Part shown: positions 1 through 64,000 of the stretch, in pieces
Position numbering within the stretch: position 1 is the first letter of the stretch
Layout: every line of letters begins with the position of its first letter
Assembly: GCA_020072845.1 (NCBI GenBank)
Contig: JAIQGF010000009.1
Location: 186,001-250,000, forward strand
Direction of reading: 5' to 3'
DNA length: 64,000 nt
Origin: Terriglobia bacterium
GTDB lineage: Bacteria; Acidobacteriota; Terriglobia; Terriglobales; Acidobacteriaceae
Translations under genes and position numbers: made by a program
Notes under the pieces: model-generated
Seen by the model: only the letters and a program-made list of their open reading frames with translations
Database searches by the model: none
What the model was told of the DNA's origin: nothing

Positions 1-660
1 GACTTCGGCGTCGGAGACGCGATCGGCCTTGTTGATGACGATGAGCAGGTCGCAGACATGCCGGGAAACCGTTTCGACCAGGCTGGCTTCGTCGCCGGAA
101 ATGGGAGGATCGGCGCCGAGCACGACAATGGCAGCATCCACGTGAGGAACAAAGGCGTGCGTGGCTTCGGTGTTGGCGGAGAACACGGAACCTAAGCCGG
201 GCGTATCCACCAGGCACATTCCGCCGGCCAGAAGTGCGCTGGGCACGAAAGCCTCGACGCCCTCGATGCCTTTCGCATTACCCGGATTCAGCGCTTCGGA
301 AACGAATTGCGCGAGATCGGCGATATCGGTGGCGTGCCATGTGCCATCGCGCGTGCGGAAGCGGGCTGCGGGGCGCTCCCCGAAACGAACGATGGTGGGC
401 ACGGCAGTAACGGGGATAATCCCGGCGGGCAAGATGGATTGACCAACGAGCGCGTTCAGCAGAGTGGACTTGCCGCGCTTGAATTGGCCGACGCAGGCAA
501 CGTAGAAGCGGCCCTCGGCGACGCGGGCGGCCAAATCGCGTGCCTCGGAGGAGGCGCGGTCGGCTCCCAATTCGGCAGCGATGGCGGACAGGCGGGCCAG
601 CGCCGTGGTGATGTCGCTGCCGACGGTCTCGCGGACGATCTGATCAGCGCTTTCAGTCAT
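1..660 (-). CDS. Dynamin-family GTPase, N-terminal 220 residues (3' end outside window)
   Basis: Predicted large GTPase of the bacterial dynamin-like group, which act on membranes. The visible 220 residues hold a P-loop GQFKRGKST at 58-66, a G3 motif DTPGLGS at 152-158 and a G4 motif NKAD at 210-213. The GQFKRGKST form with a following LLNAL is typical of dynamin-like rather than Ras-like GTPases. The start ATG overlaps the TGA of the upstream small gene by 4 bases (ATGA), so the two are probably translationally coupled. The C-terminal helical and any membrane-binding region lie beyond base 1, so the subfamily cannot be fixed. The fold call is firm and the cellular role is inferred. Confidence 0.85.
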   Translation of the reverse strand, partial: MTESADQIVRETVGSDITTALARLSAIAAELGADRASSEARDLAARVAEGRFYVACVGQFKRGKSTLLNALVGQSILPAGIIPVTAVPTIVRFGERPAARFRTRDGTWHATDIADLAQFVSEALNPGNAKGIEGVEAFVPSALLAGGMCLVDTPGLGSVFSANTEATHAFVPHVDAAIVVLGADPPISGDEASLVETVSRHVCDLLIVINKADRVSDAEV

Positions 661-1127
661 GGCGTATCGGCGGGCGAGTCCGAGAAATCCTGACCACGGG
701 ACAGGAGCGCATCAACCTGGTGGACGAGCTGTTCCAGTTGGTCGACAGTGCGGTCGAGTTGGGCGGCGGCTTCCGGGGGAACGGCGCCGTAGCCGCGCAT
801 ATAGCGGGGGCGCAGCTCGGTGACCGCGATGTCAATGAAGTTGAGAGCGCTGCGGATGGCCTGGACAGCCGAGATCGAGGGCGGCTCGACGGCAATGTTG
901 TTGTCCGCCAAGGCTTGGGTTAGCCGGGCGCGAATTTGCGCGATCCCGCTCTGCAGAAGGACGCGTTGCGAGGGCGCGAAGTCAACCGCGTAGCGCGGAA
1001 ACAGAGCGCCGGAGTCGCGAGGAGTCAGCATGGCGTCGATGGCCGATAGCAGGTTATCAATGTACTGAAAGGTAGCTCGCAGCCGGCGCTGATGGTGCGG
1101 ATTGAGAGTGGCGAGTTCGGCTGACAT
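657..1127 (-). CDS. Small helical protein coupled to dynamin-like GTPase
   Basis: 156-residue protein of unknown function. The sequence looks almost all helical, with long leucine-rich stretches at about 15-37, 57-75 and 120-145 and no signal peptide or membrane segment. I chose the ATG at 1127, because a longer reading frame upstream has unnatural arginine/alanine-rich composition. It ends in a 4-base overlap with the downstream dynamin-like GTPase, which implies co-expression and perhaps a complex. No catalytic motif is visible. Confidence 0.7.
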   Translation of the reverse strand: MSAELATLNPHHQRRLRATFQYIDNLLSAIDAMLTPRDSGALFPRYAVDFAPSQRVLLQSGIAQIRARLTQALADNNIAVEPPSISAVQAIRSALNFIDIAVTELRPRYMRGYGAVPPEAAAQLDRTVDQLEQLVHQVDALLSRGQDFSDSPADTP

Positions 1128-1355
1128 GGGCCTCCCGACAAGATTGCGGGCCATTGTGCTTGCGGGAGACGCTGGCGCAGCCGACTCCCGGCAAGACAAG
1201 CCTTGTAGGAGTCATCTGCCCAGCAGGGGCGGTTATGAGGCGAACTCCAACGCCTGACACCCGATTATGCGAAGCGGAGAGCGCAGTGTCAACCTGGGGA
1301 GGTCTCCTGGCTAGTCCGGCGGAGTGAAACAGCTTTGGTCGCCGCGCAAACGCCG

Positions 1356-2342
1356 TCATTTTTCGCGGGCGACGACGAAGTCGGGAACCCAGAGCAGGGC
1401 GCGCTTGATTTCCGAGTCGGGGAAGTTGCCGAGGGCGCGGCGGGCGTCTTCGGCGAACTGCGAGGCGCGGGCGAGGGCGGCGTCGAGCGAGCCGTAGCGG
1501 TTGAGAATGTCGAGAATCTGGGGGTGGGAGACGCTGCCAAAAGCGCGCTCGTCCATGACGGTCTGAATCTTTTCGCGTTCCTCGGGGGTGCAGCGCTGGA
1601 GAGCGTGGATGACCGCCATGGTCACCTTGCCTTCACGGAGATCGCTGCCGACCGGCTTGCCGAGGATATCTTCCGAGGCGGTATGGTCGAGGACGTCATC
1701 CACGATCTGAAACGCCATGCCGGTGGAGCGTCCGTAGAGCGCGAGCTTGTCTTCCTGCTCGGAAGTGGCGCCGCCGAGAATGGCGCCGAGGCGCATGCAG
1801 GTGGAGAACAAGCACGCCGTCTTGCGGTAGATGAGGTCGAAATGCTCGTCGAGCGAGATAAGGCGGCCGAGCTTCTCCATCTGCAGCAGCTCGCCTTCCA
1901 CCATCATCTGGGTGAGATCAGTCAGCACATCGAGCAGACGGAAGTTGCGCTGCTGGACGGCGACCTTGAAGGCCTGCATGTAGAGCCAGTCGCCGGCAAG
2001 CACGCATTTGGAATTGCCCCACTGGGTGTTGGCAGCGGCGCGGCCGCGGCGGGTCTGGGCTTCGTCAATGATGTCGTCGTGGACGAGCGTCGCGGTGTGG
2101 ATGATTTCGACCACTGCGCCCAGTTGGATGGCGCCCCTCTGGCCGTCGCCGAACAGCTTGGAAGAAAGCAGGAGCAGGGCGGGCCGGATGCGCTTGCCGC
2201 CGCCGGCGCGCAGGTACTCGCCGATCTCGGTGATGACGCGGACGCTGGAGACCGTGTCGCGGCCGAACTCGCGCTCGATGGCGGCGAGATCGTCGCGCAG
2301 GAGCTCGAAAACTTCGCGCGCGTTGGTAGCGGTGGTGGACAT
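1356..2342 (-). CDS. ispB: Long-chain trans-polyprenyl diphosphate synthase
   Basis: Chain-elongating prenyltransferase that adds isopentenyl diphosphate units to an allylic primer to build the side chain of a respiratory quinone. The first aspartate-rich motif HDDIID is at 88-93 and the second, FQIVDDVLD, at 211-219. The GGGKRIRP segment near 47-54 binds diphosphate. The length of 328 residues is normal for octaprenyl/heptaprenyl synthases. The chain-length-determining residues before the first motif are small, which fits a long product, but exact length is not predictable. It follows yajQ on the same strand after a 115-base gap full of TCGATGG repeats, so co-transcription is possible but not certain. 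The symbol is by family. Confidence 0.9.
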   Translation of the reverse strand: MSTTATNAREVFELLRDDLAAIEREFGRDTVSSVRVITEIGEYLRAGGGKRIRPALLLLSSKLFGDGQRGAIQLGAVVEIIHTATLVHDDIIDEAQTRRGRAAANTQWGNSKCVLAGDWLYMQAFKVAVQQRNFRLLDVLTDLTQMMVEGELLQMEKLGRLISLDEHFDLIYRKTACLFSTCMRLGAILGGATSEQEDKLALYGRSTGMAFQIVDDVLDHTASEDILGKPVGSDLREGKVTMAVIHALQRCTPEEREKIQTVMDERAFGSVSHPQILDILNRYGSLDAALARASQFAEDARRALGNFPDSEIKRALLWVPDFVVAREK

Positions 2343-2380
2343 CAGTCGATGGTCGATGGCCGATGGTCGATGGCGAAGAC
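2343..2380. repeat. TCGATGG phrase repeat
   Basis: Four near-copies of TCGATGG with small changes lie just upstream of the polyprenyl synthase start. The same phrase recurs at 62156-62187 and near 63800. One of the many short-phrase intergenic repeats of this window. Confidence 0.7.
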
Positions 2381-2410
2381 CCGTTTACATTTCGGCGACT
2401 TCAACATCAG

Positions 2411-2436
2411 GTCCCTCGCTGCGCTCGGGATGACAC
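2411..2436. repeat. CCTCGCTGCGCTCGGGATGAC element
   Basis: Short palindromic element of the form CCTCGCTgCGCTCGGgATGAC. Related copies are at 63773-63795 and 63821-63845. Comparable elements are common between genes in several environmental bacterial groups (recollection, not searched). Confidence 0.6.
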
Positions 2437-2457
2437 CACTTGAGAAAACTTCTTCAA

Positions 2458-2955
2458 TCAGATAGTCCGGTAATTCGTGAATTGCATATCAATGCCGAAA
2501 TCGGAGTTGCGCAAGAGAGCGATCACCTCCTGCAGGGCGTCGCGATCGCGGCTACTGACGCGCACCAGGTCGCCTTGAATGGATGCCTGGACCTTCTTCT
2601 TGGAGTCTTTGATTTTCTTGACGATCTCGCGCGCTTTCTCGATCGGGATGCCCTGCTGCATAGTGATGCGCTGGCGCACGGTGGCGCCGGCGGCGGGCTC
2701 GACCTTGCCGTAGGTGAGCCCTTTCAGCGGCACGCCGCGCTTGACCAGCTTCTGCTGGAACACGTCGTTGACCGCCTTGAGCTTGTAGTCATCGGCCGAG
2801 GAGAGAATGATGGCGTCCTTGCCCTCCAGCGCGATGCTCGACTTGGAATCCTTCAAATCGAAGCGGGTATGGATCTCCTTCATCGCCTGCTGAATGGCGT
2901 TGGAGACCTCTTGCAGGTCAATCTTGCTGACGATGTCGAAAGAGTTGTCGGGCAT
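2458..2955 (-). CDS. yajQ: YajQ family nucleotide-binding protein
   Basis: 165-residue member of the YajQ/UPF0234 family, members of which bind cyclic di-GMP or nucleic acid. The start MPDNSFDIVSK, the central FDLKDSKSSI at about 32-41 and the C-terminal RDALQEVIALLRN are family hallmarks, and the length is exactly typical (about 163). The protein should form two small alpha/beta domains. It starts 8 bases after the stop of the parvulin-type isomerase gene, so both are likely in one operon. Function here is family-level only. HD-GYP and response-regulator genes elsewhere in the window show that c-di-GMP signalling exists in this organism. Confidence 0.92.
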   Translation of the reverse strand: MPDNSFDIVSKIDLQEVSNAIQQAMKEIHTRFDLKDSKSSIALEGKDAIILSSADDYKLKAVNDVFQQKLVKRGVPLKGLTYGKVEPAAGATVRQRITMQQGIPIEKAREIVKKIKDSKKKVQASIQGDLVRVSSRDRDALQEVIALLRNSDFGIDMQFTNYRTI

Positions 2956-2963
2956 AGTCGGCC

Positions 2964-4016
2964 TTATGGGCTGCGCGGTTTCGGCGGCGGCGGCGTTGCC
3001 GGCAGGCGACGCGCCGGGGCACCCGCACCCGGAGGTCCCGCGGGCATGGCGCCGGGGCCCGCCGGCGCTCCGAAATACTCCTGGTTGAGCTCCGGCTTGA
3101 CGCTGTTGGTCAGCTTGTCCACGGCGTCCTTCATCCGCTGCTGTTCGAGCACGTGATTGATTTCCGGGGTGGCCTCGTCGAGCGTGAGTTTCTTCTTCGA
3201 GTCGAGCTTGAAAATGTACAGCCCGCCGGGTTCGTTCATCACATCCGAAGTCTGTCCCGGCTGAAGATCGAAGACCTTGGCCTGGCTGGGCGGGAGGCTC
3301 TCACGCCGTTGCGTTCCGGTGGCGGTGGGAGGCGGCGGGGTCTTGAGGCCAAGATCGTCAAAGGCCTGCTGCTGCAGCTTCTCAAAATCGCCACCCGCGG
3401 CGGCGGCAGCGCGGATCTTCTGGCCCTCGGCTTCCAGCGTCTTCTCGTCGGGGGGCTTTTCTCCGCTGGCCGGCATCTTGGGAATGAAGATGCGCTGGAA
3501 ACTGCCCTGCTCGTACTGCGCCGCATGCTCGTTGTAGTACTTCTCGGTATCGGCGGGCGGGACCTTGGCGGCTTCCTTCTGGATTTCCCGGCCCAGCAGT
3601 TGCATCAGCGCCTGCATGTGGGTGAAGTGAAGGATCTGCTGCGCCTCGGGCGTGTTCTGGATGCCGCGCTGTTCGGCCACGTCGCTCATGACCAGCATGC
3701 GGGAGTAGGCGTCGGCGAGTTGCCGGCGGCGCGCGCTGGGCATCTGGGGATCGAACGCGTCCACCAGCTTTTCAAACTCGGCACGGGTGATCACGGTCTT
3801 GCACTCGGCCGAGGGCGTGGCCGGGACCTTGCCAGGGCAGATGCCCTCAATGGTGATGACCGCCGCGGTGGGCGGAAGCTCCGCCTTTTCGGCGGGCTTG
3901 ACCGGAGTTGCCGGTTGGGCTGTTTGCGGCGTGGCTGCCGGGGCGCTTTTCGCGGGCGGCGCGGCCTGGGAGAAAGCGAGGGCGGACAACAGAACTACGG
4001 CGAACAGTCGGTACAT
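2964..4016 (-). CDS. Periplasmic parvulin-type peptidyl-prolyl isomerase (SurA/PpiC-like)
   Basis: 350-residue secreted protein. The N-terminus MYRLFAVVLLSALAFSQA is a signal peptide, followed by an Ala/Pro/Lys linker (20-55). A SurA-N-like helical region with ITRAEFEKLVDAFDP and a substrate-binding helix bundle follows (about 70-165), then a parvulin-like domain (about 185-310) with ESLPPSQAKVFDLQPGQTSDV. The C-terminus is Pro/Gly-rich. It likely assists folding of exported or outer-membrane proteins. I chose the ATG at 4016 because it begins the signal peptide. Upstream codons read as intergenic repeat. It lies directly upstream of yajQ. The canonical parvulin active-site histidine is not obvious, so a pure chaperone role is possible. 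Confidence 0.85.
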   Translation of the reverse strand: MYRLFAVVLLSALAFSQAAPPAKSAPAATPQTAQPATPVKPAEKAELPPTAAVITIEGICPGKVPATPSAECKTVITRAEFEKLVDAFDPQMPSARRRQLADAYSRMLVMSDVAEQRGIQNTPEAQQILHFTHMQALMQLLGREIQKEAAKVPPADTEKYYNEHAAQYEQGSFQRIFIPKMPASGEKPPDEKTLEAEGQKIRAAAAAGGDFEKLQQQAFDDLGLKTPPPPTATGTQRRESLPPSQAKVFDLQPGQTSDVMNEPGGLYIFKLDSKKKLTLDEATPEINHVLEQQRMKDAVDKLTNSVKPELNQEYFGAPAGPGAMPAGPPGAGAPARRLPATPPPPKPRSP

Positions 4017-4170
4017 TCGGCTGGCTCCAAAGCGTGAATCGTAACACGAGGGGAAGTCCCGAGTCGCGAGTTGCGAGTTGCGGTCCAGGTTGCGGCGGAG
4101 GCGGCAACAACTCGAAAGCATTTGCCCGCATCTCGCGACCCTCCGGGACCCGGAATGAGATAATCCCGGG

Positions 4171-5601
4171 ATGGGGGATGCGCCGGCCACGCTGACCATG
4201 GAGGCGATGCGCGGGGAAAAGCGCGCGGTGGCGCAGAACTCCGTCTATGCGGCGATCGGGATCACGGGGCTGAAGACCATCGTCGGCATCAGCACCGGCT
4301 CGCTGGGCATTTTGTCGGAAGCGGCGCACTCCGGACTGGATCTGGTGGCGGCGGTGATCACGCTGATGTCGGTGCGGGTTTCCGACAAGCCCGCCGACGC
4401 CGAACATCAGTACGGCCACGGCAAAATCGAGAATTTTTCCGCGTTTATCGAGACCGGGCTGCTGCTGCTGACCTGCGTCTGGATCGTGTACGAGGCGACC
4501 AAGCGGCTGTTCTACCACCACGTGCACATCAAGCCGAGCGTTGCGGCCTTCCTGGTGATGTTCATCTCCATCGTGGTAGACGTGTGGCGGTCGCGGCGGC
4601 TGAAGAAGATTGCCGACAAGTGGGACAGCCAGGCGCTGCATGCCGACGCGCTGCACTTCAGCACCGACGTATGGTCGAGCACGGTGGTGATTGCCGGCCT
4701 GACGCTGGTGATGGCGGGCGAACGCTGGAACGTGCCGTGGCTGCAAAGCGCCGACCCGATCGCGGCGCTGATGGTGGCCGGCGTGGTGGTGTACGTGAGC
4801 TGGCGGCTGGCGCGGCAGACGATTGACGCGCTGCTGGATGCGGCGCCGGCGGGCGTGCGGGGGCAGATCATCGGCGCGGTCTCGGGCGTGGAAGGCGTGC
4901 TGGAAGTGGACCGGGCGCGCATCCGGCGGGCCGGGAACCGCTATTTCGCGGACCTGGACATCGGCATGCACCGCAACGTCACCTTCCAGAAATCGGAACA
5001 GCTCGGGCAGCGGGTGACGGAGGCGGTGCACCGGGTCCTGCCCGATGCCGACGTGGTGGTGCACTCGGTGCCGCGGGCGCGGGGAGAAGAGAACATCTTC
5101 GAGCGCATTCGCGCCGTGGCCGCCCGCGCAAATTTCAATGTCCACGACATCAGCGTGCAGGACCTGGCCGGGCGATTGCACGTGGAGCAGCACCTGGAAC
5201 TGGATGAGCGCCTCAGCCTGAAGGAGGCGCACGATCAGGTGACGGTGCTGGAAACGGAGATCCGCCGCGAGGTGCCGGAGATTTCCTCCATCCTGACGCA
5301 CATCGAGAGCGAACCGGCGACGATCGAGGCCGGCAGCGAGATTGCGCGCGACCGGCGCCTGGAACAAGCAGTGCGCAAGATTTCCCGCCACGTCGCGGAG
5401 GTGGTGGACATTCACGAGATCACGGTCAAACGCGTGCGCGACAAGCTCTACCTGTCGTGCCATTGCACGCTGCCGGACACGCTGCCGCTGTCGCGCGTGC
5501 ACGACATCCAGACGGAACTGGAAATCCGGCTAAAGCAGGAGGCCCCGGAACTGTTCCGGGTGCTGATCCATCCCGAGCCGGTGACGGACAACCGGAGATA
5601 A
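4171..5601 (+). CDS. Cation diffusion facilitator transporter with three C-terminal dimerisation-like domains
   Basis: Inner-membrane divalent metal/proton antiporter of the CDF family. The membrane part (about 20-220) holds the two metal-site signatures H53xxxD57 and H162xxxD166, plus the conserved YGHGKIE loop at 81-87. The cytosolic part is unusual. Three successive ferredoxin-like ZT_dimer-type units can be read at about 228-302, 305-383 and 393-470, where most CDF proteins carry one. The HxxxD/HxxxD pattern suggests Zn, Fe or Mn, but specificity is not predictable. The start is uncertain: ATG at 4171 or at 4198. It is divergent from the isomerase gene (155 bases between starts) and ends at a long hairpin facing the next genes. 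Confidence 0.92.
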   Translation: MGDAPATLTMEAMRGEKRAVAQNSVYAAIGITGLKTIVGISTGSLGILSEAAHSGLDLVAAVITLMSVRVSDKPADAEHQYGHGKIENFSAFIETGLLLLTCVWIVYEATKRLFYHHVHIKPSVAAFLVMFISIVVDVWRSRRLKKIADKWDSQALHADALHFSTDVWSSTVVIAGLTLVMAGERWNVPWLQSADPIAALMVAGVVVYVSWRLARQTIDALLDAAPAGVRGQIIGAVSGVEGVLEVDRARIRRAGNRYFADLDIGMHRNVTFQKSEQLGQRVTEAVHRVLPDADVVVHSVPRARGEENIFERIRAVAARANFNVHDISVQDLAGRLHVEQHLELDERLSLKEAHDQVTVLETEIRREVPEISSILTHIESEPATIEAGSEIARDRRLEQAVRKISRHVAEVVDIHEITVKRVRDKLYLSCHCTLPDTLPLSRVHDIQTELEIRLKQEAPELFRVLIHPEPVTDNRR

Positions 5602-5619
5602 GCCAAGTCAGAAGTAAGA

Positions 5620-5694
5620 AGTTTCGAGTTTCAGTTTCAGTTTCAAGTTTCAGACGATGTGGCTGAAACTGAAACTTGAAACTGAAACTTTCAG
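5620..5694. repeat. Phrase hairpin of AGTTTC units
   Basis: The left arm is built from repeated AGTTTC, the loop is about 9 bases, and the right arm is built from GAAACT repeats. It lies between convergent genes and touches the 3' end of the next minus-strand gene. It could act as a two-way terminator. Sister copies of the phrase lie at 7325-7405 and 15664-15693. Confidence 0.8.
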
Positions 5695-6023
5695 GCGGCC
5701 TTCTTGAGGCTGGACTTCTTCAGCGGGGTGAAGCGGCGCACGAAATTATCGCGGTGCGTGACTTGCCGGGCGGTTTCGCCTTGCGCAACAGGAACCCAGG
5801 TGCACAAACCCTTCTTCACGTTCACGAGCAGGACAAGCTGCCCGTCGAGATCGCGGTAGATCCCGCCGCGTTCGGGTCGGGGCTGGGGGAGGGCTTTCCG
5901 CACTGCAATTACCATGATGCGGCCTGTGCGGGCGCGGGTTGCGCAAGAAAGTGCGCCAGGAATTGCGCCGGCTCCCAAAACGCGCATGATTCCCGTTTTT
6001 GCACGTTTAACTACATCGTGCAA
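5691..6023 (-). CDS. Small basic hypothetical protein
   Basis: Reading frame of up to 110 residues. The last 74 residues (from MVIAVRKALPQ) look the most protein-like: GGIYRDLDGQLVLLVNVKKG, then a lysine-rich end KKSSLKKAA. I do not recognise a family. The start is unresolved: ATG at 6023, ATG at 5987 (with GGGA 5 bases upstream) or ATG at 5915 are all possible. No signal peptide or membrane segment is convincing. It is followed by the AGTTTC hairpin. It shares strand with the PspC gene upstream. Confidence 0.45.
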   Translation of the reverse strand: MHDVVKRAKTGIMRVLGAGAIPGALSCATRARTGRIMVIAVRKALPQPRPERGGIYRDLDGQLVLLVNVKKGLCTWVPVAQGETARQVTHRDNFVRRFTPLKKSSLKKAA

Positions 6024-6047
6024 CGATATGTTATCCGTCCGTGCCGC

Positions 6048-6317
6048 TCACTCGTTGGGAATGACGATCCAAAGGATGATGTAGAGCAGGCCGCCGGCGC
6101 CGGCGAAGAGGAAGAGTAGCAGCCAGACCAGGCGCAGCGCCGTGATGCTCCAGCCAAAGTGCCGTGCCACTCCGGCACAGACGCCGGCAATCACCCGGCC
6201 CTGCCGCGGCCGGATTAACTGATGGGCGACCGCCGCCGCGCCGGCCACCGCTTGGGCGCAATACGGGCACAGGCGCGCGTCGTCGGGAATGGACTTGCCG
6301 CAAGCGTTGCAGTACAT
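6048..6317 (-). CDS. Zinc-ribbon PspC-domain membrane protein
   Basis: 89-residue protein. The N-terminal zinc ribbon has CNAC at 3-6 and CPYC at 17-20. It is followed by a PspC domain (about 35-88) with RVIAGVCAGVARHFGW and a C-terminal membrane hairpin LLFLFAGAGGLLYIILWIVIP. PspC domains sense or transmit envelope stress in the phage-shock response, but this short form has no visible Psp partners nearby and may be an independent membrane protein. The start is supported by GAGGA 9 bases upstream. The stop precedes the small basic gene by 24 bases. Confidence 0.88.
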   Translation of the reverse strand: MYCNACGKSIPDDARLCPYCAQAVAGAAAVAHQLIRPRQGRVIAGVCAGVARHFGWSITALRLVWLLLFLFAGAGGLLYIILWIVIPNE

Positions 6318-6341
6318 GACGCAGTCCTCGCGGATGAGAGA

Positions 6342-7304
6342 TTAGGGTACGAGCACGATTTTTCCGTACGCGCCCGCTTCCATGACCGCCTGATGCGCGC
6401 GCGCAGCATCCTGCAACGGCAACTCCTGCCCGATCACCGGACGCAACGTGCCATTCTCCAGGCCGGCGACCAGCGCGGCGTGAATGGCGGCAAGGTCGGG
6501 GTCGGAAATGTTGAACGATGTCATGCCGATAATGGCGCCGTCGCGGCCCATGATATCGCGCGGGTTGATCTCGACCGCGCCCCGGCTGCCGACCACCGCC
6601 ACCCGTCCGAACTTCGTCAGCATGGCCAGATCCTTCGCCAGGTTCTTGTTGGCGAGCATCTCCAGGATCACGTCAAATCCGCGCCCGCCGGTCGACTTCA
6701 TCAGCTGCTCCTGCGCATCGGGAGCGTTGTGGTCCACCACGTGGTGCGCGCCCTCGCGCGCGACCAGCTCTTTGCCTTTGCCGGTGCCGGCGGTGCCGGT
6801 GATGTTCATACCGGCGGCGCGTGCCAACTGCACCGCGGCAACTCCCACACCGCCGCTGGCGCCGTGTACCAGCAGCGTCTCGCCGGGCCGCGCCTGCACC
6901 TTGTGAAACAGCGCGCGATACGCGGTCGTGTACGGCACCCCGATCGCGGCTCCCTGCGCGTAGGAAACGTTTTTCGGAAGCGGATGCACCTGCGCCTCCG
7001 TGCACAGCGCCTTTTCCGCGTAGGCGCCGCTCACCGAGCGGTAGATGTACACGCGATCGCCGGGACGGAAACTGGAAACGCCCTCGCCCACCGCTTCCAC
7101 GTCGCCGCCAGCGTCCGATCCAGGCGTGTAGGGCAACGGCGGATTGATGGCGTACTGGCCGCTGCGGATGTAGGTGTCCACTGGGTTGACGCCGACGGCG
7201 CGAATGCGCACCAGGACTTCGCCGCGTTTGGGACGCGGGTCGGGCACTTCCTCCATGCGCAGGACTTCGGGAGCGCCGAACTCCCGCACGCGAATCGCTT
7301 TCAT
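6342..7304 (-). CDS. NADPH:quinone reductase-like zinc-free medium-chain dehydrogenase
   Basis: 320-residue medium-chain dehydrogenase/reductase of the quinone oxidoreductase (QOR) branch. The GroES-like N-terminal domain (1-120) contains VGVNPVDTYIRSG, and the Rossmann domain has VHGASGGVGVAAVQLA at about 143-158, the usual NADPH-binding loop. The structural zinc cysteine cluster of alcohol dehydrogenases is absent, as expected for QOR. It probably reduces quinones or alpha,beta-unsaturated carbonyls. The start has a strong AAGGAG 9 bases upstream. It is separated from the next minus-strand gene by an AGTTTC phrase hairpin. Confidence 0.9.
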   Translation of the reverse strand: MKAIRVREFGAPEVLRMEEVPDPRPKRGEVLVRIRAVGVNPVDTYIRSGQYAINPPLPYTPGSDAGGDVEAVGEGVSSFRPGDRVYIYRSVSGAYAEKALCTEAQVHPLPKNVSYAQGAAIGVPYTTAYRALFHKVQARPGETLLVHGASGGVGVAAVQLARAAGMNITGTAGTGKGKELVAREGAHHVVDHNAPDAQEQLMKSTGGRGFDVILEMLANKNLAKDLAMLTKFGRVAVVGSRGAVEINPRDIMGRDGAIIGMTSFNISDPDLAAIHAALVAGLENGTLRPVIGQELPLQDAARAHQAVMEAGAYGKIVLVP

Positions 7305-7324
7305 GGTTGTCTCCTTGCAACAAA

Positions 7325-7405
7325 GAGTTTCAGTTTCGAGTTTCAGTTTCAGTTGGTTTCCAGTTGCCAGTTTCAGGGCAGAAACTGAAACTGAAACTGA
7401 AACTA
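7325..7405. repeat. Second AGTTTC phrase hairpin
   Basis: The left arm of AGTTTC/AGTTTCGAG units and the right arm of three GAAACT units are separated by about 35 bases that themselves contain CCAGTTGCCAGTTTC. It lies between two minus-strand genes, so it is not restricted to convergent ends. Confidence 0.8.
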
Positions 7406-7415
7406 CGAAGCCAGA

Positions 7416-8087
7416 TTACGCCACGCGAGTGTCGCGCCGGGCGCCGAGGTAACGCGCAAACCATGCCCGCGCCAGCTTCGCCACTTCTTCCAGCGCGCCG
7501 GGTTCTTCGAACAAATGCGTCGCTCCGGGGATGATCTCCAGCTTTTTTTCAGCCCCGAGTTGCTCGAAGGCATCGCGATTCATTTGGATTACCGGCCCAT
7601 CGTTGCCGCCGACAATCAACAGTGCCGGCGCCTGCACGCGTGACAATGCATCGCCGGCCAGGTCGGGACGTCCGCCGCGCGAGACCACGGCGCGGATCAG
7701 GCCGGGAAGATCGCCAGCCGCGATCAGCGCGGCGGCTGCGCCGGTGCTCGCGCCAAAGTAGCCGAGGTCGAAGCCCGACATGTCCTCCCGCCGGTGCAGC
7801 CACTCGGTGGCGACCCCGAGCCGCTGCGCCAGCAGGGGGATGTTGAAGCGCAGTTCCGAGGTGAAGTTGTCCACCGCTTCTTCCGGCGGCGTGAGCAAAT
7901 CCATGAGCAGGGTACCAAGGCCGGCCTGGCGCAGGACTTCGGCGACAAAGCGGTTGCGCGGGCTGTGGCGGCTGCTGCCGCTGCCATGCGCGAACAGTAC
8001 AATACCGCGCGCATGGGGCGGCACCATCAAGTCACCGTCCAGGGTGACTGCGGCGACCGGAATTCGGACTTGCTCGACCTGCTCCAT
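7416..8087 (-). CDS. Dienelactone-hydrolase-like alpha/beta hydrolase
   Basis: 223-residue alpha/beta hydrolase. The oxyanion region FAHGSGSSRHSPRN is at about 32-45, the nucleophile elbow FGASTGAAAAL near 115 (GxSxG form), the acid in GGNDGP near 175, and the histidine in GATHLFEEPG near 198, in the usual order. It has no signal peptide. It follows the phosphoribosyltransferase gene by 14 bases on the same strand, a pairing I recall from other bacteria in which the two domains are sometimes fused. Substrate unknown. The start has GGGAG just upstream. Confidence 0.85.
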   Translation of the reverse strand: MEQVEQVRIPVAAVTLDGDLMVPPHARGIVLFAHGSGSSRHSPRNRFVAEVLRQAGLGTLLMDLLTPPEEAVDNFTSELRFNIPLLAQRLGVATEWLHRREDMSGFDLGYFGASTGAAAALIAAGDLPGLIRAVVSRGGRPDLAGDALSRVQAPALLIVGGNDGPVIQMNRDAFEQLGAEKKLEIIPGATHLFEEPGALEEVAKLARAWFARYLGARRDTRVA

Positions 8088-8101
8088 GGCTCCCCCCCAA
8101 G

Positions 8102-8770
8102 TTATTGGCTGCCGCCGCTGACCACCGCGCGATCCAGCAGGTCGCGCACTTCTTCATCCGTGGTCTGGGCGAAATCCTTGTACCACTGGCCGACGGCGAA
8201 AAACGGTTCCGGAGTGGTGGCGCAGACCACGTCGTTGCCTTCCTCGCGAAGCTGATCGCAGGTGGCGCGCGAGGCCACCGGGACCGCCACCACGATGCCT
8301 GCCGCGCCTGCCTTGCGCAGTGCCGCCGAGGCCGCGCGCATGGTGGAACCGGTGGCCAGCCCGTCGTCCACCAGGATCACCGTTTTGCCGCGCACGTCCA
8401 GCGGGGAACGGTTGCCGCGGTACTGGAGCTCGCGCCGTTGCAGCTCCTCTTCTTCCTGGCGCGTCGCCTGCTCGATGGCCCAGTCGGGAATGGCGAACGA
8501 ATCCACCACGTCGCGGTTGAGCACGCGCACTCCGCCGGAGGCGATCGCGCCCATGGCCAGCTCGGGCTGCCCGGGCGTGCCCAGTTTGCGCACCACGAAC
8601 ACGTCCAGGGGGACGCCCAATTCATGCGCCACCACGTAGCCGACGGGTACGCCTCCGCGCGGCAGCGCCAGCACGACCACGTCCGGCCGTCCGGCAAACT
8701 CGCGCAGGCGCTCCGCCAAGGTTTCACCCGCGTCGTATCGGTCGCGGAACATCATGCGTCGCACGTCCAT
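8102..8770 (-). CDS. Phosphoribosyltransferase-fold protein
   Basis: 222-residue type I phosphoribosyltransferase. The PRPP loop is [14 protein letters not shown] at 131-144, with the acidic pair D135-D136. The N-terminal [10 protein letters not shown] at 35-44 is the pyrophosphate loop region of this subgroup. The 50-residue helical insertion at about 85-125 is typical of the uncharacterised PRTase group found with erythromycin-esterase or dienelactone-hydrolase genes. The base or nucleoside acceptor is unknown. No clear ribosome-binding site precedes either ATG (8770 or 8755). Forms a two-gene operon with the hydrolase. Confidence 0.85.
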
Positions 8771-8880
8771 TTACTTGTGATGAAGAGCGTGGCCGTGGCG
8801 ACGACGGTCGCCATGGGACACCTCCATTTTATGGCTGAAACGATACTCTTGCGGTGCGGGCGAGGTAAACTCGGCAAGCG

Positions 8881-9030
8881 ATTCTCGGTTGTCGGTGGTC
8901 GGTTCTCGGTGTTTGGACTTTTGTTTTGACGTGGTATTAGGACGCCCGCACCGATTCTCCGGACGCACTTGGCCCAGCTGTGTACGCGAATACCAACAAC
9001 CGCAAACCGAAAACCGATAACCGACAACCC
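8881..9030. repeat. Long-range TCGGTT phrase hairpin before the permease gene
   Basis: The left arm (8881-8917) of GTCGGTTCTCGGT-type units pairs imperfectly with the right arm (8993-9030) of AACCGAAAACCGATAACCG units across about 75 bases. The right arm ends 2 bases before the TTG start of the permease gene, so it must lie in that gene's leader if the promoter is upstream. Confidence 0.7.
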
Positions 9031-9032
9031 TC

Positions 9033-10397
9033 TTGAGTTCCGCGCCCAAACCGCCCGCTGCCCAGCCGACGCCAGCCACGCTGGCCCGCAGGCTGGGGCT
9101 GTTCGACGCCTCCATGATCGTGATGGGCGGGATCGTCGGCGCCGGCATTTTTATCAATCCTTACGTCGTCGCGCAGCAGGTGCACACACCCATGCTGATC
9201 CTGGGCGCGTGGGTGGTCGGCGGGCTGATCGCGCTCGCCGGCGCATTCGTCTATGCCGAACTGGCCGCGCGCATGCCCGACGTCGGCGGCCAGTACGCCT
9301 ATCTGCGCGAGTCCTACCACCCGGCGGTAGCATTTCTGTATGGCTGGGTGCTGTTGCTGGTGATTCAGACCGGAGGCATGGCGGCGGTTTCGATCACCTT
9401 CGCGCGTTATTTCCTCGACCTCGCCGGGACGCAAGCTTCGGAGTGGCTGCTGGCCGCGGTGGCGCTTGCCGTGCTGACGGTGATCAACTGCCTCGGCGTG
9501 AAGCAGGGAAGCGCGGTGCAGAGCGGTCTGATGGTGTTGAAGATCGCCGCCATCGCGGCGCTGGTTTTCTGTGGCGCATTCCTGCTGGGCCGGCCGTCGC
9601 AGTTTGCGCTGCATCCGATGGTGGGCGAGCGGCCGTCGTTCCATCTACTCTCGATGTTCGGCGCCGCCATGGTCCCGGTGCTGTTCGCCTACGGTGGATG
9701 GCAGACCGCAAACTTTATCGGCGGCGAAATCAAGGACCCGCGGCGCAACCTGCCGCGCGCGCTGCTGATCGGAGTCTGCGGCGTGATCGCGCTCTATGTC
9801 GGCGTGAGCTGGGTCTGCGTGCGCGCGCTCGGCGCCGCCAGCTTGGCCGAAACGCATACTCCGGCGTCGGCGGTGATGCGCATCGCGCTCGGGCAAACCG
9901 GAGTCCGGCTGATTGCGGTGGGGATCGCGATCTCCACGCTGGGCTTTCTCAGCCAGTCAATCCTCACCGCGCCGCGCGTGTACTTTGCCATGGCCGGCGA
10001 CGGGCTGTTCTTCCGCGCCGTGGCCCGCATCCATCCGCGCACCCGCGTGCCGGTGGTGGCCATCATCCTGCAAAGCGTGTGGACCATGGTGATCGCCGCA
10101 TCCGGGCGCTACGAGCAGATCCTGAACTACGTGGTCGCCATGGATTTCATATTTTTCGGCCTGACCGCGACCTGCATCTTTGTCCTGCGCCGGCGCGACC
10201 GCACCCATGCGGGATACCGCGTGCCCGGACATCCCGCGACCACCGCACTGTTTGTCGCCGCGTGCTGGATGGTGGTAGCGAACACGATTTACCGTTATCC
10301 CGCCAACAGCCTGGTCGGCATGGCGATCCTGGCGGCAGGCGTGCCGGTGTACTTTTTCTGGAGCGGACGGCGGAAGGGAAGAGCGGCAGCAAAATGA
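9033..10397 (+). CDS. APC-superfamily amino acid permease
   Basis: 454-residue inner-membrane transporter with 12 hydrophobic segments. The first segment carries the APC signature GGIVGAGIFINP (about 29-40), where the glycines bind the substrate backbone. The YGGWQTANFIGGEIKDPRRNLPRA stretch (about 219-242) is typical of the amino acid/polyamine/organocation family. The start is TTG at 9033, directly after a phrase repeat, and no good Shine-Dalgarno sequence is visible. The gene ends in an ATGA overlap with the aminotransferase gene, so import of an amino acid and its transamination are probably linked. Confidence 0.9.
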   Translation: MSSAPKPPAAQPTPATLARRLGLFDASMIVMGGIVGAGIFINPYVVAQQVHTPMLILGAWVVGGLIALAGAFVYAELAARMPDVGGQYAYLRESYHPAVAFLYGWVLLLVIQTGGMAAVSITFARYFLDLAGTQASEWLLAAVALAVLTVINCLGVKQGSAVQSGLMVLKIAAIAALVFCGAFLLGRPSQFALHPMVGERPSFHLLSMFGAAMVPVLFAYGGWQTANFIGGEIKDPRRNLPRALLIGVCGVIALYVGVSWVCVRALGAASLAETHTPASAVMRIALGQTGVRLIAVGIAISTLGFLSQSILTAPRVYFAMAGDGLFFRAVARIHPRTRVPVVAIILQSVWTMVIAASGRYEQILNYVVAMDFIFFGLTATCIFVLRRRDRTHAGYRVPGHPATTALFVAACWMVVANTIYRYPANSLVGMAILAAGVPVYFFWSGRRKGRAAAK

Positions 10398-11479
10398 ATC
10401 GCACCACGATATGTTCGCCCTACATGGAATTCGCCAAGCTGCGCTCCTCGTCGCGCTTTAACCTGGCGACCAGCGGGATCATGAGTTACCCGCTGTCCGA
10501 ATTGCCGGTCACCATCGACCGGCTGGAGATCAATGGCCACGACGGGTACGGATACGAGCCGCTCATCGAGCGCCTGGCGGCGAAGAACAAGGTCACGCCC
10601 GAGTGCGTGGTGTATGTCAACGGGGGCACGTCGCTGGCGAACAACGTCGCCATCGCCGGGACCACGGAAACCGGCGATCACGTCCTGGCCGAAACGCCCG
10701 GCTATGAGTTGCTCGACACCACGGCGCGCTTCCTCGGCCTCGAGGTCGGGCATTTCGAGCGCCGCCCGGAAGACGGCTTCCGTCTCGATCCGCGCGAAAT
10801 CGAGCGCCGCCTCACGCCGCGCACTCGCCTCATCATCATCACCAACCTGCACAATCCATCCGGAGTGCTGGCCGGCGAGGAAACCCTGCGACAGATCGGC
10901 AACATCGCGCGCAGCGCCGGCGCGCGCGTGCTGGTGGATGAGGTTTACCTGGACATGGCGTCCGAGCGCACGCCGGCGTCTTCCTTCCACCTCGACCCGA
11001 AAACATTTGTGGTCACGAGCAGTTTGACCAAGGCATACGGCTTGAGCGGCTTGCGTTGCGGATGGATTCTCGCCGAGCCGGCCTTGGCGGAGCGTCTCTG
11101 GCGGATCAACGATCTGTACGCGGCCACACCGGTTCATGCCGCGGAGCTGCTGAGCGTGATCGCGCTCGACAACCTGGGAAAGATCGCCGCGCGCGCAAAA
11201 GGGCTGCTGGAAAAAAATCGCGCGCTGCTCAACCGCTTTTTCGATGCCTGCGCCGATCTCGAAATCGTGCGCGCGGAGTTCGGGACGGTCGGTTTTCCCC
11301 GGCTTCGCCAGGGCTCAGTCGAGAAACTGTTCACGGTTCTGCGCGACAAGTACGAGGCGACGGTGGTTCCGGGAAAGTTTTTCGGCGCGCCGCAACACTT
11401 CCGGATTGGCGTCGGGGGTGATACGGAAATGACGCGCGAGGGCCTGAACCGCCTGACGAGCGCGCTGCGGGAATTCTGA
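10394..11479 (+). CDS. PLP-dependent aminotransferase, class I/II
   Basis: 361-residue fold-type I aminotransferase. Lysine K213 in SSLTKAYGLSG forms the PLP Schiff base, D182 (LVDEVY) contacts the pyridine nitrogen, N154 (LHNPSG) the 3'-hydroxyl, and the carboxylate-binding arginine is expected in the C-terminal HFRIGVGG. The N-terminus is short, with YMEFAKLRSS in place of the usual 20-30 residue arm. The substrate could be an aromatic or branched amino acid; the coupled permease is the only hint. The start ATG overlaps the permease stop by 4 bases. Confidence 0.9.
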   Translation: MNRTTICSPYMEFAKLRSSSRFNLATSGIMSYPLSELPVTIDRLEINGHDGYGYEPLIERLAAKNKVTPECVVYVNGGTSLANNVAIAGTTETGDHVLAETPGYELLDTTARFLGLEVGHFERRPEDGFRLDPREIERRLTPRTRLIIITNLHNPSGVLAGEETLRQIGNIARSAGARVLVDEVYLDMASERTPASSFHLDPKTFVVTSSLTKAYGLSGLRCGWILAEPALAERLWRINDLYAATPVHAAELLSVIALDNLGKIAARAKGLLEKNRALLNRFFDACADLEIVRAEFGTVGFPRLRQGSVEKLFTVLRDKYEATVVPGKFFGAPQHFRIGVGGDTEMTREGLNRLTSALREF

Positions 11480-11564
11480 GTTATGAGTTGTGATTACCGG
11501 GGCTGGAGAGTCTGTGTGAGAACTATACCGCGCCGCTGGCGCTCGATAATTCTGTTCCACTTTT

Positions 11565-11584
11565 CCCAGCGCTGCCGCGCTGGG
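11565..11584. repeat. CCCAGCGC/GCGCTGGG hairpin
   Basis: Perfect 8-base arms CCCAGCGC and GCGCTGGG with loop TGCC, between the convergent aminotransferase and enoyl-CoA hydratase genes. It is followed by a second GC palindrome (CCGCTCCGCGG). No T-run follows, so it is not a classic terminator. Surrounding bases 11480-11683 hold no gene. Confidence 0.7.
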
Positions 11585-11683
11585 CTAACGAATACCACCG
11601 CTCCGCGGCTGGATTATGCGTGCGTTTGGACCACTGCGCTTCCACCATGTCGCAACGCTCGCAACTCAGAACTCAACTCGGAA

Positions 11684-12460
11684 CTATTTTCCCGCCCAGC
11701 AGGCCGCCCGTTTTCCCAGAAACGCCGAGATGCCTTCCTGCGCGTCGGCTGCCATGGAGTTCATGCTCATGATTTCTTTGGCGTAGGCGTACGCCTTGGG
11801 CTGGTCGAGATCGATTTGCGTGTAGTAGGCCTGCTTGCCGATGGCGAGCGTCAGCGGGCTGGCGCCGGCGATTTTCAGCGCCAACTCCCTGGTGCGCGAG
11901 CGCAGCTCCGCTGCCGGCGCCACGGCATTGATCAAGCCCCACTCGGCGGCGGTTTGCGAGTTCACCGGATCGCCCGTCATCAGCATCTGCAGCGCGCGCT
12001 TGCGCCCGACGGCGCGGCTCAGCGCCACCATCGGGGTGGTGCAGAACAATCCGATTTTCACACCCGGGGTTGCGAAGGTCGCCTCCTCCACCGCGATGGC
12101 CAGGTCGCAGGTGGCGACCAACTGGCATCCGGCCGCGGTCGCCATGCCTTGCACCTCGGCGACGACCGGCTGCGGGATGGACTGGATCTTCATCATCATC
12201 TCCGCGCAAACATCGAAGATGCGCCGGTAGTCGTTGATGTTCCGGCCCACCATTTCGCTCAGGTCATGGCCCGAGGAAAACACCTTGCCCTCGGCCGCCA
12301 GGATCAGCGCGCGCACGGCGCTGTCGGCGCCGACCTGGTTCAGGCACTCGATCACCTCCAGCATCATTTCGAGCGAGAGCGCGTTGCGCCGGTTGGGCCG
12401 GTTCAGGGTCAGGATTCCCAGCGGCCCGTCGTTTTCGAAGCGGATGTTTGCGTACGCCAT
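11684..12460 (-). CDS. Enoyl-CoA hydratase/isomerase family protein
   Basis: 258-residue crotonase-fold enzyme. The oxyanion-hole segments are FSSGHDLSEM (about 61-70) and the GMATAAGCQLVATCDLAIA stretch (about 105-123). The usual second catalytic glutamate region reads GLFCTTPMVAL, lacking the Glu of true hydratases, so the reaction may be something other than hydration. It is divergent from the kor operon, and the 313-base gap holds a TGGTCTGACCA palindrome that resembles a GntR/FadR operator. This suggests fatty-acid or acyl-CoA-linked regulation. Confidence 0.88.
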   Translation of the reverse strand: MAYANIRFENDGPLGILTLNRPNRRNALSLEMMLEVIECLNQVGADSAVRALILAAEGKVFSSGHDLSEMVGRNINDYRRIFDVCAEMMMKIQSIPQPVVAEVQGMATAAGCQLVATCDLAIAVEEATFATPGVKIGLFCTTPMVALSRAVGRKRALQMLMTGDPVNSQTAAEWGLINAVAPAAELRSRTRELALKIAGASPLTLAIGKQAYYTQIDLDQPKAYAYAKEIMSMNSMAADAQEGISAFLGKRAACWAGK

Positions 12461-12513
12461 GACTCACCTCGCGTAGCGCTCGATTCTATACAAAGCGGGG
12501 TTGCGCGGCGGAC

Positions 12514-12529
12514 AAATTGGTCTGACCAT
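12514..12529. promoter_or_regulatory. GntR/FadR-like operator candidate
   Basis: Contains the perfect palindrome TGGTC-T-GACCA (12518-12528). The half-site pattern TGGTNNGACCA is that of FadR-type GntR regulators of fatty-acid genes. It is 54 bases upstream of the enoyl-CoA hydratase start. No GntR gene is in the window. Match by eye only. Confidence 0.45.
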
Positions 12530-12723
12530 TCGGCGCCCGATGTGTCTTTCCTCACATGAACTTGTGACCCGCGTCATACACGCCTGCATCATGCAACATG
12601 CACAATCGTCACTGGTTGAGGATGTGCCATCGCACACCGTTTGACTTGACCGCATTTTCAGGGGTTCTCTGGCCGATAGTCCCGCCGGCCTTCCACCCGC
12701 GGGCGTCCGGCACGGAAAAACAG

Positions 12724-12741
12724 ATCACGTGGTTTCGTGAT
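12724..12741. promoter_or_regulatory. Inverted repeat upstream of kor operon
   Basis: ATCACG and CGTGAT arms separated by TGGTTT, 33 bases upstream of the ferredoxin start. It could be an operator or chance; no matching regulator is present. Confidence 0.3.
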
Positions 12742-12773
12742 ACCGGCCACAGCCCCCGGTGAGAGAGGATCGG

Positions 12774-13026
12774 ATGGCCAAAGGCAGCGTTTCCATTCAC
12801 GTCGAGCGGTGCAAGGCGTGCGGCTTCTGCGTCGAGTTTTGTCCCACGAAAGTCCTGGCGCTCTCCTCGGCATTCAATTCCAAGGGATACCACCCGCCGC
12901 AAATGGTCGCGCCGGAAAAGTGCAGCGGCTGCGACCTGTGCGGCATGTACTGTCCCGACTTCGCCATTTTCGGGTATCGCCTCAGCGCGGCCGAACCGGC
13001 AAGCGCGACGGAGAAGGAGGCCAGCG

Positions 13027-13037
<11 letters not shown>
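12774..13037 (+). CDS. korD: 2-oxoacid:ferredoxin oxidoreductase, ferredoxin-like delta subunit
   Basis: 87-residue iron-sulfur protein with two four-cysteine motifs, CKACGFCVEFCP (13-24) and CSGCDLCGMYCP (50-61). These should bind two [4Fe-4S] clusters that pass electrons from the alpha/beta catalytic core to soluble ferredoxin. I chose the ATG at 12774 because it follows GAGAGGAT; a GTG 15 bases earlier is less likely. The gene overlaps the alpha-subunit gene by 11 bases. The order delta-alpha-beta-gamma and the overlaps show a single operon. The C-terminal tail is acidic and probably disordered. Confidence 0.9.
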
Positions 13038-14183
<1,146 letters not shown>

Positions 14184-14187
<4 letters not shown>

Positions 14188-15059
14188 GCACCATCCCGAT
14201 CAATCCCGTTCTGCCGTTTCTGCGCACCGACCGCTTGCCGACCATCTGGTGCCCGGGCTGCGGCATCGGCACCACCGTCAACTGCTTTTCACGGGCGCTG
14301 CTGGATTCCAAGGTGGACCTGAAAAATCTCGCCATCGTCTCCGGCATCGGCTGCACCGGCCGCGTCGCCGGGTACGTGAAGCTGGATTCTTTTCACACCA
14401 CGCATGGACGCGCCATCCCGTTTGCCACCGGCCTGAAGCTGGCCAATCCGAAGCTGAACGTGGTGGTGTACTCCGGGGACGGCGACATCTCCGCCATCGG
14501 CGGCAATCACCTGATTCACGCGGCACGGCGCAACGTGGACATCAAGGTGATCTGCGTCAACAACCTGATTTACGCCATGACCGGCGGCCAGACGGCGCCC
14601 ACCACGCCGGGGCACGTCATCACCTCGACGCATCCCTACGGCACCTTCGATCCGACCTTCAACCTGTCGCACCTGGTGGAGGCCGCGGGCGCGGTCTATG
14701 TCGCGCGCTGGACGACGTTCCACGTTCGCCAGATCGCACGCTCCATGGCCGAGGTCTTCAAGAAGCCCGGCTTCTGCTTTATCGAGATCCTCTCGCCCTG
14801 CCCGACGCTCTACCAGCGCCGCAACCGGATGGGCGACGGATTGGACGCCATGAAGTTCTACAAAGAACACAGCAAGATCAAGAACGGCGCTTCCACCAGC
14901 GAGATCGGCCTGACCAAGTCGGGCGAGATCATCGTGGGCAAGTTCGTGGACCGCGACCGCCCCGATTACATCAACGCCGCGCGCGAGCAGTTTGTCGAGT
15001 CGCTCGGCGACCGCTACGTGGATGAGTGCGCAGCCGGCTGCTGCGGGGAGGACTACTGA
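14184..15059 (+). CDS. korB: 2-oxoglutarate:ferredoxin oxidoreductase beta subunit
   Basis: 291-residue thiamine diphosphate-binding subunit. WCPGCGIGT (about 22-30) supplies a cluster cysteine pair, and GDGDISAIGGNHLIHAARRN (about 99-118) is the ThDP/Mg2+ motif ending in the usual NN (VICVNNLIYAMTGGQ, about 123-137). A third cysteine lies at SPCPTLYQRRN. It uses the alpha subunit's partner domain to complete the active site. The start ATG overlaps the korA stop (ATGA), and the C-terminus DECAAGCC is followed directly by the gamma gene. Confidence 0.92.
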
Positions 15060-15661
15060 TGCAACTCACCGAGATTCGCATCGCCGGGTTTGGCGGGCAG
15101 GGCGTGATCCTTGCCGCCATCGTCGTCGGCAAGGCGGCTTCGATCTTCGAAGGCGACTACGCCACCATGACGCAGAGCTTCGGGCCCGAAGCCCGCGGCG
15201 GCGCCTGCAGCGCGCAGGTGATCCTGTCCGACTCGCCCATCCTGTATCCCTACGTCACCCAGCCGGACATCCTGGTGGTCATGTCGCAGGAGGCGTACGG
15301 CAAGTTCGCGCCGGAATTGAAAGAGGGCGGCACGCTGGTCATTGAGCAGGACCTGGTGCGGGTCAGCCATCTGCCTCCCGGCACCAAGGTGCTCAGTTGC
15401 CCGGCCACCCGGCTGGCGGAAGAGCTGGGGAAGAAAATGGTGCTCAATATCGTGATGGTCGGCTTCTTCGCCGCCGTCACCAGCCTGGTGAAGCCCGAGT
15501 GTATGCGCCAGGCCGTTGCCGACTCCGTGCCCCCGGCTTTCAAGGAGCTGAACTTGAAGGCGTTCGACAAAGGATTCGAGTACGGTCAGTCGCACGTGTG
15601 CGGCGAAGCCGCCACGGCGGAGGAATCCGAGTCTTCGGTGAAGGCACTGGAAGTCCACTAA
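15059..15661 (+). CDS. korC: 2-oxoglutarate:ferredoxin oxidoreductase gamma subunit
   Basis: 200-residue gamma subunit with the typical start RIAGFGGQGVILAAIVVGKAA (about 6-26) and the TQSFGPEARGG motif (about 40-50), which contact CoA in related enzymes. I chose the ATG at 15059, which overlaps the korB stop by one base (TGATG) and has GGGGAG upstream. The C-terminal 20 residues are acidic/serine-rich. It is the last gene of the operon, followed by an AGTTTC arm and a strong terminator. Confidence 0.92.
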   Translation: MQLTEIRIAGFGGQGVILAAIVVGKAASIFEGDYATMTQSFGPEARGGACSAQVILSDSPILYPYVTQPDILVVMSQEAYGKFAPELKEGGTLVIEQDLVRVSHLPPGTKVLSCPATRLAEELGKKMVLNIVMVGFFAAVTSLVKPECMRQAVADSVPPAFKELNLKAFDKGFEYGQSHVCGEAATAEESESSVKALEVH

Positions 15662-15663
15662 AC

Positions 15664-15693
15664 GGCAGTTTCGAGTTTCAGTTTCAGTTTCAG
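15664..15693 (+). repeat. Single AGTTTC phrase arm
   Basis: Unpaired run of AGTTTC units immediately after the korC stop. Same phrase as the hairpins at 5620 and 7325, but without the opposite arm. Confidence 0.6.
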
Positions 15694-15702
15694 CAGACTA
15701 TA

Positions 15703-15733
15703 GGCCCCGGCGCTCTGGCCGGGGCCGATTTTT
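15703..15733 (+). terminator. Rho-independent terminator of the kor operon
   Basis: 9-base stem GGCCCCGGC / GCCGGGGCC (15703-15711 with 15718-15726), 6-base loop, then GATTTTTG. It sits 42 bases after the korC stop. Confidence 0.85.
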
Positions 15734-15753
15734 GTCCCGCTAATCGTTGGTGC

Positions 15754-15783
15754 AAGAAAAAAGGCGCGGAACCTGTCCGCGCC
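15754..15783 (-). terminator. Rho-independent terminator of citrate synthase gene
   Basis: On the minus strand GGCGCGGA, loop CAGGT and TCCGCGCC are followed by TTTTTTCTT. It faces the kor terminator, so each convergent transcript has its own stop signal. Confidence 0.85.
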
Positions 15784-15823
15784 AAATCACAAATCACTAG
15801 TCAAGCTCCGACTATTACCAGGC

Positions 15824-17218
15824 CTAGCGAACGCCGGTAATAGCGGCAGTGGCAGCGGCAGCGACACCAGGAGCCGCTTTCGTCGCCGCCGTTCCCAGCT
15901 TGCGGCCACCTTCCGCAGCCCACTGCTCCAGCATCGGAGTGGTGACAGACTTGGGACGCTCGATAGGAGCTCCCAGAGCACGGTCCCAGGTGATGTTCGC
16001 CATGCACCCGAGGGCGCGGCCGACACCGAACAGGACGGTGTAGAAGTCCCATTCGTGCAGCCCGTAGTACCACTGGATGACGCCGGACTGGGCATCCACA
16101 TTGGGCCACGGATTCTTGGCCTTGCCGTGTTGCGTCAAGACGCCGGGCGCCACTTCGAAGATCATGGAAACCAGTTTGAACAGCGGATCAACCTTCAGCC
16201 CCGGAGTCGCCAGACAGAACTCGCGCTGCGACATGTAGCGCGGGTCGGTCTTGCGAAGAACGGCGTGGCCGTACCCCGGAATCACCTGGCCGGCCTTGAG
16301 CGTATCCCACAGAGCCTGGGTTACCAACTCCTTGGTCGGCTCCGCATCTTGGCAGTATTTCTTCTCGAACTTCAGCAGCCAGTCCAGAACCTCCTGGTTG
16401 GCGAGACCGTGCAGGGGGCCGGCAAGGCCGTTGAGACCGGCGGAATAGGCATAGTAGGGATCGGAGAGGGACGAGTGCACCAGATGGGTGGCGTGGGCGG
16501 AAACGTTGCCGGATTCGTGGTCGGAGTGGAGGATGAAGTACATGCGGGCAACATCCTTGTACTCTTCGCACTGCCCGATCATGTGCGCGAAATTTGCGCC
16601 CGCATCCAGGTCGCGATTGATCGCTACCTGGAAATCGCTGCGATACTTCAGGTTGTAAATGAACGCGGCGATGATGGGGATACGGGCCACGATATCAAAG
16701 GCATCTTCGTAGACGTATTCCCATGCCGCCATCTTGTTGAAATTGCCCGACCCGTAAAAATGCGCGAACTTGGAGTCCTTCTGCATGGCCAGGATGCCGG
16801 TGGAGAGCATCACCATGGGGTGGCTGTCGCGGGGCAGGGCGCGGATCACGTCCCACACGTAGGAAGGAACCATTTGCCGGACCTTCCATTCGCCGAGAAC
16901 TTCACGGTGCTGCGACTGGTTCGGCGATTCGCCCGTCAGCAGGAAGTACCAGAATGCTTCTACGGTCGGATAATTTGAATTTCTTGCTTTGGGAAGGAAC
17001 GCCAACGTCTCCGGAATGGTTTTGCCGCGAAACCGGATCCCTTCCTGCGGATCGAGGTAGGAGATATCGGTAACCAGGCTGCGGATGTCCCGCGCGCCTC
17101 CCATCGTCTGTTCGATGGTAACTTCGTCGATAACGACATGGCCGAATTGCTTGATGAGCTTGGTAGTACGGGGACGGAACTCCTCGATTTTCTGCCTAAG
17201 CACTTCCTTCAGCGCCAT
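15824..17218 (-). CDS. gltA: Citrate synthase, type I eukaryote-like form
   Basis: 464-residue citrate synthase that condenses oxaloacetate and acetyl-CoA. It aligns in pattern with the mitochondrial-type enzymes, not the E. coli hexameric type: HSDHESGNVSAHATHLVHSSLSDPY-like text near 262-287 (first catalytic histidine region), GLAGPLHGLANQEVL near 295-309 and GYGHAVLRKTDPRY near 344-357 with the second histidine. The catalytic aspartate is expected near LFKLVSMIFEVAP. Length fits the type I group, which also occurs in some acidobacteria and Geobacter-like bacteria. I chose the ATG at 17218 with AGGAG upstream. A short Ala-rich tail ends the protein. Confidence 0.93.
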   Translation of the reverse strand: MALKEVLRQKIEEFRPRTTKLIKQFGHVVIDEVTIEQTMGGARDIRSLVTDISYLDPQEGIRFRGKTIPETLAFLPKARNSNYPTVEAFWYFLLTGESPNQSQHREVLGEWKVRQMVPSYVWDVIRALPRDSHPMVMLSTGILAMQKDSKFAHFYGSGNFNKMAAWEYVYEDAFDIVARIPIIAAFIYNLKYRSDFQVAINRDLDAGANFAHMIGQCEEYKDVARMYFILHSDHESGNVSAHATHLVHSSLSDPYYAYSAGLNGLAGPLHGLANQEVLDWLLKFEKKYCQDAEPTKELVTQALWDTLKAGQVIPGYGHAVLRKTDPRYMSQREFCLATPGLKVDPLFKLVSMIFEVAPGVLTQHGKAKNPWPNVDAQSGVIQWYYGLHEWDFYTVLFGVGRALGCMANITWDRALGAPIERPKSVTTPMLEQWAAEGGRKLGTAATKAAPGVAAAATAAITGVR

Positions 17219-17561
17219 ATTATTAGAGCTCCTTTCACGCTCACAAAGGCCGTATCGCGGCACTCCTGATTAAGCGGAGGAAACTAATCGGGAAAAACCG
17301 GGCTTACACTGCACCTCAGCCGCGGCTATTGTGTGGCTCAATGGGCAACGAAGCAGTGAGCGGAATCACATTCGCGGGTGATGTCGGCCACAATCCAGGC
17401 CCGGTGTTCGCCGATTCTGGCCGGAAAAACCGGGGCCGGACGGCGCCGGAGCGCGGCTATCACAGCTCCAAGTGACCTGCGAGCCTCCTCAGGGTGAGCT
17501 GCAAGGCGAGATCGCCGCGGTGGCCCACATCCACGCGCCCCTGGGCAGAGGCAGAACCGGG
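17219..17561. other. Intergenic region without a supported gene
   Basis: 343 bases between citrate synthase and the zinc-ribbon/Sel1-like gene, both minus strand. Short frames exist but none has a ribosome-binding site or recognisable motif. The citrate synthase promoter must be in the part near 17230-17320. Confidence 0.5.
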
Positions 17562-18605
17562 CTACTGCCTGCCGGTCGCCCGTTGCCGCTCGGCCGGCGT
17601 CATTTCCCGCCACAGCATGGTCAGGTTCCGCTCAAAGTAGCGGTTGCCGGGCTCCCGGGCATAGGCCCGCCGGAACCACGCGTAGGCCACCGCCCGGTCC
17701 ATCGGCACGCACTCCCCGGTGGCGTACAGCGCGCCCAGGTGGCTGAACGCCTGCGGGTTCTGCATGGCCGCGGCGGCATTGAAGTAGATGACCGCCTGAT
17801 TGCAGTTCCGCGCCACCCCGCGGGCGTACAGGTACCTTTCCCCGCTGCTCACCAGCTCGCTACCGGCATTGCCTGGCGCTGCGGGCGCCATCTGCGCCGC
17901 CGGCTTCGATGCCGGCTCGGCCGCACGCTTCGAGCTGGCGCGCGCAGGAGTGGGTTTGGGGCTGTCGTCAGGCTTACTCGCGGCGGAGGATTGCGGGTCA
18001 GCGTGAGGAAGTTCCTGGCTGGGCTGCGCCGCCTGGCTGAGCTCCGGTTTGTTCTCGGTGGTGAGCGCCGGCTGCGACGCTGCATCGCTGGCGGCAAGCG
18101 TGGTGGCCGGCGCGGAGGTAGCGGAGCTGGAGGGTCGCTCGTTCTTCGTCTCCTGCGCGGGTGGCGGCTGCGGACGCGAATGGGAGGGCGCCGTGGTCAG
18201 GACGTAATCCCGGATCGGCTGCCATTTCGCATACAGCACGCCGCCCAACACCAGCACGGCCACCAGGAACACCCACAACCTGGTGCGCGACGGCTGTTCT
18301 TCTTCGGGCAGGTACGAATACCTGCCTCCATTGCCTGAGTCGGTGCTACTCAGCCCCAGGATCGACAGCCCGCCGCCGCCGCTGGTGGTCTCGCTTGGCT
18401 CCTCATCCACCCACCACTTGTCACTGCGCGGCGCCGGTTCCGCCACCGGGGCTGCCGGCTCCGGCGGTGGCGGCTCGTGCGGCGGATCTACCGGGTCCAC
18501 CGCTGTGGCGAGATCGGGTGGCGCCTCCACAGCCAGCTTATTCCCGCACATGCCGCAAAACCCGTATTGCTCCGGATTCTGATGACCGCAATTCCGACAG
18601 AACAC
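17562..18605 (-). CDS. Zinc-ribbon, single-pass membrane protein with Sel1-like C-terminus
   Basis: 347-residue protein. An N-terminal zinc ribbon (CRNCG at 3-7, CGMCGN at 18-23) is followed by a Pro/Glu linker, one membrane segment WVFLVAVLVLGGVLYAKW (about 115-132), a long Pro/Ala/Ser-rich region, and a C-terminal Sel1/TPR-like part (about 250-345). That part holds GERYLYARGVARNCNQAVIYFNAAA and LGALYATGECVPMDRAVAYAWFRRA. The start is GTG at 18605 with AAGGAG 6 bases upstream. Probably inner-membrane with a periplasmic scaffold domain. Specific role unknown. Confidence 0.8.
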   Translation of the reverse strand: MFCRNCGHQNPEQYGFCGMCGNKLAVEAPPDLATAVDPVDPPHEPPPPEPAAPVAEPAPRSDKWWVDEEPSETTSGGGGLSILGLSSTDSGNGGRYSYLPEEEQPSRTRLWVFLVAVLVLGGVLYAKWQPIRDYVLTTAPSHSRPQPPPAQETKNERPSSSATSAPATTLAASDAASQPALTTENKPELSQAAQPSQELPHADPQSSAASKPDDSPKPTPARASSKRAAEPASKPAAQMAPAAPGNAGSELVSSGERYLYARGVARNCNQAVIYFNAAAAMQNPQAFSHLGALYATGECVPMDRAVAYAWFRRAYAREPGNRYFERNLTMLWREMTPAERQRATGRQ

Positions 18606-18859
18606 GCGAACTCCTTGGGAACCCCTTATGCTATGAACACCGGCCATGGCACTGGAGTTGTCATTCGGCCTGCGCCGGAGCTGGTGGCCGGGTCTGGCGC
18701 CTTGCAAGTTGAGATTCTACCGCCCTGCGGCAGGGTTGGATGGAACCCATCGCGCAGGGCTAAAGATCGCTGCTGCTCAGCTTTACAGCCTTCCGCCGCG
18801 CATGGTACGCTGCTGGACGTACACTAGATCGGAAAAATTACAGGAGTGCACCCAGTTCC

Positions 18860-19126
18860 GTGTTAGCGCGAGAGCATAAGCAGTCCGTCATTGACCAGTA
18901 CCGCACCCATGTGAGCGATACCGGCAGCCCCGAGGTCCAGATCGCCCTCTTGAGTGAGCGCATCGGTCAGTTGACGGAGCACTTCAAGACGCACAAAAAG
19001 GACCACGCGTCCCGGCGCGGCCTTCTGATGTTGGTTAGCAAGCGGCGTCGCTTGCTCGACTACCTCAAGAAATACGACACCGAGCGCTACAAAGACGTTA
19101 TTTCGAAACTTGGCATCCGCAAGTAG
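18860..19126 (+). CDS. rpsO: 30S ribosomal protein S15
   Basis: 88-residue ribosomal protein S15, which binds the central domain of 16S rRNA. Family text is clear: [16 protein letters not shown] (21-36), [19 protein letters not shown] (38-56) and [14 protein letters not shown] (60-73). Length is standard. The start is GTG at 18860 with AGGAG 13 bases upstream; this spacing is long, and S15 is autoregulated through its leader in other bacteria. It precedes pnp by 169 bases, the classic rpsO-pnp arrangement. Confidence 0.97.
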
Positions 19127-19295
19127 CGTTTGCCCCCGATACCACCGTCTGTGACTCGGCAGGTTTGCGTCTTCCCGGCATTTTTGCCCACACCATCGCC
19201 TCACCGCGCTGGCGTGGGGGCGTTCGCCTATGCCGGCCTTTCTCTCGCGCACAGCCCACGGCCCCTCCGGTGCGCTCATCTTGGAAGGAATTGGA

Positions 19296-21713
<2,418 letters not shown>

Positions 21714-21740
21714 GCTTTAAGCGAGAAACAGCAAGGCTGG

Positions 21741-21770
21741 AGCGCGCTCGACCGCGAGCGCGCTTTTTTC
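21741..21770 (+). terminator. Rho-independent terminator of rpsO-pnp
   Basis: Perfect 10-base stem AGCGCGCTCG / CGAGCGCGCT with loop ACCG, followed by TTTTTTC. Confidence 0.93.
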
Positions 21771-21819
21771 TTGGACGCGAACTTACGTCGCCAACGGTCT
21801 CACTCTGAGCGAGGGGTCG

Positions 21820-21870
21820 GCAAATTACCAAATCACCAATTTACGAAATTACCAACTTACAAAATCCTCC
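21820..21870. repeat. AATTACCAA phrase arm
   Basis: A/T-rich run of AAATTACCAAATCACCAA-type units with small variations in otherwise GC-rich DNA. It lies 24 bases before the FecR gene start. Only one arm is present. Confidence 0.6.
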
Positions 21871-21893
21871 AATCCCGCTACACTTCTGACCCC

Positions 21894-22526
21894 ATGCGCA
21901 CCTTTTTCCTCCTGCTGCTCCTTGCCATCCCGAGCGCAGCCGACACCCGCGCCGGCAGCGTTTCCGCCCTGCTGCCCAACGTCAAAATCGAGCGCGGCAA
22001 GTCCACCTCCGCCGCCGCGCGCGGCGCCGAGGTCCAGGTAAACGATCTGCTGCGCACCGATGACCAGGGCCGCGTCCGCATCAAGCTGCTCGATCAGTCG
22101 GTGCTTTCCATCGGCGTCAAGTCGCAGCTTCGCGTCGTCCGGCACGATCCCGCCTCGCGTCAGACCTCGGTCGAACTCAACTTCGGCAAGCTGCGCGCCC
22201 AGGTCGCCAAGATCACGCGCGCCGGAGGCAGGTTCGAGGTGCGGACGCCCACCGCCGTCGCCGGCGTGATCGGCACCGACTTCGGCGTGGACGCCTCCGA
22301 CCCCGACCTCACCAAGTTCATCTGCATCTCCGGCAACGTTCAGATCACCAGCGTGGACCCCAGCGTCACTGGAGCGATCACCTGCCGTGGCGGAACCACG
22401 GTAACAGTTCGCCGCGGGCGGCCTCCCGAATCGCCCGAGCGCGCCACCCGCGACCAGATGGAAACCTGGAAGACCATTACCGAGCCGGACGCATCCGAAA
22501 CCAAGGATCCTTACAAGACGTACTGA
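21894..22526 (+). CDS. Secreted FecR-domain protein
   Basis: 210-residue exported protein. A signal peptide MRTFFLLLLLAIPSAADT (1-18) precedes a FecR-type domain (about 20-150) with VQVNDLLRTDDQGRVRIKLLDQSVLSIG and FEVRTPTAVAGVIGTDFGV, the usual jelly-roll-like FecR text. Unlike iron-responsive FecR anti-sigma factors, it has no N-terminal cytoplasmic tail or membrane anchor, so it is probably a free periplasmic or envelope protein. No sigma factor gene is adjacent. A near-perfect hairpin follows its stop. Confidence 0.85.
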   Translation: MRTFFLLLLLAIPSAADTRAGSVSALLPNVKIERGKSTSAAARGAEVQVNDLLRTDDQGRVRIKLLDQSVLSIGVKSQLRVVRHDPASRQTSVELNFGKLRAQVAKITRAGGRFEVRTPTAVAGVIGTDFGVDASDPDLTKFICISGNVQITSVDPSVTGAITCRGGTTVTVRRGRPPESPERATRDQMETWKTITEPDASETKDPYKTY

Positions 22527-22542
22527 GTTGGGGAGAGGGATG

Positions 22543-22648
22543 TCACCACCGAGACACCGAGAACACCGAGAACACCGAGCAAATCATCACCAAAAAAGAA
22601 AGAACATGTGCTCGGTGCATCTCGGTGAACTCGGTGCCTCGGTGGTGA
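22543..22648. repeat. ACACCGAG phrase hairpin
   Basis: The left arm (22543-22579) of four CACCGAG units and the right arm (22611-22648) of four CTCGGTG units are near-perfect complements over about 37 bases, with an A-rich loop of 31 bases. It lies between the convergent FecR and carboxypeptidase-regulatory-like genes. One of the best-preserved hairpins here. Confidence 0.85.
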
Positions 22649-22707
22649 ATCCCCAGGCCTGGTGGGCCAGAGGCAATGCTGCCAGGTGATGATCACTCCG
22701 AAATTCT

Positions 22708-24429
22708 CTACTGCACCTTCACGCGCAGGTTGTGATTGCCCTTCGTGTCCACCACGATGGGATCGCCGTTTGCCAGAAATGGCTTGAGCACCGCGGCGTC
22801 ACTCCACTGCAAATCCCATCCATTTTCCAGCGCCAGCAGCGTGTAACGTCCGGGAAGGACCGGCGACAGCGTGAACGAGCCATCGCTGTCGCTCTGATCG
22901 CGGCGAAACAGCGGCAGATTGTTTTCGGGATCTTGCGGCACCAGCAAAATCATGACGCCTGATTGCGGCTTGCCGTCGCGTAAAGCAACGCCTTCGATCT
23001 TTCCCGTTCCCGCGCTCACCACGACCGACAGTTTCACCGCATCCGAGCCGCTGATGTGCAGCATGCGCCCTGCGATCTTCGCGCCGGTTGCAGTCACGCT
23101 GCGGATGAACAGGTCATCGCCGCTGCTCATCACCACTTCGTAAGTGCCCGTGGCAAATCCCTGCGGAAACGCGAATTCGCCGCCCGCATTGGCGCGCGCG
23201 TCGAAGGCGCGCCGCATCGCGCCCCGCCGCAGCACGATGGTCGACGGTTTCGCCGGCGCCTGCCCGTTCGCCAGCTTTACGGTTCCGCTGACCGTCGCCG
23301 TCGGCGTCATCGCGCTCGCATCCAATTCCGTATCTGACACCAAATCCACCTCGCGCACGCGCGCCGGCTGCCCCGATTCCTCACTCGGCGGCTGCGGCAT
23401 TCGTGGGAACCTGCGCCCGTTGGGCGTTACGCGCAGCAGATAATGACCCGGCGGAATTCCGGAGACGAGGTTGGCGTTGCCGCCCATCCCGCTTGTGCTG
23501 GTTTGCACGGGCACTTCGAGGCCATCGAAGATCATTTGTACTAGCGTCGCGTTGGCGAACTGCTGCCGATCTCCCTCGCTGGTCGCATGATTGATCCGCA
23601 CGTGGAGCGCCGGCACCACGCGCAGCATGATGTCGGCCGAGGCGCGATCGCCCGCATGCAGCGTGATCGCGCTCGCCGACGCCGCATCGGTCACGTCGGG
23701 ATAAAACGTCAGCGGATAGGCGACATCGAGCGCCGAGTTGTCTTGGACGTTGATGCCGCGCTCGGCAACAATTCCCCCGCGCGGACCCGGAGCCTGCGCG
23801 TACCACGGCCGCGCCGACACTGCCAGGTAATACGCGCCCGGCTTGAGATGGCCAAAGTGATAGCGGCCCTGATCGTCGGTGGCGACATTCGCCACAAGCG
23901 CCTTGATGGCGCGGCCTTCCGCTACTTGCTCGCGGATGAGCATGACGCGCGCATTGGCCACCGCGTCGCCCTGCTCGTCGGCAATGCGCCCGGAAAAGGA
24001 CGCATCGGGCACGATGCGGAAGACGATGTTGCCGGAATCCAGGGCAGGGCCGGCCGCAATCGCGGTAGAGAAGTTTTCGTGCTGCTGGTATTGCTGCGAG
24101 GCAAAGCCGCGGCGCTCGGCCGAAAGCTGATACTTGCCGGCGCGCACGCCGTCGAACCGGAACGCGCCGTCAGCAGCGGTCATGACGGTGCGGGCCGCCG
24201 CGCCCTGAACGGCGGTAATGGTGACGTACGCGCCCCCGAGCGGCTGGTCGTTGATGGCGTTGACCGCGGTTCCGCTGATTCGAAACTGGCCTCCGCTGCC
24301 CGAGGGCGAAGCGTTGCGTTCCTGCGCTGCCGACGTGACCGTGAGTAAGAGCAGCAACGCAAACACCCACATCTGCCGACTGCAGGCAGATGTGGGGCAC
24401 CATCTGGGACGATTACGGCGCAACATCAT
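22708..24429 (-). CDS. Secreted carboxypeptidase-regulatory-like repeat protein
   Basis: 573-residue exported protein made of beta-sandwich units of the CarboxypepD_reg/CnaB type. They read at about 45-125 (SGTAVNAINDQPLGGAYV), 150-230 (FSGRIADEQGDAVANARVMLI), 370-440 (VSGTVKLANGQAPAKPSTI) and 460-560 (KIEGVALRDGKPQSGVMILLV). Such proteins are abundant in acidobacteria and may bind or scaffold at the cell surface. The start ATG at 24429 overlaps the upstream paralogue's stop by 4 bases. Residues 7-20 of the long signal peptide are encoded by a 37-base repeat that recurs at 36078. An ATG at 24372 would avoid most of it. Confidence 0.82.
   Translation of the reverse strand: MMLRRNRPRWCPTSACSRQMWVFALLLLLTVTSAAQERNASPSGSGGQFRISGTAVNAINDQPLGGAYVTITAVQGAAARTVMTAADGAFRFDGVRAGKYQLSAERRGFASQQYQQHENFSTAIAAGPALDSGNIVFRIVPDASFSGRIADEQGDAVANARVMLIREQVAEGRAIKALVANVATDDQGRYHFGHLKPGAYYLAVSARPWYAQAPGPRGGIVAERGINVQDNSALDVAYPLTFYPDVTDAASASAITLHAGDRASADIMLRVVPALHVRINHATSEGDRQQFANATLVQMIFDGLEVPVQTSTSGMGGNANLVSGIPPGHYLLRVTPNGRRFPRMPQPPSEESGQPARVREVDLVSDTELDASAMTPTATVSGTVKLANGQAPAKPSTIVLRRGAMRRAFDARANAGGEFAFPQGFATGTYEVVMSSGDDLFIRSVTATGAKIAGRMLHISGSDAVKLSVVVSAGTGKIEGVALRDGKPQSGVMILLVPQDPENNLPLFRRDQSDSDGSFTLSPVLPGRYTLLALENGWDLQWSDAAVLKPFLANGDPIVVDTKGNHNLRVKVQ
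24366..24402. repeat. CCCACATCTGCC palindromic element, copy 1 (inside CDS)
   Basis: 37 bases with perfect 12-base arms CCCACATCTGCC / GGCAGATGTGGG around GACTGCA. 35 of 37 bases match the copy at 36078-36114. This copy lies within the 5' coding region of the carboxypeptidase-regulatory-like gene. Confidence 0.85.
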
Positions 24430-26069
24430 GGCTCGCCTCGCTTGATGAGCGTGAGCGTGACCGTCGCGTTGCCCCTGCTGTTCACCGTGACGCGCGCGGC
24501 CCGGGACGCGTACGGTTCGAGCGCTTCGCGATTGGTGTATTCCAGACCATCCACGCTGTCGAAGGCGAACAGCTGGTAATCGGCAGGCGCGAGGTTGTTG
24601 ATGGTGAATCCGCGCTCGGATGCGTACTGCGTCTGCGGCGCGGTGGAGCGGCGTTCGGGCACGAGCAGCAGGACCGCGGCCACGGCAACATTGTCCGAGG
24701 TGGCAGTTCCCGCCACCGAGCCGCCGTCGTCGCGCAGCACGATTTCGATCGGACTGGCATCGCCTTGCGCGACCACCAGGTCCTCGCGCAGCACATCGGT
24801 CTGACCGTGCGCAGCGGATTGCACGTACCACGGCCCATGCGGAGAAATCTGCACCGCGTAGCGTCCGGGCTCGACATTGCGCAAGGTAAGCGGAGCATTG
24901 TTGTCCGCCGCATCGTAGGTGGAATAGACGCTGGTCGCCCCATCCAGTCCCGTCAGTTGAACGGACGCATATTGCGGCGGTCTGCCGCTGGATCCAACTG
25001 TGCTGGTTCCGCCCCCAACACTCGGCGAGCTCTGCTGATTGGTGAACTCGGTCTTTACTACCACCGGAATGATTGCGCCGGGCAGCAAAGGCAGCCGGAT
25101 TCCGCTGACGTTGGCGGCGACGGTGATGGTGGCGGACGCTCTCGCAGGAGGGCCCTGTCGGCTGAACGATGTCGCCCGCACGGTGTAGGTTCCCCCCGGA
25201 AGCCGGGCGCTGAAACTCGCGTCGTCCGGATTGAAGCGCACGTTGGCCGCGAGCGGGTCGCCGGAGCGGTTGACGAATTCGATGTTTGCCCCGCGCTGTT
25301 CAGGCGCAATACCGGTCACAAATCCCGCAACTTCGTACACCGGCTGGGAGCGCAGGCGGAACTCGATTTGGACTGTCTGCCCGCCGCCCACCTCGATGGC
25401 GGAAGCCGAGGCAAGATCGGGCACGCCCGGATAATACGACGGCGCATATCCGATGTTCGGTTCAGCGGCGGCGCGTGGCGTCGAAGGCCGCTGCGCCTGC
25501 GCCACCATGTAGTACGTTCCAGGAATGAGGTTGGCGGCGCGGAACTCGCCGATGTCGTTGGTGGTTGCCTGCCCCCGCGTCTCCCACTGCTTGCGCCCAT
25601 TGTTGATGACCTGGCGCTTCAGCCGCAGGTGCACGCCTTCGAGCGGCTCGCCGTCGTCGCCGGTGATGGCGCCCGCGACAATTCCTTCCGGCGTGAGCTT
25701 CAGCACCAGCGATGACACGTCGCCGGTGATCATCACCGGCGCGCGCGGACGGCCGCCGCCGCGGGACAGTTCTTCACTGCTGAAGAATCCCGGCTTGCGG
25801 GTCATGAGCATCGCGCGACCTTCAGGAACGCCTTCGAAGCGGAAGCTGCCTTGGGAGTCGGTCAGGTCGGAACGCTGCAGCGGCCCCATGAACTGTACCA
25901 GCGCGCGCGGAATGGGCTCGCCGGTGGCGGAGTTGACCACGCTGCCGCTGACGGTGTGCGTGGGCGAGTTCGGATCATAGGCGCGCGGGCCGACGTAACC
26001 GCCCTGCGCGTGCGCCAGCGCGCACGGCAGCAACAGCGCGAGCACTGCGAAAACAGACTTCCTGCGCAT
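24426..26069 (-). CDS. Secreted carboxypeptidase-regulatory-like repeat protein, paralogue
   Basis: 547-residue exported protein with a clean signal peptide (RRKSVFAVLALLLPCALAHA, 2-21). It has several CarboxypepD_reg-type units: VSGSVVNSATGEPIPRALVQF (about 40-60), VAGAITGDDGEPLEGVHLRL (about 130-150), EVAGFVTGIAPEQRGANIEFV and later VAGTATSDNVAVAAVLLL. It shares layout and phrases with the downstream gene, so the two are tandem duplicates and translationally coupled by an ATGA overlap. Likely envelope or surface role; no enzyme motif is visible. Confidence 0.82.
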   Translation of the reverse strand: MRRKSVFAVLALLLPCALAHAQGGYVGPRAYDPNSPTHTVSGSVVNSATGEPIPRALVQFMGPLQRSDLTDSQGSFRFEGVPEGRAMLMTRKPGFFSSEELSRGGGRPRAPVMITGDVSSLVLKLTPEGIVAGAITGDDGEPLEGVHLRLKRQVINNGRKQWETRGQATTNDIGEFRAANLIPGTYYMVAQAQRPSTPRAAAEPNIGYAPSYYPGVPDLASASAIEVGGGQTVQIEFRLRSQPVYEVAGFVTGIAPEQRGANIEFVNRSGDPLAANVRFNPDDASFSARLPGGTYTVRATSFSRQGPPARASATITVAANVSGIRLPLLPGAIIPVVVKTEFTNQQSSPSVGGGTSTVGSSGRPPQYASVQLTGLDGATSVYSTYDAADNNAPLTLRNVEPGRYAVQISPHGPWYVQSAAHGQTDVLREDLVVAQGDASPIEIVLRDDGGSVAGTATSDNVAVAAVLLLVPERRSTAPQTQYASERGFTINNLAPADYQLFAFDSVDGLEYTNREALEPYASRAARVTVNSRGNATVTLTLIKRGEP

Positions 26070-26090
26070 GGATGCGGCGATAAGGTTACA

Positions 26091-26120
26091 GGCTCAAGGC
26101 GCAAGGCTCAAGGCGCAAGG
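26091..26120. repeat. Exact 14-base tandem repeat
   Basis: GGCTCAAGGCGCAA occurs twice head to tail with a further GG. It sits between murA and the repeat-protein gene and belongs to the short-phrase type, but here the two copies are identical. Confidence 0.8.
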
Positions 26121-26147
26121 CCCTGCCGCGAAGCGCCTTTCGAATCT

Positions 26148-27452
26148 TCAACCCTGGGCGGCGGGAACAGTCGCGCGCTTGGGAAGCATTTCGCCGATGC
26201 GGCGGATCTGGCCGCCGACGCCGCGCAGCTTCTCCTCAATGCGCTCGTAGCCGCGATCAATGTGATAGACGCGGTCGATGATGGTCTCGCCGTCGGCCAC
26301 CAGCGCCGCCAGCACCAGCGACGCAGAAGCGCGCAGGTCGGAGGCGAGCACGGCGGCGGCGCTGAGCGGCGTGCGGCCGCGCACGATCGCCCGGCGTCCT
26401 TCAATCTTGATATTCGCGCCCATGCGCAGCATTTCCTGGGCGTGCATGAAGCGGTTCTCGAAAATATTTTCGGTGATGATCGAAGTGCCCTCGGCCTGCG
26501 TGGCCAGCGCCATGTACTGCGCCTGCATGTCGGTGGCGAAGCCGGGATACTCCTCGGTGTTGACGTCGGCGGGCTTGAAGCTGCCCTCGCTCATCACGCG
26601 CACCGAGTCTCCGCCGTGCCGCACCTTGACGCCGGTCTCCTCCAGCTTCTGGAGCAGCGCGGTGAGGTGCGAGGGCTCGCAGGCGGTGACGTTGAGGTCG
26701 CCGCCGGTGAGCGCGCCGGCAATGATGAAGGTGCCGGCCTCGATGCGGTCGGGAATGATGCGGTGGCGCGCGCCGTGGAGCTTTTCGACGCCGCGGACGC
26801 GCAGGGTCGAGGTGCCTGCGCCTTCAATGCGTGCGCCCATCTTGACGAGCAGCGCGGCCAGGTCGGCGACTTCGGGCTCGCGGGCGCAATTTTCCATCAG
26901 GGTTTCGCCTTCGGCGAGCGTGGCGGCCATGAGCAAGTCTTCGGTGCCGGTGACGGTGATCCTGTCGAAGACAACGTGCCCGCCCTGGAGGCGCTCGGCG
27001 CGCGCGACCACGTAACCGTGCTCGGTGGTGATGGTCGCCCCCAGCCGTTCCAGGCCCTTGATGTGCAGATCAATAGGACGCGCGCCGATCGCGCATCCGC
27101 CGGGAAGGGAAACCTTGGCTACGCCGCAGCGCGCCACCAGCGGCCCCAGCACCAGCGTGGAGGCGCGCATGGTCTTGACCAGCTCGTACTGCGCCGCCGG
27201 ATGTTCCAGGCGGGCACAGGCAATCGTGGTGCGATGTTGCGCGCGGCCGTAACCGAGTTCGACCTCGGCACCCATGCTGGCGAGCAGGCGGCGCGTGGTT
27301 TCGATGTCGCGCACCTGGGGAATGTTTTCCAGCACGACCGGCTCTTCGGTGAGCAGGGCGGCGGCCATGGCGGGCAGGGCGGCGTTCTTGGCGCCGCTGA
27401 TGCGCACCGTGCCGAGCAGGGGGTTGCCGCCGCGAATGACGAATTTGTCCAT
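26148..27452 (-). CDS. murA: UDP-N-acetylglucosamine 1-carboxyvinyltransferase
   Basis: 434-residue cytoplasmic enzyme that transfers enolpyruvate from phosphoenolpyruvate to UDP-GlcNAc, the first committed step of peptidoglycan synthesis. [16 protein letters not shown] (18-33) is the substrate-binding start, and C120 in [15 protein letters not shown] is the catalytic cysteine attacked by fosfomycin. The last part has [14 protein letters not shown]-like text ([14 protein letters not shown]). Length is normal. It lies next to murQ on the same strand, so precursor synthesis and MurNAc salvage are encoded side by side, with 281 bases between them. Confidence 0.96.
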
Positions 27453-27733
27453 GAGGGTTGTCGGTATTCAGTTTGCCATGAACGCGCGAAAGCCGAAATC
27501 AGACGCGAAACCCGGCTGACATTGTACTTGGAGATCGAAGTTTGCTGCGAAAGCGGCGCTCACCACTGCTCTTTGCCGACCGGATTTCCCCAATCAGTTT
27601 CGCTGTGGCGATTTCTCCTAGTGATCCGTCTGATCGATTGCGAAATCACTGATCGCCGCCTCGATTTGGGTGGGCCCAGGCGCTTGGGCTTAGGTTGACG
27701 CTTCATGGAATCTCCGCATTCATCGGTGCGCAC

Positions 27734-28678
27734 TCAACTCTTCCGGGAACTCCTGCGCGCGCTCAGGGGCTGGGCGGACTCGATGGCACGGCGCACATTG
27801 CCGCCGGCGAGTTCGAGATGACGCTGGGCATCAGCCTTGCTCACGCCCGCCTTCAGCATGATGAGCGCCACCGGCACACTGTTGCCGGATTCCTTCAGGG
27901 CAGCGGCGGCGCGCTCGTGATCGGTCTGCGCCGCGCTTTCCAGGATGCTAACGGCGCGCGCGACCAGCTTTTCGTTCTTCGGGTGCACGTTGACCATCAG
28001 GTTGCCGTACACGTAGCCGGCGCGCGCCATGGCGCCGGTGGTGATCATGTTGCAGATCATCTTCTGCGCCGTGCCGGCCTTCATGCGGGTGGAGCCGGCA
28101 AGCACTTCCGGGCCGACCTCGACCACGATCTCGATTTCGGCGGCGCGGCCCAGCGGCGTGTCGTGATTGCAGGTGACAGCGATGGTGGTTGCGCCCTTAC
28201 TGCGGGCATATTCGACGGCGGCGAGGGTGAAGGGAGTGCGTCCGCTGGCGGCAATGCCGGCCACGACGTCCTGCGGGCCGGGCTTGCGGCGGGCCATTTC
28301 GCGGTGGCCGGATTCGGCGGAATCCTCGGCGGGTTCGAAGGGGTTCCACAGGGCGTCCACGCCACCGGCCATGATGAACTGCACCGTCTCGGGACTGGTG
28401 TCGAAGGTGGGCGGGCACTCGGCGGCGTCGAGGGCGGCAATGCGCCCGCTGGTGCCGGCGCCGACATAGATCAGGCGGCCGCCATTGGCGATCGCTGCGC
28501 CGACCGCGTCAATCGCCCGCGCGATCTGCGGCAGCGCGCGCTCCACCGCGCGGGCGACCTTGGCATCTTCCAAATTGATGATGTGCGCGATTTCCAAGGC
28601 GGACTTGGTGTCCAGATCCGCCGACGCGGGGTTCTGGTCTTCCGTGGTCAGGTCGCGCAAGTCCTCGGAATCAGACAT
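27734..28678 (-). CDS. murQ: N-acetylmuramic acid 6-phosphate etherase
   Basis: 314-residue SIS-domain enzyme that removes D-lactate from MurNAc-6-phosphate to give GlcNAc-6-phosphate. LTTEDQNPASADLD (10-23) is the family N-terminal motif, LIYVGAGTSGRIAALDAAECPPTF (about 69-92) the SIS phosphosugar site with the catalytic glutamate, and the middle part reads STRMKAGTAQKM. The C-terminus has the helical GKAP-like end. It lies 84 bases downstream of a serine hydrolase gene and beside the divergent NamZ fusion. No MurNAc kinase or PTS transporter is visible in the window, so the phosphorylating step must be encoded elsewhere. Confidence 0.95.
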   Translation of the reverse strand: MSDSEDLRDLTTEDQNPASADLDTKSALEIAHIINLEDAKVARAVERALPQIARAIDAVGAAIANGGRLIYVGAGTSGRIAALDAAECPPTFDTSPETVQFIMAGGVDALWNPFEPAEDSAESGHREMARRKPGPQDVVAGIAASGRTPFTLAAVEYARSKGATTIAVTCNHDTPLGRAAEIEIVVEVGPEVLAGSTRMKAGTAQKMICNMITTGAMARAGYVYGNLMVNVHPKNEKLVARAVSILESAAQTDHERAAAALKESGNSVPVALIMLKAGVSKADAQRHLELAGGNVRRAIESAQPLSARRSSRKS

Positions 28679-28689
28679 TGCAGGAAGTG

Positions 28690-28735
28690 TAGCAGTGGAA
28701 TTGCGAGTTGTAAGTTGTCAGTTTTGAGTTGGGAG
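28690..28735. repeat. GAGTTGTAAGTTGTCAG phrase arm
   Basis: Run of AGTTG units with variation between murQ and the serine hydrolase gene. A related run is at 4062-4090. Confidence 0.5.
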
Positions 28736-28762
28736 TGAAAACGATCGGCTCCGAGGCTCGAG

Positions 28763-29842
28763 CTACCAACTTAACGCTTCCACGATGGCATCGTGCACGC
28801 CGGGACGCACGCGCTTGATCTCCTGCGAACTGCGGTCGGGCCAGGTGCGGTTCGTGAGCAGAACGATCGCGAGTTCGCGCTCGGGATCGAGCCACAGCGA
28901 TGTGCCGGTGAAACCCAGGTGACCGAGCGAACCCGGCGAGAAGTGGCGGCCGGACTGCGAGGGCGCCGTGGGCAGATCGAAGCCGAGGGCGCGCGGGCTG
29001 CCGGATTTTGCCGCCTGCGGCCGGGCGAATGCGCGCAGCGTTTCGGGAAGAAAGATGGTCTTCGCACCGGGCCGGGTAAGGCAACCCAGTATCGCTTGGG
29101 CGAAGCGGGCGAGATCGGGCGCGCTGGCAAAAAGTCCGGCGTGGCCGGCTACGCCGCCCATCACGCCGGCGTTCTCGTCATGCACTTCGCCTTGGATGAC
29201 GCGATGGCGGAAAGCGCGGTCATCCTCGGTCGGAGGAATGAGCGAGCGCTGTGCCGGCGGCGGATTGAAGCAGGTGGTTGCCATGCCGAGCGGACCGAAA
29301 ACTTCGCGGCGGCAGAAGCTGTCGAGCGGCTCATCGGCAATCCGCGCGAGCGCTTCGCCGAGAATGATGAAGCCGATGTCGCTGTACTCGGTGCGCTCGC
29401 CGGGAGCGGCCTCCAGCGGCGTGCGACAGGCGGCGAGAACAAGTTCATCGCGGGTGCGCGCCTGTTCGAACAGGCGGACATAGCCGGGCAGGCCGGAGGT
29501 GTGCGCCAGCAAGGTGCGGAGGGTGACGTCCTGGCGTCGTGGATCAGTCGCGAAGAATTCGCGCACCACCGATTCCATCGGCAGGTCCAGGTCGAGCATG
29601 CCGCGCTCGTACAGGATCATGGCCATCGCGGTAGTGGCGACGATCTTGGTCAGCGAGGCGACGTCGAAGATGGTGTCCGCGGCAACTTCCGGCGATTGCG
29701 GCTCGTAGGTGAAGCGTCCGAAGCCAGTGGATGCGACAGGTTCGCCGCGATGCATGACGGCCAGCGAGCAGCCGGGAAAGGCGCGGCTGGCGACGGCGTC
29801 GCGCAGCAGATCGAGGGCGCGGGCAAAACGCTCTGGTTTCAT
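28763..29842 (-). CDS. Beta-lactamase-fold serine hydrolase
   Basis: 359-residue class C-like serine hydrolase. S63xxK66 in FDVASLTK is the nucleophile motif, YSDIGF near 152 the second motif, and HLGFTGTS near 316 the third (HxG instead of KTG). There is no signal peptide, so the protein is probably cytoplasmic. It resembles YbbE/AmlD-type hydrolases, which in Bacillus lie beside murQ and namZ, and a role in processing muropeptides is inferred from that. ATG 29842 lacks a strong ribosome-binding site. The strand carries open frame far upstream, but that part is the antisense of the NamZ fusion gene. Confidence 0.88.
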   Translation of the reverse strand: MKPERFARALDLLRDAVASRAFPGCSLAVMHRGEPVASTGFGRFTYEPQSPEVAADTIFDVASLTKIVATTAMAMILYERGMLDLDLPMESVVREFFATDPRRQDVTLRTLLAHTSGLPGYVRLFEQARTRDELVLAACRTPLEAAPGERTEYSDIGFIILGEALARIADEPLDSFCRREVFGPLGMATTCFNPPPAQRSLIPPTEDDRAFRHRVIQGEVHDENAGVMGGVAGHAGLFASAPDLARFAQAILGCLTRPGAKTIFLPETLRAFARPQAAKSGSPRALGFDLPTAPSQSGRHFSPGSLGHLGFTGTSLWLDPERELAIVLLTNRTWPDRSSQEIKRVRPGVHDAIVEALSW

Positions 29843-29917
29843 GGGTTGTGTCGCACTGATCACTGTACTGTCGCGGAGAACTCCTGTAAATTTCGCGATG
29901 AGATTCCTTCCTTGTTG

Positions 29918-32362
29918 ATGAAAACTTTTCGGACCTCGTGTTGCTGGGTTCTTGCCCTGATTGTGGCCTGCGCCCTCGCCGTTCCTGCCGCCGCGCAGAC
30001 GAGCGCGCGCAAACCGGCAGGGAAGTCCGCCGCGAAGAAGCCGAAGCCGTCGTCCACGACCGACGCACGTCTGAGCGTTCTGGACCGCATTTTCAACCAG
30101 GCCGTCGCCGAGCACCAAATCCCCGGCGCGGTGGTGCTGGTGGGGCATGACGGCAAGGTGGTATTCCGCAAAGCGTACGGCTATCGCAGCCTGGAGCCAC
30201 GGCGCGAGACGATGACGCTGGACACGATCTTCGACATGGCGTCGCTCACTAAGTGCATGGCGACGGCGGTCGCGGTGATGCAGTTGGTGCAGGACGGGCA
30301 AGTGCAGCTGAACGATCCGGTGGCGCGTTACATCCCGGCATTCAGCGCCAATGGGAAGCAGGACATTACGGTGCGGCAGTTGCTCACGCATTATTCCGGG
30401 CTGCCCGACGATCTCGATCTCAAGCAGCCGTGGCACGGACGCGACACGGCGTTCCGCATGGCGATGGACGAGACGCCGGTGTACACGCCGGGCTCGCGGT
30501 TTTTCTACAGTGACGTGAATTACGAGGTGCTCGGGTTCCTGGTGGAGCGCGTGTCGGGGATGGCGCTGGAGAAGTACGCGTCGGTGCACATCTTCCAGCC
30601 GCTCAAGATGCAGGAGACAACCTATCTGCCGCCGGCGTCGTGGCGGCCGCGAATCGCGCCCACCGAGTACGACGAAGGCGGCCACATGCTGCGCGGCGTG
30701 GTGCACGATCCCACGGCACGGCGCATGGGCGGAGTGGCCGGACATGCGGGCGTATTCTCCACCGCGAATGACCTGGCGAAACTTGCGCAGGCGATGCTTG
30801 ACGGCGGCGCGCCAGTGTTGTCGCCGCTGATGGTCGAAAAGATGACCACGCCGCAGCAGCCGCCGAATGCGACCTCGGTGCGCGGATTCGGTTGGGACAT
30901 TGACACGCCGTTCTCCAGCAACCGCGGCGATTTGCTGCCCGTGGGATCGTTTGGGCACACCGGGTTCACGGGAACGTCGCTGTGGATTGATCCGGTGACG
31001 CGGACGTACATCATCATCCTGGCCAACGCGGTGCACCCGCGCGGGCAGAATAAGGACATGGTGTCGCTGCGCAACCGCGCGGCAACCGCGGTCGCGGCGG
31101 CCTTGAAGCTGTCGGCGAGCGAAGAAGAAAAAATGCGGCTGGCGCGCATCACCGGGTACAACGACAGCTTCGCGGCGTCGCGACGCATCAACGTGCGCAA
31201 CGGGCAGGTGAAGACCGGGATTGATGTGCTGGAACTCCACAACTTCGACCAGTTGCGCGCGCCCGAGCCGGGCAAGCTCCGGCGGATCGGGCTGCTGACC
31301 AATCAAACCGGTGTGGACGGGCTGGGCCGGCGCACGATTGATGTGCTGGCGCACGTGGACGGTATCAAGCTGGCGGCCATTTTCAGTCCGGAGCACGGCG
31401 TCACCGGCGCGCTGGACACGACGGCGGTGGGCAACACGGTGGATGCGGCCACCGGCGTGCCGGTATACAGCGTGTATGGCGACACCGACGCCAAGCGCCG
31501 CCCGCCACTCGACATCATGAAGGACCTGGACGCGGTGGTGTACGACATTCAGGACGCCGGCGCGCGCTTCTACACGTATGAGACAACGCTCGGATACCTG
31601 CTGGAGGCGGCGGCGAAGGCGGGAACCGAGGTCGTGGTGCTGGATCGGCCGAACCCGATCACCGGCGCTTATGTGCAGGGACCGGTGTCGCAGCCTGGGC
31701 AGGAGAGCTTCGTCAACTACACGCAGGAGCCGACGCGGCACGGGATGACGGTGGGCGAACTGGCGAAGATGTTCAACGCCGAACGGCACATCAACGCGCG
31801 GCTGACGGTGATTGCGATGGAAGGCTGGATTCGCGGCGATTGGTACGACTCCACCGGACTGGTGTGGATCAACCCATCGCCCAACCTGCGCAGCCTGACG
31901 CAGGCGACGCTATATACCGGAGTGGCGGAGATCGAGGGCACGAATGTCTCGGTGGGGCGCGGGACCGACACGCCATTCGAGGTGGTAGGCGCGCCGTGGA
32001 TCAAGGCCAAGGAACTTGCGGATTGCCTGAACGCGCGCGGCATCCAGGGCGTGCGCTTTGTCCCGATCAGCTTCACGCCGGCGGCGGGGGCAAAGTTTGG
32101 CGGGCAGAAGATCGGCGGCGTGAACATCGTGATGCTCGATCGCAATACGCTGGACGCGCCGGAGTTGGGAATTGAGTTGGCGTCGGCGCTGCACAAGCTG
32201 TACCCGAACGAATGGGACATGCGGCAGATGATTCTGCTGGTCAACGATCCGCGCGTCATGAGCGCGATTGCCGGCGGCGCCGATCCGCGCATCATCGCCG
32301 ACGATTGGCGCGAGGAACTGGAGCGGTTTGAGCAGATCAGGAAAAGGTATTTGCTGTACTGA
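29918..32362 (+). CDS. Fusion of beta-lactamase-fold hydrolase and exo-N-acetylmuramidase (NamZ/DUF1343)
   Basis: 814-residue secreted protein. A signal peptide (1-27, ending AAAQT) and a basic linker precede a serine hydrolase domain (about 50-405) with S109LTK112, YSDVNY near 196 and HTGFTGTS near 348. A NamZ-type domain follows (about 428-814): LLTNQTGVD, FSPEHGV, YDIQDAGARFYTYE, DRPNPI and SPNLRS are its hallmarks. NamZ removes single MurNAc residues from the non-reducing end of glycan strands, and the serine hydrolase may act on the peptide stems. It starts 75 bases from the divergent serine hydrolase-murQ pair. The two domains are usually separate genes. Confidence 0.9.
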   Translation: MKTFRTSCCWVLALIVACALAVPAAAQTSARKPAGKSAAKKPKPSSTTDARLSVLDRIFNQAVAEHQIPGAVVLVGHDGKVVFRKAYGYRSLEPRRETMTLDTIFDMASLTKCMATAVAVMQLVQDGQVQLNDPVARYIPAFSANGKQDITVRQLLTHYSGLPDDLDLKQPWHGRDTAFRMAMDETPVYTPGSRFFYSDVNYEVLGFLVERVSGMALEKYASVHIFQPLKMQETTYLPPASWRPRIAPTEYDEGGHMLRGVVHDPTARRMGGVAGHAGVFSTANDLAKLAQAMLDGGAPVLSPLMVEKMTTPQQPPNATSVRGFGWDIDTPFSSNRGDLLPVGSFGHTGFTGTSLWIDPVTRTYIIILANAVHPRGQNKDMVSLRNRAATAVAAALKLSASEEEKMRLARITGYNDSFAASRRINVRNGQVKTGIDVLELHNFDQLRAPEPGKLRRIGLLTNQTGVDGLGRRTIDVLAHVDGIKLAAIFSPEHGVTGALDTTAVGNTVDAATGVPVYSVYGDTDAKRRPPLDIMKDLDAVVYDIQDAGARFYTYETTLGYLLEAAAKAGTEVVVLDRPNPITGAYVQGPVSQPGQESFVNYTQEPTRHGMTVGELAKMFNAERHINARLTVIAMEGWIRGDWYDSTGLVWINPSPNLRSLTQATLYTGVAEIEGTNVSVGRGTDTPFEVVGAPWIKAKELADCLNARGIQGVRFVPISFTPAAGAKFGGQKIGGVNIVMLDRNTLDAPELGIELASALHKLYPNEWDMRQMILLVNDPRVMSAIAGGADPRIIADDWREELERFEQIRKRYLLY

Positions 32363-32366
32363 AAGA

Positions 32367-32473
32367 GGTCTATCGGTCTCTCGGTCTATCGGTCAGTCGG
32401 TTTTGCCGACTGGTGACCAGATGCGTTCGAGTGCTCTTCGACGACCGATGATAGACCGAACGACCGATAGACC
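32367..32473. repeat. TATCGGTC phrase hairpin
   Basis: The left arm GGTCTATCGGTCTCTCGGTC pairs with right-arm GACCGATAGACC-type units ending at 32473. A second small stem, GTCGGttttgCCGAC, lies inside. It follows the NamZ fusion stop. Confidence 0.8.
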
Positions 32474-32539
32474 ATCTGAGAAACAATTTCAACCCAGGCG
32501 TGTTCTAATTTCGTAAGGAACCGTTCGGAGGGCACGAGT

Positions 32540-33208
32540 ATGCGTTGGGCAATTGTCGTTGTGCTGCTGGGCACATTGGCAGCGGCGCAGCAGGTGGCCG
32601 AGGAGCGCGAAGGGAACCGCGGCGGCTGGCGCGCCGGTATCACCGTCCCCGCCGGCACCCAGATTCCCCTGAAGCTGGCGCAGGGCATTTCCACCAAGAG
32701 CGCGAAAGTGGGCGACGCGGTGTATGCCCAGACCGTGTTTCCAATCACCGCGAATGACCGCATCGTGATTCCCGCCGGCACCTACGTGCAGGGACGGATC
32801 AGCGACATCAAGCGGCCGGGGCGGGTGAAGGGCCGGGCGGAATTCCTGATGCACTTCACCACCATGATCTTCCACAGCGGTTACACCGTCATGCTGCCGG
32901 GCGCGGTGGATAATTTGCCGGGATCGGAGAAGCAGACGGTGAGGGACAAGGAAGGCACCATCCAGCAGGACGGCACCAAGGGCAAAGACGCGGGCACGGT
33001 CGCCAAGACGGCCGGCGAAGGCGCGGTGGTGGGCGCGATTGTGGATCGCGGCATCCGGGGAGCGGGAATCGGTGGAGGCGCCGGTGCTGCCGTGGGCCTC
33101 GCCAGCGTCCTGCTGACGCGTGGACCCGACGTCCATCTGCCCGCGGGAACCAGCGTGCTGATCGTGCTGGAACGGCCGCTGTCGCTGGATGGAAACAAGA
33201 TCCGATAA
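32540..33208 (+). CDS. Secreted glycine-zipper protein
   Basis: 222-residue exported protein with a signal peptide (MRWAIVVVLLGTLAAAQQ). An SH3/TrbI-like region (about 33-125) has PAGTQIPLKLAQGISTKSAKVGD and IPAGTYVQGRISDIKRPG. A glycine zipper AGEGAVVGAIVDRGIRGAGIGGGAGAAVG follows (about 152-180), then a final beta segment VHLPAGTSVLIVLERPL. It shares this architecture with the minus-strand gene at 36169-36831. Likely an envelope or outer-membrane-associated protein; function unknown. Confidence 0.75.
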   Translation: MRWAIVVVLLGTLAAAQQVAEEREGNRGGWRAGITVPAGTQIPLKLAQGISTKSAKVGDAVYAQTVFPITANDRIVIPAGTYVQGRISDIKRPGRVKGRAEFLMHFTTMIFHSGYTVMLPGAVDNLPGSEKQTVRDKEGTIQQDGTKGKDAGTVAKTAGEGAVVGAIVDRGIRGAGIGGGAGAAVGLASVLLTRGPDVHLPAGTSVLIVLERPLSLDGNKIR

Positions 33209-33272
33209 ACAGTGGCCAGTGGCTGGTGGCTAGCGAATCGTTCCGCAACTGACCACTGATCGCTGACCACTT
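33209..33272. repeat. CAGTGGC/GACCACTG phrase hairpin
   Basis: Left arm AGTGGCCAGTGGCTGGTGGC and right arm ACTGACCACTGATCGCTGACCACT are imperfectly complementary. It follows the glycine-zipper gene stop within 2 bases. Confidence 0.6.
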
Positions 33273-33341
33273 ACGCTCCCAGATCTCCCGCTCGCAACTC
33301 GGGACTCGGTATTCGGTGCAGGCCGCTGCTAGACTCGAATC

Positions 33342-34142
33342 GTGGCTGTCCGCACCATATTTTCCATGGCGGAAGATTGCGCCCGCGGCGAGCGCCTGGG
33401 CTGGCAGGAGTTCGTCCGCGACTATGCTCCCATCGCGCGCACGCTGCTGCACCACTTCTTTCCCATGCTGGCGCCGGAGTTGGAGACGCAGGTGGCGGCG
33501 GTGTTGCAGCGCGCCCGCGCCAACGACAACGCCTGGTTCCATCAGCTCAAATTCCAGAACGAGCGCGAATTCCTGGTGGCGTTCCGCGAACTGGTATTTG
33601 CTTATGGCCGCGAGGTGGCGCGCGTGCCGACGCCGGAGCTCTCGCTGGAGCAGGTGCGCTCAATCATGAAGGACCTGGCGGTGGTGGAGCGCGAGGTGCT
33701 GTGGATGTTCATCAAGGGCTACGACGCGCCGCGGATCGGGCCGATGATGATGAACACCGAGGCCACGGCGCAGGCAACCAAGGACATCGCCGACCAGCGG
33801 CTGGCGCAGGTGCTGCCGGGCGCGACGGCGGACGCGTTCAACATCTCGGCGCGGGTGCTGATGGCGGAAGCGGAGAAGACCGGCGGCGAATCCTGCCTGC
33901 CGCTGAAGACGTTCAACAACCTGGTGAACGGGCAGGTGTCGTGGCGCGAGCGAGAATTGGCGGAGCAGCACATCCGCGATTGCTTCCACTGCCTGGACCG
34001 CTACACGTCGTTCCTGGAGATGATCCGCTTGCGCAAGGACGCGCAACCGCTCGGCGAAGCCGAAGTCAACGCCATCCTGGCGCAATTGAATCTGCCGCCG
34101 GAGAAGGGAAGGGGGCTGTTGGCGAAGCTGTTCGCGAAATGA
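33342..34142 (+). CDS. Sigma-like helical protein with HX3CX2C zinc-finger motif
   Basis: 266-residue cytoplasmic protein of unknown function. The first 160 residues are helical and resemble the general layout of sigma-70 region 2/4 proteins (ERLGWQEFVRDYAPIARTLLHHFF; later KDLAVVEREVLWMFIKGYDAPRIG). The segment CLPLKTFNNLVNGQVSWRER...H210xxxC214xxC217 matches the anti-sigma zinc finger pattern, so sensor and sigma-like parts may be fused. The start may be GTG 33342 or ATG 33366. No partner gene is adjacent. The annotation of both parts is pattern-level. Confidence 0.65.
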   Translation: MAVRTIFSMAEDCARGERLGWQEFVRDYAPIARTLLHHFFPMLAPELETQVAAVLQRARANDNAWFHQLKFQNEREFLVAFRELVFAYGREVARVPTPELSLEQVRSIMKDLAVVEREVLWMFIKGYDAPRIGPMMMNTEATAQATKDIADQRLAQVLPGATADAFNISARVLMAEAEKTGGESCLPLKTFNNLVNGQVSWRERELAEQHIRDCFHCLDRYTSFLEMIRLRKDAQPLGEAEVNAILAQLNLPPEKGRGLLAKLFAK

Positions 34143-34382
34143 ACGGCGGGACAAAAAGTAAGAAGTAAGCTTAGATGAAGCTTGCAAGGCAAACAACACA
34201 CTTGATGCGGGCAATGTTACGCTGCCAAACCAAGCAGTCTTCGGTCGGCCTCACGCTTGAAATAGGCTACCCAGCAAGCCGCTTGCAGCCGGGGACGCCG
34301 GGTGGATCATGAGCGTCCCGTGCGGGTGAGCGCAGTCGTTAGGCGGCGCTGGGCCAAATTGTCTGCGGACAAGGAGAAAGAG

Positions 34383-34994
34383 ATGCGAATCCCTCATACT
34401 TTGTGTGCGACGGCCGCTATTAGCTTGCTGATTGGAACTTGCTTCGGACAAGCTCAGGGCACATGGCCAGAGGTAACCAAAGAATCTGGTTTTCAAGCAA
34501 AAGTTATCCATGCAACGATGCCTGATTCCCCGGCTATCCGGCGCGGGCAAGGCGTTTTCCCCGAGGACGTGCTGCCTAAAGGAAAAAAGTGGCTTTACTT
34601 GAGTATTGAGGTCACGGTCCCGGTTATTGACTTCCAGTTACCAGTGGCAAGCCTCAAGGTGCTGGCTGAAAACTCAGAGCTTTGTCCAGCCATGGCGATA
34701 GGTGACGCGACACTCTTTGATCTTTTCACAAATGCTGAAGAATCGCGTCGGGCCATTGGTCAAGTTGGATCAGACAGCAGGCTCGAGTTAGCTGCCTTTA
34801 TTAAAGAGGGAGAGTCAATATTGGAGATCAAAAGGAAGACTGTCAGCATCGGTCTTCTATATGCCGTCCCCAGTACAGCGAAGGTTCTTTCGTGGCAGGT
34901 CGGAGCAGGCGCATCAACACCCATTACTGTCGGGCGTGACGCAGCCAAGCATACGCAGCGGGCTTCTACTAATGCGATTATTACTTTCAGGTGA
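34383..34994 (+). CDS. Low-GC hypothetical secreted protein
   Basis: 203-residue protein with a signal peptide (MRIPHTLCATAAISLLIGTCFG, cleavage near 22-25). The mature part has beta-rich text such as KKWLYLSIEVTVPVIDFQLP and contains no motif I recognise. Base composition is about 48% GC by sampling two lines, far below the roughly 62% of its neighbours, with many A/T-ending codons. A good AGGAGA precedes the ATG. The gene is flanked by GTTAGGC (34338) and GTTAGGG (35056). A foreign origin is likely. Confidence 0.7.
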   Translation: MRIPHTLCATAAISLLIGTCFGQAQGTWPEVTKESGFQAKVIHATMPDSPAIRRGQGVFPEDVLPKGKKWLYLSIEVTVPVIDFQLPVASLKVLAENSELCPAMAIGDATLFDLFTNAEESRRAIGQVGSDSRLELAAFIKEGESILEIKRKTVSIGLLYAVPSTAKVLSWQVGAGASTPITVGRDAAKHTQRASTNAIITFR

Positions 34995-35041
34995 GTAGAT
35001 TTCAGCAGAAGCCTGGCTAGGCACCACTGCGGTAATTGCGC

Positions 35042-35173
35042 GTGCAATCTTCGTTGTTAGGGCTGACATGCGCTCAGGATGGGCTCGCGTGGCAGATCGT
35101 CGTTCGTGAGTACACGGGAATGTTCGAGGAGGAGGACTGCCGGGCGTTGACGCTCTCGGAAAATGCAGGGTAA
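35042..35173 (+). pseudogene. Possible fragment of a broken gene
   Basis: A 43-codon open stretch (GLTCAQDGLAWQIVVREY... ending ENAG) has protein-like composition and host-like GC. It has no proper start signal and lies just right of the low-GC island. It may be the 3' remnant of a gene cut by the insertion, or chance. Confidence 0.2.
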
Positions 35174-35267
35174 GAAGTCAGAAGTAAGAAGTAAGAGGTA
35201 GAGATCACCAAGTTGGGTGCGTGGTCGCGCAGCTTTTGTTTTCACTTCTGACTCTTACTTCTTACTT
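35174..35267. repeat. GAAGTAAGAAGTAAG phrase hairpin
   Basis: Left arm 35174-35199 (AAGTCAGAAGTAAGAAGTAAGAG) pairs with right arm 35244-35267 (CTTCTGACTCTTACTTCTTACTT). The right arm runs into the last codons of the SIMPL gene. A short copy of the phrase is at 34153-34168. Confidence 0.75.
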
Positions 35268-35984
35268 GAGAGAAAACACCGCACTCACCCGCGCCGTGAT
35301 AGTGACCTTGTGGGCGGAAAATTCTTCCGTGGGGGCGGCGACCGGCTGTGCCTGCGCGGCCATGGCGCGGAGTGGCATGGGGGCACTCAAGGGGCGGATC
35401 GTCTCAATGGTATCGACCGAGGCGTAGCTCAACTCTCCCAGCGCGCGATTTCCGGCCTTGGCGACGGTGGCGGCCTCGGCGCGGGCGCGCTGGAAGGCGT
35501 CTTCGACGGCGCGCATCTTGGCCGCGTCAATGTCCTCGAGGGTGTAGCCGAGGTTGACGTTCTCATTGAATTCCTGGGCGCCGAGTTGCTGCACGATCAG
35601 CCCTACCTTGGCGAAATCCTTGAGCTTCAAACTGACGCTGCTGCTGACGCGGTAGCCGACGACGCGACGCTTGGCGTCTTTATAGTCGTACACCGGCTGC
35701 AGCGAGAAGAATCCGATCTCCGCCGACTTCGGATCCACGCCGTTGCTCCGCATGATCTGCCGAAGCTGCTCGGTTTCCTGGGCGGCGCGATCGTAGGCGG
35801 CGCGCGGCGAATTTTCCTGGGCGGAGATGTTGAACTGGATGAGCGCGGTGTCGGGCGCCGATTCGAACTTGCCGTCGGCGCTGACGTACACCGTGTTCAT
35901 CTGCGCGGTGACGGTGGGGGTGTTCTGCGCGGCGGTGGCGCACGCCAGCAATACAAGCGCGAGAAAAAGCGATACCGTTCTCAT
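35262..35984 (-). CDS. SIMPL-domain (DUF541) secreted protein
   Basis: 240-residue exported protein. The signal peptide MRTVSLFLALVLLACATAAQ is followed by a SIMPL domain (about 22-235) with family phrases DTALIQFNISAQ, LRQIMRSNGVDP, GFFSLQPVYDYKDAKRRVVGYRVSSSVSLKLKDF and AVEDAFQRARAEAATVAKAG. SIMPL proteins are periplasmic or outer-membrane-linked and oxidative-stress-related in some bacteria; the molecular role is unclear. The start has AAGGAA upstream. The last codons are contributed by the right arm of the AAGTAAG hairpin. Confidence 0.88.
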   Translation of the reverse strand: MRTVSLFLALVLLACATAAQNTPTVTAQMNTVYVSADGKFESAPDTALIQFNISAQENSPRAAYDRAAQETEQLRQIMRSNGVDPKSAEIGFFSLQPVYDYKDAKRRVVGYRVSSSVSLKLKDFAKVGLIVQQLGAQEFNENVNLGYTLEDIDAAKMRAVEDAFQRARAEAATVAKAGNRALGELSYASVDTIETIRPLSAPMPLRAMAAQAQPVAAPTEEFSAHKVTITARVSAVFSLK

Positions 35985-36077
35985 GGGGGTTCCTTCGCAA
36001 GCATGTCGATGATAGAACGCAGGATGGACTCGGGCTTGCAAAAATTCACGGTGAGGGCGGCCGTGAGGATACAAGGA

Positions 36078-36114
36078 CCCACATCGGCCAACTGCAGGCA
36101 GATGTGGGGCACCA
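36078..36114. repeat. CCCACATCTGCC palindromic element, copy 2
   Basis: 37-base copy of the element at 24366, differing at two positions. It is intergenic, between the two minus-strand genes SIMPL and glycine-zipper paralogue. Confidence 0.85.
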
Positions 36115-36168
36115 GAATCTCAGGGTGAAGCAGCGCGTTGCAGCAACTCGCGCGAGCGGCCTAGACCA

Positions 36169-36831
36169 TCACTCCGCGGGAATCTGCAACGGGCGGTCGA
36201 GGCGCAATTCGAGTTGCTGGCCTTTGTTGAGCCTCAGGTCGCGGTCGGTAAGCACGCCCGTGCCGCCCCCGAAAGCGCCTCCGGCAGCCGCGCCGATGAT
36301 GGCGCCGTGCGCGCCGGCGGCAATAGCTCCGGCGGTAGCGCCGACGGCCGCGCCGACAACCGCGTCTTCTGCGATTCGCCTGCCGCTGGTGCCGGTCTTC
36401 TGAACCTCGCCCTCTTCGCCGGTCGACTTGGCGCCGTGCTCGCCGGGAACATCGCTGACGGTGGCTGCCAAGGGACGCCAGCCATGGCGGGTTTCGATCT
36501 CATCAAAGCTGAGCAGGATGCTGCCGTGCAAGCCGCGGTTGATGGAGCTGACGTGCCCGTGGATCTTATTGCCAAAGGGAATTGTGGAGCCGTCAGGCGC
36601 GGTGAGATCCTCAGCCAGCTTGGCGGTGAACCTCTTGCCCGGTTTCAGCCTGGAGGTGTCGAGAGTGTCGTTGAGCCGGACCACGAACCGCGTTCCCTCG
36701 GGAATCGCGCTGTTCGCGTACGGCGTATTCGAAGGCGGATTGTTGCCGTAACCCTGGTTGGAGCTCTGGTACTGCGCCCAGAGCGGCGCCGCCGCAAGCA
36801 GAAGGAAAGTCCCAAGTACAAGCCGTTTCAT
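36169..36831 (-). CDS. Secreted glycine-zipper protein, paralogue
   Basis: 220-residue exported protein. The signal peptide MKRLVLGTFLLLAAAPLWAQ is followed by a Gln/Asn/Pro-rich linker and a TrbI-like beta region (about 45-130) with IPEGTRFVVRLNDTLDTSRLKPGKRFTAKL and IPFGNKIHGHVSSI. A glycine zipper DAVVGAAVGATAGAIAAGAHGAIIGAAAGGAFGGG follows, ending with a short strand LELRLDRPLQIPAE. The architecture matches the gene at 32540-33208. The ATG at 36831 was chosen because it opens the signal peptide. Probably envelope-located; function unknown. Confidence 0.75.
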   Translation of the reverse strand: MKRLVLGTFLLLAAAPLWAQYQSSNQGYGNNPPSNTPYANSAIPEGTRFVVRLNDTLDTSRLKPGKRFTAKLAEDLTAPDGSTIPFGNKIHGHVSSINRGLHGSILLSFDEIETRHGWRPLAATVSDVPGEHGAKSTGEEGEVQKTGTSGRRIAEDAVVGAAVGATAGAIAAGAHGAIIGAAAGGAFGGGTGVLTDRDLRLNKGQQLELRLDRPLQIPAE

Positions 36832-36965
36832 AAGATCCCTCAAGTTGAGTTCGCAGCCCGTGTCCCGTTGCAAGGGGCAGCACGGCTGGGTGTTGCTCGT
36901 AGAAACCCCGAAAATCCGCCCGGGATGCGCCCCGCGGGGAAGAAAAACGGGTACTGAACTCAAGA

Positions 36966-37050
36966 GGGTAGGGGCTAGCGGCTGGAGGCTGCCAGCTAGG
37001 GAATGGAAATCACGTCGACCCTAGCTGCTAGCCCCTAACTGCCAGCTACG
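36966..37050. repeat. GGGGCTAGCGGCTGG phrase hairpin
   Basis: Left arm AGGGGCTAGCGGCTGGAGGC and CCAGCTAGGG, right arm CCCTAGCTGCTAGCCCCT. The near-perfect core is CTAGGG/CCCTAG plus GGGGCTAGC/GCTAGCCCC. It follows the HD-GYP gene stop. Confidence 0.75.
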
Positions 37051-37052
37051 AC

Positions 37053-38150
37053 CTAAGCTTTGATCGCCATCTTCTGGGAATAAGTGAAGCGGTAAATCTG
37101 CTGGTCAATTTCCTTGCGCAGATCGTGCCAGATGGATTCGGGGATGGTGAGAAAGACCTTGACGACTTCGGGATCGAACTGCCGGCCCGACCAGCGGACA
37201 ATCTCGTCGCGAGCGGCGGAGAAGGGCTGCGCCGCGCGGTACGGCCGGTCGGACATGATGGCATCCAGCGTGTCGGCGATGGAAAACAGGCGTGCCCCCA
37301 GCGGAATCTCGTTGCCCTTGAGCCCTCGCGGATAGCCGGTGCCGTCCCATTTTTCCTGGTGCGAATAGACGATCTCGGCCGCCTCGGTGAGAAAGGGAAT
37401 CTTGCGCAGCATCTGGTAGCCGCGATAACAGTGCTCCTGCATGATGGCGATTTCTTCCTGGGTCAAGGCGCCGGGCTTGCGCAGGATGGAATCCGGGATG
37501 GCCATCTTGCCGATGTCGTGCAGGAAGGCGCCGCGGGCGATGACGCGGATCTTTTCTCCCGCCAGGCTCATGGCGCGTGCCATGGCGATGGTGAAGGCGG
37601 TGACGCGCTTGGAGTGGCCCTCGGTTTCAGCGTCTTTCAAGTCGAGCGCGTCGCCCAGTGCTTCCAAGGTGATGTCGTAGGAGCGCTCCAGGTCCACCAT
37701 GGTCTGGCGCAACTGCTCGGTGCGAGCCGTGACCAGCGCCTCCAGGTCGGTCTGGTAAGCGCGGTTCTCGACCTTGAGGCGGCGGTTTTCCAGCGCGCGC
37801 CGGCTAATGGCCAGCAGTTGCTCGCGCTCGAAAGGCTTCAGCAGGTAATCGTAGGCGCCGTTGCGGATGGCGGCCAGGGCGACGGAAATATCGTGGACGG
37901 CGGTGACCATTACCACCGGCATATCGGGATATTTTTCCTTGGTGCGCTCCAGCAGGGCGATGCCGTCCATCTCGCCCATCATCAGGTCCGACAGCATGAG
38001 TTCGAACTGCTCACCGGACTCCAGAACGGCGAGGGCCTCGACGCCCGAACTGGCCTGGTGGCAGCGATAGCCCGCCATCGAGAGCATGGAGTGCACAATT
38101 TCGCGGATTGCTTCCTCGTCGTCGACAATGAGGATTCGGTCGGCGGGCAT
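37053..38150 (-). CDS. Response regulator with HD-GYP phosphodiesterase domain
   Basis: 365-residue protein. The receiver domain (1-120) has the acidic D10/D11 pair, phospho-acceptor D55 and K105. A coiled-coil linker (about 120-160) leads to an HD-GYP domain (about 165-345) with H211-D212 (FLHDIGKM) and HQEKWDGTGYP at 264-274. HD-GYP enzymes hydrolyse cyclic di-GMP, so phosphorylation here probably controls c-di-GMP level. All main metal-binding residues appear present. It is divergent from the large histidine kinase with 170 bases between starts, its likely partner. Confidence 0.93.
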   Translation of the reverse strand: MPADRILIVDDEEAIREIVHSMLSMAGYRCHQASSGVEALAVLESGEQFELMLSDLMMGEMDGIALLERTKEKYPDMPVVMVTAVHDISVALAAIRNGAYDYLLKPFEREQLLAISRRALENRRLKVENRAYQTDLEALVTARTEQLRQTMVDLERSYDITLEALGDALDLKDAETEGHSKRVTAFTIAMARAMSLAGEKIRVIARGAFLHDIGKMAIPDSILRKPGALTQEEIAIMQEHCYRGYQMLRKIPFLTEAAEIVYSHQEKWDGTGYPRGLKGNEIPLGARLFSIADTLDAIMSDRPYRAAQPFSAARDEIVRWSGRQFDPEVVKVFLTIPESIWHDLRKEIDQQIYRFTYSQKMAIKA

Positions 38151-38320
38151 GATTTTTCCGTGAGAGCTGGTCGGCGCATTGTACCCCACAGGACTGCCGA
38201 CCGTGCCTTGAAAGACACCGGCGGCGGTACCAAAATGCGCAACGTCGGGCGCCGATTCCATGCTATACAACGCTCGAGAGAGCCACTGTAGATGCGCACG
38301 CACACGCGCCAATCCAGCGC

Positions 38321-41300
38321 ATGAACCAGGCAACGCTGAGTACGGTTTGGGACCGCGGCGGCCCTGCCATCGAGCTGCTGGCCGACTGCTCCGGTGTCTT
38401 GATCCTGCTGGCCGCCGGCTTTCTGGTCTTCCGCACCTTTCGCGAACGCTACCTGCTGGCGTGGATCCTGGGATGGTCGTTCTACCTGGTGTACCGGGTT
38501 TCCACCGCCAGCTCTTCGCTGATCACGCCGCCGGCCTGGCTGATCGCGGTTTCGCAGGGTGCGTATGGGTGCGCGATTGCCCTGTTCGTGGCCGCCATCC
38601 TCTACTACACCAGGACGCTGAAGTACGTCATGCCGCTGGCGGTCGCGGGCGTGGCCGCTACCAGCTTGGCGGTGGCGCGAGCGCTGTGGTGGCCGGGATC
38701 GTCATTGCTGGTGGCGGTGGTTCGCGGCGTATGCGCGCTGATGGCAGTGGGCGGCGGAGTGCAGTTGGGGATCTTCAGCCGCGGGCGCCGCCAGGTCGGG
38801 CCGTGGGTGCTGATCGCCATGCTGCTCCTGCTCCACATGGACCAGGACACCACCAGCCCCCACTTCCTCGCCGGCATTGACATGGTGATCGAGCTGCTGC
38901 TGGGGCTGAGCATGCTGGTGATAGTGCTGGACGATTCCAAGCAGCGGACCGACCGGCTGGGCGCGGTCAACGTGATTTCCGGCGCCATGGCAGGCGCGCA
39001 GGAACACGGCTCGATGGTGCTGACCGCGCTCGAGCAACTGAAGAAATTGACGGGAGCGCGCGCGGCGTGGTTCCGGATTCTGGATGGCAACCAGTTGGTG
39101 CTGACGCGCCACATCGGTTTGTCGGAACAGTACATCCGCGAGCGTTCAGCCCTGGATGTTCGCACCGCCGACGGCGCCCGGGTCGCGCAGCAAGGCGTTC
39201 CCACCATCCTGCGCGCCGCCTCCCTGGAGGAAGATAACCGGCGCCTGGTGCGGGAAGAGGGCTTTGACCACATCCTGCTGGTGCCGATCCTGGGCAAGAC
39301 CGCGGTGATCGGTACGATCAACCTGGGACAGGCGAGAAACCGGTCGTATCCGCCCGACGAACTGGATTTCCTGACCGCGACCGGGCACCAGGTCGGCATC
39401 GCGGTGGAGAACCTGCGGCTGCTGGAAGAGATCATCCGCTCGCACCGGCAATGGATCAGCACCTTCGACTCGATCGAGGATATGGTCCTGGTGCACGACT
39501 CCGACTTCCGCATCCTGAAGTTGAACCGCGCGGTGGTGCAGCGCCTCGGAGTGGCCATCGCGGACGTGGTGTTTCATCAGTGTGACCAGGTGCTGCCGGG
39601 CGCGGGCGTGAAATGGCAGCAGTGCCCCTATTGCGAACACGCGCGCGCCAACTTCGGCGAAGGCGCTGACCCGTGCTTCGGCGGGTACTCGATCGTGTCC
39701 ACGTCCACCTTCACCGAGGGAGGCGCGTATCGCGGGACAATTCACGTCATCCGGGACACCACCGAACGCCGTGCGGCGGAGGAACGTTACCGGCTGCTGT
39801 TCGAGCAGGTGCAGGAGGGGGTGTTTGTTTCCACGCCGCAAGGCCGCATCCTCGAGTGCAACCATGCGTTCGCCAGCATGCTTGGCTACGAGCGTCGCGA
39901 AGAGGTGCTGGCGCTCGACATCGCGCGCGATATGTATGAATCGCAGGAGCAGCGCGAGACATTCTGCGCCCTCATGAACGAGCGCGGCTTTGTCCGCAAT
40001 TACGAGGTCGACCTGCGGCGGAAGGACGGCACCATCCTGCACGCCCTGGAAAACAGCTTTGCCACCCGCGATGCTGCGGGGAACATTGACTGCTACCAGG
40101 GGTTCCTGCTGGATGTCACGGAGAAGCGGCGCGCCGAGGACGCGATCCGGAGGCGCAACCGCGAACTGCACGCGCTCAACGCCATCGCGGTGATCACGGC
40201 GCAGTCCTTCGACCTGGACGAGATCCTGAATACCGCGCTGCGCCACGTGGTGGATGTTTTCGCGGCGCACAGCGGCGCCGCGTACCTGATGGACAATTCC
40301 AACGTCCTGCATTGCCGGGCCGGGTACGGGCAGCGGGCGCCTTCGGCCAACGCCGACATAGCGCTGCCGCCCGAGTTCCTGCAGCGCATCCGCGACACCA
40401 GGGTTGAAGTGGTGACCGAAGAAGAAGCGGACCAGATGCCGGAGGTCATTCGCGAGTACGTTCGCAGCGAGGGCTTGCGGCGCTGGATTTGGGTCATCAT
40501 GCGGACCAACGACGTCGCGGTGGGCGTGCTCGGTATCGGCAGCCGCGAAGAACGCCGGTTCGGCGAAACCGATCAGCACCTGATGGTGGCCATCGCCCGC
40601 CAGTTGGCGACCACCATCGAGAAGGTCCGCCTGTACGAAGAGACTTGCCGCGCTTATGAGAACCTGCGGCGCACCCAGGAACAACTGCTGCAGAGTGAGA
40701 AGATGTCGGCCATTGGGCAGTTGATCTCGGGCGTGGCGCATGAGATCAACAACCCGCTGACCGCGATCCTGGGATACGCGCAGCTTCTGGAGAACGAAGG
40801 TTTGGGCGAGCGGGCGCGTGACTTCGTCGGCAAATTGTTCAAGCAGGCGCAACGCACCCAAAGGCTGGTGCAGAACCTGCTGTCGTTCGCGCGCCAGCGC
40901 AAGCCGGAAAAGAAACAGGTGGACATCCGGCAGGTGCTGGACGACACCCTGGCGTTGCGCGATTTCGATTTCAACCTCCGCAACATCAAGGTCACCTGCG
41001 ATGTCGCGCCGGCACTGCCGGCGGTGATCGCCGATGCCCATCAGATGGAGCAGGTGTTCCTGAACGTGATCAACAACGCGGTGGACGCCATGCTGGAGCA
41101 CGAGCAGGGAGGCACACTCTCGGTCAAGAGCTACGCACAGAACGGGCACGTGTGCATCGAGTTCCGCGACTCCGGCCCGGGCATCCGCGAGCCCAAGAAG
41201 GTTTTTGACCCCTTCTACACCACCAAGGGTGTGGGCAAGGGGACCGGCCTGGGGCTGAGCATCTGCTACGGAATCGTCAAGGAACACGGGGGCGATATAG

Positions 41301-41800
41301 TCGCCCTCAACTCCCCGGAGGGCGGCGCGCTGTTTCGGATCCAGTTGCCGGCATGCGCATCCGTTCCGGTGGATACGCCCGCGGAGGCGTCACGGCACGA
41401 ACCGCCGTTGAGCGGGCGCGTCTTGCTGGTGGACGACGAAGAGGCGGTGCTGGAATTCGAACGCGAAGCGCTGGCCGGCGCGGGGGCGCAGGTGGTGGCG
41501 GTCTCCTCCGGCGAGCAGGCCATCCAGCGCCTGCAGCAAGAAAAGTTTGACGCCATGCTGGTGGATTCCACTATGCCGGGCGGATGGACGGGAATAGACC
41601 TTTACCGCTGGGTGGCGGCCAACCTGCCTGGGGCGGAGAAAAACATCATTTTCACCATCTCCGACATCCGAGAGAGCGAAACCGGCTCGTTCTGCCAACA
41701 GGGAAGCGTGCCGTGTATCGTGAAGCCATTCCAAGTGGCTGACCTGATTGCGGCTACCCGGTCGCTGTTATCGCGAACGGAGAAAGCGGCCGCCAACTGA
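38321..41800 (+). CDS. Hybrid sensor histidine kinase with membrane, GAF and PAS domains
   Basis: 1159-residue kinase. The N-terminal region (about 18-208) holds about seven membrane segments. Then come a GAF-type domain (about 225-375), a PAS domain with C435xxC438 and further cysteines (about 385-490), a second PAS (about 490-610), and a second GAF (about 625-780). The HisKA box is at about 795-860 (H807 in GVAHEINNP), the HATPase at about 905-1015 (GTGLGLSI), and a C-terminal receiver at about 1035-1150 (D1082). The Cys-rich PAS could bind metal or sense redox state. Divergent from the HD-GYP response regulator, the obvious partner. Boundaries are approximate. Confidence 0.93.
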   Translation: MNQATLSTVWDRGGPAIELLADCSGVLILLAAGFLVFRTFRERYLLAWILGWSFYLVYRVSTASSSLITPPAWLIAVSQGAYGCAIALFVAAILYYTRTLKYVMPLAVAGVAATSLAVARALWWPGSSLLVAVVRGVCALMAVGGGVQLGIFSRGRRQVGPWVLIAMLLLLHMDQDTTSPHFLAGIDMVIELLLGLSMLVIVLDDSKQRTDRLGAVNVISGAMAGAQEHGSMVLTALEQLKKLTGARAAWFRILDGNQLVLTRHIGLSEQYIRERSALDVRTADGARVAQQGVPTILRAASLEEDNRRLVREEGFDHILLVPILGKTAVIGTINLGQARNRSYPPDELDFLTATGHQVGIAVENLRLLEEIIRSHRQWISTFDSIEDMVLVHDSDFRILKLNRAVVQRLGVAIADVVFHQCDQVLPGAGVKWQQCPYCEHARANFGEGADPCFGGYSIVSTSTFTEGGAYRGTIHVIRDTTERRAAEERYRLLFEQVQEGVFVSTPQGRILECNHAFASMLGYERREEVLALDIARDMYESQEQRETFCALMNERGFVRNYEVDLRRKDGTILHALENSFATRDAAGNIDCYQGFLLDVTEKRRAEDAIRRRNRELHALNAIAVITAQSFDLDEILNTALRHVVDVFAAHSGAAYLMDNSNVLHCRAGYGQRAPSANADIALPPEFLQRIRDTRVEVVTEEEADQMPEVIREYVRSEGLRRWIWVIMRTNDVAVGVLGIGSREERRFGETDQHLMVAIARQLATTIEKVRLYEETCRAYENLRRTQEQLLQSEKMSAIGQLISGVAHEINNPLTAILGYAQLLENEGLGERARDFVGKLFKQAQRTQRLVQNLLSFARQRKPEKKQVDIRQVLDDTLALRDFDFNLRNIKVTCDVAPALPAVIADAHQMEQVFLNVINNAVDAMLEHEQGGTLSVKSYAQNGHVCIEFRDSGPGIREPKKVFDPFYTTKGVGKGTGLGLSICYGIVKEHGGDIVALNSPEGGALFRIQLPACASVPVDTPAEASRHEPPLSGRVLLVDDEEAVLEFEREALAGAGAQVVAVSSGEQAIQRLQQEKFDAMLVDSTMPGGWTGIDLYRWVAANLPGAEKNIIFTISDIRESETGSFCQQGSVPCIVKPFQVADLIAATRSLLSRTEKAAAN

Positions 41801-42186
41801 CGCCGCGGTCAGCGTAGCCTGGCTTGCGCCCGCGCCGCGAGTCTCCTGGATAAGAATTACGCGCTCCGTCCTCAATGGGTGTCTTGCGGTGCCAACTGTT
41901 GGCACCGATGTTCTACCTGTGGGCCCGATTTGTTGCTGCTACGGGTACCCCCGCGAGAATAGTTTCTTGCACAGCCGATGCTCCGGTTCGCGTTGCAATG
42001 TAACGATTTGTGCCATGGCGATAACTTCTTCCGCCGAGCCGTGTTTAGCTTGGGTATCGGGGTTGCTTTAATCGTGGCGGTTATGCAAGTACCTGAAGTG
42101 GTTTGGCAAATGCAGTCAATCACCCCATGATGGCGAACAAAGAGATCAGAAGCGACATTCCGAAGGACTTAGCGGTGGGGGACGAC
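41801..42186. other. Leader region before sigma-like gene
   Basis: 386 bases without a convincing gene. It contains a perfect 10-base palindrome at 41887-41907, described separately. Lower GC than the flanking kinase gene. A longer upstream start for the sigma-like protein (ATG 42127 or TTG 42103) would fall inside. Confidence 0.5.
41887..41907. promoter_or_regulatory. Perfect 10-base operator-like palindrome
   Basis: CGGTGCCAAC-T-GTTGGCACCG, symmetric about one base, about 220-300 bases upstream of the sigma-like gene and 87 bases after the kinase stop. No T-run follows, so it looks more like a protein-binding site than a terminator. Confidence 0.5.
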
Positions 42187-42711
42187 ATGGCAAACATCTT
42201 TCAGCAGGTAAAAATTTCAGGGTACGCCACACTCTTACGCGCGGTCGCCCCGGAACGAGCGGAAAAGTTTCAAGCCGTGTTTCAAGAGAACCGGCACCGC
42301 ATTTACGCCCTGGCATTCTGGATGACCGACAACGAACTGGCGGCTGAAGAACTGATGCGGCTGACCTTCTGCCGCGGCTTCGTCCACAGCTCCGAGCCCA
42401 CGGCGGAAGCGCTGGATGGCGCGCTGATTACCGAGTTGCGCGAGCAGATGCCGATCGGGGTGCTGACCGTGGACGAAGGCATCTGCTGCGAAGCGCCCAG
42501 CGTGCGCCAGAATACCTTGCGCGTTCACCTGGAGCGCGCCGTCGTCCAGTTGCCCCCCACCGAGCGCATGATTTTCCTCCTCCACGACGTGGAAGGCTAC
42601 GACCACGCGCGTATCGTCCGCACGCTGGGTGTCAGCGAGGACGAATCGCGGAACGGGCTGCATCAGGCGCGGCTCCGCATGCGCAACCTGCTGGCAAAGA
42701 TGCTCCGTTAG
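42187..42711 (+). CDS. Sigma-70-family (ECF-like) protein
   Basis: 174-residue protein with the layout of an ECF sigma factor. The region 2-like part (about 35-80) has RHRIYALAFWMTDNELAAEELMRLTF and the region 4-like part (about 120-170) has LPPTERMIFLLHDVEGYDHARIVRTLGVSEDESRNGLHQARLRMRN. The region 4 text is a good match to the sigma-factor HTH, while the region 2 helices deviate from the consensus (VYRLA). Start alternatives are ATG 42187 and ATG 42127. No anti-sigma gene is adjacent. A terminator follows 45 bases after the stop. Confidence 0.75.
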   Translation: MANIFQQVKISGYATLLRAVAPERAEKFQAVFQENRHRIYALAFWMTDNELAAEELMRLTFCRGFVHSSEPTAEALDGALITELREQMPIGVLTVDEGICCEAPSVRQNTLRVHLERAVVQLPPTERMIFLLHDVEGYDHARIVRTLGVSEDESRNGLHQARLRMRNLLAKMLR

Positions 42712-42755
42712 CAGCACGCTCAGCAGCTTTTTTTCCATCTCCTCTCTGCAACCTG

Positions 42756-42779
42756 GCCCCTCGAAAGAGGGGCTTTTTC
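42756..42779 (+). terminator. Rho-independent terminator
   Basis: 7-base stem GCCCCTC / GAGGGGC closed by a GAAA tetraloop, followed by TTTTTC. It ends the sigma-like gene transcript. Confidence 0.9.
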
Positions 42780-42783
42780 AATT

Positions 42784-42885
42784 GGTAATCTGAAATTTGT
42801 AATTTGCAATTTTCAACTGGCTGAGGGCGCCCAAAGTCTTGGACGAGTTACAAATTACAAATTACAAATTTCAAATTACAAATCA
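42784..42885. repeat. AAATTACAAATT phrase hairpin
   Basis: Left arm TAATCTGAAATTTGTAATTTGC and right arm of repeated CAAATTACAAATT (42847-42885) are complementary around about 35 bases. It is strikingly AT-rich for this genome. It ends 43 bases before the radical SAM gene. Confidence 0.8.
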
Positions 42886-42927
42886 GAAACACACGCTCGC
42901 GCTGGCGCTAAAATACAACCAGTCGTC

Positions 42928-43887
42928 ATGCTCCCCGTCCTCAATACCGCCCACCATCCCGCTCGCTGGTGGGAAACCATGCCCGACGGGCGCCTGCACT
43001 GCTACCTGTGTCCGCGGCATTGCCACATCGGCGAGGGGCAGACCGGTTTCTGCTTCATACGCAAGAATGAAGACGGGCGGCTGGTGCAGCTCGGCTACGG
43101 GCGTCCAGCGGCGCTGCAGATGGACCCGGTGGAAAAGAAACCGCTCAACCACTTTTTCCCCGGCACGAAGATCCTCTCCATGGGAACCGCCGGCTGCAAC
43201 ATGGGCTGCTTTTTCTGTCAGAACTGGGACATCTCCAAGGCCAAGGCCGACCAGGTCAACTCCACCAGCCTCAGCCCCGAGCAGGTGGTGGAGCTGACGC
43301 TCCAGCACGGCGCGCCGTCCATCGCCTTCACCTACAACGAGCCGACCATCTGGGGCGAGTACGTCATTGACATCGCGAGAATCGCGCATGAACAAGGCAT
43401 CAACACCGTCATGGTGTCCAACGGCTACATCACTCGCGAGGCCTTCTTCGACGTTTACCAGCACATTGACGCCGCCAACATTGACCTGAAAGCCTTCACC
43501 GAGAATTTCTATTCCAAGATCACGCTCACGCACTTGCAGCCGGTGCTGGATACGCTGAAGTGGCTGCGGCACGAAACCGACGTCTGGTTTGAGATCACCA
43601 ATCTAATCATTCCCACGCTGAACGACGGCGACAGCGAGTTCCGCCAACTCTGCGACTGGGTGCTCAACAATCTCGGCGATGATGTCCCGCTGCACTTCAC
43701 CGCCTTCCACCCCGACTTCAAGCTCCAGGACAAGCCGCCGACGCCACCGGAAACGCTGCACCGCGCCCGCGCCATCGCCTTCGAAATGGGCTTGAAATTT
43801 GTTTACGAAGGGAACATCTGGTCGGAAGGCGGCAACACCATCTGCCCCGGCTGCAAGCGCGCCATCATCCGCCGCTCCTGGCACTAG
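42928..43887 (+). CDS. amrS: AmmeMemoRadiSam-type radical SAM enzyme, C-terminally short
   Basis: 319-residue radical SAM protein. The [4Fe-4S]/SAM motif is C90NMGCFFC97 (CxxxCxxC). The N-terminal CYLCPRHCHIGEGQTGFC (25-42) is a cysteine cluster typical of the AmrS group. AFTYNEPTIWGEY and SNGYITREAF are family hallmarks. The C-terminus ends at NTICPGCKRAIIRRSWH, whereas relatives usually carry about 20 further residues with a second CxxC. This one may be truncated by the following repeat-rich DNA. AMMECR1 and Memo partner genes are not in this window. Confidence 0.88.
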   Translation: MLPVLNTAHHPARWWETMPDGRLHCYLCPRHCHIGEGQTGFCFIRKNEDGRLVQLGYGRPAALQMDPVEKKPLNHFFPGTKILSMGTAGCNMGCFFCQNWDISKAKADQVNSTSLSPEQVVELTLQHGAPSIAFTYNEPTIWGEYVIDIARIAHEQGINTVMVSNGYITREAFFDVYQHIDAANIDLKAFTENFYSKITLTHLQPVLDTLKWLRHETDVWFEITNLIIPTLNDGDSEFRQLCDWVLNNLGDDVPLHFTAFHPDFKLQDKPPTPPETLHRARAIAFEMGLKFVYEGNIWSEGGNTICPGCKRAIIRRSWH

Positions 43888-43953
43888 GCTGAAGCCGAGC
43901 GCCGCAGAGGAGCGGGGCATCTACATCCCGCGAGCGCGCAGTGATCCGGGGAA

Positions 43954-44103
43954 TTAACCACAGAGGACACAGAGGTTCACAGAGGTAAACGGGTCGTCGA
44001 ACATAGGTTGCCGGCCTGGAGCTGCATCCGCTCAAAGTTTGTTCTGCAAGCTGAGTTTTCCGCTTTAATTTCCTCTGCGTTCCTCTGTGCCCTCTGTGGT
44101 TAA
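43954..44103. repeat. ACCACAGAGGACACAGAGG phrase hairpin
   Basis: Left arm 43954-43985 and right arm 44072-44103 are 32 bases each and complementary at 28 positions; both are built from CACAGAGG units. The right arm supplies the stop codon of glmU. The loop is about 86 bases. Confidence 0.85.
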
Positions 44104-45563
44104 GTTCTTGTTTTTGCCGCCGCCATCGCCTCGCGCTTGGCCTTGACCCAGCCATCCTTGTTGACCTGGCGCGAGCGCGCGATGGCGAGGGAGTCCTCGG
44201 GCACATCGTCGGTGATGCAGGCCGCGGCGCCAACGTAGGCATTGCGTCCGATTCTTACCGGCGCCACCAGCGTGCTGTCGCTGCCGATAAAGGCGCCGTC
44301 TTCGATGACGGTGACGTGCTTCTTCACTCCATCGTAGTTGCAGGTGATGGTGCCGGCGCCCACATTCACCTTTTCACCGATGATCGAATCGCCCAGGTAG
44401 GTGAGGTGGTTCGCCTTCGAGCCCCGGCCCATTTTCGTTTTCTTCAGCTCGACGAAATTCCCAATGTGCGCCTGCGGGCCGACCTCGTTGCCGGGGCGCA
44501 GATGCGAGTATGGCCCCAGGCTCACTTCCGGCCCGATCCGGGATTGCTCCAGCACGCATCCGTACTGCACCAGCGTGTCGTCGGCGATTTCACACGATTT
44601 GATGGCGGTGAAGGACTGAATGCGGCAGTCCGACCCGATCCGCGTGCGCCCCAACAGGTGCACGAAGGGTTCGATGATGGTGTCGGCTCCGACCTCGACC
44701 TCGGCATCAATCACGCAAGTTTCCGGCCGGAAAATGGTCACGCCCGCGGCCATAAGCTGGGCGCACTTGCGCGCCCGTATCTCGGCGTCCAATTGCGCCA
44801 ATTCCGCGCGGTTGTTTGCCCCCGCGACTTCATGCTGATCGGCGGCCTTTTTCGCCAGCACCTTGGCACGCTTGCCGGCCAGAATACCGGCGGTATCGGT
44901 CAGGTAATACTCGCGATGCGGATTGTCGGTACGCAATTCGTCGAGGTGCTCGAACAGCGGCTGGGTGGCGAAGGCGTAGATCCCGGAATTGGATTCGCGG
45001 ATCTTTTGCTGCTGCGGCGTGAGCTTCTTCTGCTCGACAATGGCTTCGACCTCGTCCACCGAGCGCCCCGCCTTTTTCTTGCGGACAATGCGTCCGTAGC
45101 CGGTCGGGTCAGGGAAGTCGGCGGTCAGAATGGTCATGGCCGCTTTATTCTTGCGGTGAAAGTCGAGGATTCCGGCAATGGTCTCGGGGCGGAGCAGGGG
45201 AACGTCGCCGGAGAGCACCAGCACGTCGTCGTACCCGGCCAGCGCCTGGCGCGCCGACATGATCGCGTGCCCGGTGCCAAGCTGTTCCGCCTGCAACACG
45301 AACTGCACGCCGGTGCCCGCCATGGATTCGCGCACGCGTTCCGCCTCGTGCCCGATGATGACGAAAATATCCTGCGCCGGCAGCACTGCCTTGGCCGCCT
45401 CCACCACGTAGTGCAGCAGAGGCCGTCCGCCGATCTGGTGGAGGACCTTGGGATGCCTGGACTTCAGCCGCGTGCCCTTGCCAGCGGCCATGATGGCGAT
45501 GGCGAAGCGCGGCGCGGCTTGCGGCTTGCGGGAAGATTGCTTGCGCGAAACCATGGCACCCAT
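44100..45563 (-). CDS. glmU: Bifunctional UDP-GlcNAc pyrophosphorylase / glucosamine-1-phosphate acetyltransferase
   Basis: 487-residue enzyme that acetylates glucosamine-1-phosphate and couples it to UTP to give UDP-GlcNAc. The nucleotidyltransferase domain begins IMAAGKGTRLKSRHPKVLH (about 24-42) and contains GDVPLL. The left-handed beta-helix half (about 265-470) carries GRGSKANHLTYLGD and VNVGAGTITCNYDG, the acetyltransferase site. Length is normal apart from a short basic N-terminal tail (first about 18 residues). The start could be ATG 45563 or 45554. UDP-GlcNAc is the substrate of MurA at 26148. Confidence 0.96.
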   Translation of the reverse strand: MGAMVSRKQSSRKPQAAPRFAIAIMAAGKGTRLKSRHPKVLHQIGGRPLLHYVVEAAKAVLPAQDIFVIIGHEAERVRESMAGTGVQFVLQAEQLGTGHAIMSARQALAGYDDVLVLSGDVPLLRPETIAGILDFHRKNKAAMTILTADFPDPTGYGRIVRKKKAGRSVDEVEAIVEQKKLTPQQQKIRESNSGIYAFATQPLFEHLDELRTDNPHREYYLTDTAGILAGKRAKVLAKKAADQHEVAGANNRAELAQLDAEIRARKCAQLMAAGVTIFRPETCVIDAEVEVGADTIIEPFVHLLGRTRIGSDCRIQSFTAIKSCEIADDTLVQYGCVLEQSRIGPEVSLGPYSHLRPGNEVGPQAHIGNFVELKKTKMGRGSKANHLTYLGDSIIGEKVNVGAGTITCNYDGVKKHVTVIEDGAFIGSDSTLVAPVRIGRNAYVGAAACITDDVPEDSLAIARSRQVNKDGWVKAKREAMAAAKTRT

Positions 45564-45781
45564 CTTATCGCGAGCGATTGGATTTAGGAGTGGGGAATTG
45601 GCCGAAGTTCTGCCTCAAGTTCAATTGTTAGCCGTTTGACCGACAAGGGCAGAGGAAGCGAACAATGGTTTCCGAGTCGCCGAAGCGATTCCATTTGGTC
45701 TTTGCCGCTGAGGTAGTGTCGGGCATAATCTGATCAACTAGAGGGTTGTCACGTCGCGTGGCTAGGAGGCGCGTCTAGGTA

Positions 45782-46693
45782 ATGCCGGAGCTTCAATGTG
45801 CGGGTTGCGGGCGAGCACTCACAGTCCAACAAGAATTGTCGCCGGGAGCAACGTTTTGGTGCGCGGGGTGCAGCAGTTCACCGATCGGAAGACGCCGGCT
45901 GAAGGGAAACGTCAATTCCGCCAAGAATGCAGCACTGCGTGTGCGCCTGCGGCCATTCCTGACTCTGGCGTTGAAGGGAAATGAGGCGGAATGGTTCGGC
46001 CTGGCACGGGATCTGGGCATTGATGGCGCTGCCATTGAAGCACTCGTCACTGTGGTGCAGGCCGGCAGATGGCGAACCTCGACCGCCCCGACGTGGTATC
46101 TAAAGACTAATGTATCGCGCCTGGCGCGCGACGTGGAAGATCCATTTGATACGGATGGTCGCCGGCGGCCCCACGGTCGGCAAGTTGCATTTTCGGAGTT
46201 GCTTTCGCCGGATGCCCCGCAAAGCGCCAGCGCAGAAGATGCGGCACTTGCTGCGGCATCTCCTGCAGGCCAATTAGTTGCGGTTTCGCTCGATGACCGA
46301 CGCATGGGCAAGATTTGGACAGAGATCCGCGAGCAGGCGGCGCTTCTAAGACCTGACGAAATTCCTGCAGCGAACGAAGCCTTGGCCCAGATCCAAGACG
46401 TGGGGGTACGTGAGGTGCTGTGCGCCAAGGCTCTGGGGCTAACCCGGGAGGAATTCTTATCTGACGTCTGCGGTTCAGAGCGGAAGCGAAGACAGGCAGC
46501 GTGGAGGCGAGCGAGCCGAAAGGGACCGCCGGACGCGCTGAGGACGTCATTGCGTCGTCGTTCCCGTGGGCGCGTTGAGGCCTCACCCGAATTTGAGGAT
46601 CGTGCCTGGGAAGAGCGCCAATCGGAGTCGATCGATGACAGCACAGGCTGCGGTGGCGGCTATCGGATCCCCCCTCATTCGCGTTCAGAATGA
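45782..46693 (+). CDS. Hypothetical protein with N-terminal zinc ribbon
   Basis: 303-residue protein. The N-terminus has CAGCGRAL (6-13) and WCAGCSS (27-33), a possible zinc ribbon. The middle part is unremarkable helical/beta. About 190-270 reads IWTEIREQAALLRP...LAQIQDVGVREVLCAKALGLTREEFLSDV, a helical segment that could be a DNA-binding or subunit-contact helix. The C-terminus is basic and Ser/Arg-rich. The opposite strand is also open over this stretch, so the gene call is moderate. Function unknown. Confidence 0.5.
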   Translation: MPELQCAGCGRALTVQQELSPGATFWCAGCSSSPIGRRRLKGNVNSAKNAALRVRLRPFLTLALKGNEAEWFGLARDLGIDGAAIEALVTVVQAGRWRTSTAPTWYLKTNVSRLARDVEDPFDTDGRRRPHGRQVAFSELLSPDAPQSASAEDAALAAASPAGQLVAVSLDDRRMGKIWTEIREQAALLRPDEIPAANEALAQIQDVGVREVLCAKALGLTREEFLSDVCGSERKRRQAAWRRASRKGPPDALRTSLRRRSRGRVEASPEFEDRAWEERQSESIDDSTGCGGGYRIPPHSRSE

Positions 46694-46888
46694 GTTTTCG
46701 CCATTGGGAAAATAAATTTCCGGAAAAATGTCCCCAAACAAGCTGATTGCTTGTGTAGATAGTGAGAAGAAGCAGAGAAGGGCACACCACATGGTGTGCC
46801 CTTTGCTTTGGTCTGGTAGAAAATCATCCGAGTAGCTGCCGGGAAGTCAGGTTCGGCGGCTCTTCTTCTGCTCAACGCAACCCAACCC

Positions 46889-47053
46889 ATGGCTCAAGTG
46901 TTGAAGATCATCAGAGACTTTGAGCAAATCGCCATCGCCCTTTGCCTAACATTCTGCACGGTCAGCCTAGTGGCCCGTCTGGCGTGGAGTGAGTATAAGC
47001 GGTGGCGGTCTCTGAATAATTCCCGGAAATCCAAGCGGAATATTTCCCTGTAA
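46889..47053 (+). CDS. Possible small single-pass membrane protein
   Basis: 54-residue frame starting MAQVLKIIRDFEQ, with one hydrophobic segment IAIALCLTFCTVSLVARLAW and a basic tail ending RKSKRNISL. The amphipathic N-terminus, single membrane span and basic C-terminus look protein-like. There is no strong ribosome-binding site, so it may be chance. Confidence 0.35.
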   Translation: MAQVLKIIRDFEQIAIALCLTFCTVSLVARLAWSEYKRWRSLNNSRKSKRNISL

Positions 47054-47213
47054 GCACATGTTGACTCTTTAAGGGGGAGAGTTCCGTCCCCCGCGACAAG
47101 TGTCTCTAGGCGCTGGGTCCGCGTAAACGACTCACTGCCAGTAACTTAGCGAAATGGGAAGCCGAGTTTCCCGCCTGTACCCGAATTGATGCGCGATTTA
47201 CCCTCTTGACCTT

Positions 47214-47301
47214 GCGCTTTCCGGCCGCCTTACCTGCCCGCTTGCGTGTCACCAGTCGCAGAAGGTCCGCCGCGATGGTGTGGTAGGCGTGCCGGGCGAC
47301 G
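47214..47301 (-). pseudogene. Detached copy of the yvcK 3' end
   Basis: 88 bases aligned without gaps to 48232-48319; the last 30 or so bases are almost identical. It encodes a C-terminal fragment of YvcK (ARHAYHTIAADLL) with no gene body. It marks the left boundary of the zeta-kinase module. Confidence 0.75.
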
Positions 47302-47346
47302 GAACGGTTAGTGGACTGCGAATGGACCAAGAGACTAGCGCGCTTT

Positions 47347-47556
47347 TCAGGCGCGACCTGGGCGTTTGGAGGTGCGCCGTGAGCGGGCGCGCAAAGTCGT
47401 GGCCGACAGTTCGACGACTTTGCCCCCGGACCAGATGTAAACCGGCAGACCCTCGCGGGTGCGTTCGGCAATGGCCTTCTTGACCGCCGCCTTCAATGCC
47501 AATAGCGCACGCTGTTCGAGCGGCAGTGCCAAGACGTTGTGAGGCAAGTTACTCAC
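47347..47556 (-). CDS. Small partner of zeta-like kinase (antitoxin candidate)
   Basis: 69-residue protein, start ATG 47556, overlapping the kinase stop by 4 bases (ATGA). The text LKAAVKKAIAERTREGLPVYIWSGGKVVEL resembles the short proteins that accompany zeta-type kinases in many bacteria, with a helical N-terminus and a GGKVVEL-type strand. C-terminus Arg-rich. If this is a toxin-antitoxin module, it would be the antitoxin, though it lies downstream of the toxin gene rather than upstream as is common. Function is inferred from position only. Confidence 0.6.
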   Translation of the reverse strand: MSNLPHNVLALPLEQRALLALKAAVKKAIAERTREGLPVYIWSGGKVVELSATTLRARSRRTSKRPGRA

Positions 47557-48131
47557 CTTCCTTCGTAACGCGAAATCAGGTCGCGGTAAAGCTCCTTCCG
47601 CATTATACGGAGCTTTCCCCGCTTCTCAAGCGCGATGATGTCTGGTGCGGCGCCCGAGTTGTCAAACAGAATCCAGGAGTCGGCCAGGACTCGATAGTGC
47701 TGGAAGAAATTCCTCATGGAGCGCTCGAATCGCCGGCGAACGACTGCCGCCGGCACATCATGACCGCCCTTCATCACGCGGCCTCTCACTCTTGACAACG
47801 CCAGTTCAACTGTAGGCACCCACAAAAAGAACAAATGCGCAGCGTAGCGACGCTTCTTGAGATCACGGATCAGGTTGAGATGGGTTCGGCCTGAGAGCGT
47901 CGTCTCAAAACCAAGGTCTACGGACCGCGTGGCCAGCAACTCGATCTCGCCGAGCATCAGCCGCCCGGCCCGGAACGCCGCTGCCTCCGGCGAAAACGGC
48001 GACACGCCCTCGGCGATCAGATCGGCATTGACGAAGTTCCTGCAGTTGGCATAGAGCGGTAGGAATTCGCGCGCGAAGGTCGTCTTGCCGGCACCGTTTG
48101 GACCAGCGATGATGTAAACGTTGAAACTCAC
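47553..48131 (-). CDS. Zeta-toxin-like P-loop kinase
   Basis: 192-residue P-loop NTPase. The Walker A GPNGAGKT (10-17) follows the beta strand VYIIA, and later FETTLSGRTHLNLIRDLKKR and LWVPTVELALSRVRGRVMKGGHDVPAAVVRRRFERSMRNF are typical of the zeta/PezT kinase family. Zeta toxins phosphorylate UDP-GlcNAc and block cell-wall synthesis; UDP-GlcNAc is made by glmU 2.5 kb away and used by murA. The gene is coupled to a small partner downstream. Chromosomal homologues may instead be sugar-nucleotide or metabolite kinases, so toxicity is unproven. Confidence 0.8.
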   Translation of the reverse strand: MSFNVYIIAGPNGAGKTTFAREFLPLYANCRNFVNADLIAEGVSPFSPEAAAFRAGRLMLGEIELLATRSVDLGFETTLSGRTHLNLIRDLKKRRYAAHLFFLWVPTVELALSRVRGRVMKGGHDVPAAVVRRRFERSMRNFFQHYRVLADSWILFDNSGAAPDIIALEKRGKLRIMRKELYRDLISRYEGR

Positions 48132-48216
48132 AGCGGTTTTCCAGACTGCAATCCAATGCTACTCGGTGCGCGAAACACGTTCGCGGGTCTGCCTGTCCCG
48201 CCATGAAAGCGTTGGC

Positions 48217-49284
48217 CTAAAGCCTGACTATGCGCGTTCTGGCCGCCGTACCCTTCCGCTTGCGCGTTCCCACTTGCAGAAGGTCTGCCGCGATGGTGTG
48301 GTAGGCGTGCCGGGCGACGCCGTATTCCTCGAACAGGTAATCGCCAAAGATGGGCCGCACCCCGAGCTTCTCCAACTCCTCGGCGTCGACGTGGATTTGT
48401 GAAGCCCCTTCCAGCGCGTACTTGGCTTTCATCGCGCGTGACGCCGACGTGCGGTTCACGAGCGCGTAATCGAAGATGGCGCACCCGGCGTGATGGTAGA
48501 TAGCGCGAACGTGCTCGGCCGCCGACAGCCCCAGGCTTTCGTTGGCCTGCGTCATCAGGTTGCAGACGAAGATCTTCACCGCGCGCGAATGGGTGATCGC
48601 TTCCGGAATCCCGTGGACCAGCACGTTGGGAATCAGGCTGGTGAACAACGAGCCCGGCCCGATGCTGATCACGTCGGCCTGCGCCAGCGCGTCCAGGGTT
48701 TGCGGCATCGGCTTGACGTCAGCGGGCACCAGTTCCAGGCGGACAATGCGCTTCTGGCTGCGCGTGATGCTGGTCTCACCTTGCACGCGCGAGCCATCGT
48801 CCATGACGGCTTCCAGTTCAACATTCGAGGTGGTGGCAGGGAAAATGTGTCCGCGGGTGGTCAGAATGGCCGACGAAACTCTGACCGCCTCGGCGAAGTC
48901 GCCGGTGACCCCGGCCAGCGCCGCCAGGAACAGGTTGCCGAAGCTGTGTCCGTCCAGCGCCGATTCGCCGTGGAACCTGTACTGGAACAGACGCGAGAGC
49001 AGCGCCTGGTCCTCCGAAAGTGCCACGATGCAGTTGCGGATGTCGCCCGGCGGCAGGATGTTGAATTCCTTGCGCAACCGCCCGCTGGAGCCGCCGTCGT
49101 CGGTGACCGTGACCACCGCGGTCAACTCCGTGATCGCGGTGCCCCGCCGCGGTTGGCCGGGACGCTGGACGTACTCGCGCAGTCCTTTGAGCAGGGTGGA
49201 AAGGCCGGTTCCGCCGCCGATGGCGACCACCTTCAACTCGCGGTTGCGTGCGGAAGTTGTTCTCGTGGCCGGGGTCTTCATCAC
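48217..49284 (-). CDS. yvcK: YvcK/CofD-like gluconeogenesis factor
   Basis: 355-residue protein of the YvcK/CofD superfamily. It has VVAIGGGTGLSTLLKGLREY (about 19-38), TVTDDGGSSGRLRKEFNILPPGDIRNCIVALSED (about 59-92) and the FHGESALDGHSFGNLFLAAL motif, all of which bind phosphoryl or nucleotide ligands. YvcK is needed for growth on gluconeogenic carbon and for normal peptidoglycan synthesis in Bacillus. The last codons (48217-48331) exist a second time at 47214-47301. It follows the TPR gene by 3 bases. Confidence 0.92.
   Translation of the reverse strand: MMKTPATRTTSARNRELKVVAIGGGTGLSTLLKGLREYVQRPGQPRRGTAITELTAVVTVTDDGGSSGRLRKEFNILPPGDIRNCIVALSEDQALLSRLFQYRFHGESALDGHSFGNLFLAALAGVTGDFAEAVRVSSAILTTRGHIFPATTSNVELEAVMDDGSRVQGETSITRSQKRIVRLELVPADVKPMPQTLDALAQADVISIGPGSLFTSLIPNVLVHGIPEAITHSRAVKIFVCNLMTQANESLGLSAAEHVRAIYHHAGCAIFDYALVNRTSASRAMKAKYALEGASQIHVDAEELEKLGVRPIFGDYLFEEYGVARHAYHTIAADLLQVGTRKRKGTAARTRIVRL
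48232..48319. repeat. 88-base direct repeat, right copy (yvcK 3' end)
   Basis: Partner of 47214-47301. It lies inside the 3' end of yvcK. The two copies are 1018 bases apart and bracket the zeta-kinase module. Confidence 0.75.
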
Positions 49285-49287
49285 TAC

Positions 49288-49932
49288 CTAGCGCCGCCCG
49301 TTTCCTTGGGGAGCTTCGTCCACCTCAGGATAGATCAATTCGGTGAAACGGGGGTCGTCGGCGAGGTTCTGAAAATCGGAGTCGTTGCGCGCCTGGAAAC
49401 GGTTGCCGGGATTGAGGCGGATGGCCTCCGCCAGCCCGCGCAGCGAATCTTCAAAATGTCCGGTGAGGCAATTCAGCACCGACAGCCCGTACACCGCATA
49501 GTCGGCCTTGGAATTCTGCTTGAGAATTTTTTCCAGGTGCTCGCGCGCCCCAACGTAGTCCCCGATATTCATCAGCGACACGGAATAGTCGTAATGTTCC
49601 TCCGGGGTCTTGAAGGTGGTCGCGTTGCGCGCCATGCGCTGATTGCAGGTGTTCAAATGCACCGCGGTGCGGTCGGCCAGTTCCCGGGGGCCGGAGGCCA
49701 TGACCTTCTGAAACAGGGCCTTGGCCTTCTCGAATTTATGCTCCTGCATGGCCTTCAGGGCGACCTGGTAGTTTTCCACAGCCTGTGCAAAACGTGGATC
49801 GGCCATGGGCGAGGTTTTCGCCTGGACCGGGATACTCATCTTGACAACGCGCCCACCCTTAGTCGATTTCACGTTCTTCTTCTTGAGGTTAGGGGAAGAA
49901 CGCTTAACCTTAGCTGCGGGTTTTTTCTTCAT
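49288..49932 (-). CDS. TPR-like protein
   Basis: 214-residue cytoplasmic protein. A lysine-rich N-terminus (KKKPAAKVKRSSPNLKKKNVKS) is followed by TPR-like helices from about 45: RFAQAVENYQVALKAMQEHKFEKAKALFQKVM and YDYSVSLMNIGDYVGAREHLEKILKQNSKADYAVYGL, with PGNRFQARND at the end. The start ATG at 49932 follows a candidate promoter and opens the yvcK operon. It is a likely protein-protein scaffold; the coupling to yvcK by a 3-base gap is the only functional hint. Confidence 0.8.
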   Translation of the reverse strand: MKKKPAAKVKRSSPNLKKKNVKSTKGGRVVKMSIPVQAKTSPMADPRFAQAVENYQVALKAMQEHKFEKAKALFQKVMASGPRELADRTAVHLNTCNQRMARNATTFKTPEEHYDYSVSLMNIGDYVGAREHLEKILKQNSKADYAVYGLSVLNCLTGHFEDSLRGLAEAIRLNPGNRFQARNDSDFQNLADDPRFTELIYPEVDEAPQGNGRR

Positions 49933-49970
49933 CGAGTTGCACCTGCGCAACTGCCGACGTGGACCGCTAT

Positions 49971-49999
49971 GGTATAGCCTGTGGAAAAGGCTAAGCCAA
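49971..49999 (-). promoter_or_regulatory. Sigma-70-type promoter candidate for TPR-yvcK
   Basis: On the minus strand TTGGCT (-35), a 17-base spacer and TATACC (-10), about 40 bases before the TPR gene start. Found by eye. Confidence 0.35.
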
Positions 50000-50085
50000 G
50001 AGAGCAGGTTTATATACGAGAAAAGGCGGTGCGCGTCAACTCGCTCCGGCCACTAGCCGCTGGCCTCGACATTTGCGACCGGCCA

Positions 50086-50520
50086 CTACCGGATGGAAGC
50101 CGCCGTTTCCAGGTCAATTCTCTCCCACTCGCCGCGGATGATGCCGTCACGGATTTGCGCCGGCGTCTTGTTTTGCCGGCTCATCCCGTAGGCGTAGAAA
50201 GCCTCTTTCATGCAGGCATCGCAATGGGCGGCATGGGTGGATTCGAAGCAGCTATGCAGGCTGGTGTGACCGACCGAGCGGTCGCAATGGCAATAACACG
50301 GCTGCTGGTAGAGGACATTGGGGATCTTCTCCGCCACCTCGTAGGCGCGGACCTGAACCGGGTACTTGAAACTCGGTCCCCAGCGTTCGGGAGCGGGCAG
50401 GATCGGCGGCAGCTTGGCGCCCTTGGCGGGCGGGGCCGTGTGATGCGCCGGAACATCGCCTTGCGCGAACATCGCCATGGCTATCAGGGCGACCAAGGGG
50501 AGGGACCAAACTCGTTTCAT
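50086..50520 (-). CDS. Secreted PCYC-motif protein
   Basis: 144-residue exported protein. The signal peptide MKRVWSLPLVALIAMAMFAQG precedes a domain (about 40-140) with NVLYQQPCYCHCDRSVGHTSLHSC and HAAHCDACMKEAF. The PCYC(x)C arrangement is the signature of a family of unknown function with conserved cysteines and histidine; here the motif reads PCYCHC. The cysteines could bind a metal or take part in redox chemistry. It is isolated on its strand. Confidence 0.82.
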   Translation of the reverse strand: MKRVWSLPLVALIAMAMFAQGDVPAHHTAPPAKGAKLPPILPAPERWGPSFKYPVQVRAYEVAEKIPNVLYQQPCYCHCDRSVGHTSLHSCFESTHAAHCDACMKEAFYAYGMSRQNKTPAQIRDGIIRGEWERIDLETAASIR

Positions 50521-50600
50521 CGCACCATCCTCGCTCAGAATTGTACTTCAGATGCTCGAAATCGCGCACCGGCTTCAAGCCTCTAATCCGCATTGGTTTG

Positions 50601-50637
50601 TCAGAAGAGCTAAGAGCCAAGAGCTAAGAGCTTAAGG
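50601..50637. repeat. AGAGCTAAGAGCC phrase arm
   Basis: Run of AAGAGCTAAGAGCC units directly upstream of lepB. A single arm without a partner. Confidence 0.5.
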
Positions 50638-50694
50638 GCGGTTTTCGTGCAACTTTTCCTCTCCGGCAGCACTCCGTATAGACTTACCAGGAGC

Positions 50695-51255
50695 ATGGAA
50701 CCATCTTCTCAATCCGTGGTGCGCAGCGGCCGGCCCGCCCGAAGCACGCTCTCGCTGCTGATGTGGGGGCGCGACCTGTTCGTATCGCTCATCATCTCTG
50801 CCTTCATCATCGTCTTCCTCTACCAGCCGGTGAAGGTGGAGGGCACCAGCATGCTCCCCGGCCTCGACGACCAGGAGCGCATCTTCATCAACAAGTTCGT
50901 GTATAACTTCGAGCCCATCGAGCGCGGCGATGTGGTGGTGTTTCGCTATCCCCGCGATCCCTCCAAGAGTTACATCAAGCGCGTGATTGCCGTTCCCGGT
51001 GACAGCGTCCGCATCGAAGACGGCCAGGTGTACGTCAACGGGCGCCGGCTGCGCGAGCCTTACGTACCCGCCGAATTCGCCGACGACCGCTCGGTATCTG
51101 ACACCGCGGTCCCGCGCGGCTCCTATTACCTGCTCGGCGACCACCGCAGCTCGTCCAGCGACAGCCGCGACTTTGGCCCGGTCAGCCGCCGCGATATCTA
51201 CGGCAAAGCCGTCTTCGGCTACTGGCCCGTGGATCGCATGGGAGTGGTGAAATAG
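50695..51255 (+). CDS. lepB: Signal peptidase I
   Basis: 186-residue inner-membrane serine protease that cleaves signal peptides of exported proteins. One N-terminal membrane anchor (VSLIISAFIIVFLYQP, about 29-44) precedes the catalytic serine in EGTSMLPGL (about 50) and the lysine in SYIKRVIAVPGD (about 97). Box E reads GDHRSSSSDSRDFGPVSR, with His in the place of the usual Asn. The membrane-proximal and catalytic boxes are all present. It follows an AGAGCTAAGAGC phrase arm and is followed by the nested hairpin at 51257. Confidence 0.95.
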   Translation: MEPSSQSVVRSGRPARSTLSLLMWGRDLFVSLIISAFIIVFLYQPVKVEGTSMLPGLDDQERIFINKFVYNFEPIERGDVVVFRYPRDPSKSYIKRVIAVPGDSVRIEDGQVYVNGRRLREPYVPAEFADDRSVSDTAVPRGSYYLLGDHRSSSSDSRDFGPVSRRDIYGKAVFGYWPVDRMGVVK

Positions 51256-51256
51256 A

Positions 51257-51430
51257 TTTTAGCCACAGAGGGCACAGAGGAAGGACCGGCAGAAACATTG
51301 CCGATTGTCGATTGCAAGACCGGACCGCTGAAAAATCGGCAATCGACAATCTGCAATCAAAAATGATTTTGCTTTTTGCTTCCTCTGTGCCCTTTGTGGC
51401 TAAAATTGCCATTCGACAATCGGCAATCGT
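51257..51430. repeat. Nested phrase hairpins (CACAGAGG outer, GATTGTCGATTG inner)
   Basis: Outer arms 51257-51283 and 51379-51405 match at 26 of 27 positions (TTTTAGCCACAGAGGGCACAG...). Inside, CCGATTGTCGATTGC (51301-51315) pairs with ATCGGCAATCGACAATC (51335-51351). A third arm of the inner phrase lies just outside (51406-51430). Two different phrase types are nested. Confidence 0.85.
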
Positions 51431-51449
51431 TCAGGTACGCTCCGACGCC

Positions 51450-51929
51450 ATGAAACGCGTGCTCCTCGCTCTACTTGCACTCACCCTATTCGCCACCGCG
51501 CAAACCTCTGCGAAGCCGCAGCCGCAAGCAAAAGCTCCCGCCAAGCTGTCGGGGCAACAGCTTCTCCTGAAGGCCGACCGCGCCTTTGCCCGCGACACTG
51601 CGGTGAAACGCCTCGAAGGCTGGATGGCTTACATGGCAGACGACGCCGTGCTGTTCTCCGACAAGCCGGTGGTCGGCAAGGACGCCATCCGCGCCTTTTA
51701 CCAGTCTGCCTTCGCCAACCCGGACTTCGTCCTTTCCTGGCAGCCCACACGCGCTGAAATGTTTCGCTCCGGCGACACGGGGTACACCACGGGGCGTTAC
51801 GAATTGCACGCCAAAGACGGCAAGGGCAACAAGGTGGTGCGCCACGGCTCGTACCTGACGATCTGGAAAAAACAGTCGGACGGGAGCTGGAAGGTGATTG
51901 CCGACGGCGGCGCCCCGGACAAGCATTGA
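51450..51929 (+). CDS. Secreted SnoaL/DUF4440-like protein
   Basis: 159-residue exported protein with a signal peptide (MKRVLLALLALTLFATAQTS) and a Lys/Pro linker. A NTF2-like alpha+beta domain follows (about 36-150) with LLKADRAFARDTAVKRLEGWMAYMADDAVLFSDKPVVGKDAI, DFVLSWQPTRAEMFRSGDTGYTTGRYELHA and GSWKVIADGGAPD. This is typical of SnoaL/DUF4440 proteins, some of which are isomerases and many ligand-binding. The start ATG 51450 opens the signal peptide. No catalytic residue is obvious. Confidence 0.78.
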   Translation: MKRVLLALLALTLFATAQTSAKPQPQAKAPAKLSGQQLLLKADRAFARDTAVKRLEGWMAYMADDAVLFSDKPVVGKDAIRAFYQSAFANPDFVLSWQPTRAEMFRSGDTGYTTGRYELHAKDGKGNKVVRHGSYLTIWKKQSDGSWKVIADGGAPDKH

Positions 51930-51937
51930 AAACTTTT

Positions 51938-51978
51938 CGCGCTCGGTGATCCTCGGTGATCTCTGTGTCTCGGTGTTG
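51938..51978. repeat. CTCGGTGAT phrase arm
   Basis: Run of CTCGGTGATCCTCGGTGATCTCTGTGTCTCGGTG between the SnoaL-like gene and carA. Related to the CACCGAG hairpin at 22543. Confidence 0.5.
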
Positions 51979-52055
51979 AGATAAGCTGCAATTTCACAAC
52001 CCCCGTTACGCCGCAAACCTGCTAAACTTGCGAAAATCCACTCCCCGGAGAGCTA

Positions 52056-53189
52056 ATGCAGGCGATTTTGGCCCTGGAAGATGGCAGGATCTTCAAGGGC
52101 AAAGGCTTCGGTGCGCAGGGCGAATGTTACGGCGAAGTCGTTTTTAATACTTCCATCACCGGCTACCAGGAAATTTTCACCGACCCCTCTTACGCCGGCC
52201 AGATCGTGGTGCTCACCAATCCCGAGATCGGCAACTACGGCACCAACGACGACGACAACGAGGCCACTCGCCCCTATATCGAGGGCCTGATCGTGCGCGA
52301 GTTCTCGCGCATCAGCTCCAACTGGCGCTCGCAGCAGGTTGCCGACGAATACTTGGAGCGCTACCGCATCCCGGTGCTGGCTGACATTGACACGCGCGCC
52401 CTGGTCCGCCACCTGCGCGACCATGGCGTCATGCGCGGCGTCATCTCCACCATCGAAACCGACGTGGACAAGCTGATCGCCAAGGCCCGCTCCATCCCCA
52501 AGATGGACGGCACCGACCTGGCGAAGGTGGTTTCCACCAAGCAGCGCTACATTTGGGACACTGGCGAGCGCTCCATCGAGCCCACCGAAGTTGTCGGGGT
52601 GAAGGACGCCGAGCCGCAGCACCACGTTGTCGCTTACGACTTCGGCATCAAGCACAATATCCTGCGCAAGCTGGTGAGCGGCTGCTGCCGCGTCACCGTC
52701 GTGCCCGCAGAAACCAACGCCGAAGACGTGTTGGCGCTCAAGCCCGACGGCGTCTTTCTCTCCAACGGCCCCGGCGATCCCGAGCCCTGCACCTACGCCC
52801 AGGAAAATATCCGGCGGCTGATGGGTCGTGTTCCGATATTTGGAATTTGTTTGGGTCACCAGTTGGTAGGACTCGCCCTCGGCGGCAAGACCTACAAGCT
52901 GAAGTTCGGCCACCACGGCGGGAATCATCCGGTGAAGCAGTTGCAGAGCGGCAAGGTGGAGATCACGGCGCACAACCACAACTTCGCCGTCGATCCAGAT
53001 TCGCTGCCTATGAGCGAAGTCGAGTTGACGCACATGGACCTGAACGACAACACGCTGGAGGGCCTGCGCCACCGCAACCTGCCGCTGTTCTCGGTGCAGT
53101 ACCACCCCGAAGCCTCGCCCGGCCCGCACGATTCGCACTACCTGTTCAACGATTTCGTGGCGATGATGGAGGAGTGGAAGGGACGCTAA
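52056..53189 (+). CDS. carA: Carbamoyl phosphate synthase small (glutaminase) subunit
   Basis: 377-residue glutaminase subunit that supplies ammonia to CarB for carbamoyl phosphate, precursor of arginine and pyrimidines. The N-terminal domain has the family start [15 protein letters not shown] and the [20 protein letters not shown] region. The class I glutaminase part contains [32 protein letters not shown] with the nucleophilic Cys, and [17 protein letters not shown] with the His/Glu pair. The start has GGAGAG upstream. The next ATG follows its TAA with no gap, and its end supplies GGAAGGGA as a ribosome-binding site for that gene. Confidence 0.96.
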
Positions 53190-54506
53190 ATGGGGTCGTA
53201 TTCCGAGTTTCGGATCGCGTGTTATAACCTGATCTCCAACAAGAGCGAGGTTGTTCCTGTACTCATGACTGTATTCCGGGAATCCGACAAGGTCGTCGTC
53301 CCGGAGCGCGAAGATGAAGTGGGCGACTTGGTTCCCGGTGAGTGTCGTTACGTGACATCGGCGAAAATCGCTAAGCAGCGACTCGACATAATGGGCTTCT
53401 CGCTCAGAAACACGCGACAGGACTTTGAAGCGGAGAAGTTGGACGCCATTGCTGCCCTCGAAGAGGAGGTCCTCGACTACCAAAAGTGGGAAACTGATTC
53501 CGGCGAGCGGCACCCAGACGACGCCGTACCTCAACTCGTCCAGCGCCCCCAAAAGCAGTTGGAGGTTCTGCATTCACTGGGTTTCGCTGATTTTGTATCT
53601 GCCTTTCAATACATAAAGAGCCGGCCTGAATTGCTTGCGCCAGTAGCGCGTGTGAAGATTCCACCTGACGCACCGGCAGCTGCCAGGTATGTGCTCACAA
53701 GCGAGGACGACGGGTTCATCTACAATTATCCGTGCAGTGACATCAGGTATCTCGTCCGTACGTTCCTGGAAGGCTGCGACGATGCTGAGCAAGTAGTTCA
53801 GGATATTTCCGAACTGGTCAGTGGCGGGTACTACGATGTCGCCGACCGAGTTGCCGACAATGCGGTTCAGGCCCTTCTCTCCGAGTTCCCCATAAGCGGC
53901 ACGATCATAGTGCTGACCGAGGGTTCAAGCGACAGTCAGGCACTCGAAAAAACCTTGCGCCTGCTGTATCCCCAGCTCGCTGATTACTACACGTTCATGG
54001 ATTTTTTCGGATCCAATGCACAAGGGAGTGCAGGTACTCTCGTGAACACAGTTAAGGCTTTCGTCGGTGCTCGCATTAGCAACCGCGTCGTCGCACTCTT
54101 CGACAACGATGCAGCCGCCGAAGATGCACTCCGAGGGCTTTCGAAGACCACCATGCCAGAAAACATTCGTGTGCTGCAGTATCCCGATATTGATCTCGGC
54201 GATAAGTACCCGACGATTGGACCCAGTGGTTCGATCACTCTGATGAACGTGAATGGGTCCGGATGCAGCCTTGAGTTGTACTTTGGCGCGGACGTTCTGA
54301 CGCAAGGAGGTGCGCTGGTGCCAGTTAGGTGGACTGCGTCGAAGGATGCCATTCGTAAGTACCAAGGTGAGATCGGCGACAAGCGCCGTCTGCAAGACCT
54401 CTATGCCGAAAAGCTGCGCCGTTGCGGCGATCCGGAGTATTTCGCGAATGCGGATTTCACTGCCATGAAAAAACTTCTCGAGCACCTGCTTGCTGTGTAC
54501 CAGTAA
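53190..54506 (+). CDS. HEPN/Toprim-associated protein inserted between carA and carB
   Basis: 438-residue protein unlike carAB. The start MGSYSEFRIACYNLISNKSEVVP resembles the N-terminal domain found in HEPN/Toprim proteins, which are linked to defence and conflict systems. A Toprim-like part (about 236-345) has the acidic turn VLTEGSSD with E244 and a DxD pair at D305 and D307 (ALFDND), as in OLD-type and topoisomerase-type nucleases. Base composition is lower in GC than the flanking genes. It uses the ribosome-binding site at the carA 3' end (GGAAGGGA, 53176-53183). Nuclease function is inferred. Confidence 0.7.
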   Translation: MGSYSEFRIACYNLISNKSEVVPVLMTVFRESDKVVVPEREDEVGDLVPGECRYVTSAKIAKQRLDIMGFSLRNTRQDFEAEKLDAIAALEEEVLDYQKWETDSGERHPDDAVPQLVQRPQKQLEVLHSLGFADFVSAFQYIKSRPELLAPVARVKIPPDAPAAARYVLTSEDDGFIYNYPCSDIRYLVRTFLEGCDDAEQVVQDISELVSGGYYDVADRVADNAVQALLSEFPISGTIIVLTEGSSDSQALEKTLRLLYPQLADYYTFMDFFGSNAQGSAGTLVNTVKAFVGARISNRVVALFDNDAAAEDALRGLSKTTMPENIRVLQYPDIDLGDKYPTIGPSGSITLMNVNGSGCSLELYFGADVLTQGGALVPVRWTASKDAIRKYQGEIGDKRRLQDLYAEKLRRCGDPEYFANADFTAMKKLLEHLLAVYQ

Positions 54507-54512
54507 TTTCAA

Positions 54513-57293
<2,781 letters not shown>

Positions 57294-57800
57294 ATGAAAT
57301 CCACCGGCGAAGTCATGGGCATCGCCGACAATTTCGGCGAGGCCTTCGCCAAGGCGCAGATCGCCGCCGGCAACCGCCTGCCCACGCACGGCGCGGTGTT
57401 CATCAGCGTTACCGATCGTGACAAGCCGCAGGCTGTGCCCATCGCCAGGCGGTTCGTGGATCTCGGATTCAAGTTGTTTGCCACCAGCGGCACCGCGCGG
57501 GTGCTGGAAGAAGCGAAGTTGACGGTGGAGCGCGTGTACAAAGTCAAGGAAGGGCGCCCCAACGTCGTGGACCTGATCAAGGGCGACCGCATCCAGCTCA
57601 TCATCAACACGCCGCATGGCGCCGAGCCCTGGTTCGACGAAAAATCCATTCGCCGCGCCGCCGTCACCCACCACGTCCAGACCATCACCACCCTGGCCGC
57701 CGCGCGCGCCGCCGCCGACGGCATCGCCGCCCTGCAACAGGGCCACACCAGCGTTCGCGCCCTCCAGGCCCTGCACGCGCAACGAGCGGCCGTGCGCTGA
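57294..57800 (+). CDS. Detached CarB C-terminal MGS-like allosteric domain
   Basis: 168-residue open frame beginning at the ATG directly after the TAG and continuing the carB frame. It contains KSTGEVMG, then the MGS-like fold ([74 protein letters not shown]). In whole CarB this domain binds allosteric effectors such as UMP and IMP. It could be made by reinitiation at the TAGATG junction, by readthrough of the TAG, or not at all. It ends with an Ala/Arg-rich helix. Confidence 0.85.
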
Positions 57801-57810
57801 AACCGGGAGC

Positions 57811-57945
57811 TTAACCACAGAGGACACGGAGGAAAGGGAGGCGAATCACCCTTTTCGAGGGCTTGTCTCGCAAGTACAATCGGCTGTCTCCTAGGTGCTC
57901 CGAATGAAGAATCTTGTCTGTGTTCTCTTTGTTCTCTGTGGTTCC
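57811..57945. repeat. AACCACAGAGG phrase, with opposite arm inside a signal peptide
   Basis: Left arm TTAACCACAGAGGACACGGAGG (57812-57833) lies after carB. The complementary TGTGTTCTCTTTGTTCTCTGTGGTTCC (57919-57945) lies inside the DUF1028 gene, where it encodes the signal-peptide residues. Related to 43954 and 51257. Confidence 0.7.
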
Positions 57946-58998
57946 GCGTTTGGGCAGACTGTGTCCGCACAGCCGAGGGCGGCTGTGCCACACCGTCCGG
58001 TCCACACCTTCTCCATCGTTGCCCGCGATCCCGCCAGCGGACAGATCGGTGTCGCCGTGCAGTCGCATTGGTTCTCCGTCGGCCAGATTGTGCCATGGGC
58101 GGAAGCGGGCGTCGGCGCGGTGGCGACACAGTCGTTCGTTGACCCGAGCTACGGACCGCTGGGGCTGGACCTAATGCGCGCGGGAAAGAGCGCGCGAGAG
58201 GCCTTGCAAGCGCTGATGCACGCTGATAAGGCCTACGATGTTCGACAAGTTGCCATGATCGATGCCCAGGGTCGTGTTGCAGCGATGACTGGGTGCAAGG
58301 ACATTCAAGCGGCCGGCCACGTCGTTAACGGGTCGACTACGCCGGCTGTGTACAGAGTCGAGGGGTCGCCATGCACGACGCATTGGGGTTTTGGCCGGGA
58401 TTTCTCCACCGAAGCCAACCTCATGTCGAACGACAAGGTCTGGCCCGCCATGGCGAAGGCCTACCAGGAAGCCAAGGGAGATCTCGCCGACCGCATGCTC
58501 GCCGCGCTCGATGCGGCGCAGGCGGTCGGCGGAGACATTCGTGGCAGGCAATCCGCCGCGCTGATCGTGGTGGAAGGGAAGCGGCAGAATGCGCCGTGGG
58601 AAGGGCGCGTTTTCGATCTGCGCGTGGACGACGCTGCGGAACCGCTGAAGGAGTTGCGGCGCCTTGTCGTGCTGCAGCGCGCCTACAACCACATGAATGC
58701 CGGCGACCTGGCGGTGGGGCACAAGGACAACGAAGCCGCCCTACGCGAGTACGCCGAGGCGGAAAAAATCGCGTCTGACACGCCCGGCATCCTCCCCAGC
58801 CGGTTGGCGGAGATGATCTACTGGCACGCCGTGGCGCTGGTGAACATGAATCGCGTGGAAGACTCGCTGCCGCTGTTCAAGAAATGTTTTTCGATCCAAA
58901 AAAGCTGGGCGGAGCTGACCCCGCGCCTGCCCGCCAGCGGCCTATTGCCGAACGATCCCGCGTTAATCGAGCGGATTGTACAGCAGCAAAACCGTTAA
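57904..58998 (+). CDS. Secreted DUF1028 protein with repeat-derived signal peptide
   Basis: 364-residue exported protein. The DUF1028 domain (about 38-240) has TFSIVARDPASGQIGVAVQSHWFSVGQIVPWAEAGVGAVATQSFVDPSYGP and RQVAMIDAQGRVAAMTG. A TPR-like end follows (about 265-360). Compared with my recollection of the family, about 22 residues (NGSTTPAVYRVEGSP...) seem inserted before the FSTEANLMSNDKVW motif. The signal peptide KNLVCVLFVLCGS is encoded by the right arm of a CACAGAG phrase repeat, and AQPRAA by a perfect palindrome at 57967-57988. Function unknown; members may act on modified peptides or glycans. Confidence 0.82.
   Translation: MKNLVCVLFVLCGSAFGQTVSAQPRAAVPHRPVHTFSIVARDPASGQIGVAVQSHWFSVGQIVPWAEAGVGAVATQSFVDPSYGPLGLDLMRAGKSAREALQALMHADKAYDVRQVAMIDAQGRVAAMTGCKDIQAAGHVVNGSTTPAVYRVEGSPCTTHWGFGRDFSTEANLMSNDKVWPAMAKAYQEAKGDLADRMLAALDAAQAVGGDIRGRQSAALIVVEGKRQNAPWEGRVFDLRVDDAAEPLKELRRLVVLQRAYNHMNAGDLAVGHKDNEAALREYAEAEKIASDTPGILPSRLAEMIYWHAVALVNMNRVEDSLPLFKKCFSIQKSWAELTPRLPASGLLPNDPALIERIVQQQNR
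57967..57988. repeat. GCACAGCCG/CGGCTGTGC palindrome inside CDS
   Basis: Perfect 9-base arms with loop AGGG, within codons of the mature N-terminus of the DUF1028 protein. Similar palindromes occur between genes in related genomes (recollection). Confidence 0.6.
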
Positions 58999-59032
58999 CC
59001 ACGGATCGCCACGGATGAACACGGATCAGAAC
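58996..59032. repeat. CCACGGATNN phrase arm
   Basis: TTAACCACGGATCGCCACGGATGAACACGGAT directly at the DUF1028 stop codon, which lies within the phrase. No opposite arm found. Confidence 0.6.
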
Positions 59033-59376
59033 AAGGTCAAGCAGCCGATTACTGTTGCGCAGCAATGAGGCATTTGGTCTCCTATGCACACGACAGAACG
59101 CAGTAAAGAGAAGAAGAGGAATCTGAGATCACGGAGGAAGCCCGCAGAGGAACTCGATGTATTTCTCTCGCTTCGCGGAATTGCGGGGGACGTATTTGCC
59201 GAGCTTGGCGGAGGAGAAGCGTTCATCCGGGCAGAGAGGGAAGCTTTCTCGTCCGCTTGTGACGCAAACGAAGAACTTGCGGAGCAAAGCCGTAAACAAA
59301 AGTCCTAATAGATCGCGGAAGGCTACAATATTCAATCGAAGGCGTTCATACTGAACTCTTAGACGAGACCCCATTT
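58999..59376. other. Intergenic region with a doubtful small ORF
   Basis: 378 bases. A 74-codon plus-strand frame (59084-59308, MHTTERSKEKKRN...) is open, but the opposite strand is open too, there is no clear ribosome-binding site, and the composition is unlike neighbouring genes. No other signal seen. Confidence 0.35.
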
Positions 59377-60420
59377 ATGCTGCTCCACGGAATTTTTCCT
59401 CCCATCACTACGCCGTTCTATCCCGACGGCGATATTTACTACAAAAAGCTCGAAGCCAATGTCGACCGGTACTCGAAGTCGCCGGTCGCGGGCCTGGTGG
59501 TGCAAGGCTCGACCGGCGAGGCGATCCTGCTCAGCGATCAGGAGCGGCGCGACGTGCTGAAGGCGGCCATGGAAGCGGCCGCGCCCCACAAGGTGATGAT
59601 CGCCGGCACGGGCATCGAGTCGGCCATCGAGACGTTACGGCTGACCGAGTACGCCGCCTCGCTCGGGTACGACGCCGCCATGGTGCGCACGCCGCATTAC
59701 TATCGTAGCCAGATCAACAAGCCGCAAAACATGCTGGCGTTTTATCGCACCGTGGCCGACCATTCGCCGCTCCCGCTGATCATTTACAACTTCCCGCAAG
59801 CCACCGGCTACGACATGCCCGCCGACGTCGTCATGCAATTGGCGGAGCACCAGAACATCATTGCCATCAAGGAATCCAGTGGCTCCGTCGAGAAGGTGCA
59901 GACGATGGTGGCGCACACGCGGCACATCAAGCGCGCCGTCGCCGTCACCGAAGTCCAGGAAGCGGTAACCGGACGGATGAAGAAGGCCGCCGGAACATCA
60001 TCGGGAAGGCTGCCGATTGCGGGGCAGCCGTCGTCCGCCGCCGTGGCCGTGATGGGCGGGCTCAGGACGCGGCAGAAGGAAGTCGGGTTCCAGGTGATAG
60101 TCGGCGCGGCGCAGAAATTGGAGCCGTCGCTGGCCGTGGGCGCGGTGGGCGCAATCCTGGCGTTCGCCTGCGCGGCTCCGACCGCGTGCTTCGAGATCTT
60201 TGCCGCCTGGAAAGAGATGAATGAAAAGGTCGCGCAGGAGAAGCAGGCGCGCATTGCCGAGGCGGCGGCGAAGGTCGTCAGCGAGATGAGCATCCCCGGC
60301 GTGAAGTACGCCATGGACCTGAACGGCTACTACGGCGGCCTGGTGCGCCTGCCGCTGCTGCCGCTGACGGCGGAGGAGAAAGCCGAGGTCGAAAGGTTGA
60401 TGGCGAATATTAAGAATTAG
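59377..60420 (+). CDS. DapA-like dihydrodipicolinate synthase family lyase
   Basis: 347-residue class I aldolase/lyase of the DHDPS/N-acetylneuraminate lyase family. Y137 (IIYNFP) and Schiff-base K165 (IAIKESSG) are in place, and GSTGEAILLSDQER (44-57) is the usual loop. It is about 55 residues longer than standard DapA. The extra material (about 190-240, VTGRMKKAAGTSSGRLPIAGQPSS...) lies between the lysine and the C-terminal helices. Many family members outside true DapA act on other 2-oxo acids, so the substrate is open. No lysine-pathway genes are adjacent. Confidence 0.85.
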   Translation: MLLHGIFPPITTPFYPDGDIYYKKLEANVDRYSKSPVAGLVVQGSTGEAILLSDQERRDVLKAAMEAAAPHKVMIAGTGIESAIETLRLTEYAASLGYDAAMVRTPHYYRSQINKPQNMLAFYRTVADHSPLPLIIYNFPQATGYDMPADVVMQLAEHQNIIAIKESSGSVEKVQTMVAHTRHIKRAVAVTEVQEAVTGRMKKAAGTSSGRLPIAGQPSSAAVAVMGGLRTRQKEVGFQVIVGAAQKLEPSLAVGAVGAILAFACAAPTACFEIFAAWKEMNEKVAQEKQARIAEAAAKVVSEMSIPGVKYAMDLNGYYGGLVRLPLLPLTAEEKAEVERLMANIKN

Positions 60421-60475
60421 CGATTAGCAATTAGCAATCAGCTATCCCATCCTCCAACTGCTAATGGCTGCACAT
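60417..60475. repeat. GATTAGCAATTAGCAATCAGC phrase repeat
   Basis: Left arm TTAGCGATTAGCAATTAGCAATCAGC, right arm AACTGCTAATGGCTGC, partly complementary. It begins at the stop codon (TTAG) of the DapA-like gene. Confidence 0.6.
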
Positions 60476-60476
60476 C

Positions 60477-60524
60477 TTGCGCCTGCCTCCGGGATCGAAT
60501 AGTATTGAAACGAACGTCCGTTCG
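60477..60524 (+). promoter_or_regulatory. Promoter and autoregulatory operator candidate of TetR gene
   Basis: TTGCGC (-35), a 17-base spacer and TAGTAT (-10, 60500-60505). Immediately downstream, CGAACG-TC-CGTTCG (60511-60524) forms a palindrome at the expected transcription start, suitable for repression by the adjacent TetR protein. Found by eye. Confidence 0.5.
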
Positions 60525-60539
60525 AGTCCGGAGAAGAGC

Positions 60540-61310
60540 ATGGCAGGCCGGAAGAACAGCGGCGCGGGCCGCAAGCTCGAGCAGAATGGCGAAAGCAAGT
60601 TCGATCGCCGCCTGGGAGAAATTCTCGGACACGGGACGGAAGTTTTCTACACCAAAGGCTACGCCGGCGCCTCGATGCGCGACCTGTCGCGCAGCAGCGG
60701 CATGTCCCTTGCCGGCCTCTATTACTACTTCGAATCCAAGGAAAAGCTGCTCTACCTGATTCAGAAGCACACCTTTTCCACCATCATGGGCCAGTTGCAG
60801 GAGCGGCTCCGGGAGGTGAACGATCCCGAAGAGCGCGTCCGCGTGTTCATCCGCAACCACCTGGAGTATTTCCTCGCCAACCTGAAGGCGATGAAAGTGC
60901 TGTCGCATGAAGACGAGGCGCTCTCCGGGCCGCTCGCCGCCGAGATCGCGGCGATGAAGCGCGACTACTACCGCATCATCCGCGGCCTGGTGGAAGACCT
61001 GCGGCGCCAGAAGGGCAAAGGATTCAACGGCGAGGTCCCGTCGCGCGTGGCGGCGCTAAGCCTGTTCGGGATGATGAACTGGATTTATACGTGGCACAAC
61101 CCGCGCCGGGACGCAGGCGCGCCGGAATTGGCGGGCGAGATGGCCGACATTTTCCTGCGCGGGCTACTGCAAGAAAAACCCCACCCTGTCTCGCCAAAAC
61201 CGGGCGAGACAAGGGTGGGGCAACCTTCTTCGAAGCCGGGCTCTGTGGGGGGCGCGGCGGGGCAGAAATCCACTGGGCGCGGACAACGCTCCGCGTCATC
61301 CAATATCTGA
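60540..61310 (+). CDS. TetR-family transcriptional regulator
   Basis: 256-residue regulator. The N-terminal HTH (about 20-65) has LGEILGHGTEVFYTKGYAGASMRDLSRSSGMSLAGLYYYFESKEKLL, and the ligand-binding helices run from about 70 to 205. It is upstream of an enoyl-CoA hydratase and an aldehyde dehydrogenase and probably controls them, in the manner of FadR/PsrA-type acyl-CoA-responsive repressors. The last 45 residues (from EKPHPVSPKPGE) are Gly/Ser/Pro-rich and encoded by a hairpin repeat. The true functional end may be near residue 210. The start ATG follows AGAAGAGC. Confidence 0.9.
   Translation: MAGRKNSGAGRKLEQNGESKFDRRLGEILGHGTEVFYTKGYAGASMRDLSRSSGMSLAGLYYYFESKEKLLYLIQKHTFSTIMGQLQERLREVNDPEERVRVFIRNHLEYFLANLKAMKVLSHEDEALSGPLAAEIAAMKRDYYRIIRGLVEDLRRQKGKGFNGEVPSRVAALSLFGMMNWIYTWHNPRRDAGAPELAGEMADIFLRGLLQEKPHPVSPKPGETRVGQPSSKPGSVGGAAGQKSTGRGQRSASSNI
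61179..61220. repeat. CCCCACCCTGTCTCGCC hairpin inside TetR 3' end
   Basis: CCCCACCCTGTCTCGCC (61179-61195) pairs with GGCGAGACAAGGGTGGGG (61203-61220), one bulged base, loop of 7. It lies in-frame inside the TetR gene and encodes its terminal tail. Confidence 0.8.
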
Positions 61311-61339
61311 GCGATCGAGAGCCGACAAAGGAGCTTAGG

Positions 61340-62155
61340 ATGGCGAGCACCACTGAGACGGTTGCAGGCGCCAAACCGCTTGTGCAGTACCGCACCGACC
61401 GCGGCGTGGGGATCATCACCATGGACGATCCGCCGGCCAACACCTACACCTATGAAATGAACCGCCAGTTGGACGAGGCGATCCTGAAGGCGCGCATGGA
61501 CAACGACGTGTACGTCATAGTCCTGACCGGCGCCGGGGACAAATTTTTCTCCGCCGGCGCCAACATCAAGATGCTGGCGAGCGTGGACCCGACCTTCAAG
61601 TATTACTTCTGCCTGCACGCCAACGAGACCCTGTTGCGGCTGGAGCACACGCCGAAGCTGGTGATTGCGGCGCTGAACGGGCACACCGTGGGCGGCGGGC
61701 TGGAGATCGCCATGGCGGCCGACCTGCGCATCGCGCGCCAGGATGCGGGCAAGATCGGCCTGCCGGAGGTCAACCTCGGAGTGCTGCCCGGCACCGGCGG
61801 CACCCAACGTCTGTCGCGGATGGTGGGGAAGTCGAAAGCCATCGAGCTGATCGTGACCGGAAACACGTTTTCGTTCGAAGAGGCCAAGGAGATGGGGATC
61901 ATCAACGACATCTTCGAGCGCGAAAACTTCATGGAGAACGTGCTGGAGTATGCGCGGCAGTTCTGCCCGCCGAACAAGGCGTCGAAGGCGGTGGGGAACA
62001 TCAAGCGCTCCATCCAGACCGGCTGGGAAATTCCCATGGAGTCGGCGCTGGCGGTGGAGCGCGAACTGCAAGCGCTGCTCTTCAACAGCCAGGACGCGAA
62101 AGAAGGTCTGGCGGCGTACGTGGAGAAGCGTCCGGCGGAGTTCAAGGCGAAATAG
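61340..62155 (+). CDS. Enoyl-CoA hydratase/isomerase family protein
   Basis: 271-residue crotonase-fold enzyme. The oxyanion segments are KFFSAGANIKMLA (about 69-81) and LNGHTVGGGLEIAMAADLRIA (about 112-132). The glutamate region is GLPEVNLGVLPGTGGTQRL (about 139-157), which contains the catalytic Glu of hydratases, unlike the paralogue at 11684. I chose the ATG at 61340 with AAAGGAG upstream. It is followed by the aldehyde dehydrogenase gene and preceded by TetR, so likely part of a fatty-acid or aromatic acyl-CoA degradation unit. The repeats at 62156 follow its stop. Confidence 0.92.
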   Translation: MASTTETVAGAKPLVQYRTDRGVGIITMDDPPANTYTYEMNRQLDEAILKARMDNDVYVIVLTGAGDKFFSAGANIKMLASVDPTFKYYFCLHANETLLRLEHTPKLVIAALNGHTVGGGLEIAMAADLRIARQDAGKIGLPEVNLGVLPGTGGTQRLSRMVGKSKAIELIVTGNTFSFEEAKEMGIINDIFERENFMENVLEYARQFCPPNKASKAVGNIKRSIQTGWEIPMESALAVERELQALLFNSQDAKEGLAAYVEKRPAEFKAK

Positions 62156-62187
62156 CGGTCGACGGTCGATAGTCGACGGTCGATGGC
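62156..62187. repeat. GGTCGACGGTCGATAGTCG phrase arm
   Basis: Run of GGTCGA units starting right at the enoyl-CoA hydratase stop codon. Same phrase type as 2343 and 63768. Confidence 0.6.
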
Positions 62188-62215
62188 CAAAACAAGAGCA
62201 AAACCGAAGGCGGGC

Positions 62216-62290
62216 TCAGCCACAGAGGACACGGAGGATGTCTTGAAAGAAAAATCCTCCGCGCTTGCCTCTGTGACCCCGGTGGTTGAG
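62216..62290. repeat. CACAGAGGACACGGAGG phrase hairpin
   Basis: CCACAGAGGACACGGAGGAT pairs imperfectly with ATCCTCCGCGCTTGCCTCTGTG; a GGTGG tail follows. It sits 6 bases before the aldehyde dehydrogenase start, so it is in that gene's leader. Confidence 0.8.
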
Positions 62291-62295
62291 GTGTT

Positions 62296-63765
62296 ATGGC
62301 AACTGCGACGCAAGCGAAGATTGAGCCAGGGAAGCTGCTGATTGGCGGCGAGTGGCGGGAGGCGACGGGCGGAAAGACGTTTGAGACCGTCAATCCCGCG
62401 ACCGCGGAAGTGCTGACCACGGCTGCGGAAGCGAGTGCGGCCGATGTGGATGCGGCGGTGCAGGCGGCGCGCAAGGCGTTCGACGACGCCAGCGGACCGT
62501 GGCGCAAAATGTCGGCCAGCGAGCGCGGGCGCCTGCTCTGGAAAATTGCAGACCTGGTGGAGCAGCACATTGACGAGCTTGCCGAGTTGGAGACGCTCGA
62601 CAACGGGAAACCAATTTTCGAGTCGCGCTACGTTGACATGCCGATGGTGGCGGACGTCTTCCGCTACTACGCCGGGTGGGCGACCAAGCTCCACGGCGAG
62701 ACAGTCAACATCAACGAGAGCGCGTTCACCTACACACTGCGCGAGCCGGTAGGGGTGGTGGGCGCGATTGTGGCGTGGAATTTTCCGCTGCTGCTGGCGA
62801 GCTGGAAGCTGGGCCCGGCGCTGGCTTGCGGCAACACCGTGGTGCTGAAGCCGGCCGAACAGACGCCGCTTACGGCGTTGCGCTTCGGCGAATTGTGCCG
62901 CCAGGCGGGATTGCCGGCGGGCGTGCTGAACATCGTGACCGGCGGGCCGGAGACGGGCAAGGCGCTGGTGCAGCACGCGCAAGTGGACAAGGTGGCGTTC
63001 ACCGGGTCAACCGTGGTCGGCAAGGAGATCATGCGGTCGGCGGCGGACACGCTGAAGCGCGTGACGCTGGAGCTGGGCGGCAAGTCGCCCAACATCGTGT
63101 TTGCCGATTCCGATCTCGACAACGCCGTCAAGGGCGCGATCAATGGGATTTTCTTTGGCAAGGGCGAGGTGTGCTGCGCCGGGTCGCGCCTGTTCGTCGA
63201 GAAGAAAGTTGAAGACGAGTTCCTGACCAAGCTGGTGGAGAGAGCGAAAAAGCTGCGGCCCGGCGATCCTCTGGACCCCAAGACCAAGCTGGGCGCGATT
63301 GTCAGCGAGCAGCAGATGAAGACCGTTCTGGGGTATATCGAGGCCGGCAAGAGCGAGGGCGCGCAGGTGGTGATCGGCGGCAATCGCGTGCAGATCGGCA
63401 ACGGCAAGGGGTACTTCATCGAGCCGACGATCTTCGGCGGTGTGCGTAACGACATGAAGATCGCGCAGGAAGAAATTTTCGGGCCGGTGCTGGCCACGCT
63501 CGCGTTCGACGACGTCGAGCAGGTGGCGGAGCAAGCGAATCGCAACCCGTACGGGCTGGCGGCGGCGATCTGGACGCGCGACATCAAGAAGGCGCACGCG
63601 CTGTCGCGGCGGCTGAAGGCAGGCACCGTCTGGATCAATACCTACGGGCTGATGGATGCGGCGCTGCCCTTTGGCGGTTTCAAGCAGTCGGGCTTCGGAA
63701 GGGAACTGGGCCAGGCCGCGCTGGAGAGTTATACGGAAGTGAAGAGCGTGTGGCTGAGCCTATAG
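62296..63765 (+). CDS. NAD(P)-dependent aldehyde dehydrogenase
   Basis: 489-residue aldehyde dehydrogenase. NAD-binding residues include VAWNFPLLLASWKLGPALACGNTVVLKPAEQTP (about 156-188), the general-base glutamate lies in TLELGGKSPN (about 256-265) and the catalytic cysteine is C293 in GKGEVCCAGSR. EEIFGPVLATLAF and PFGGFKQSGFGRELG near the end are canonical. It oxidises an aldehyde to a carboxylic acid; substrate unknown. It follows an enoyl-CoA hydratase and a TetR gene, probably as a degradation operon, with a phrase hairpin in between. The ATG lacks a strong ribosome-binding site because the hairpin abuts it. Confidence 0.94.
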   Translation: MATATQAKIEPGKLLIGGEWREATGGKTFETVNPATAEVLTTAAEASAADVDAAVQAARKAFDDASGPWRKMSASERGRLLWKIADLVEQHIDELAELETLDNGKPIFESRYVDMPMVADVFRYYAGWATKLHGETVNINESAFTYTLREPVGVVGAIVAWNFPLLLASWKLGPALACGNTVVLKPAEQTPLTALRFGELCRQAGLPAGVLNIVTGGPETGKALVQHAQVDKVAFTGSTVVGKEIMRSAADTLKRVTLELGGKSPNIVFADSDLDNAVKGAINGIFFGKGEVCCAGSRLFVEKKVEDEFLTKLVERAKKLRPGDPLDPKTKLGAIVSEQQMKTVLGYIEAGKSEGAQVVIGGNRVQIGNGKGYFIEPTIFGGVRNDMKIAQEEIFGPVLATLAFDDVEQVAEQANRNPYGLAAAIWTRDIKKAHALSRRLKAGTVWINTYGLMDAALPFGGFKQSGFGRELGQAALESYTEVKSVWLSL

Positions 63766-63767
63766 TC

Positions 63768-63870
63768 GACGGTCCCCTCGACTGCGCTCGGGGCAGGCTT
63801 TGGTCGATGGCACAAGCAGATTCCTCGCTACGCTCGGAATGACAAGAGCAGAGAGAGCACTGCGAATGAC
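63768..63870. repeat. Mixed phrase/palindrome elements
   Basis: CCCCTCGACTGCGCTCGGGG (63773-63793) and TTCCTCGCTACGCTCGGAATGAC (63821-63843) with GGTCGATGG between. A further GAATGACAAGAG follows at 63865. Same family as 2411. Confidence 0.65.
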
Positions 63871-63889
63871 AAGAGGTGAAGGGTTTTCA

Positions 63890-64000
63890 TGCCGGGAAAA
63901 GTTTTGAAGATCGGGACGTTCAGCGACTGGGTTGGACTGTTTGACGAGTGGCGCAAAGACATTGGCGTCAACCAGGCCGAGGTTGCCGATTTCAAGTTCG
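63890..64000 (+). CDS. Unidentified protein, 5' part (3' end outside window)
   Basis: First 37 codons, MPGKVLKIGTFSDWVGLF and onward, with DEWRKDIGVNQAEVADFKF. I do not recognise the family. The start is likely because the frame is open and follows a repeat block. The preceding AAGAGGTGAAGG contains a weak ribosome-binding site. Confidence 0.5.

Follow-up and report, generated by a model that had tools for sequence, protein, structure and literature searches.

A HEPN/Toprim-family gene between carA and carB of an acidobacterium lies in a family-wide insertion hotspot with unrelated cargo

The original paper on minimal mobile elements is reportedly that of Saunders and Snyder (2002), and Lawson et al. 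(1995) are said to have described a variable carA-carB region in Neisseria. A minimal mobile element is outlined as a region between conserved genes that cassettes enter by one route only, homologous recombination in the flanking sequence (PMC3898611, in part). An extra open reading frame (ORF) between carA and carB was described in Pseudomonas aeruginosa and in Xanthomonas citri, unrelated between both, and the X. citri ORF overlaps the carA end by one base and is co-transcribed (available text of PMC4619228). The HEPN/Toprim-NTD1 domain (PF18871) occurs fused to HEPN, Toprim or REase domains in predicted conflict proteins, and the accessible portion of PMC3710099 gives no tested activity for this subfamily. 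The Toprim domain of AriB, from the PARIS system, can act as a tRNase with an essential glutamate (excerpt of PMC12409363).

Here we analyzed a stretch of 64,000 nucleotides of a soil-type Terriglobia bacterium (the window), in which a gene of the PF18871 family lies between carA and carB. Like the HEPN/Toprim-NTD1 proteins, in so far as the accessible portion of PMC3710099 describes them, its product combines the N-terminal domain with a Toprim-like C-terminal half and has homologues on plasmids, but the gene sits inside an essential biosynthetic operon. With AriB and OLD-type Toprim nucleases, as presented in the excerpts of PMC12409363 and PMC10952713, it shares acidic Toprim residues expected to bind metal and a conflict setting, although the carAB insert comes without an ABC ATPase gene and without a PDB sequence match to these proteins. 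The carA-carB junction has in common with the Neisseria minimal mobile element, on the partial account of PMC3898611, that differing whole-gene cassettes lie between two conserved genes; it differs in that some inserts carry transposase-like (Y1_Tnp) or GIY-YIG genes and some carry copies of the carB head or carA tail. Whereas the available text of PMC4619228 reports one ORF per species in P. aeruginosa and X. citri, the cargo of the junction studied here changes quickly across a whole family and comprises conflict genes among others. HEPN/Toprim proteins, minimal mobile elements and extra carA-carB ORFs are thus known, and their combination is new. Among the open-licence PMC papers listed by a literature search, none dealt with a carA-carB cargo hotspot in Acidobacteria, and a family-wide, fast-changing carA-carB cargo site with conflict genes, partly with junction copies, is apparently new on the same search. 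Our preferred reading, to which we give a probability of roughly 70%, is that the insert is a horizontally acquired single gene for a predicted conflict nuclease, lodged in a carA-carB gene-swapping hotspot that resembles minimal mobile elements.

The initial annotation had described an accessory gene of lower GC fitted precisely between carA and carB with no gap after the carA stop, and this observation was confirmed. The ATG of the insert is the next base after the TAA of carA, carB begins 6 nt past the insert stop (Table 1), and the composition is foreign, with a GC content of 0.544 (GC3 0.620) compared with 0.610 (0.836) for carA and 0.634 (0.864) for carB. The ribosome-binding sequence said to lie within the carA end was recovered by our scan as a Shine-Dalgarno (SD)-like run upstream of the insert gene. 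The accompanying statement that the insert had left carB without an SD sequence fared unevenly, because the 20 nt upstream of carB indeed held no SD match in the window, but carB of the insert-free, same-genus genome G003 (gap of 36 nt) likewise had none. A 4-mer SD match preceded carB in 17 of the 36 junctions of up to 300 nt and in 25 of the 61 above that length, compared with 36% of shuffled sequences, and the insert was therefore rejected as the cause of an SD loss. No promoter-like site was found in the stretch by a scan limited to sigma-70-type consensus sites, the scanned stretch held no Rfam element, and no terminator-like site lies at the junction, the sole coding-strand one (52129-52141) being inside carA. 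As no promoter-like site was seen and the only coding-strand terminator-like site is inside carA, the insert is probably transcribed with carA, from the carA promoter.

Table 1 Features of the carAB region of the window.
Feature	Position	Strand	Evidence
carA, carbamoyl-phosphate synthase small subunit	52056..53189	+	PF00988 E 3.2e-52, PF00117 E 1.3e-55
carA 3' end, source of the SD-like run for the insert gene	within 52056..53189	+	SD scan
HEPN/Toprim-family insert gene of 438 aa with foreign composition (GC3 0.62)	53190..54506	+	ORF list, Pfam, composition, alignments
HEPN_Toprim_N domain, residues 1-223	53190..53858	+	PF18871 E 1.6e-12, 48.3 bits, cut-off 25
Toprim-type motif, residues 244-248 (E244, D248)	53919..53933	+	invariant in 16/16 aligned sequences
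Toprim-type motif D305-N306-D307	54102..54110	+	invariant in 16/16 aligned sequences
6-nt spacer, insert stop to carB start, no SD match	54507..54512	+	coordinates, SD scan
carB large subunit, first 926 residues, ends at in-frame TAG	54513..57293	+	NF003671 1476 bits, TIGR01369 1357 bits
Remainder of carB frame, 168 aa, MGS domain, ATG right after TAG	57294..57800	+	PF02142 E 1.2e-20

Profile searches assigned the insert protein to PF18871, above the curated Pfam cut-off of that family, and not to an unrelated housekeeping family; no other Pfam model matched at E up to 1, those for HEPN and Toprim included. The family part of the earlier call of a HEPN/Toprim-type accessory gene stands on this match, while a HEPN domain itself is not supported, and "HEPN/Toprim" in the name refers to the N-terminal domain. 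A HEPN nuclease as effector was rejected for the same lack of a Pfam match. Residues E244, D248, D305, N306 and D307 were invariant in 7 of 7 aligned sequences (the window's included, the others 23-32% identical) and in all 16 rows of a wider alignment, also including the window's. A conserved glutamate with DxD acidic motifs is expected of a Toprim nuclease, and the three residues proposed earlier as Toprim-like (E244, D305 and D307), joined by D248, provide this pattern. As Pfam gave no Toprim match, the C-terminal half is assigned to Toprim from these residues, from the annotation of relatives and from the published domain description. At E up to 1, PADLOC returned no family of catalogued anti-phage defence and NCBIfam no match; PDB searches gave no convincing match and none to AriB or OLD-type nucleases, and single-sequence structure prediction gave no usable fold (mean pLDDT 36).

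Homologues on plasmids were found by tblastn in 51 records, 12 of which cover at least 80% of the query, all below 60% identity, with hosts that include Streptomyces, Aeromonas, Sinorhizobium and Leptospira; 29 of 40 among the plasmid matches listed are annotated as "HEPN/Toprim-associated". Some of the 12 plasmid neighbourhoods inspected adjoin defence-type genes (ABC-three-component and Shedu; AbiEii; Fic) and others do not, and no constant partner gene was seen across them. The C-terminal half of an Escherichia coli plasmid homologue had a weak PHROG match to DNA primase (E 0.009), and the PHROGs gave nothing else useful. The phage collection yielded one unannotated partial match (42%), and pattern scans of genome contigs and viral contigs returned no useful relatives.

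Throughout the family, the carA-carB junction is a hotspot for insertions whose cargo is unrelated between genomes, a feature that the initial annotation had missed. Across 97 genomes of the same acidobacterial family the carA-carB gap ranged from -1 to 2729 nt (median 542), exceeding 300 nt in 61 and 500 nt in 54. Of 120 genomes in one sampling, 6 had no carB match, and others with carB at a contig end or with weak matches only were left out; 103 family genomes entered the junction table, and in 6 of them no carA was found upstream. In the same family, control junctions exceeded 500 nt in 0/30 (rpoB-rpoC), 0/29 (groES-groEL) and 4/29 (trpB-trpA) cases, and 300 nt in 1/30, 0/29 and 6/29, respectively. 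For the controls, proteins of the window genome served as tblastn queries against 45 genomes per junction, and the 30 loci with the best scores were kept, less one each for groES-groEL and trpB-trpA. Fisher tests of gaps above 500 nt against these three junctions gave 3e-9, 8e-9 and 9e-5, values that overstate certainty given the relatedness of the genomes and the choice of best-scoring loci as controls. In a second, named set the gap could be measured at 74 of 80 loci, and 56 junctions remained after removal of those identical to the first set (median 467.5 nt, 35 above 300 nt, 53 of at least 60 nt); at least 8 of the 56 belong to records whose name or low similarity places them outside the family. 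Beyond the family, 24 genomes were considered, 3 of them unmeasurable (G037, G044 and G050), and by hand from coordinates gaps above 300 nt were found in 0/11 genomes of the sister family and in 5/10 from other families of the class, so that carA-carB expansion is not confined to the window's family. One genome of another family of the class has a carA-carB gap of about 5.8 kb (G058:C10:30273-36065). A strictly carAB-only phenomenon was rejected, since trpB-trpA is also expanded at times; its longer junctions span 410-743 nt in 6/29 genomes (L210, L218, L227, L231, L237 and L238), and none of their ORFs was homologous to a carAB cargo ORF at E 1e-4.

Cargo at the junction is unrelated between genomes and includes transposase-like, GIY-YIG and restriction-modification genes. 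The 64 junctions that reach 200 nt or more contain, by mechanical counting, 87 ORFs with a length of 70 aa or above. Of these, 78 run in the direction of car, a proportion to which a search extended slightly into carA and carB may contribute by slightly favoring the car strand. Among the Pfam matches listed (25 of 33 families, E<=0.001) for the 77 co-oriented cargo ORFs other than the window's were Y1_Tnp (14), CarboxypepD_reg (13), GIY-YIG (6), XhoI endonuclease (2), N6_N4 methylase (2) and GNAT (2). With overlaps counted, the median distance from the end of the last co-oriented cargo ORF to carB was 7.5 nt, and in 36/58 cases this distance was no greater than 20 nt. Turnover is fast: four genomes of one genus display four states, namely HEPN/Toprim (window), GIY-YIG (G001), transposase-like plus GIY-YIG (G002) and no insert (G003), and of 18 pairs of genomes whose carA-carB proteins are 95% or more identical, one had gaps of equal length and two had gaps within 50 nt of each other. 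The junction has two of the defining features of a minimal mobile element, conserved genes on both sides (97 junctions) and different whole-gene cassettes between genomes. In two genera, XhoI-type restriction endonuclease and methylase genes lie between carA and carB (L078 in G219, L079 in G421); their proteins are 63-65% identical between the two genomes, compared with 73% for carA-carB.

Some relatives carry scars in the form of junction copies. Copies of the carB head or carA tail inside the insert (score of at least 15) were detected in 7 of 87 junctions with a gap of at least 60 nt, from the carB head in five (G001, G002, G027, G028 and G407) and from the carA tail in three (G015, G399 and G407), compared with maximum scores of 11 and 12 in antisense controls. 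In G407, two stretches of cargo lie between carA and carB, separated by a carB head that runs directly into a carA tail, which looks like a stacking of two junction cassettes. In the second set one weak copy of 14 nt was found in 1/53 junctions, and the same copy scan found neither kind in the window's own insert. Ahead of the GIY-YIG ORF of G002 (L117) and of G001 (L119), the first 29-30 nt of carB are repeated exactly, and this copy and the ORF together look like a small mobile unit. A word found beside both GIY-YIG inserts, TGTCATCCCGAG, also occurs once in the window at 2424-2435 on the minus strand. The last 113 nt of carA are 96% (G001), 95% (G002) and 79% (G003) identical to the window, and the first 150 nt of carB 95%, 95% and 91%; as flank identity is not lowered beside the insert for two of the three relatives, no clear foreign recombination tract is apparent.

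In the mechanism that we favor, a whole-gene cassette would have arrived horizontally at the carA-carB junction, by homologous recombination in the flanks or by precise insertion, at a site where unrelated genes may be swapped and sometimes stacked as in a minimal mobile element. The insert would be translated by ribosomes finishing carA, through the SD-like carA end, and carB by re-initiation across the 6 nt. The protein would remain silent until triggered, with the N-terminal HEPN/Toprim-associated domain presumably as its sensing or regulating part, whereupon the metal-dependent, Toprim-type C-terminal half could cleave DNA or RNA, probably in an anti-phage or anti-plasmid conflict. In favor of this reading are the PF18871 match, the invariant acidic residues, the plasmid homologues with some defence-type neighbours, the hotspot with its unrelated and mostly co-oriented cargo, the junction copies in relatives, the sister gene at the same junction in another genus and the absence of PF18871 from the three same-genus relatives. 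Against it speak the negative Pfam Toprim, PADLOC and PDB results, the flanks with no clear foreign tract, the window's insert free of junction copies, the single weak copy in the second set, the mechanical nature of the ORF counts, the expansion of trpB-trpA and the defensive appearance of only some of the 12 plasmid neighbourhoods. The earlier interpretation, a putative conflict nuclease that could be tied to pyrimidine status, is partly supported: because the site is a family-wide hotspot with unrelated cargo, the position of the insert says less about a specific tie between nuclease and pyrimidines, although the sister gene at the identical spot in a second genus would favor one. A rather unlikely extension is that the junction is a dedicated docking site, where cassettes, often of conflict genes, enter with a copy of the carB head (sometimes of the carA tail), keeping the operon intact and cargo translation in step with carbamoyl-phosphate synthase, hence tied to nucleotide demand.

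Alternatively, the insert could be no passing cassette but a long-standing part of the operon, passed on vertically and with a role linked to the supply of carbamoyl phosphate or pyrimidines, for instance as a sensor of nucleotide depletion caused by phage. A genome of another genus (G484) indeed carries a 44%-identical gene precisely between carA and carB, with its ATG and the carA stop sharing one base, and this gene and the insert are sisters (support 97/99 in a 16-row tree with long branches elsewhere), so that two genera hold sister genes in identical position, both starting at the carA stop. Yet the two carA sequences are 85% identical, far above the cargo, and PF18871 was found in just 5 of 398 family genomes (3 of 250 in a smaller family sample, 1 of 297 in one of the phylum), two of these five, the window genome and G484, having it between carA and carB. 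It is absent from the three same-genus relatives examined (G001, G002 and G003), so the insert gene, whose junction the initial annotation had proposed to compare, is not conserved in all relatives. In G545 and G606 the PF18871 gene has another location: their 3.4-kb loci matched neither carA nor carB, and visual inspection of the ORFs in longer stretches revealed neither of the two. A partial match in G444 has neither carA nor carB within 7.3 kb. Given this rarity, vertical descent from a family ancestor would require near-universal loss, and we consider it improbable.

Operon junctions in this family could also simply expand as genetic noise, leaving the insert as a decaying passenger; the 6/29 expanded trpB-trpA junctions and the many inserts made of transposase-like genes or short mechanical ORFs would fit. 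This explanation, which appears unlikely, does not sit well with a full-length ORF that has retained its invariant residues and fits tightly between carA and carB, nor with the co-orientation of 78/87 cargo ORFs with car. Foreign DNA could also have ended up in carAB through an error of assembly or binning, for which the 27-contig assembly (4.23 Mb) and a stop within carB where G001 and G002 read through might speak. Such an artefact is highly improbable nonetheless, as the insert gene lies within a contig of 384,923 nt, the sequence on either side aligns to genomes of the same genus and the same arrangement recurs in G484. If the preferred reading holds, this bacterial family exchanges genes at a junction within an essential metabolic operon, which takes up conflict and mobile genes and stays unbroken; this suggests a place outside defence islands to search for compact single-gene defence candidates, and it raises the question of whether a nuclease gene between carA and carB responds to pyrimidine and arginine supply.

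Two further differences were noted beside the insert. The in-frame TAG of carB (57291-57293) lies just ahead of the MGS domain and is followed directly by an ATG codon; it is either a sequencing error or a genuine split of carB with re-initiation. Upstream of carA, the segment 51256-51941, which includes a DUF4440/SnoaL-like ORF (51312-51929), is unaligned in G002 and aligned only partly in G001, both of the same genus, and is a further presence/absence difference beside carAB.
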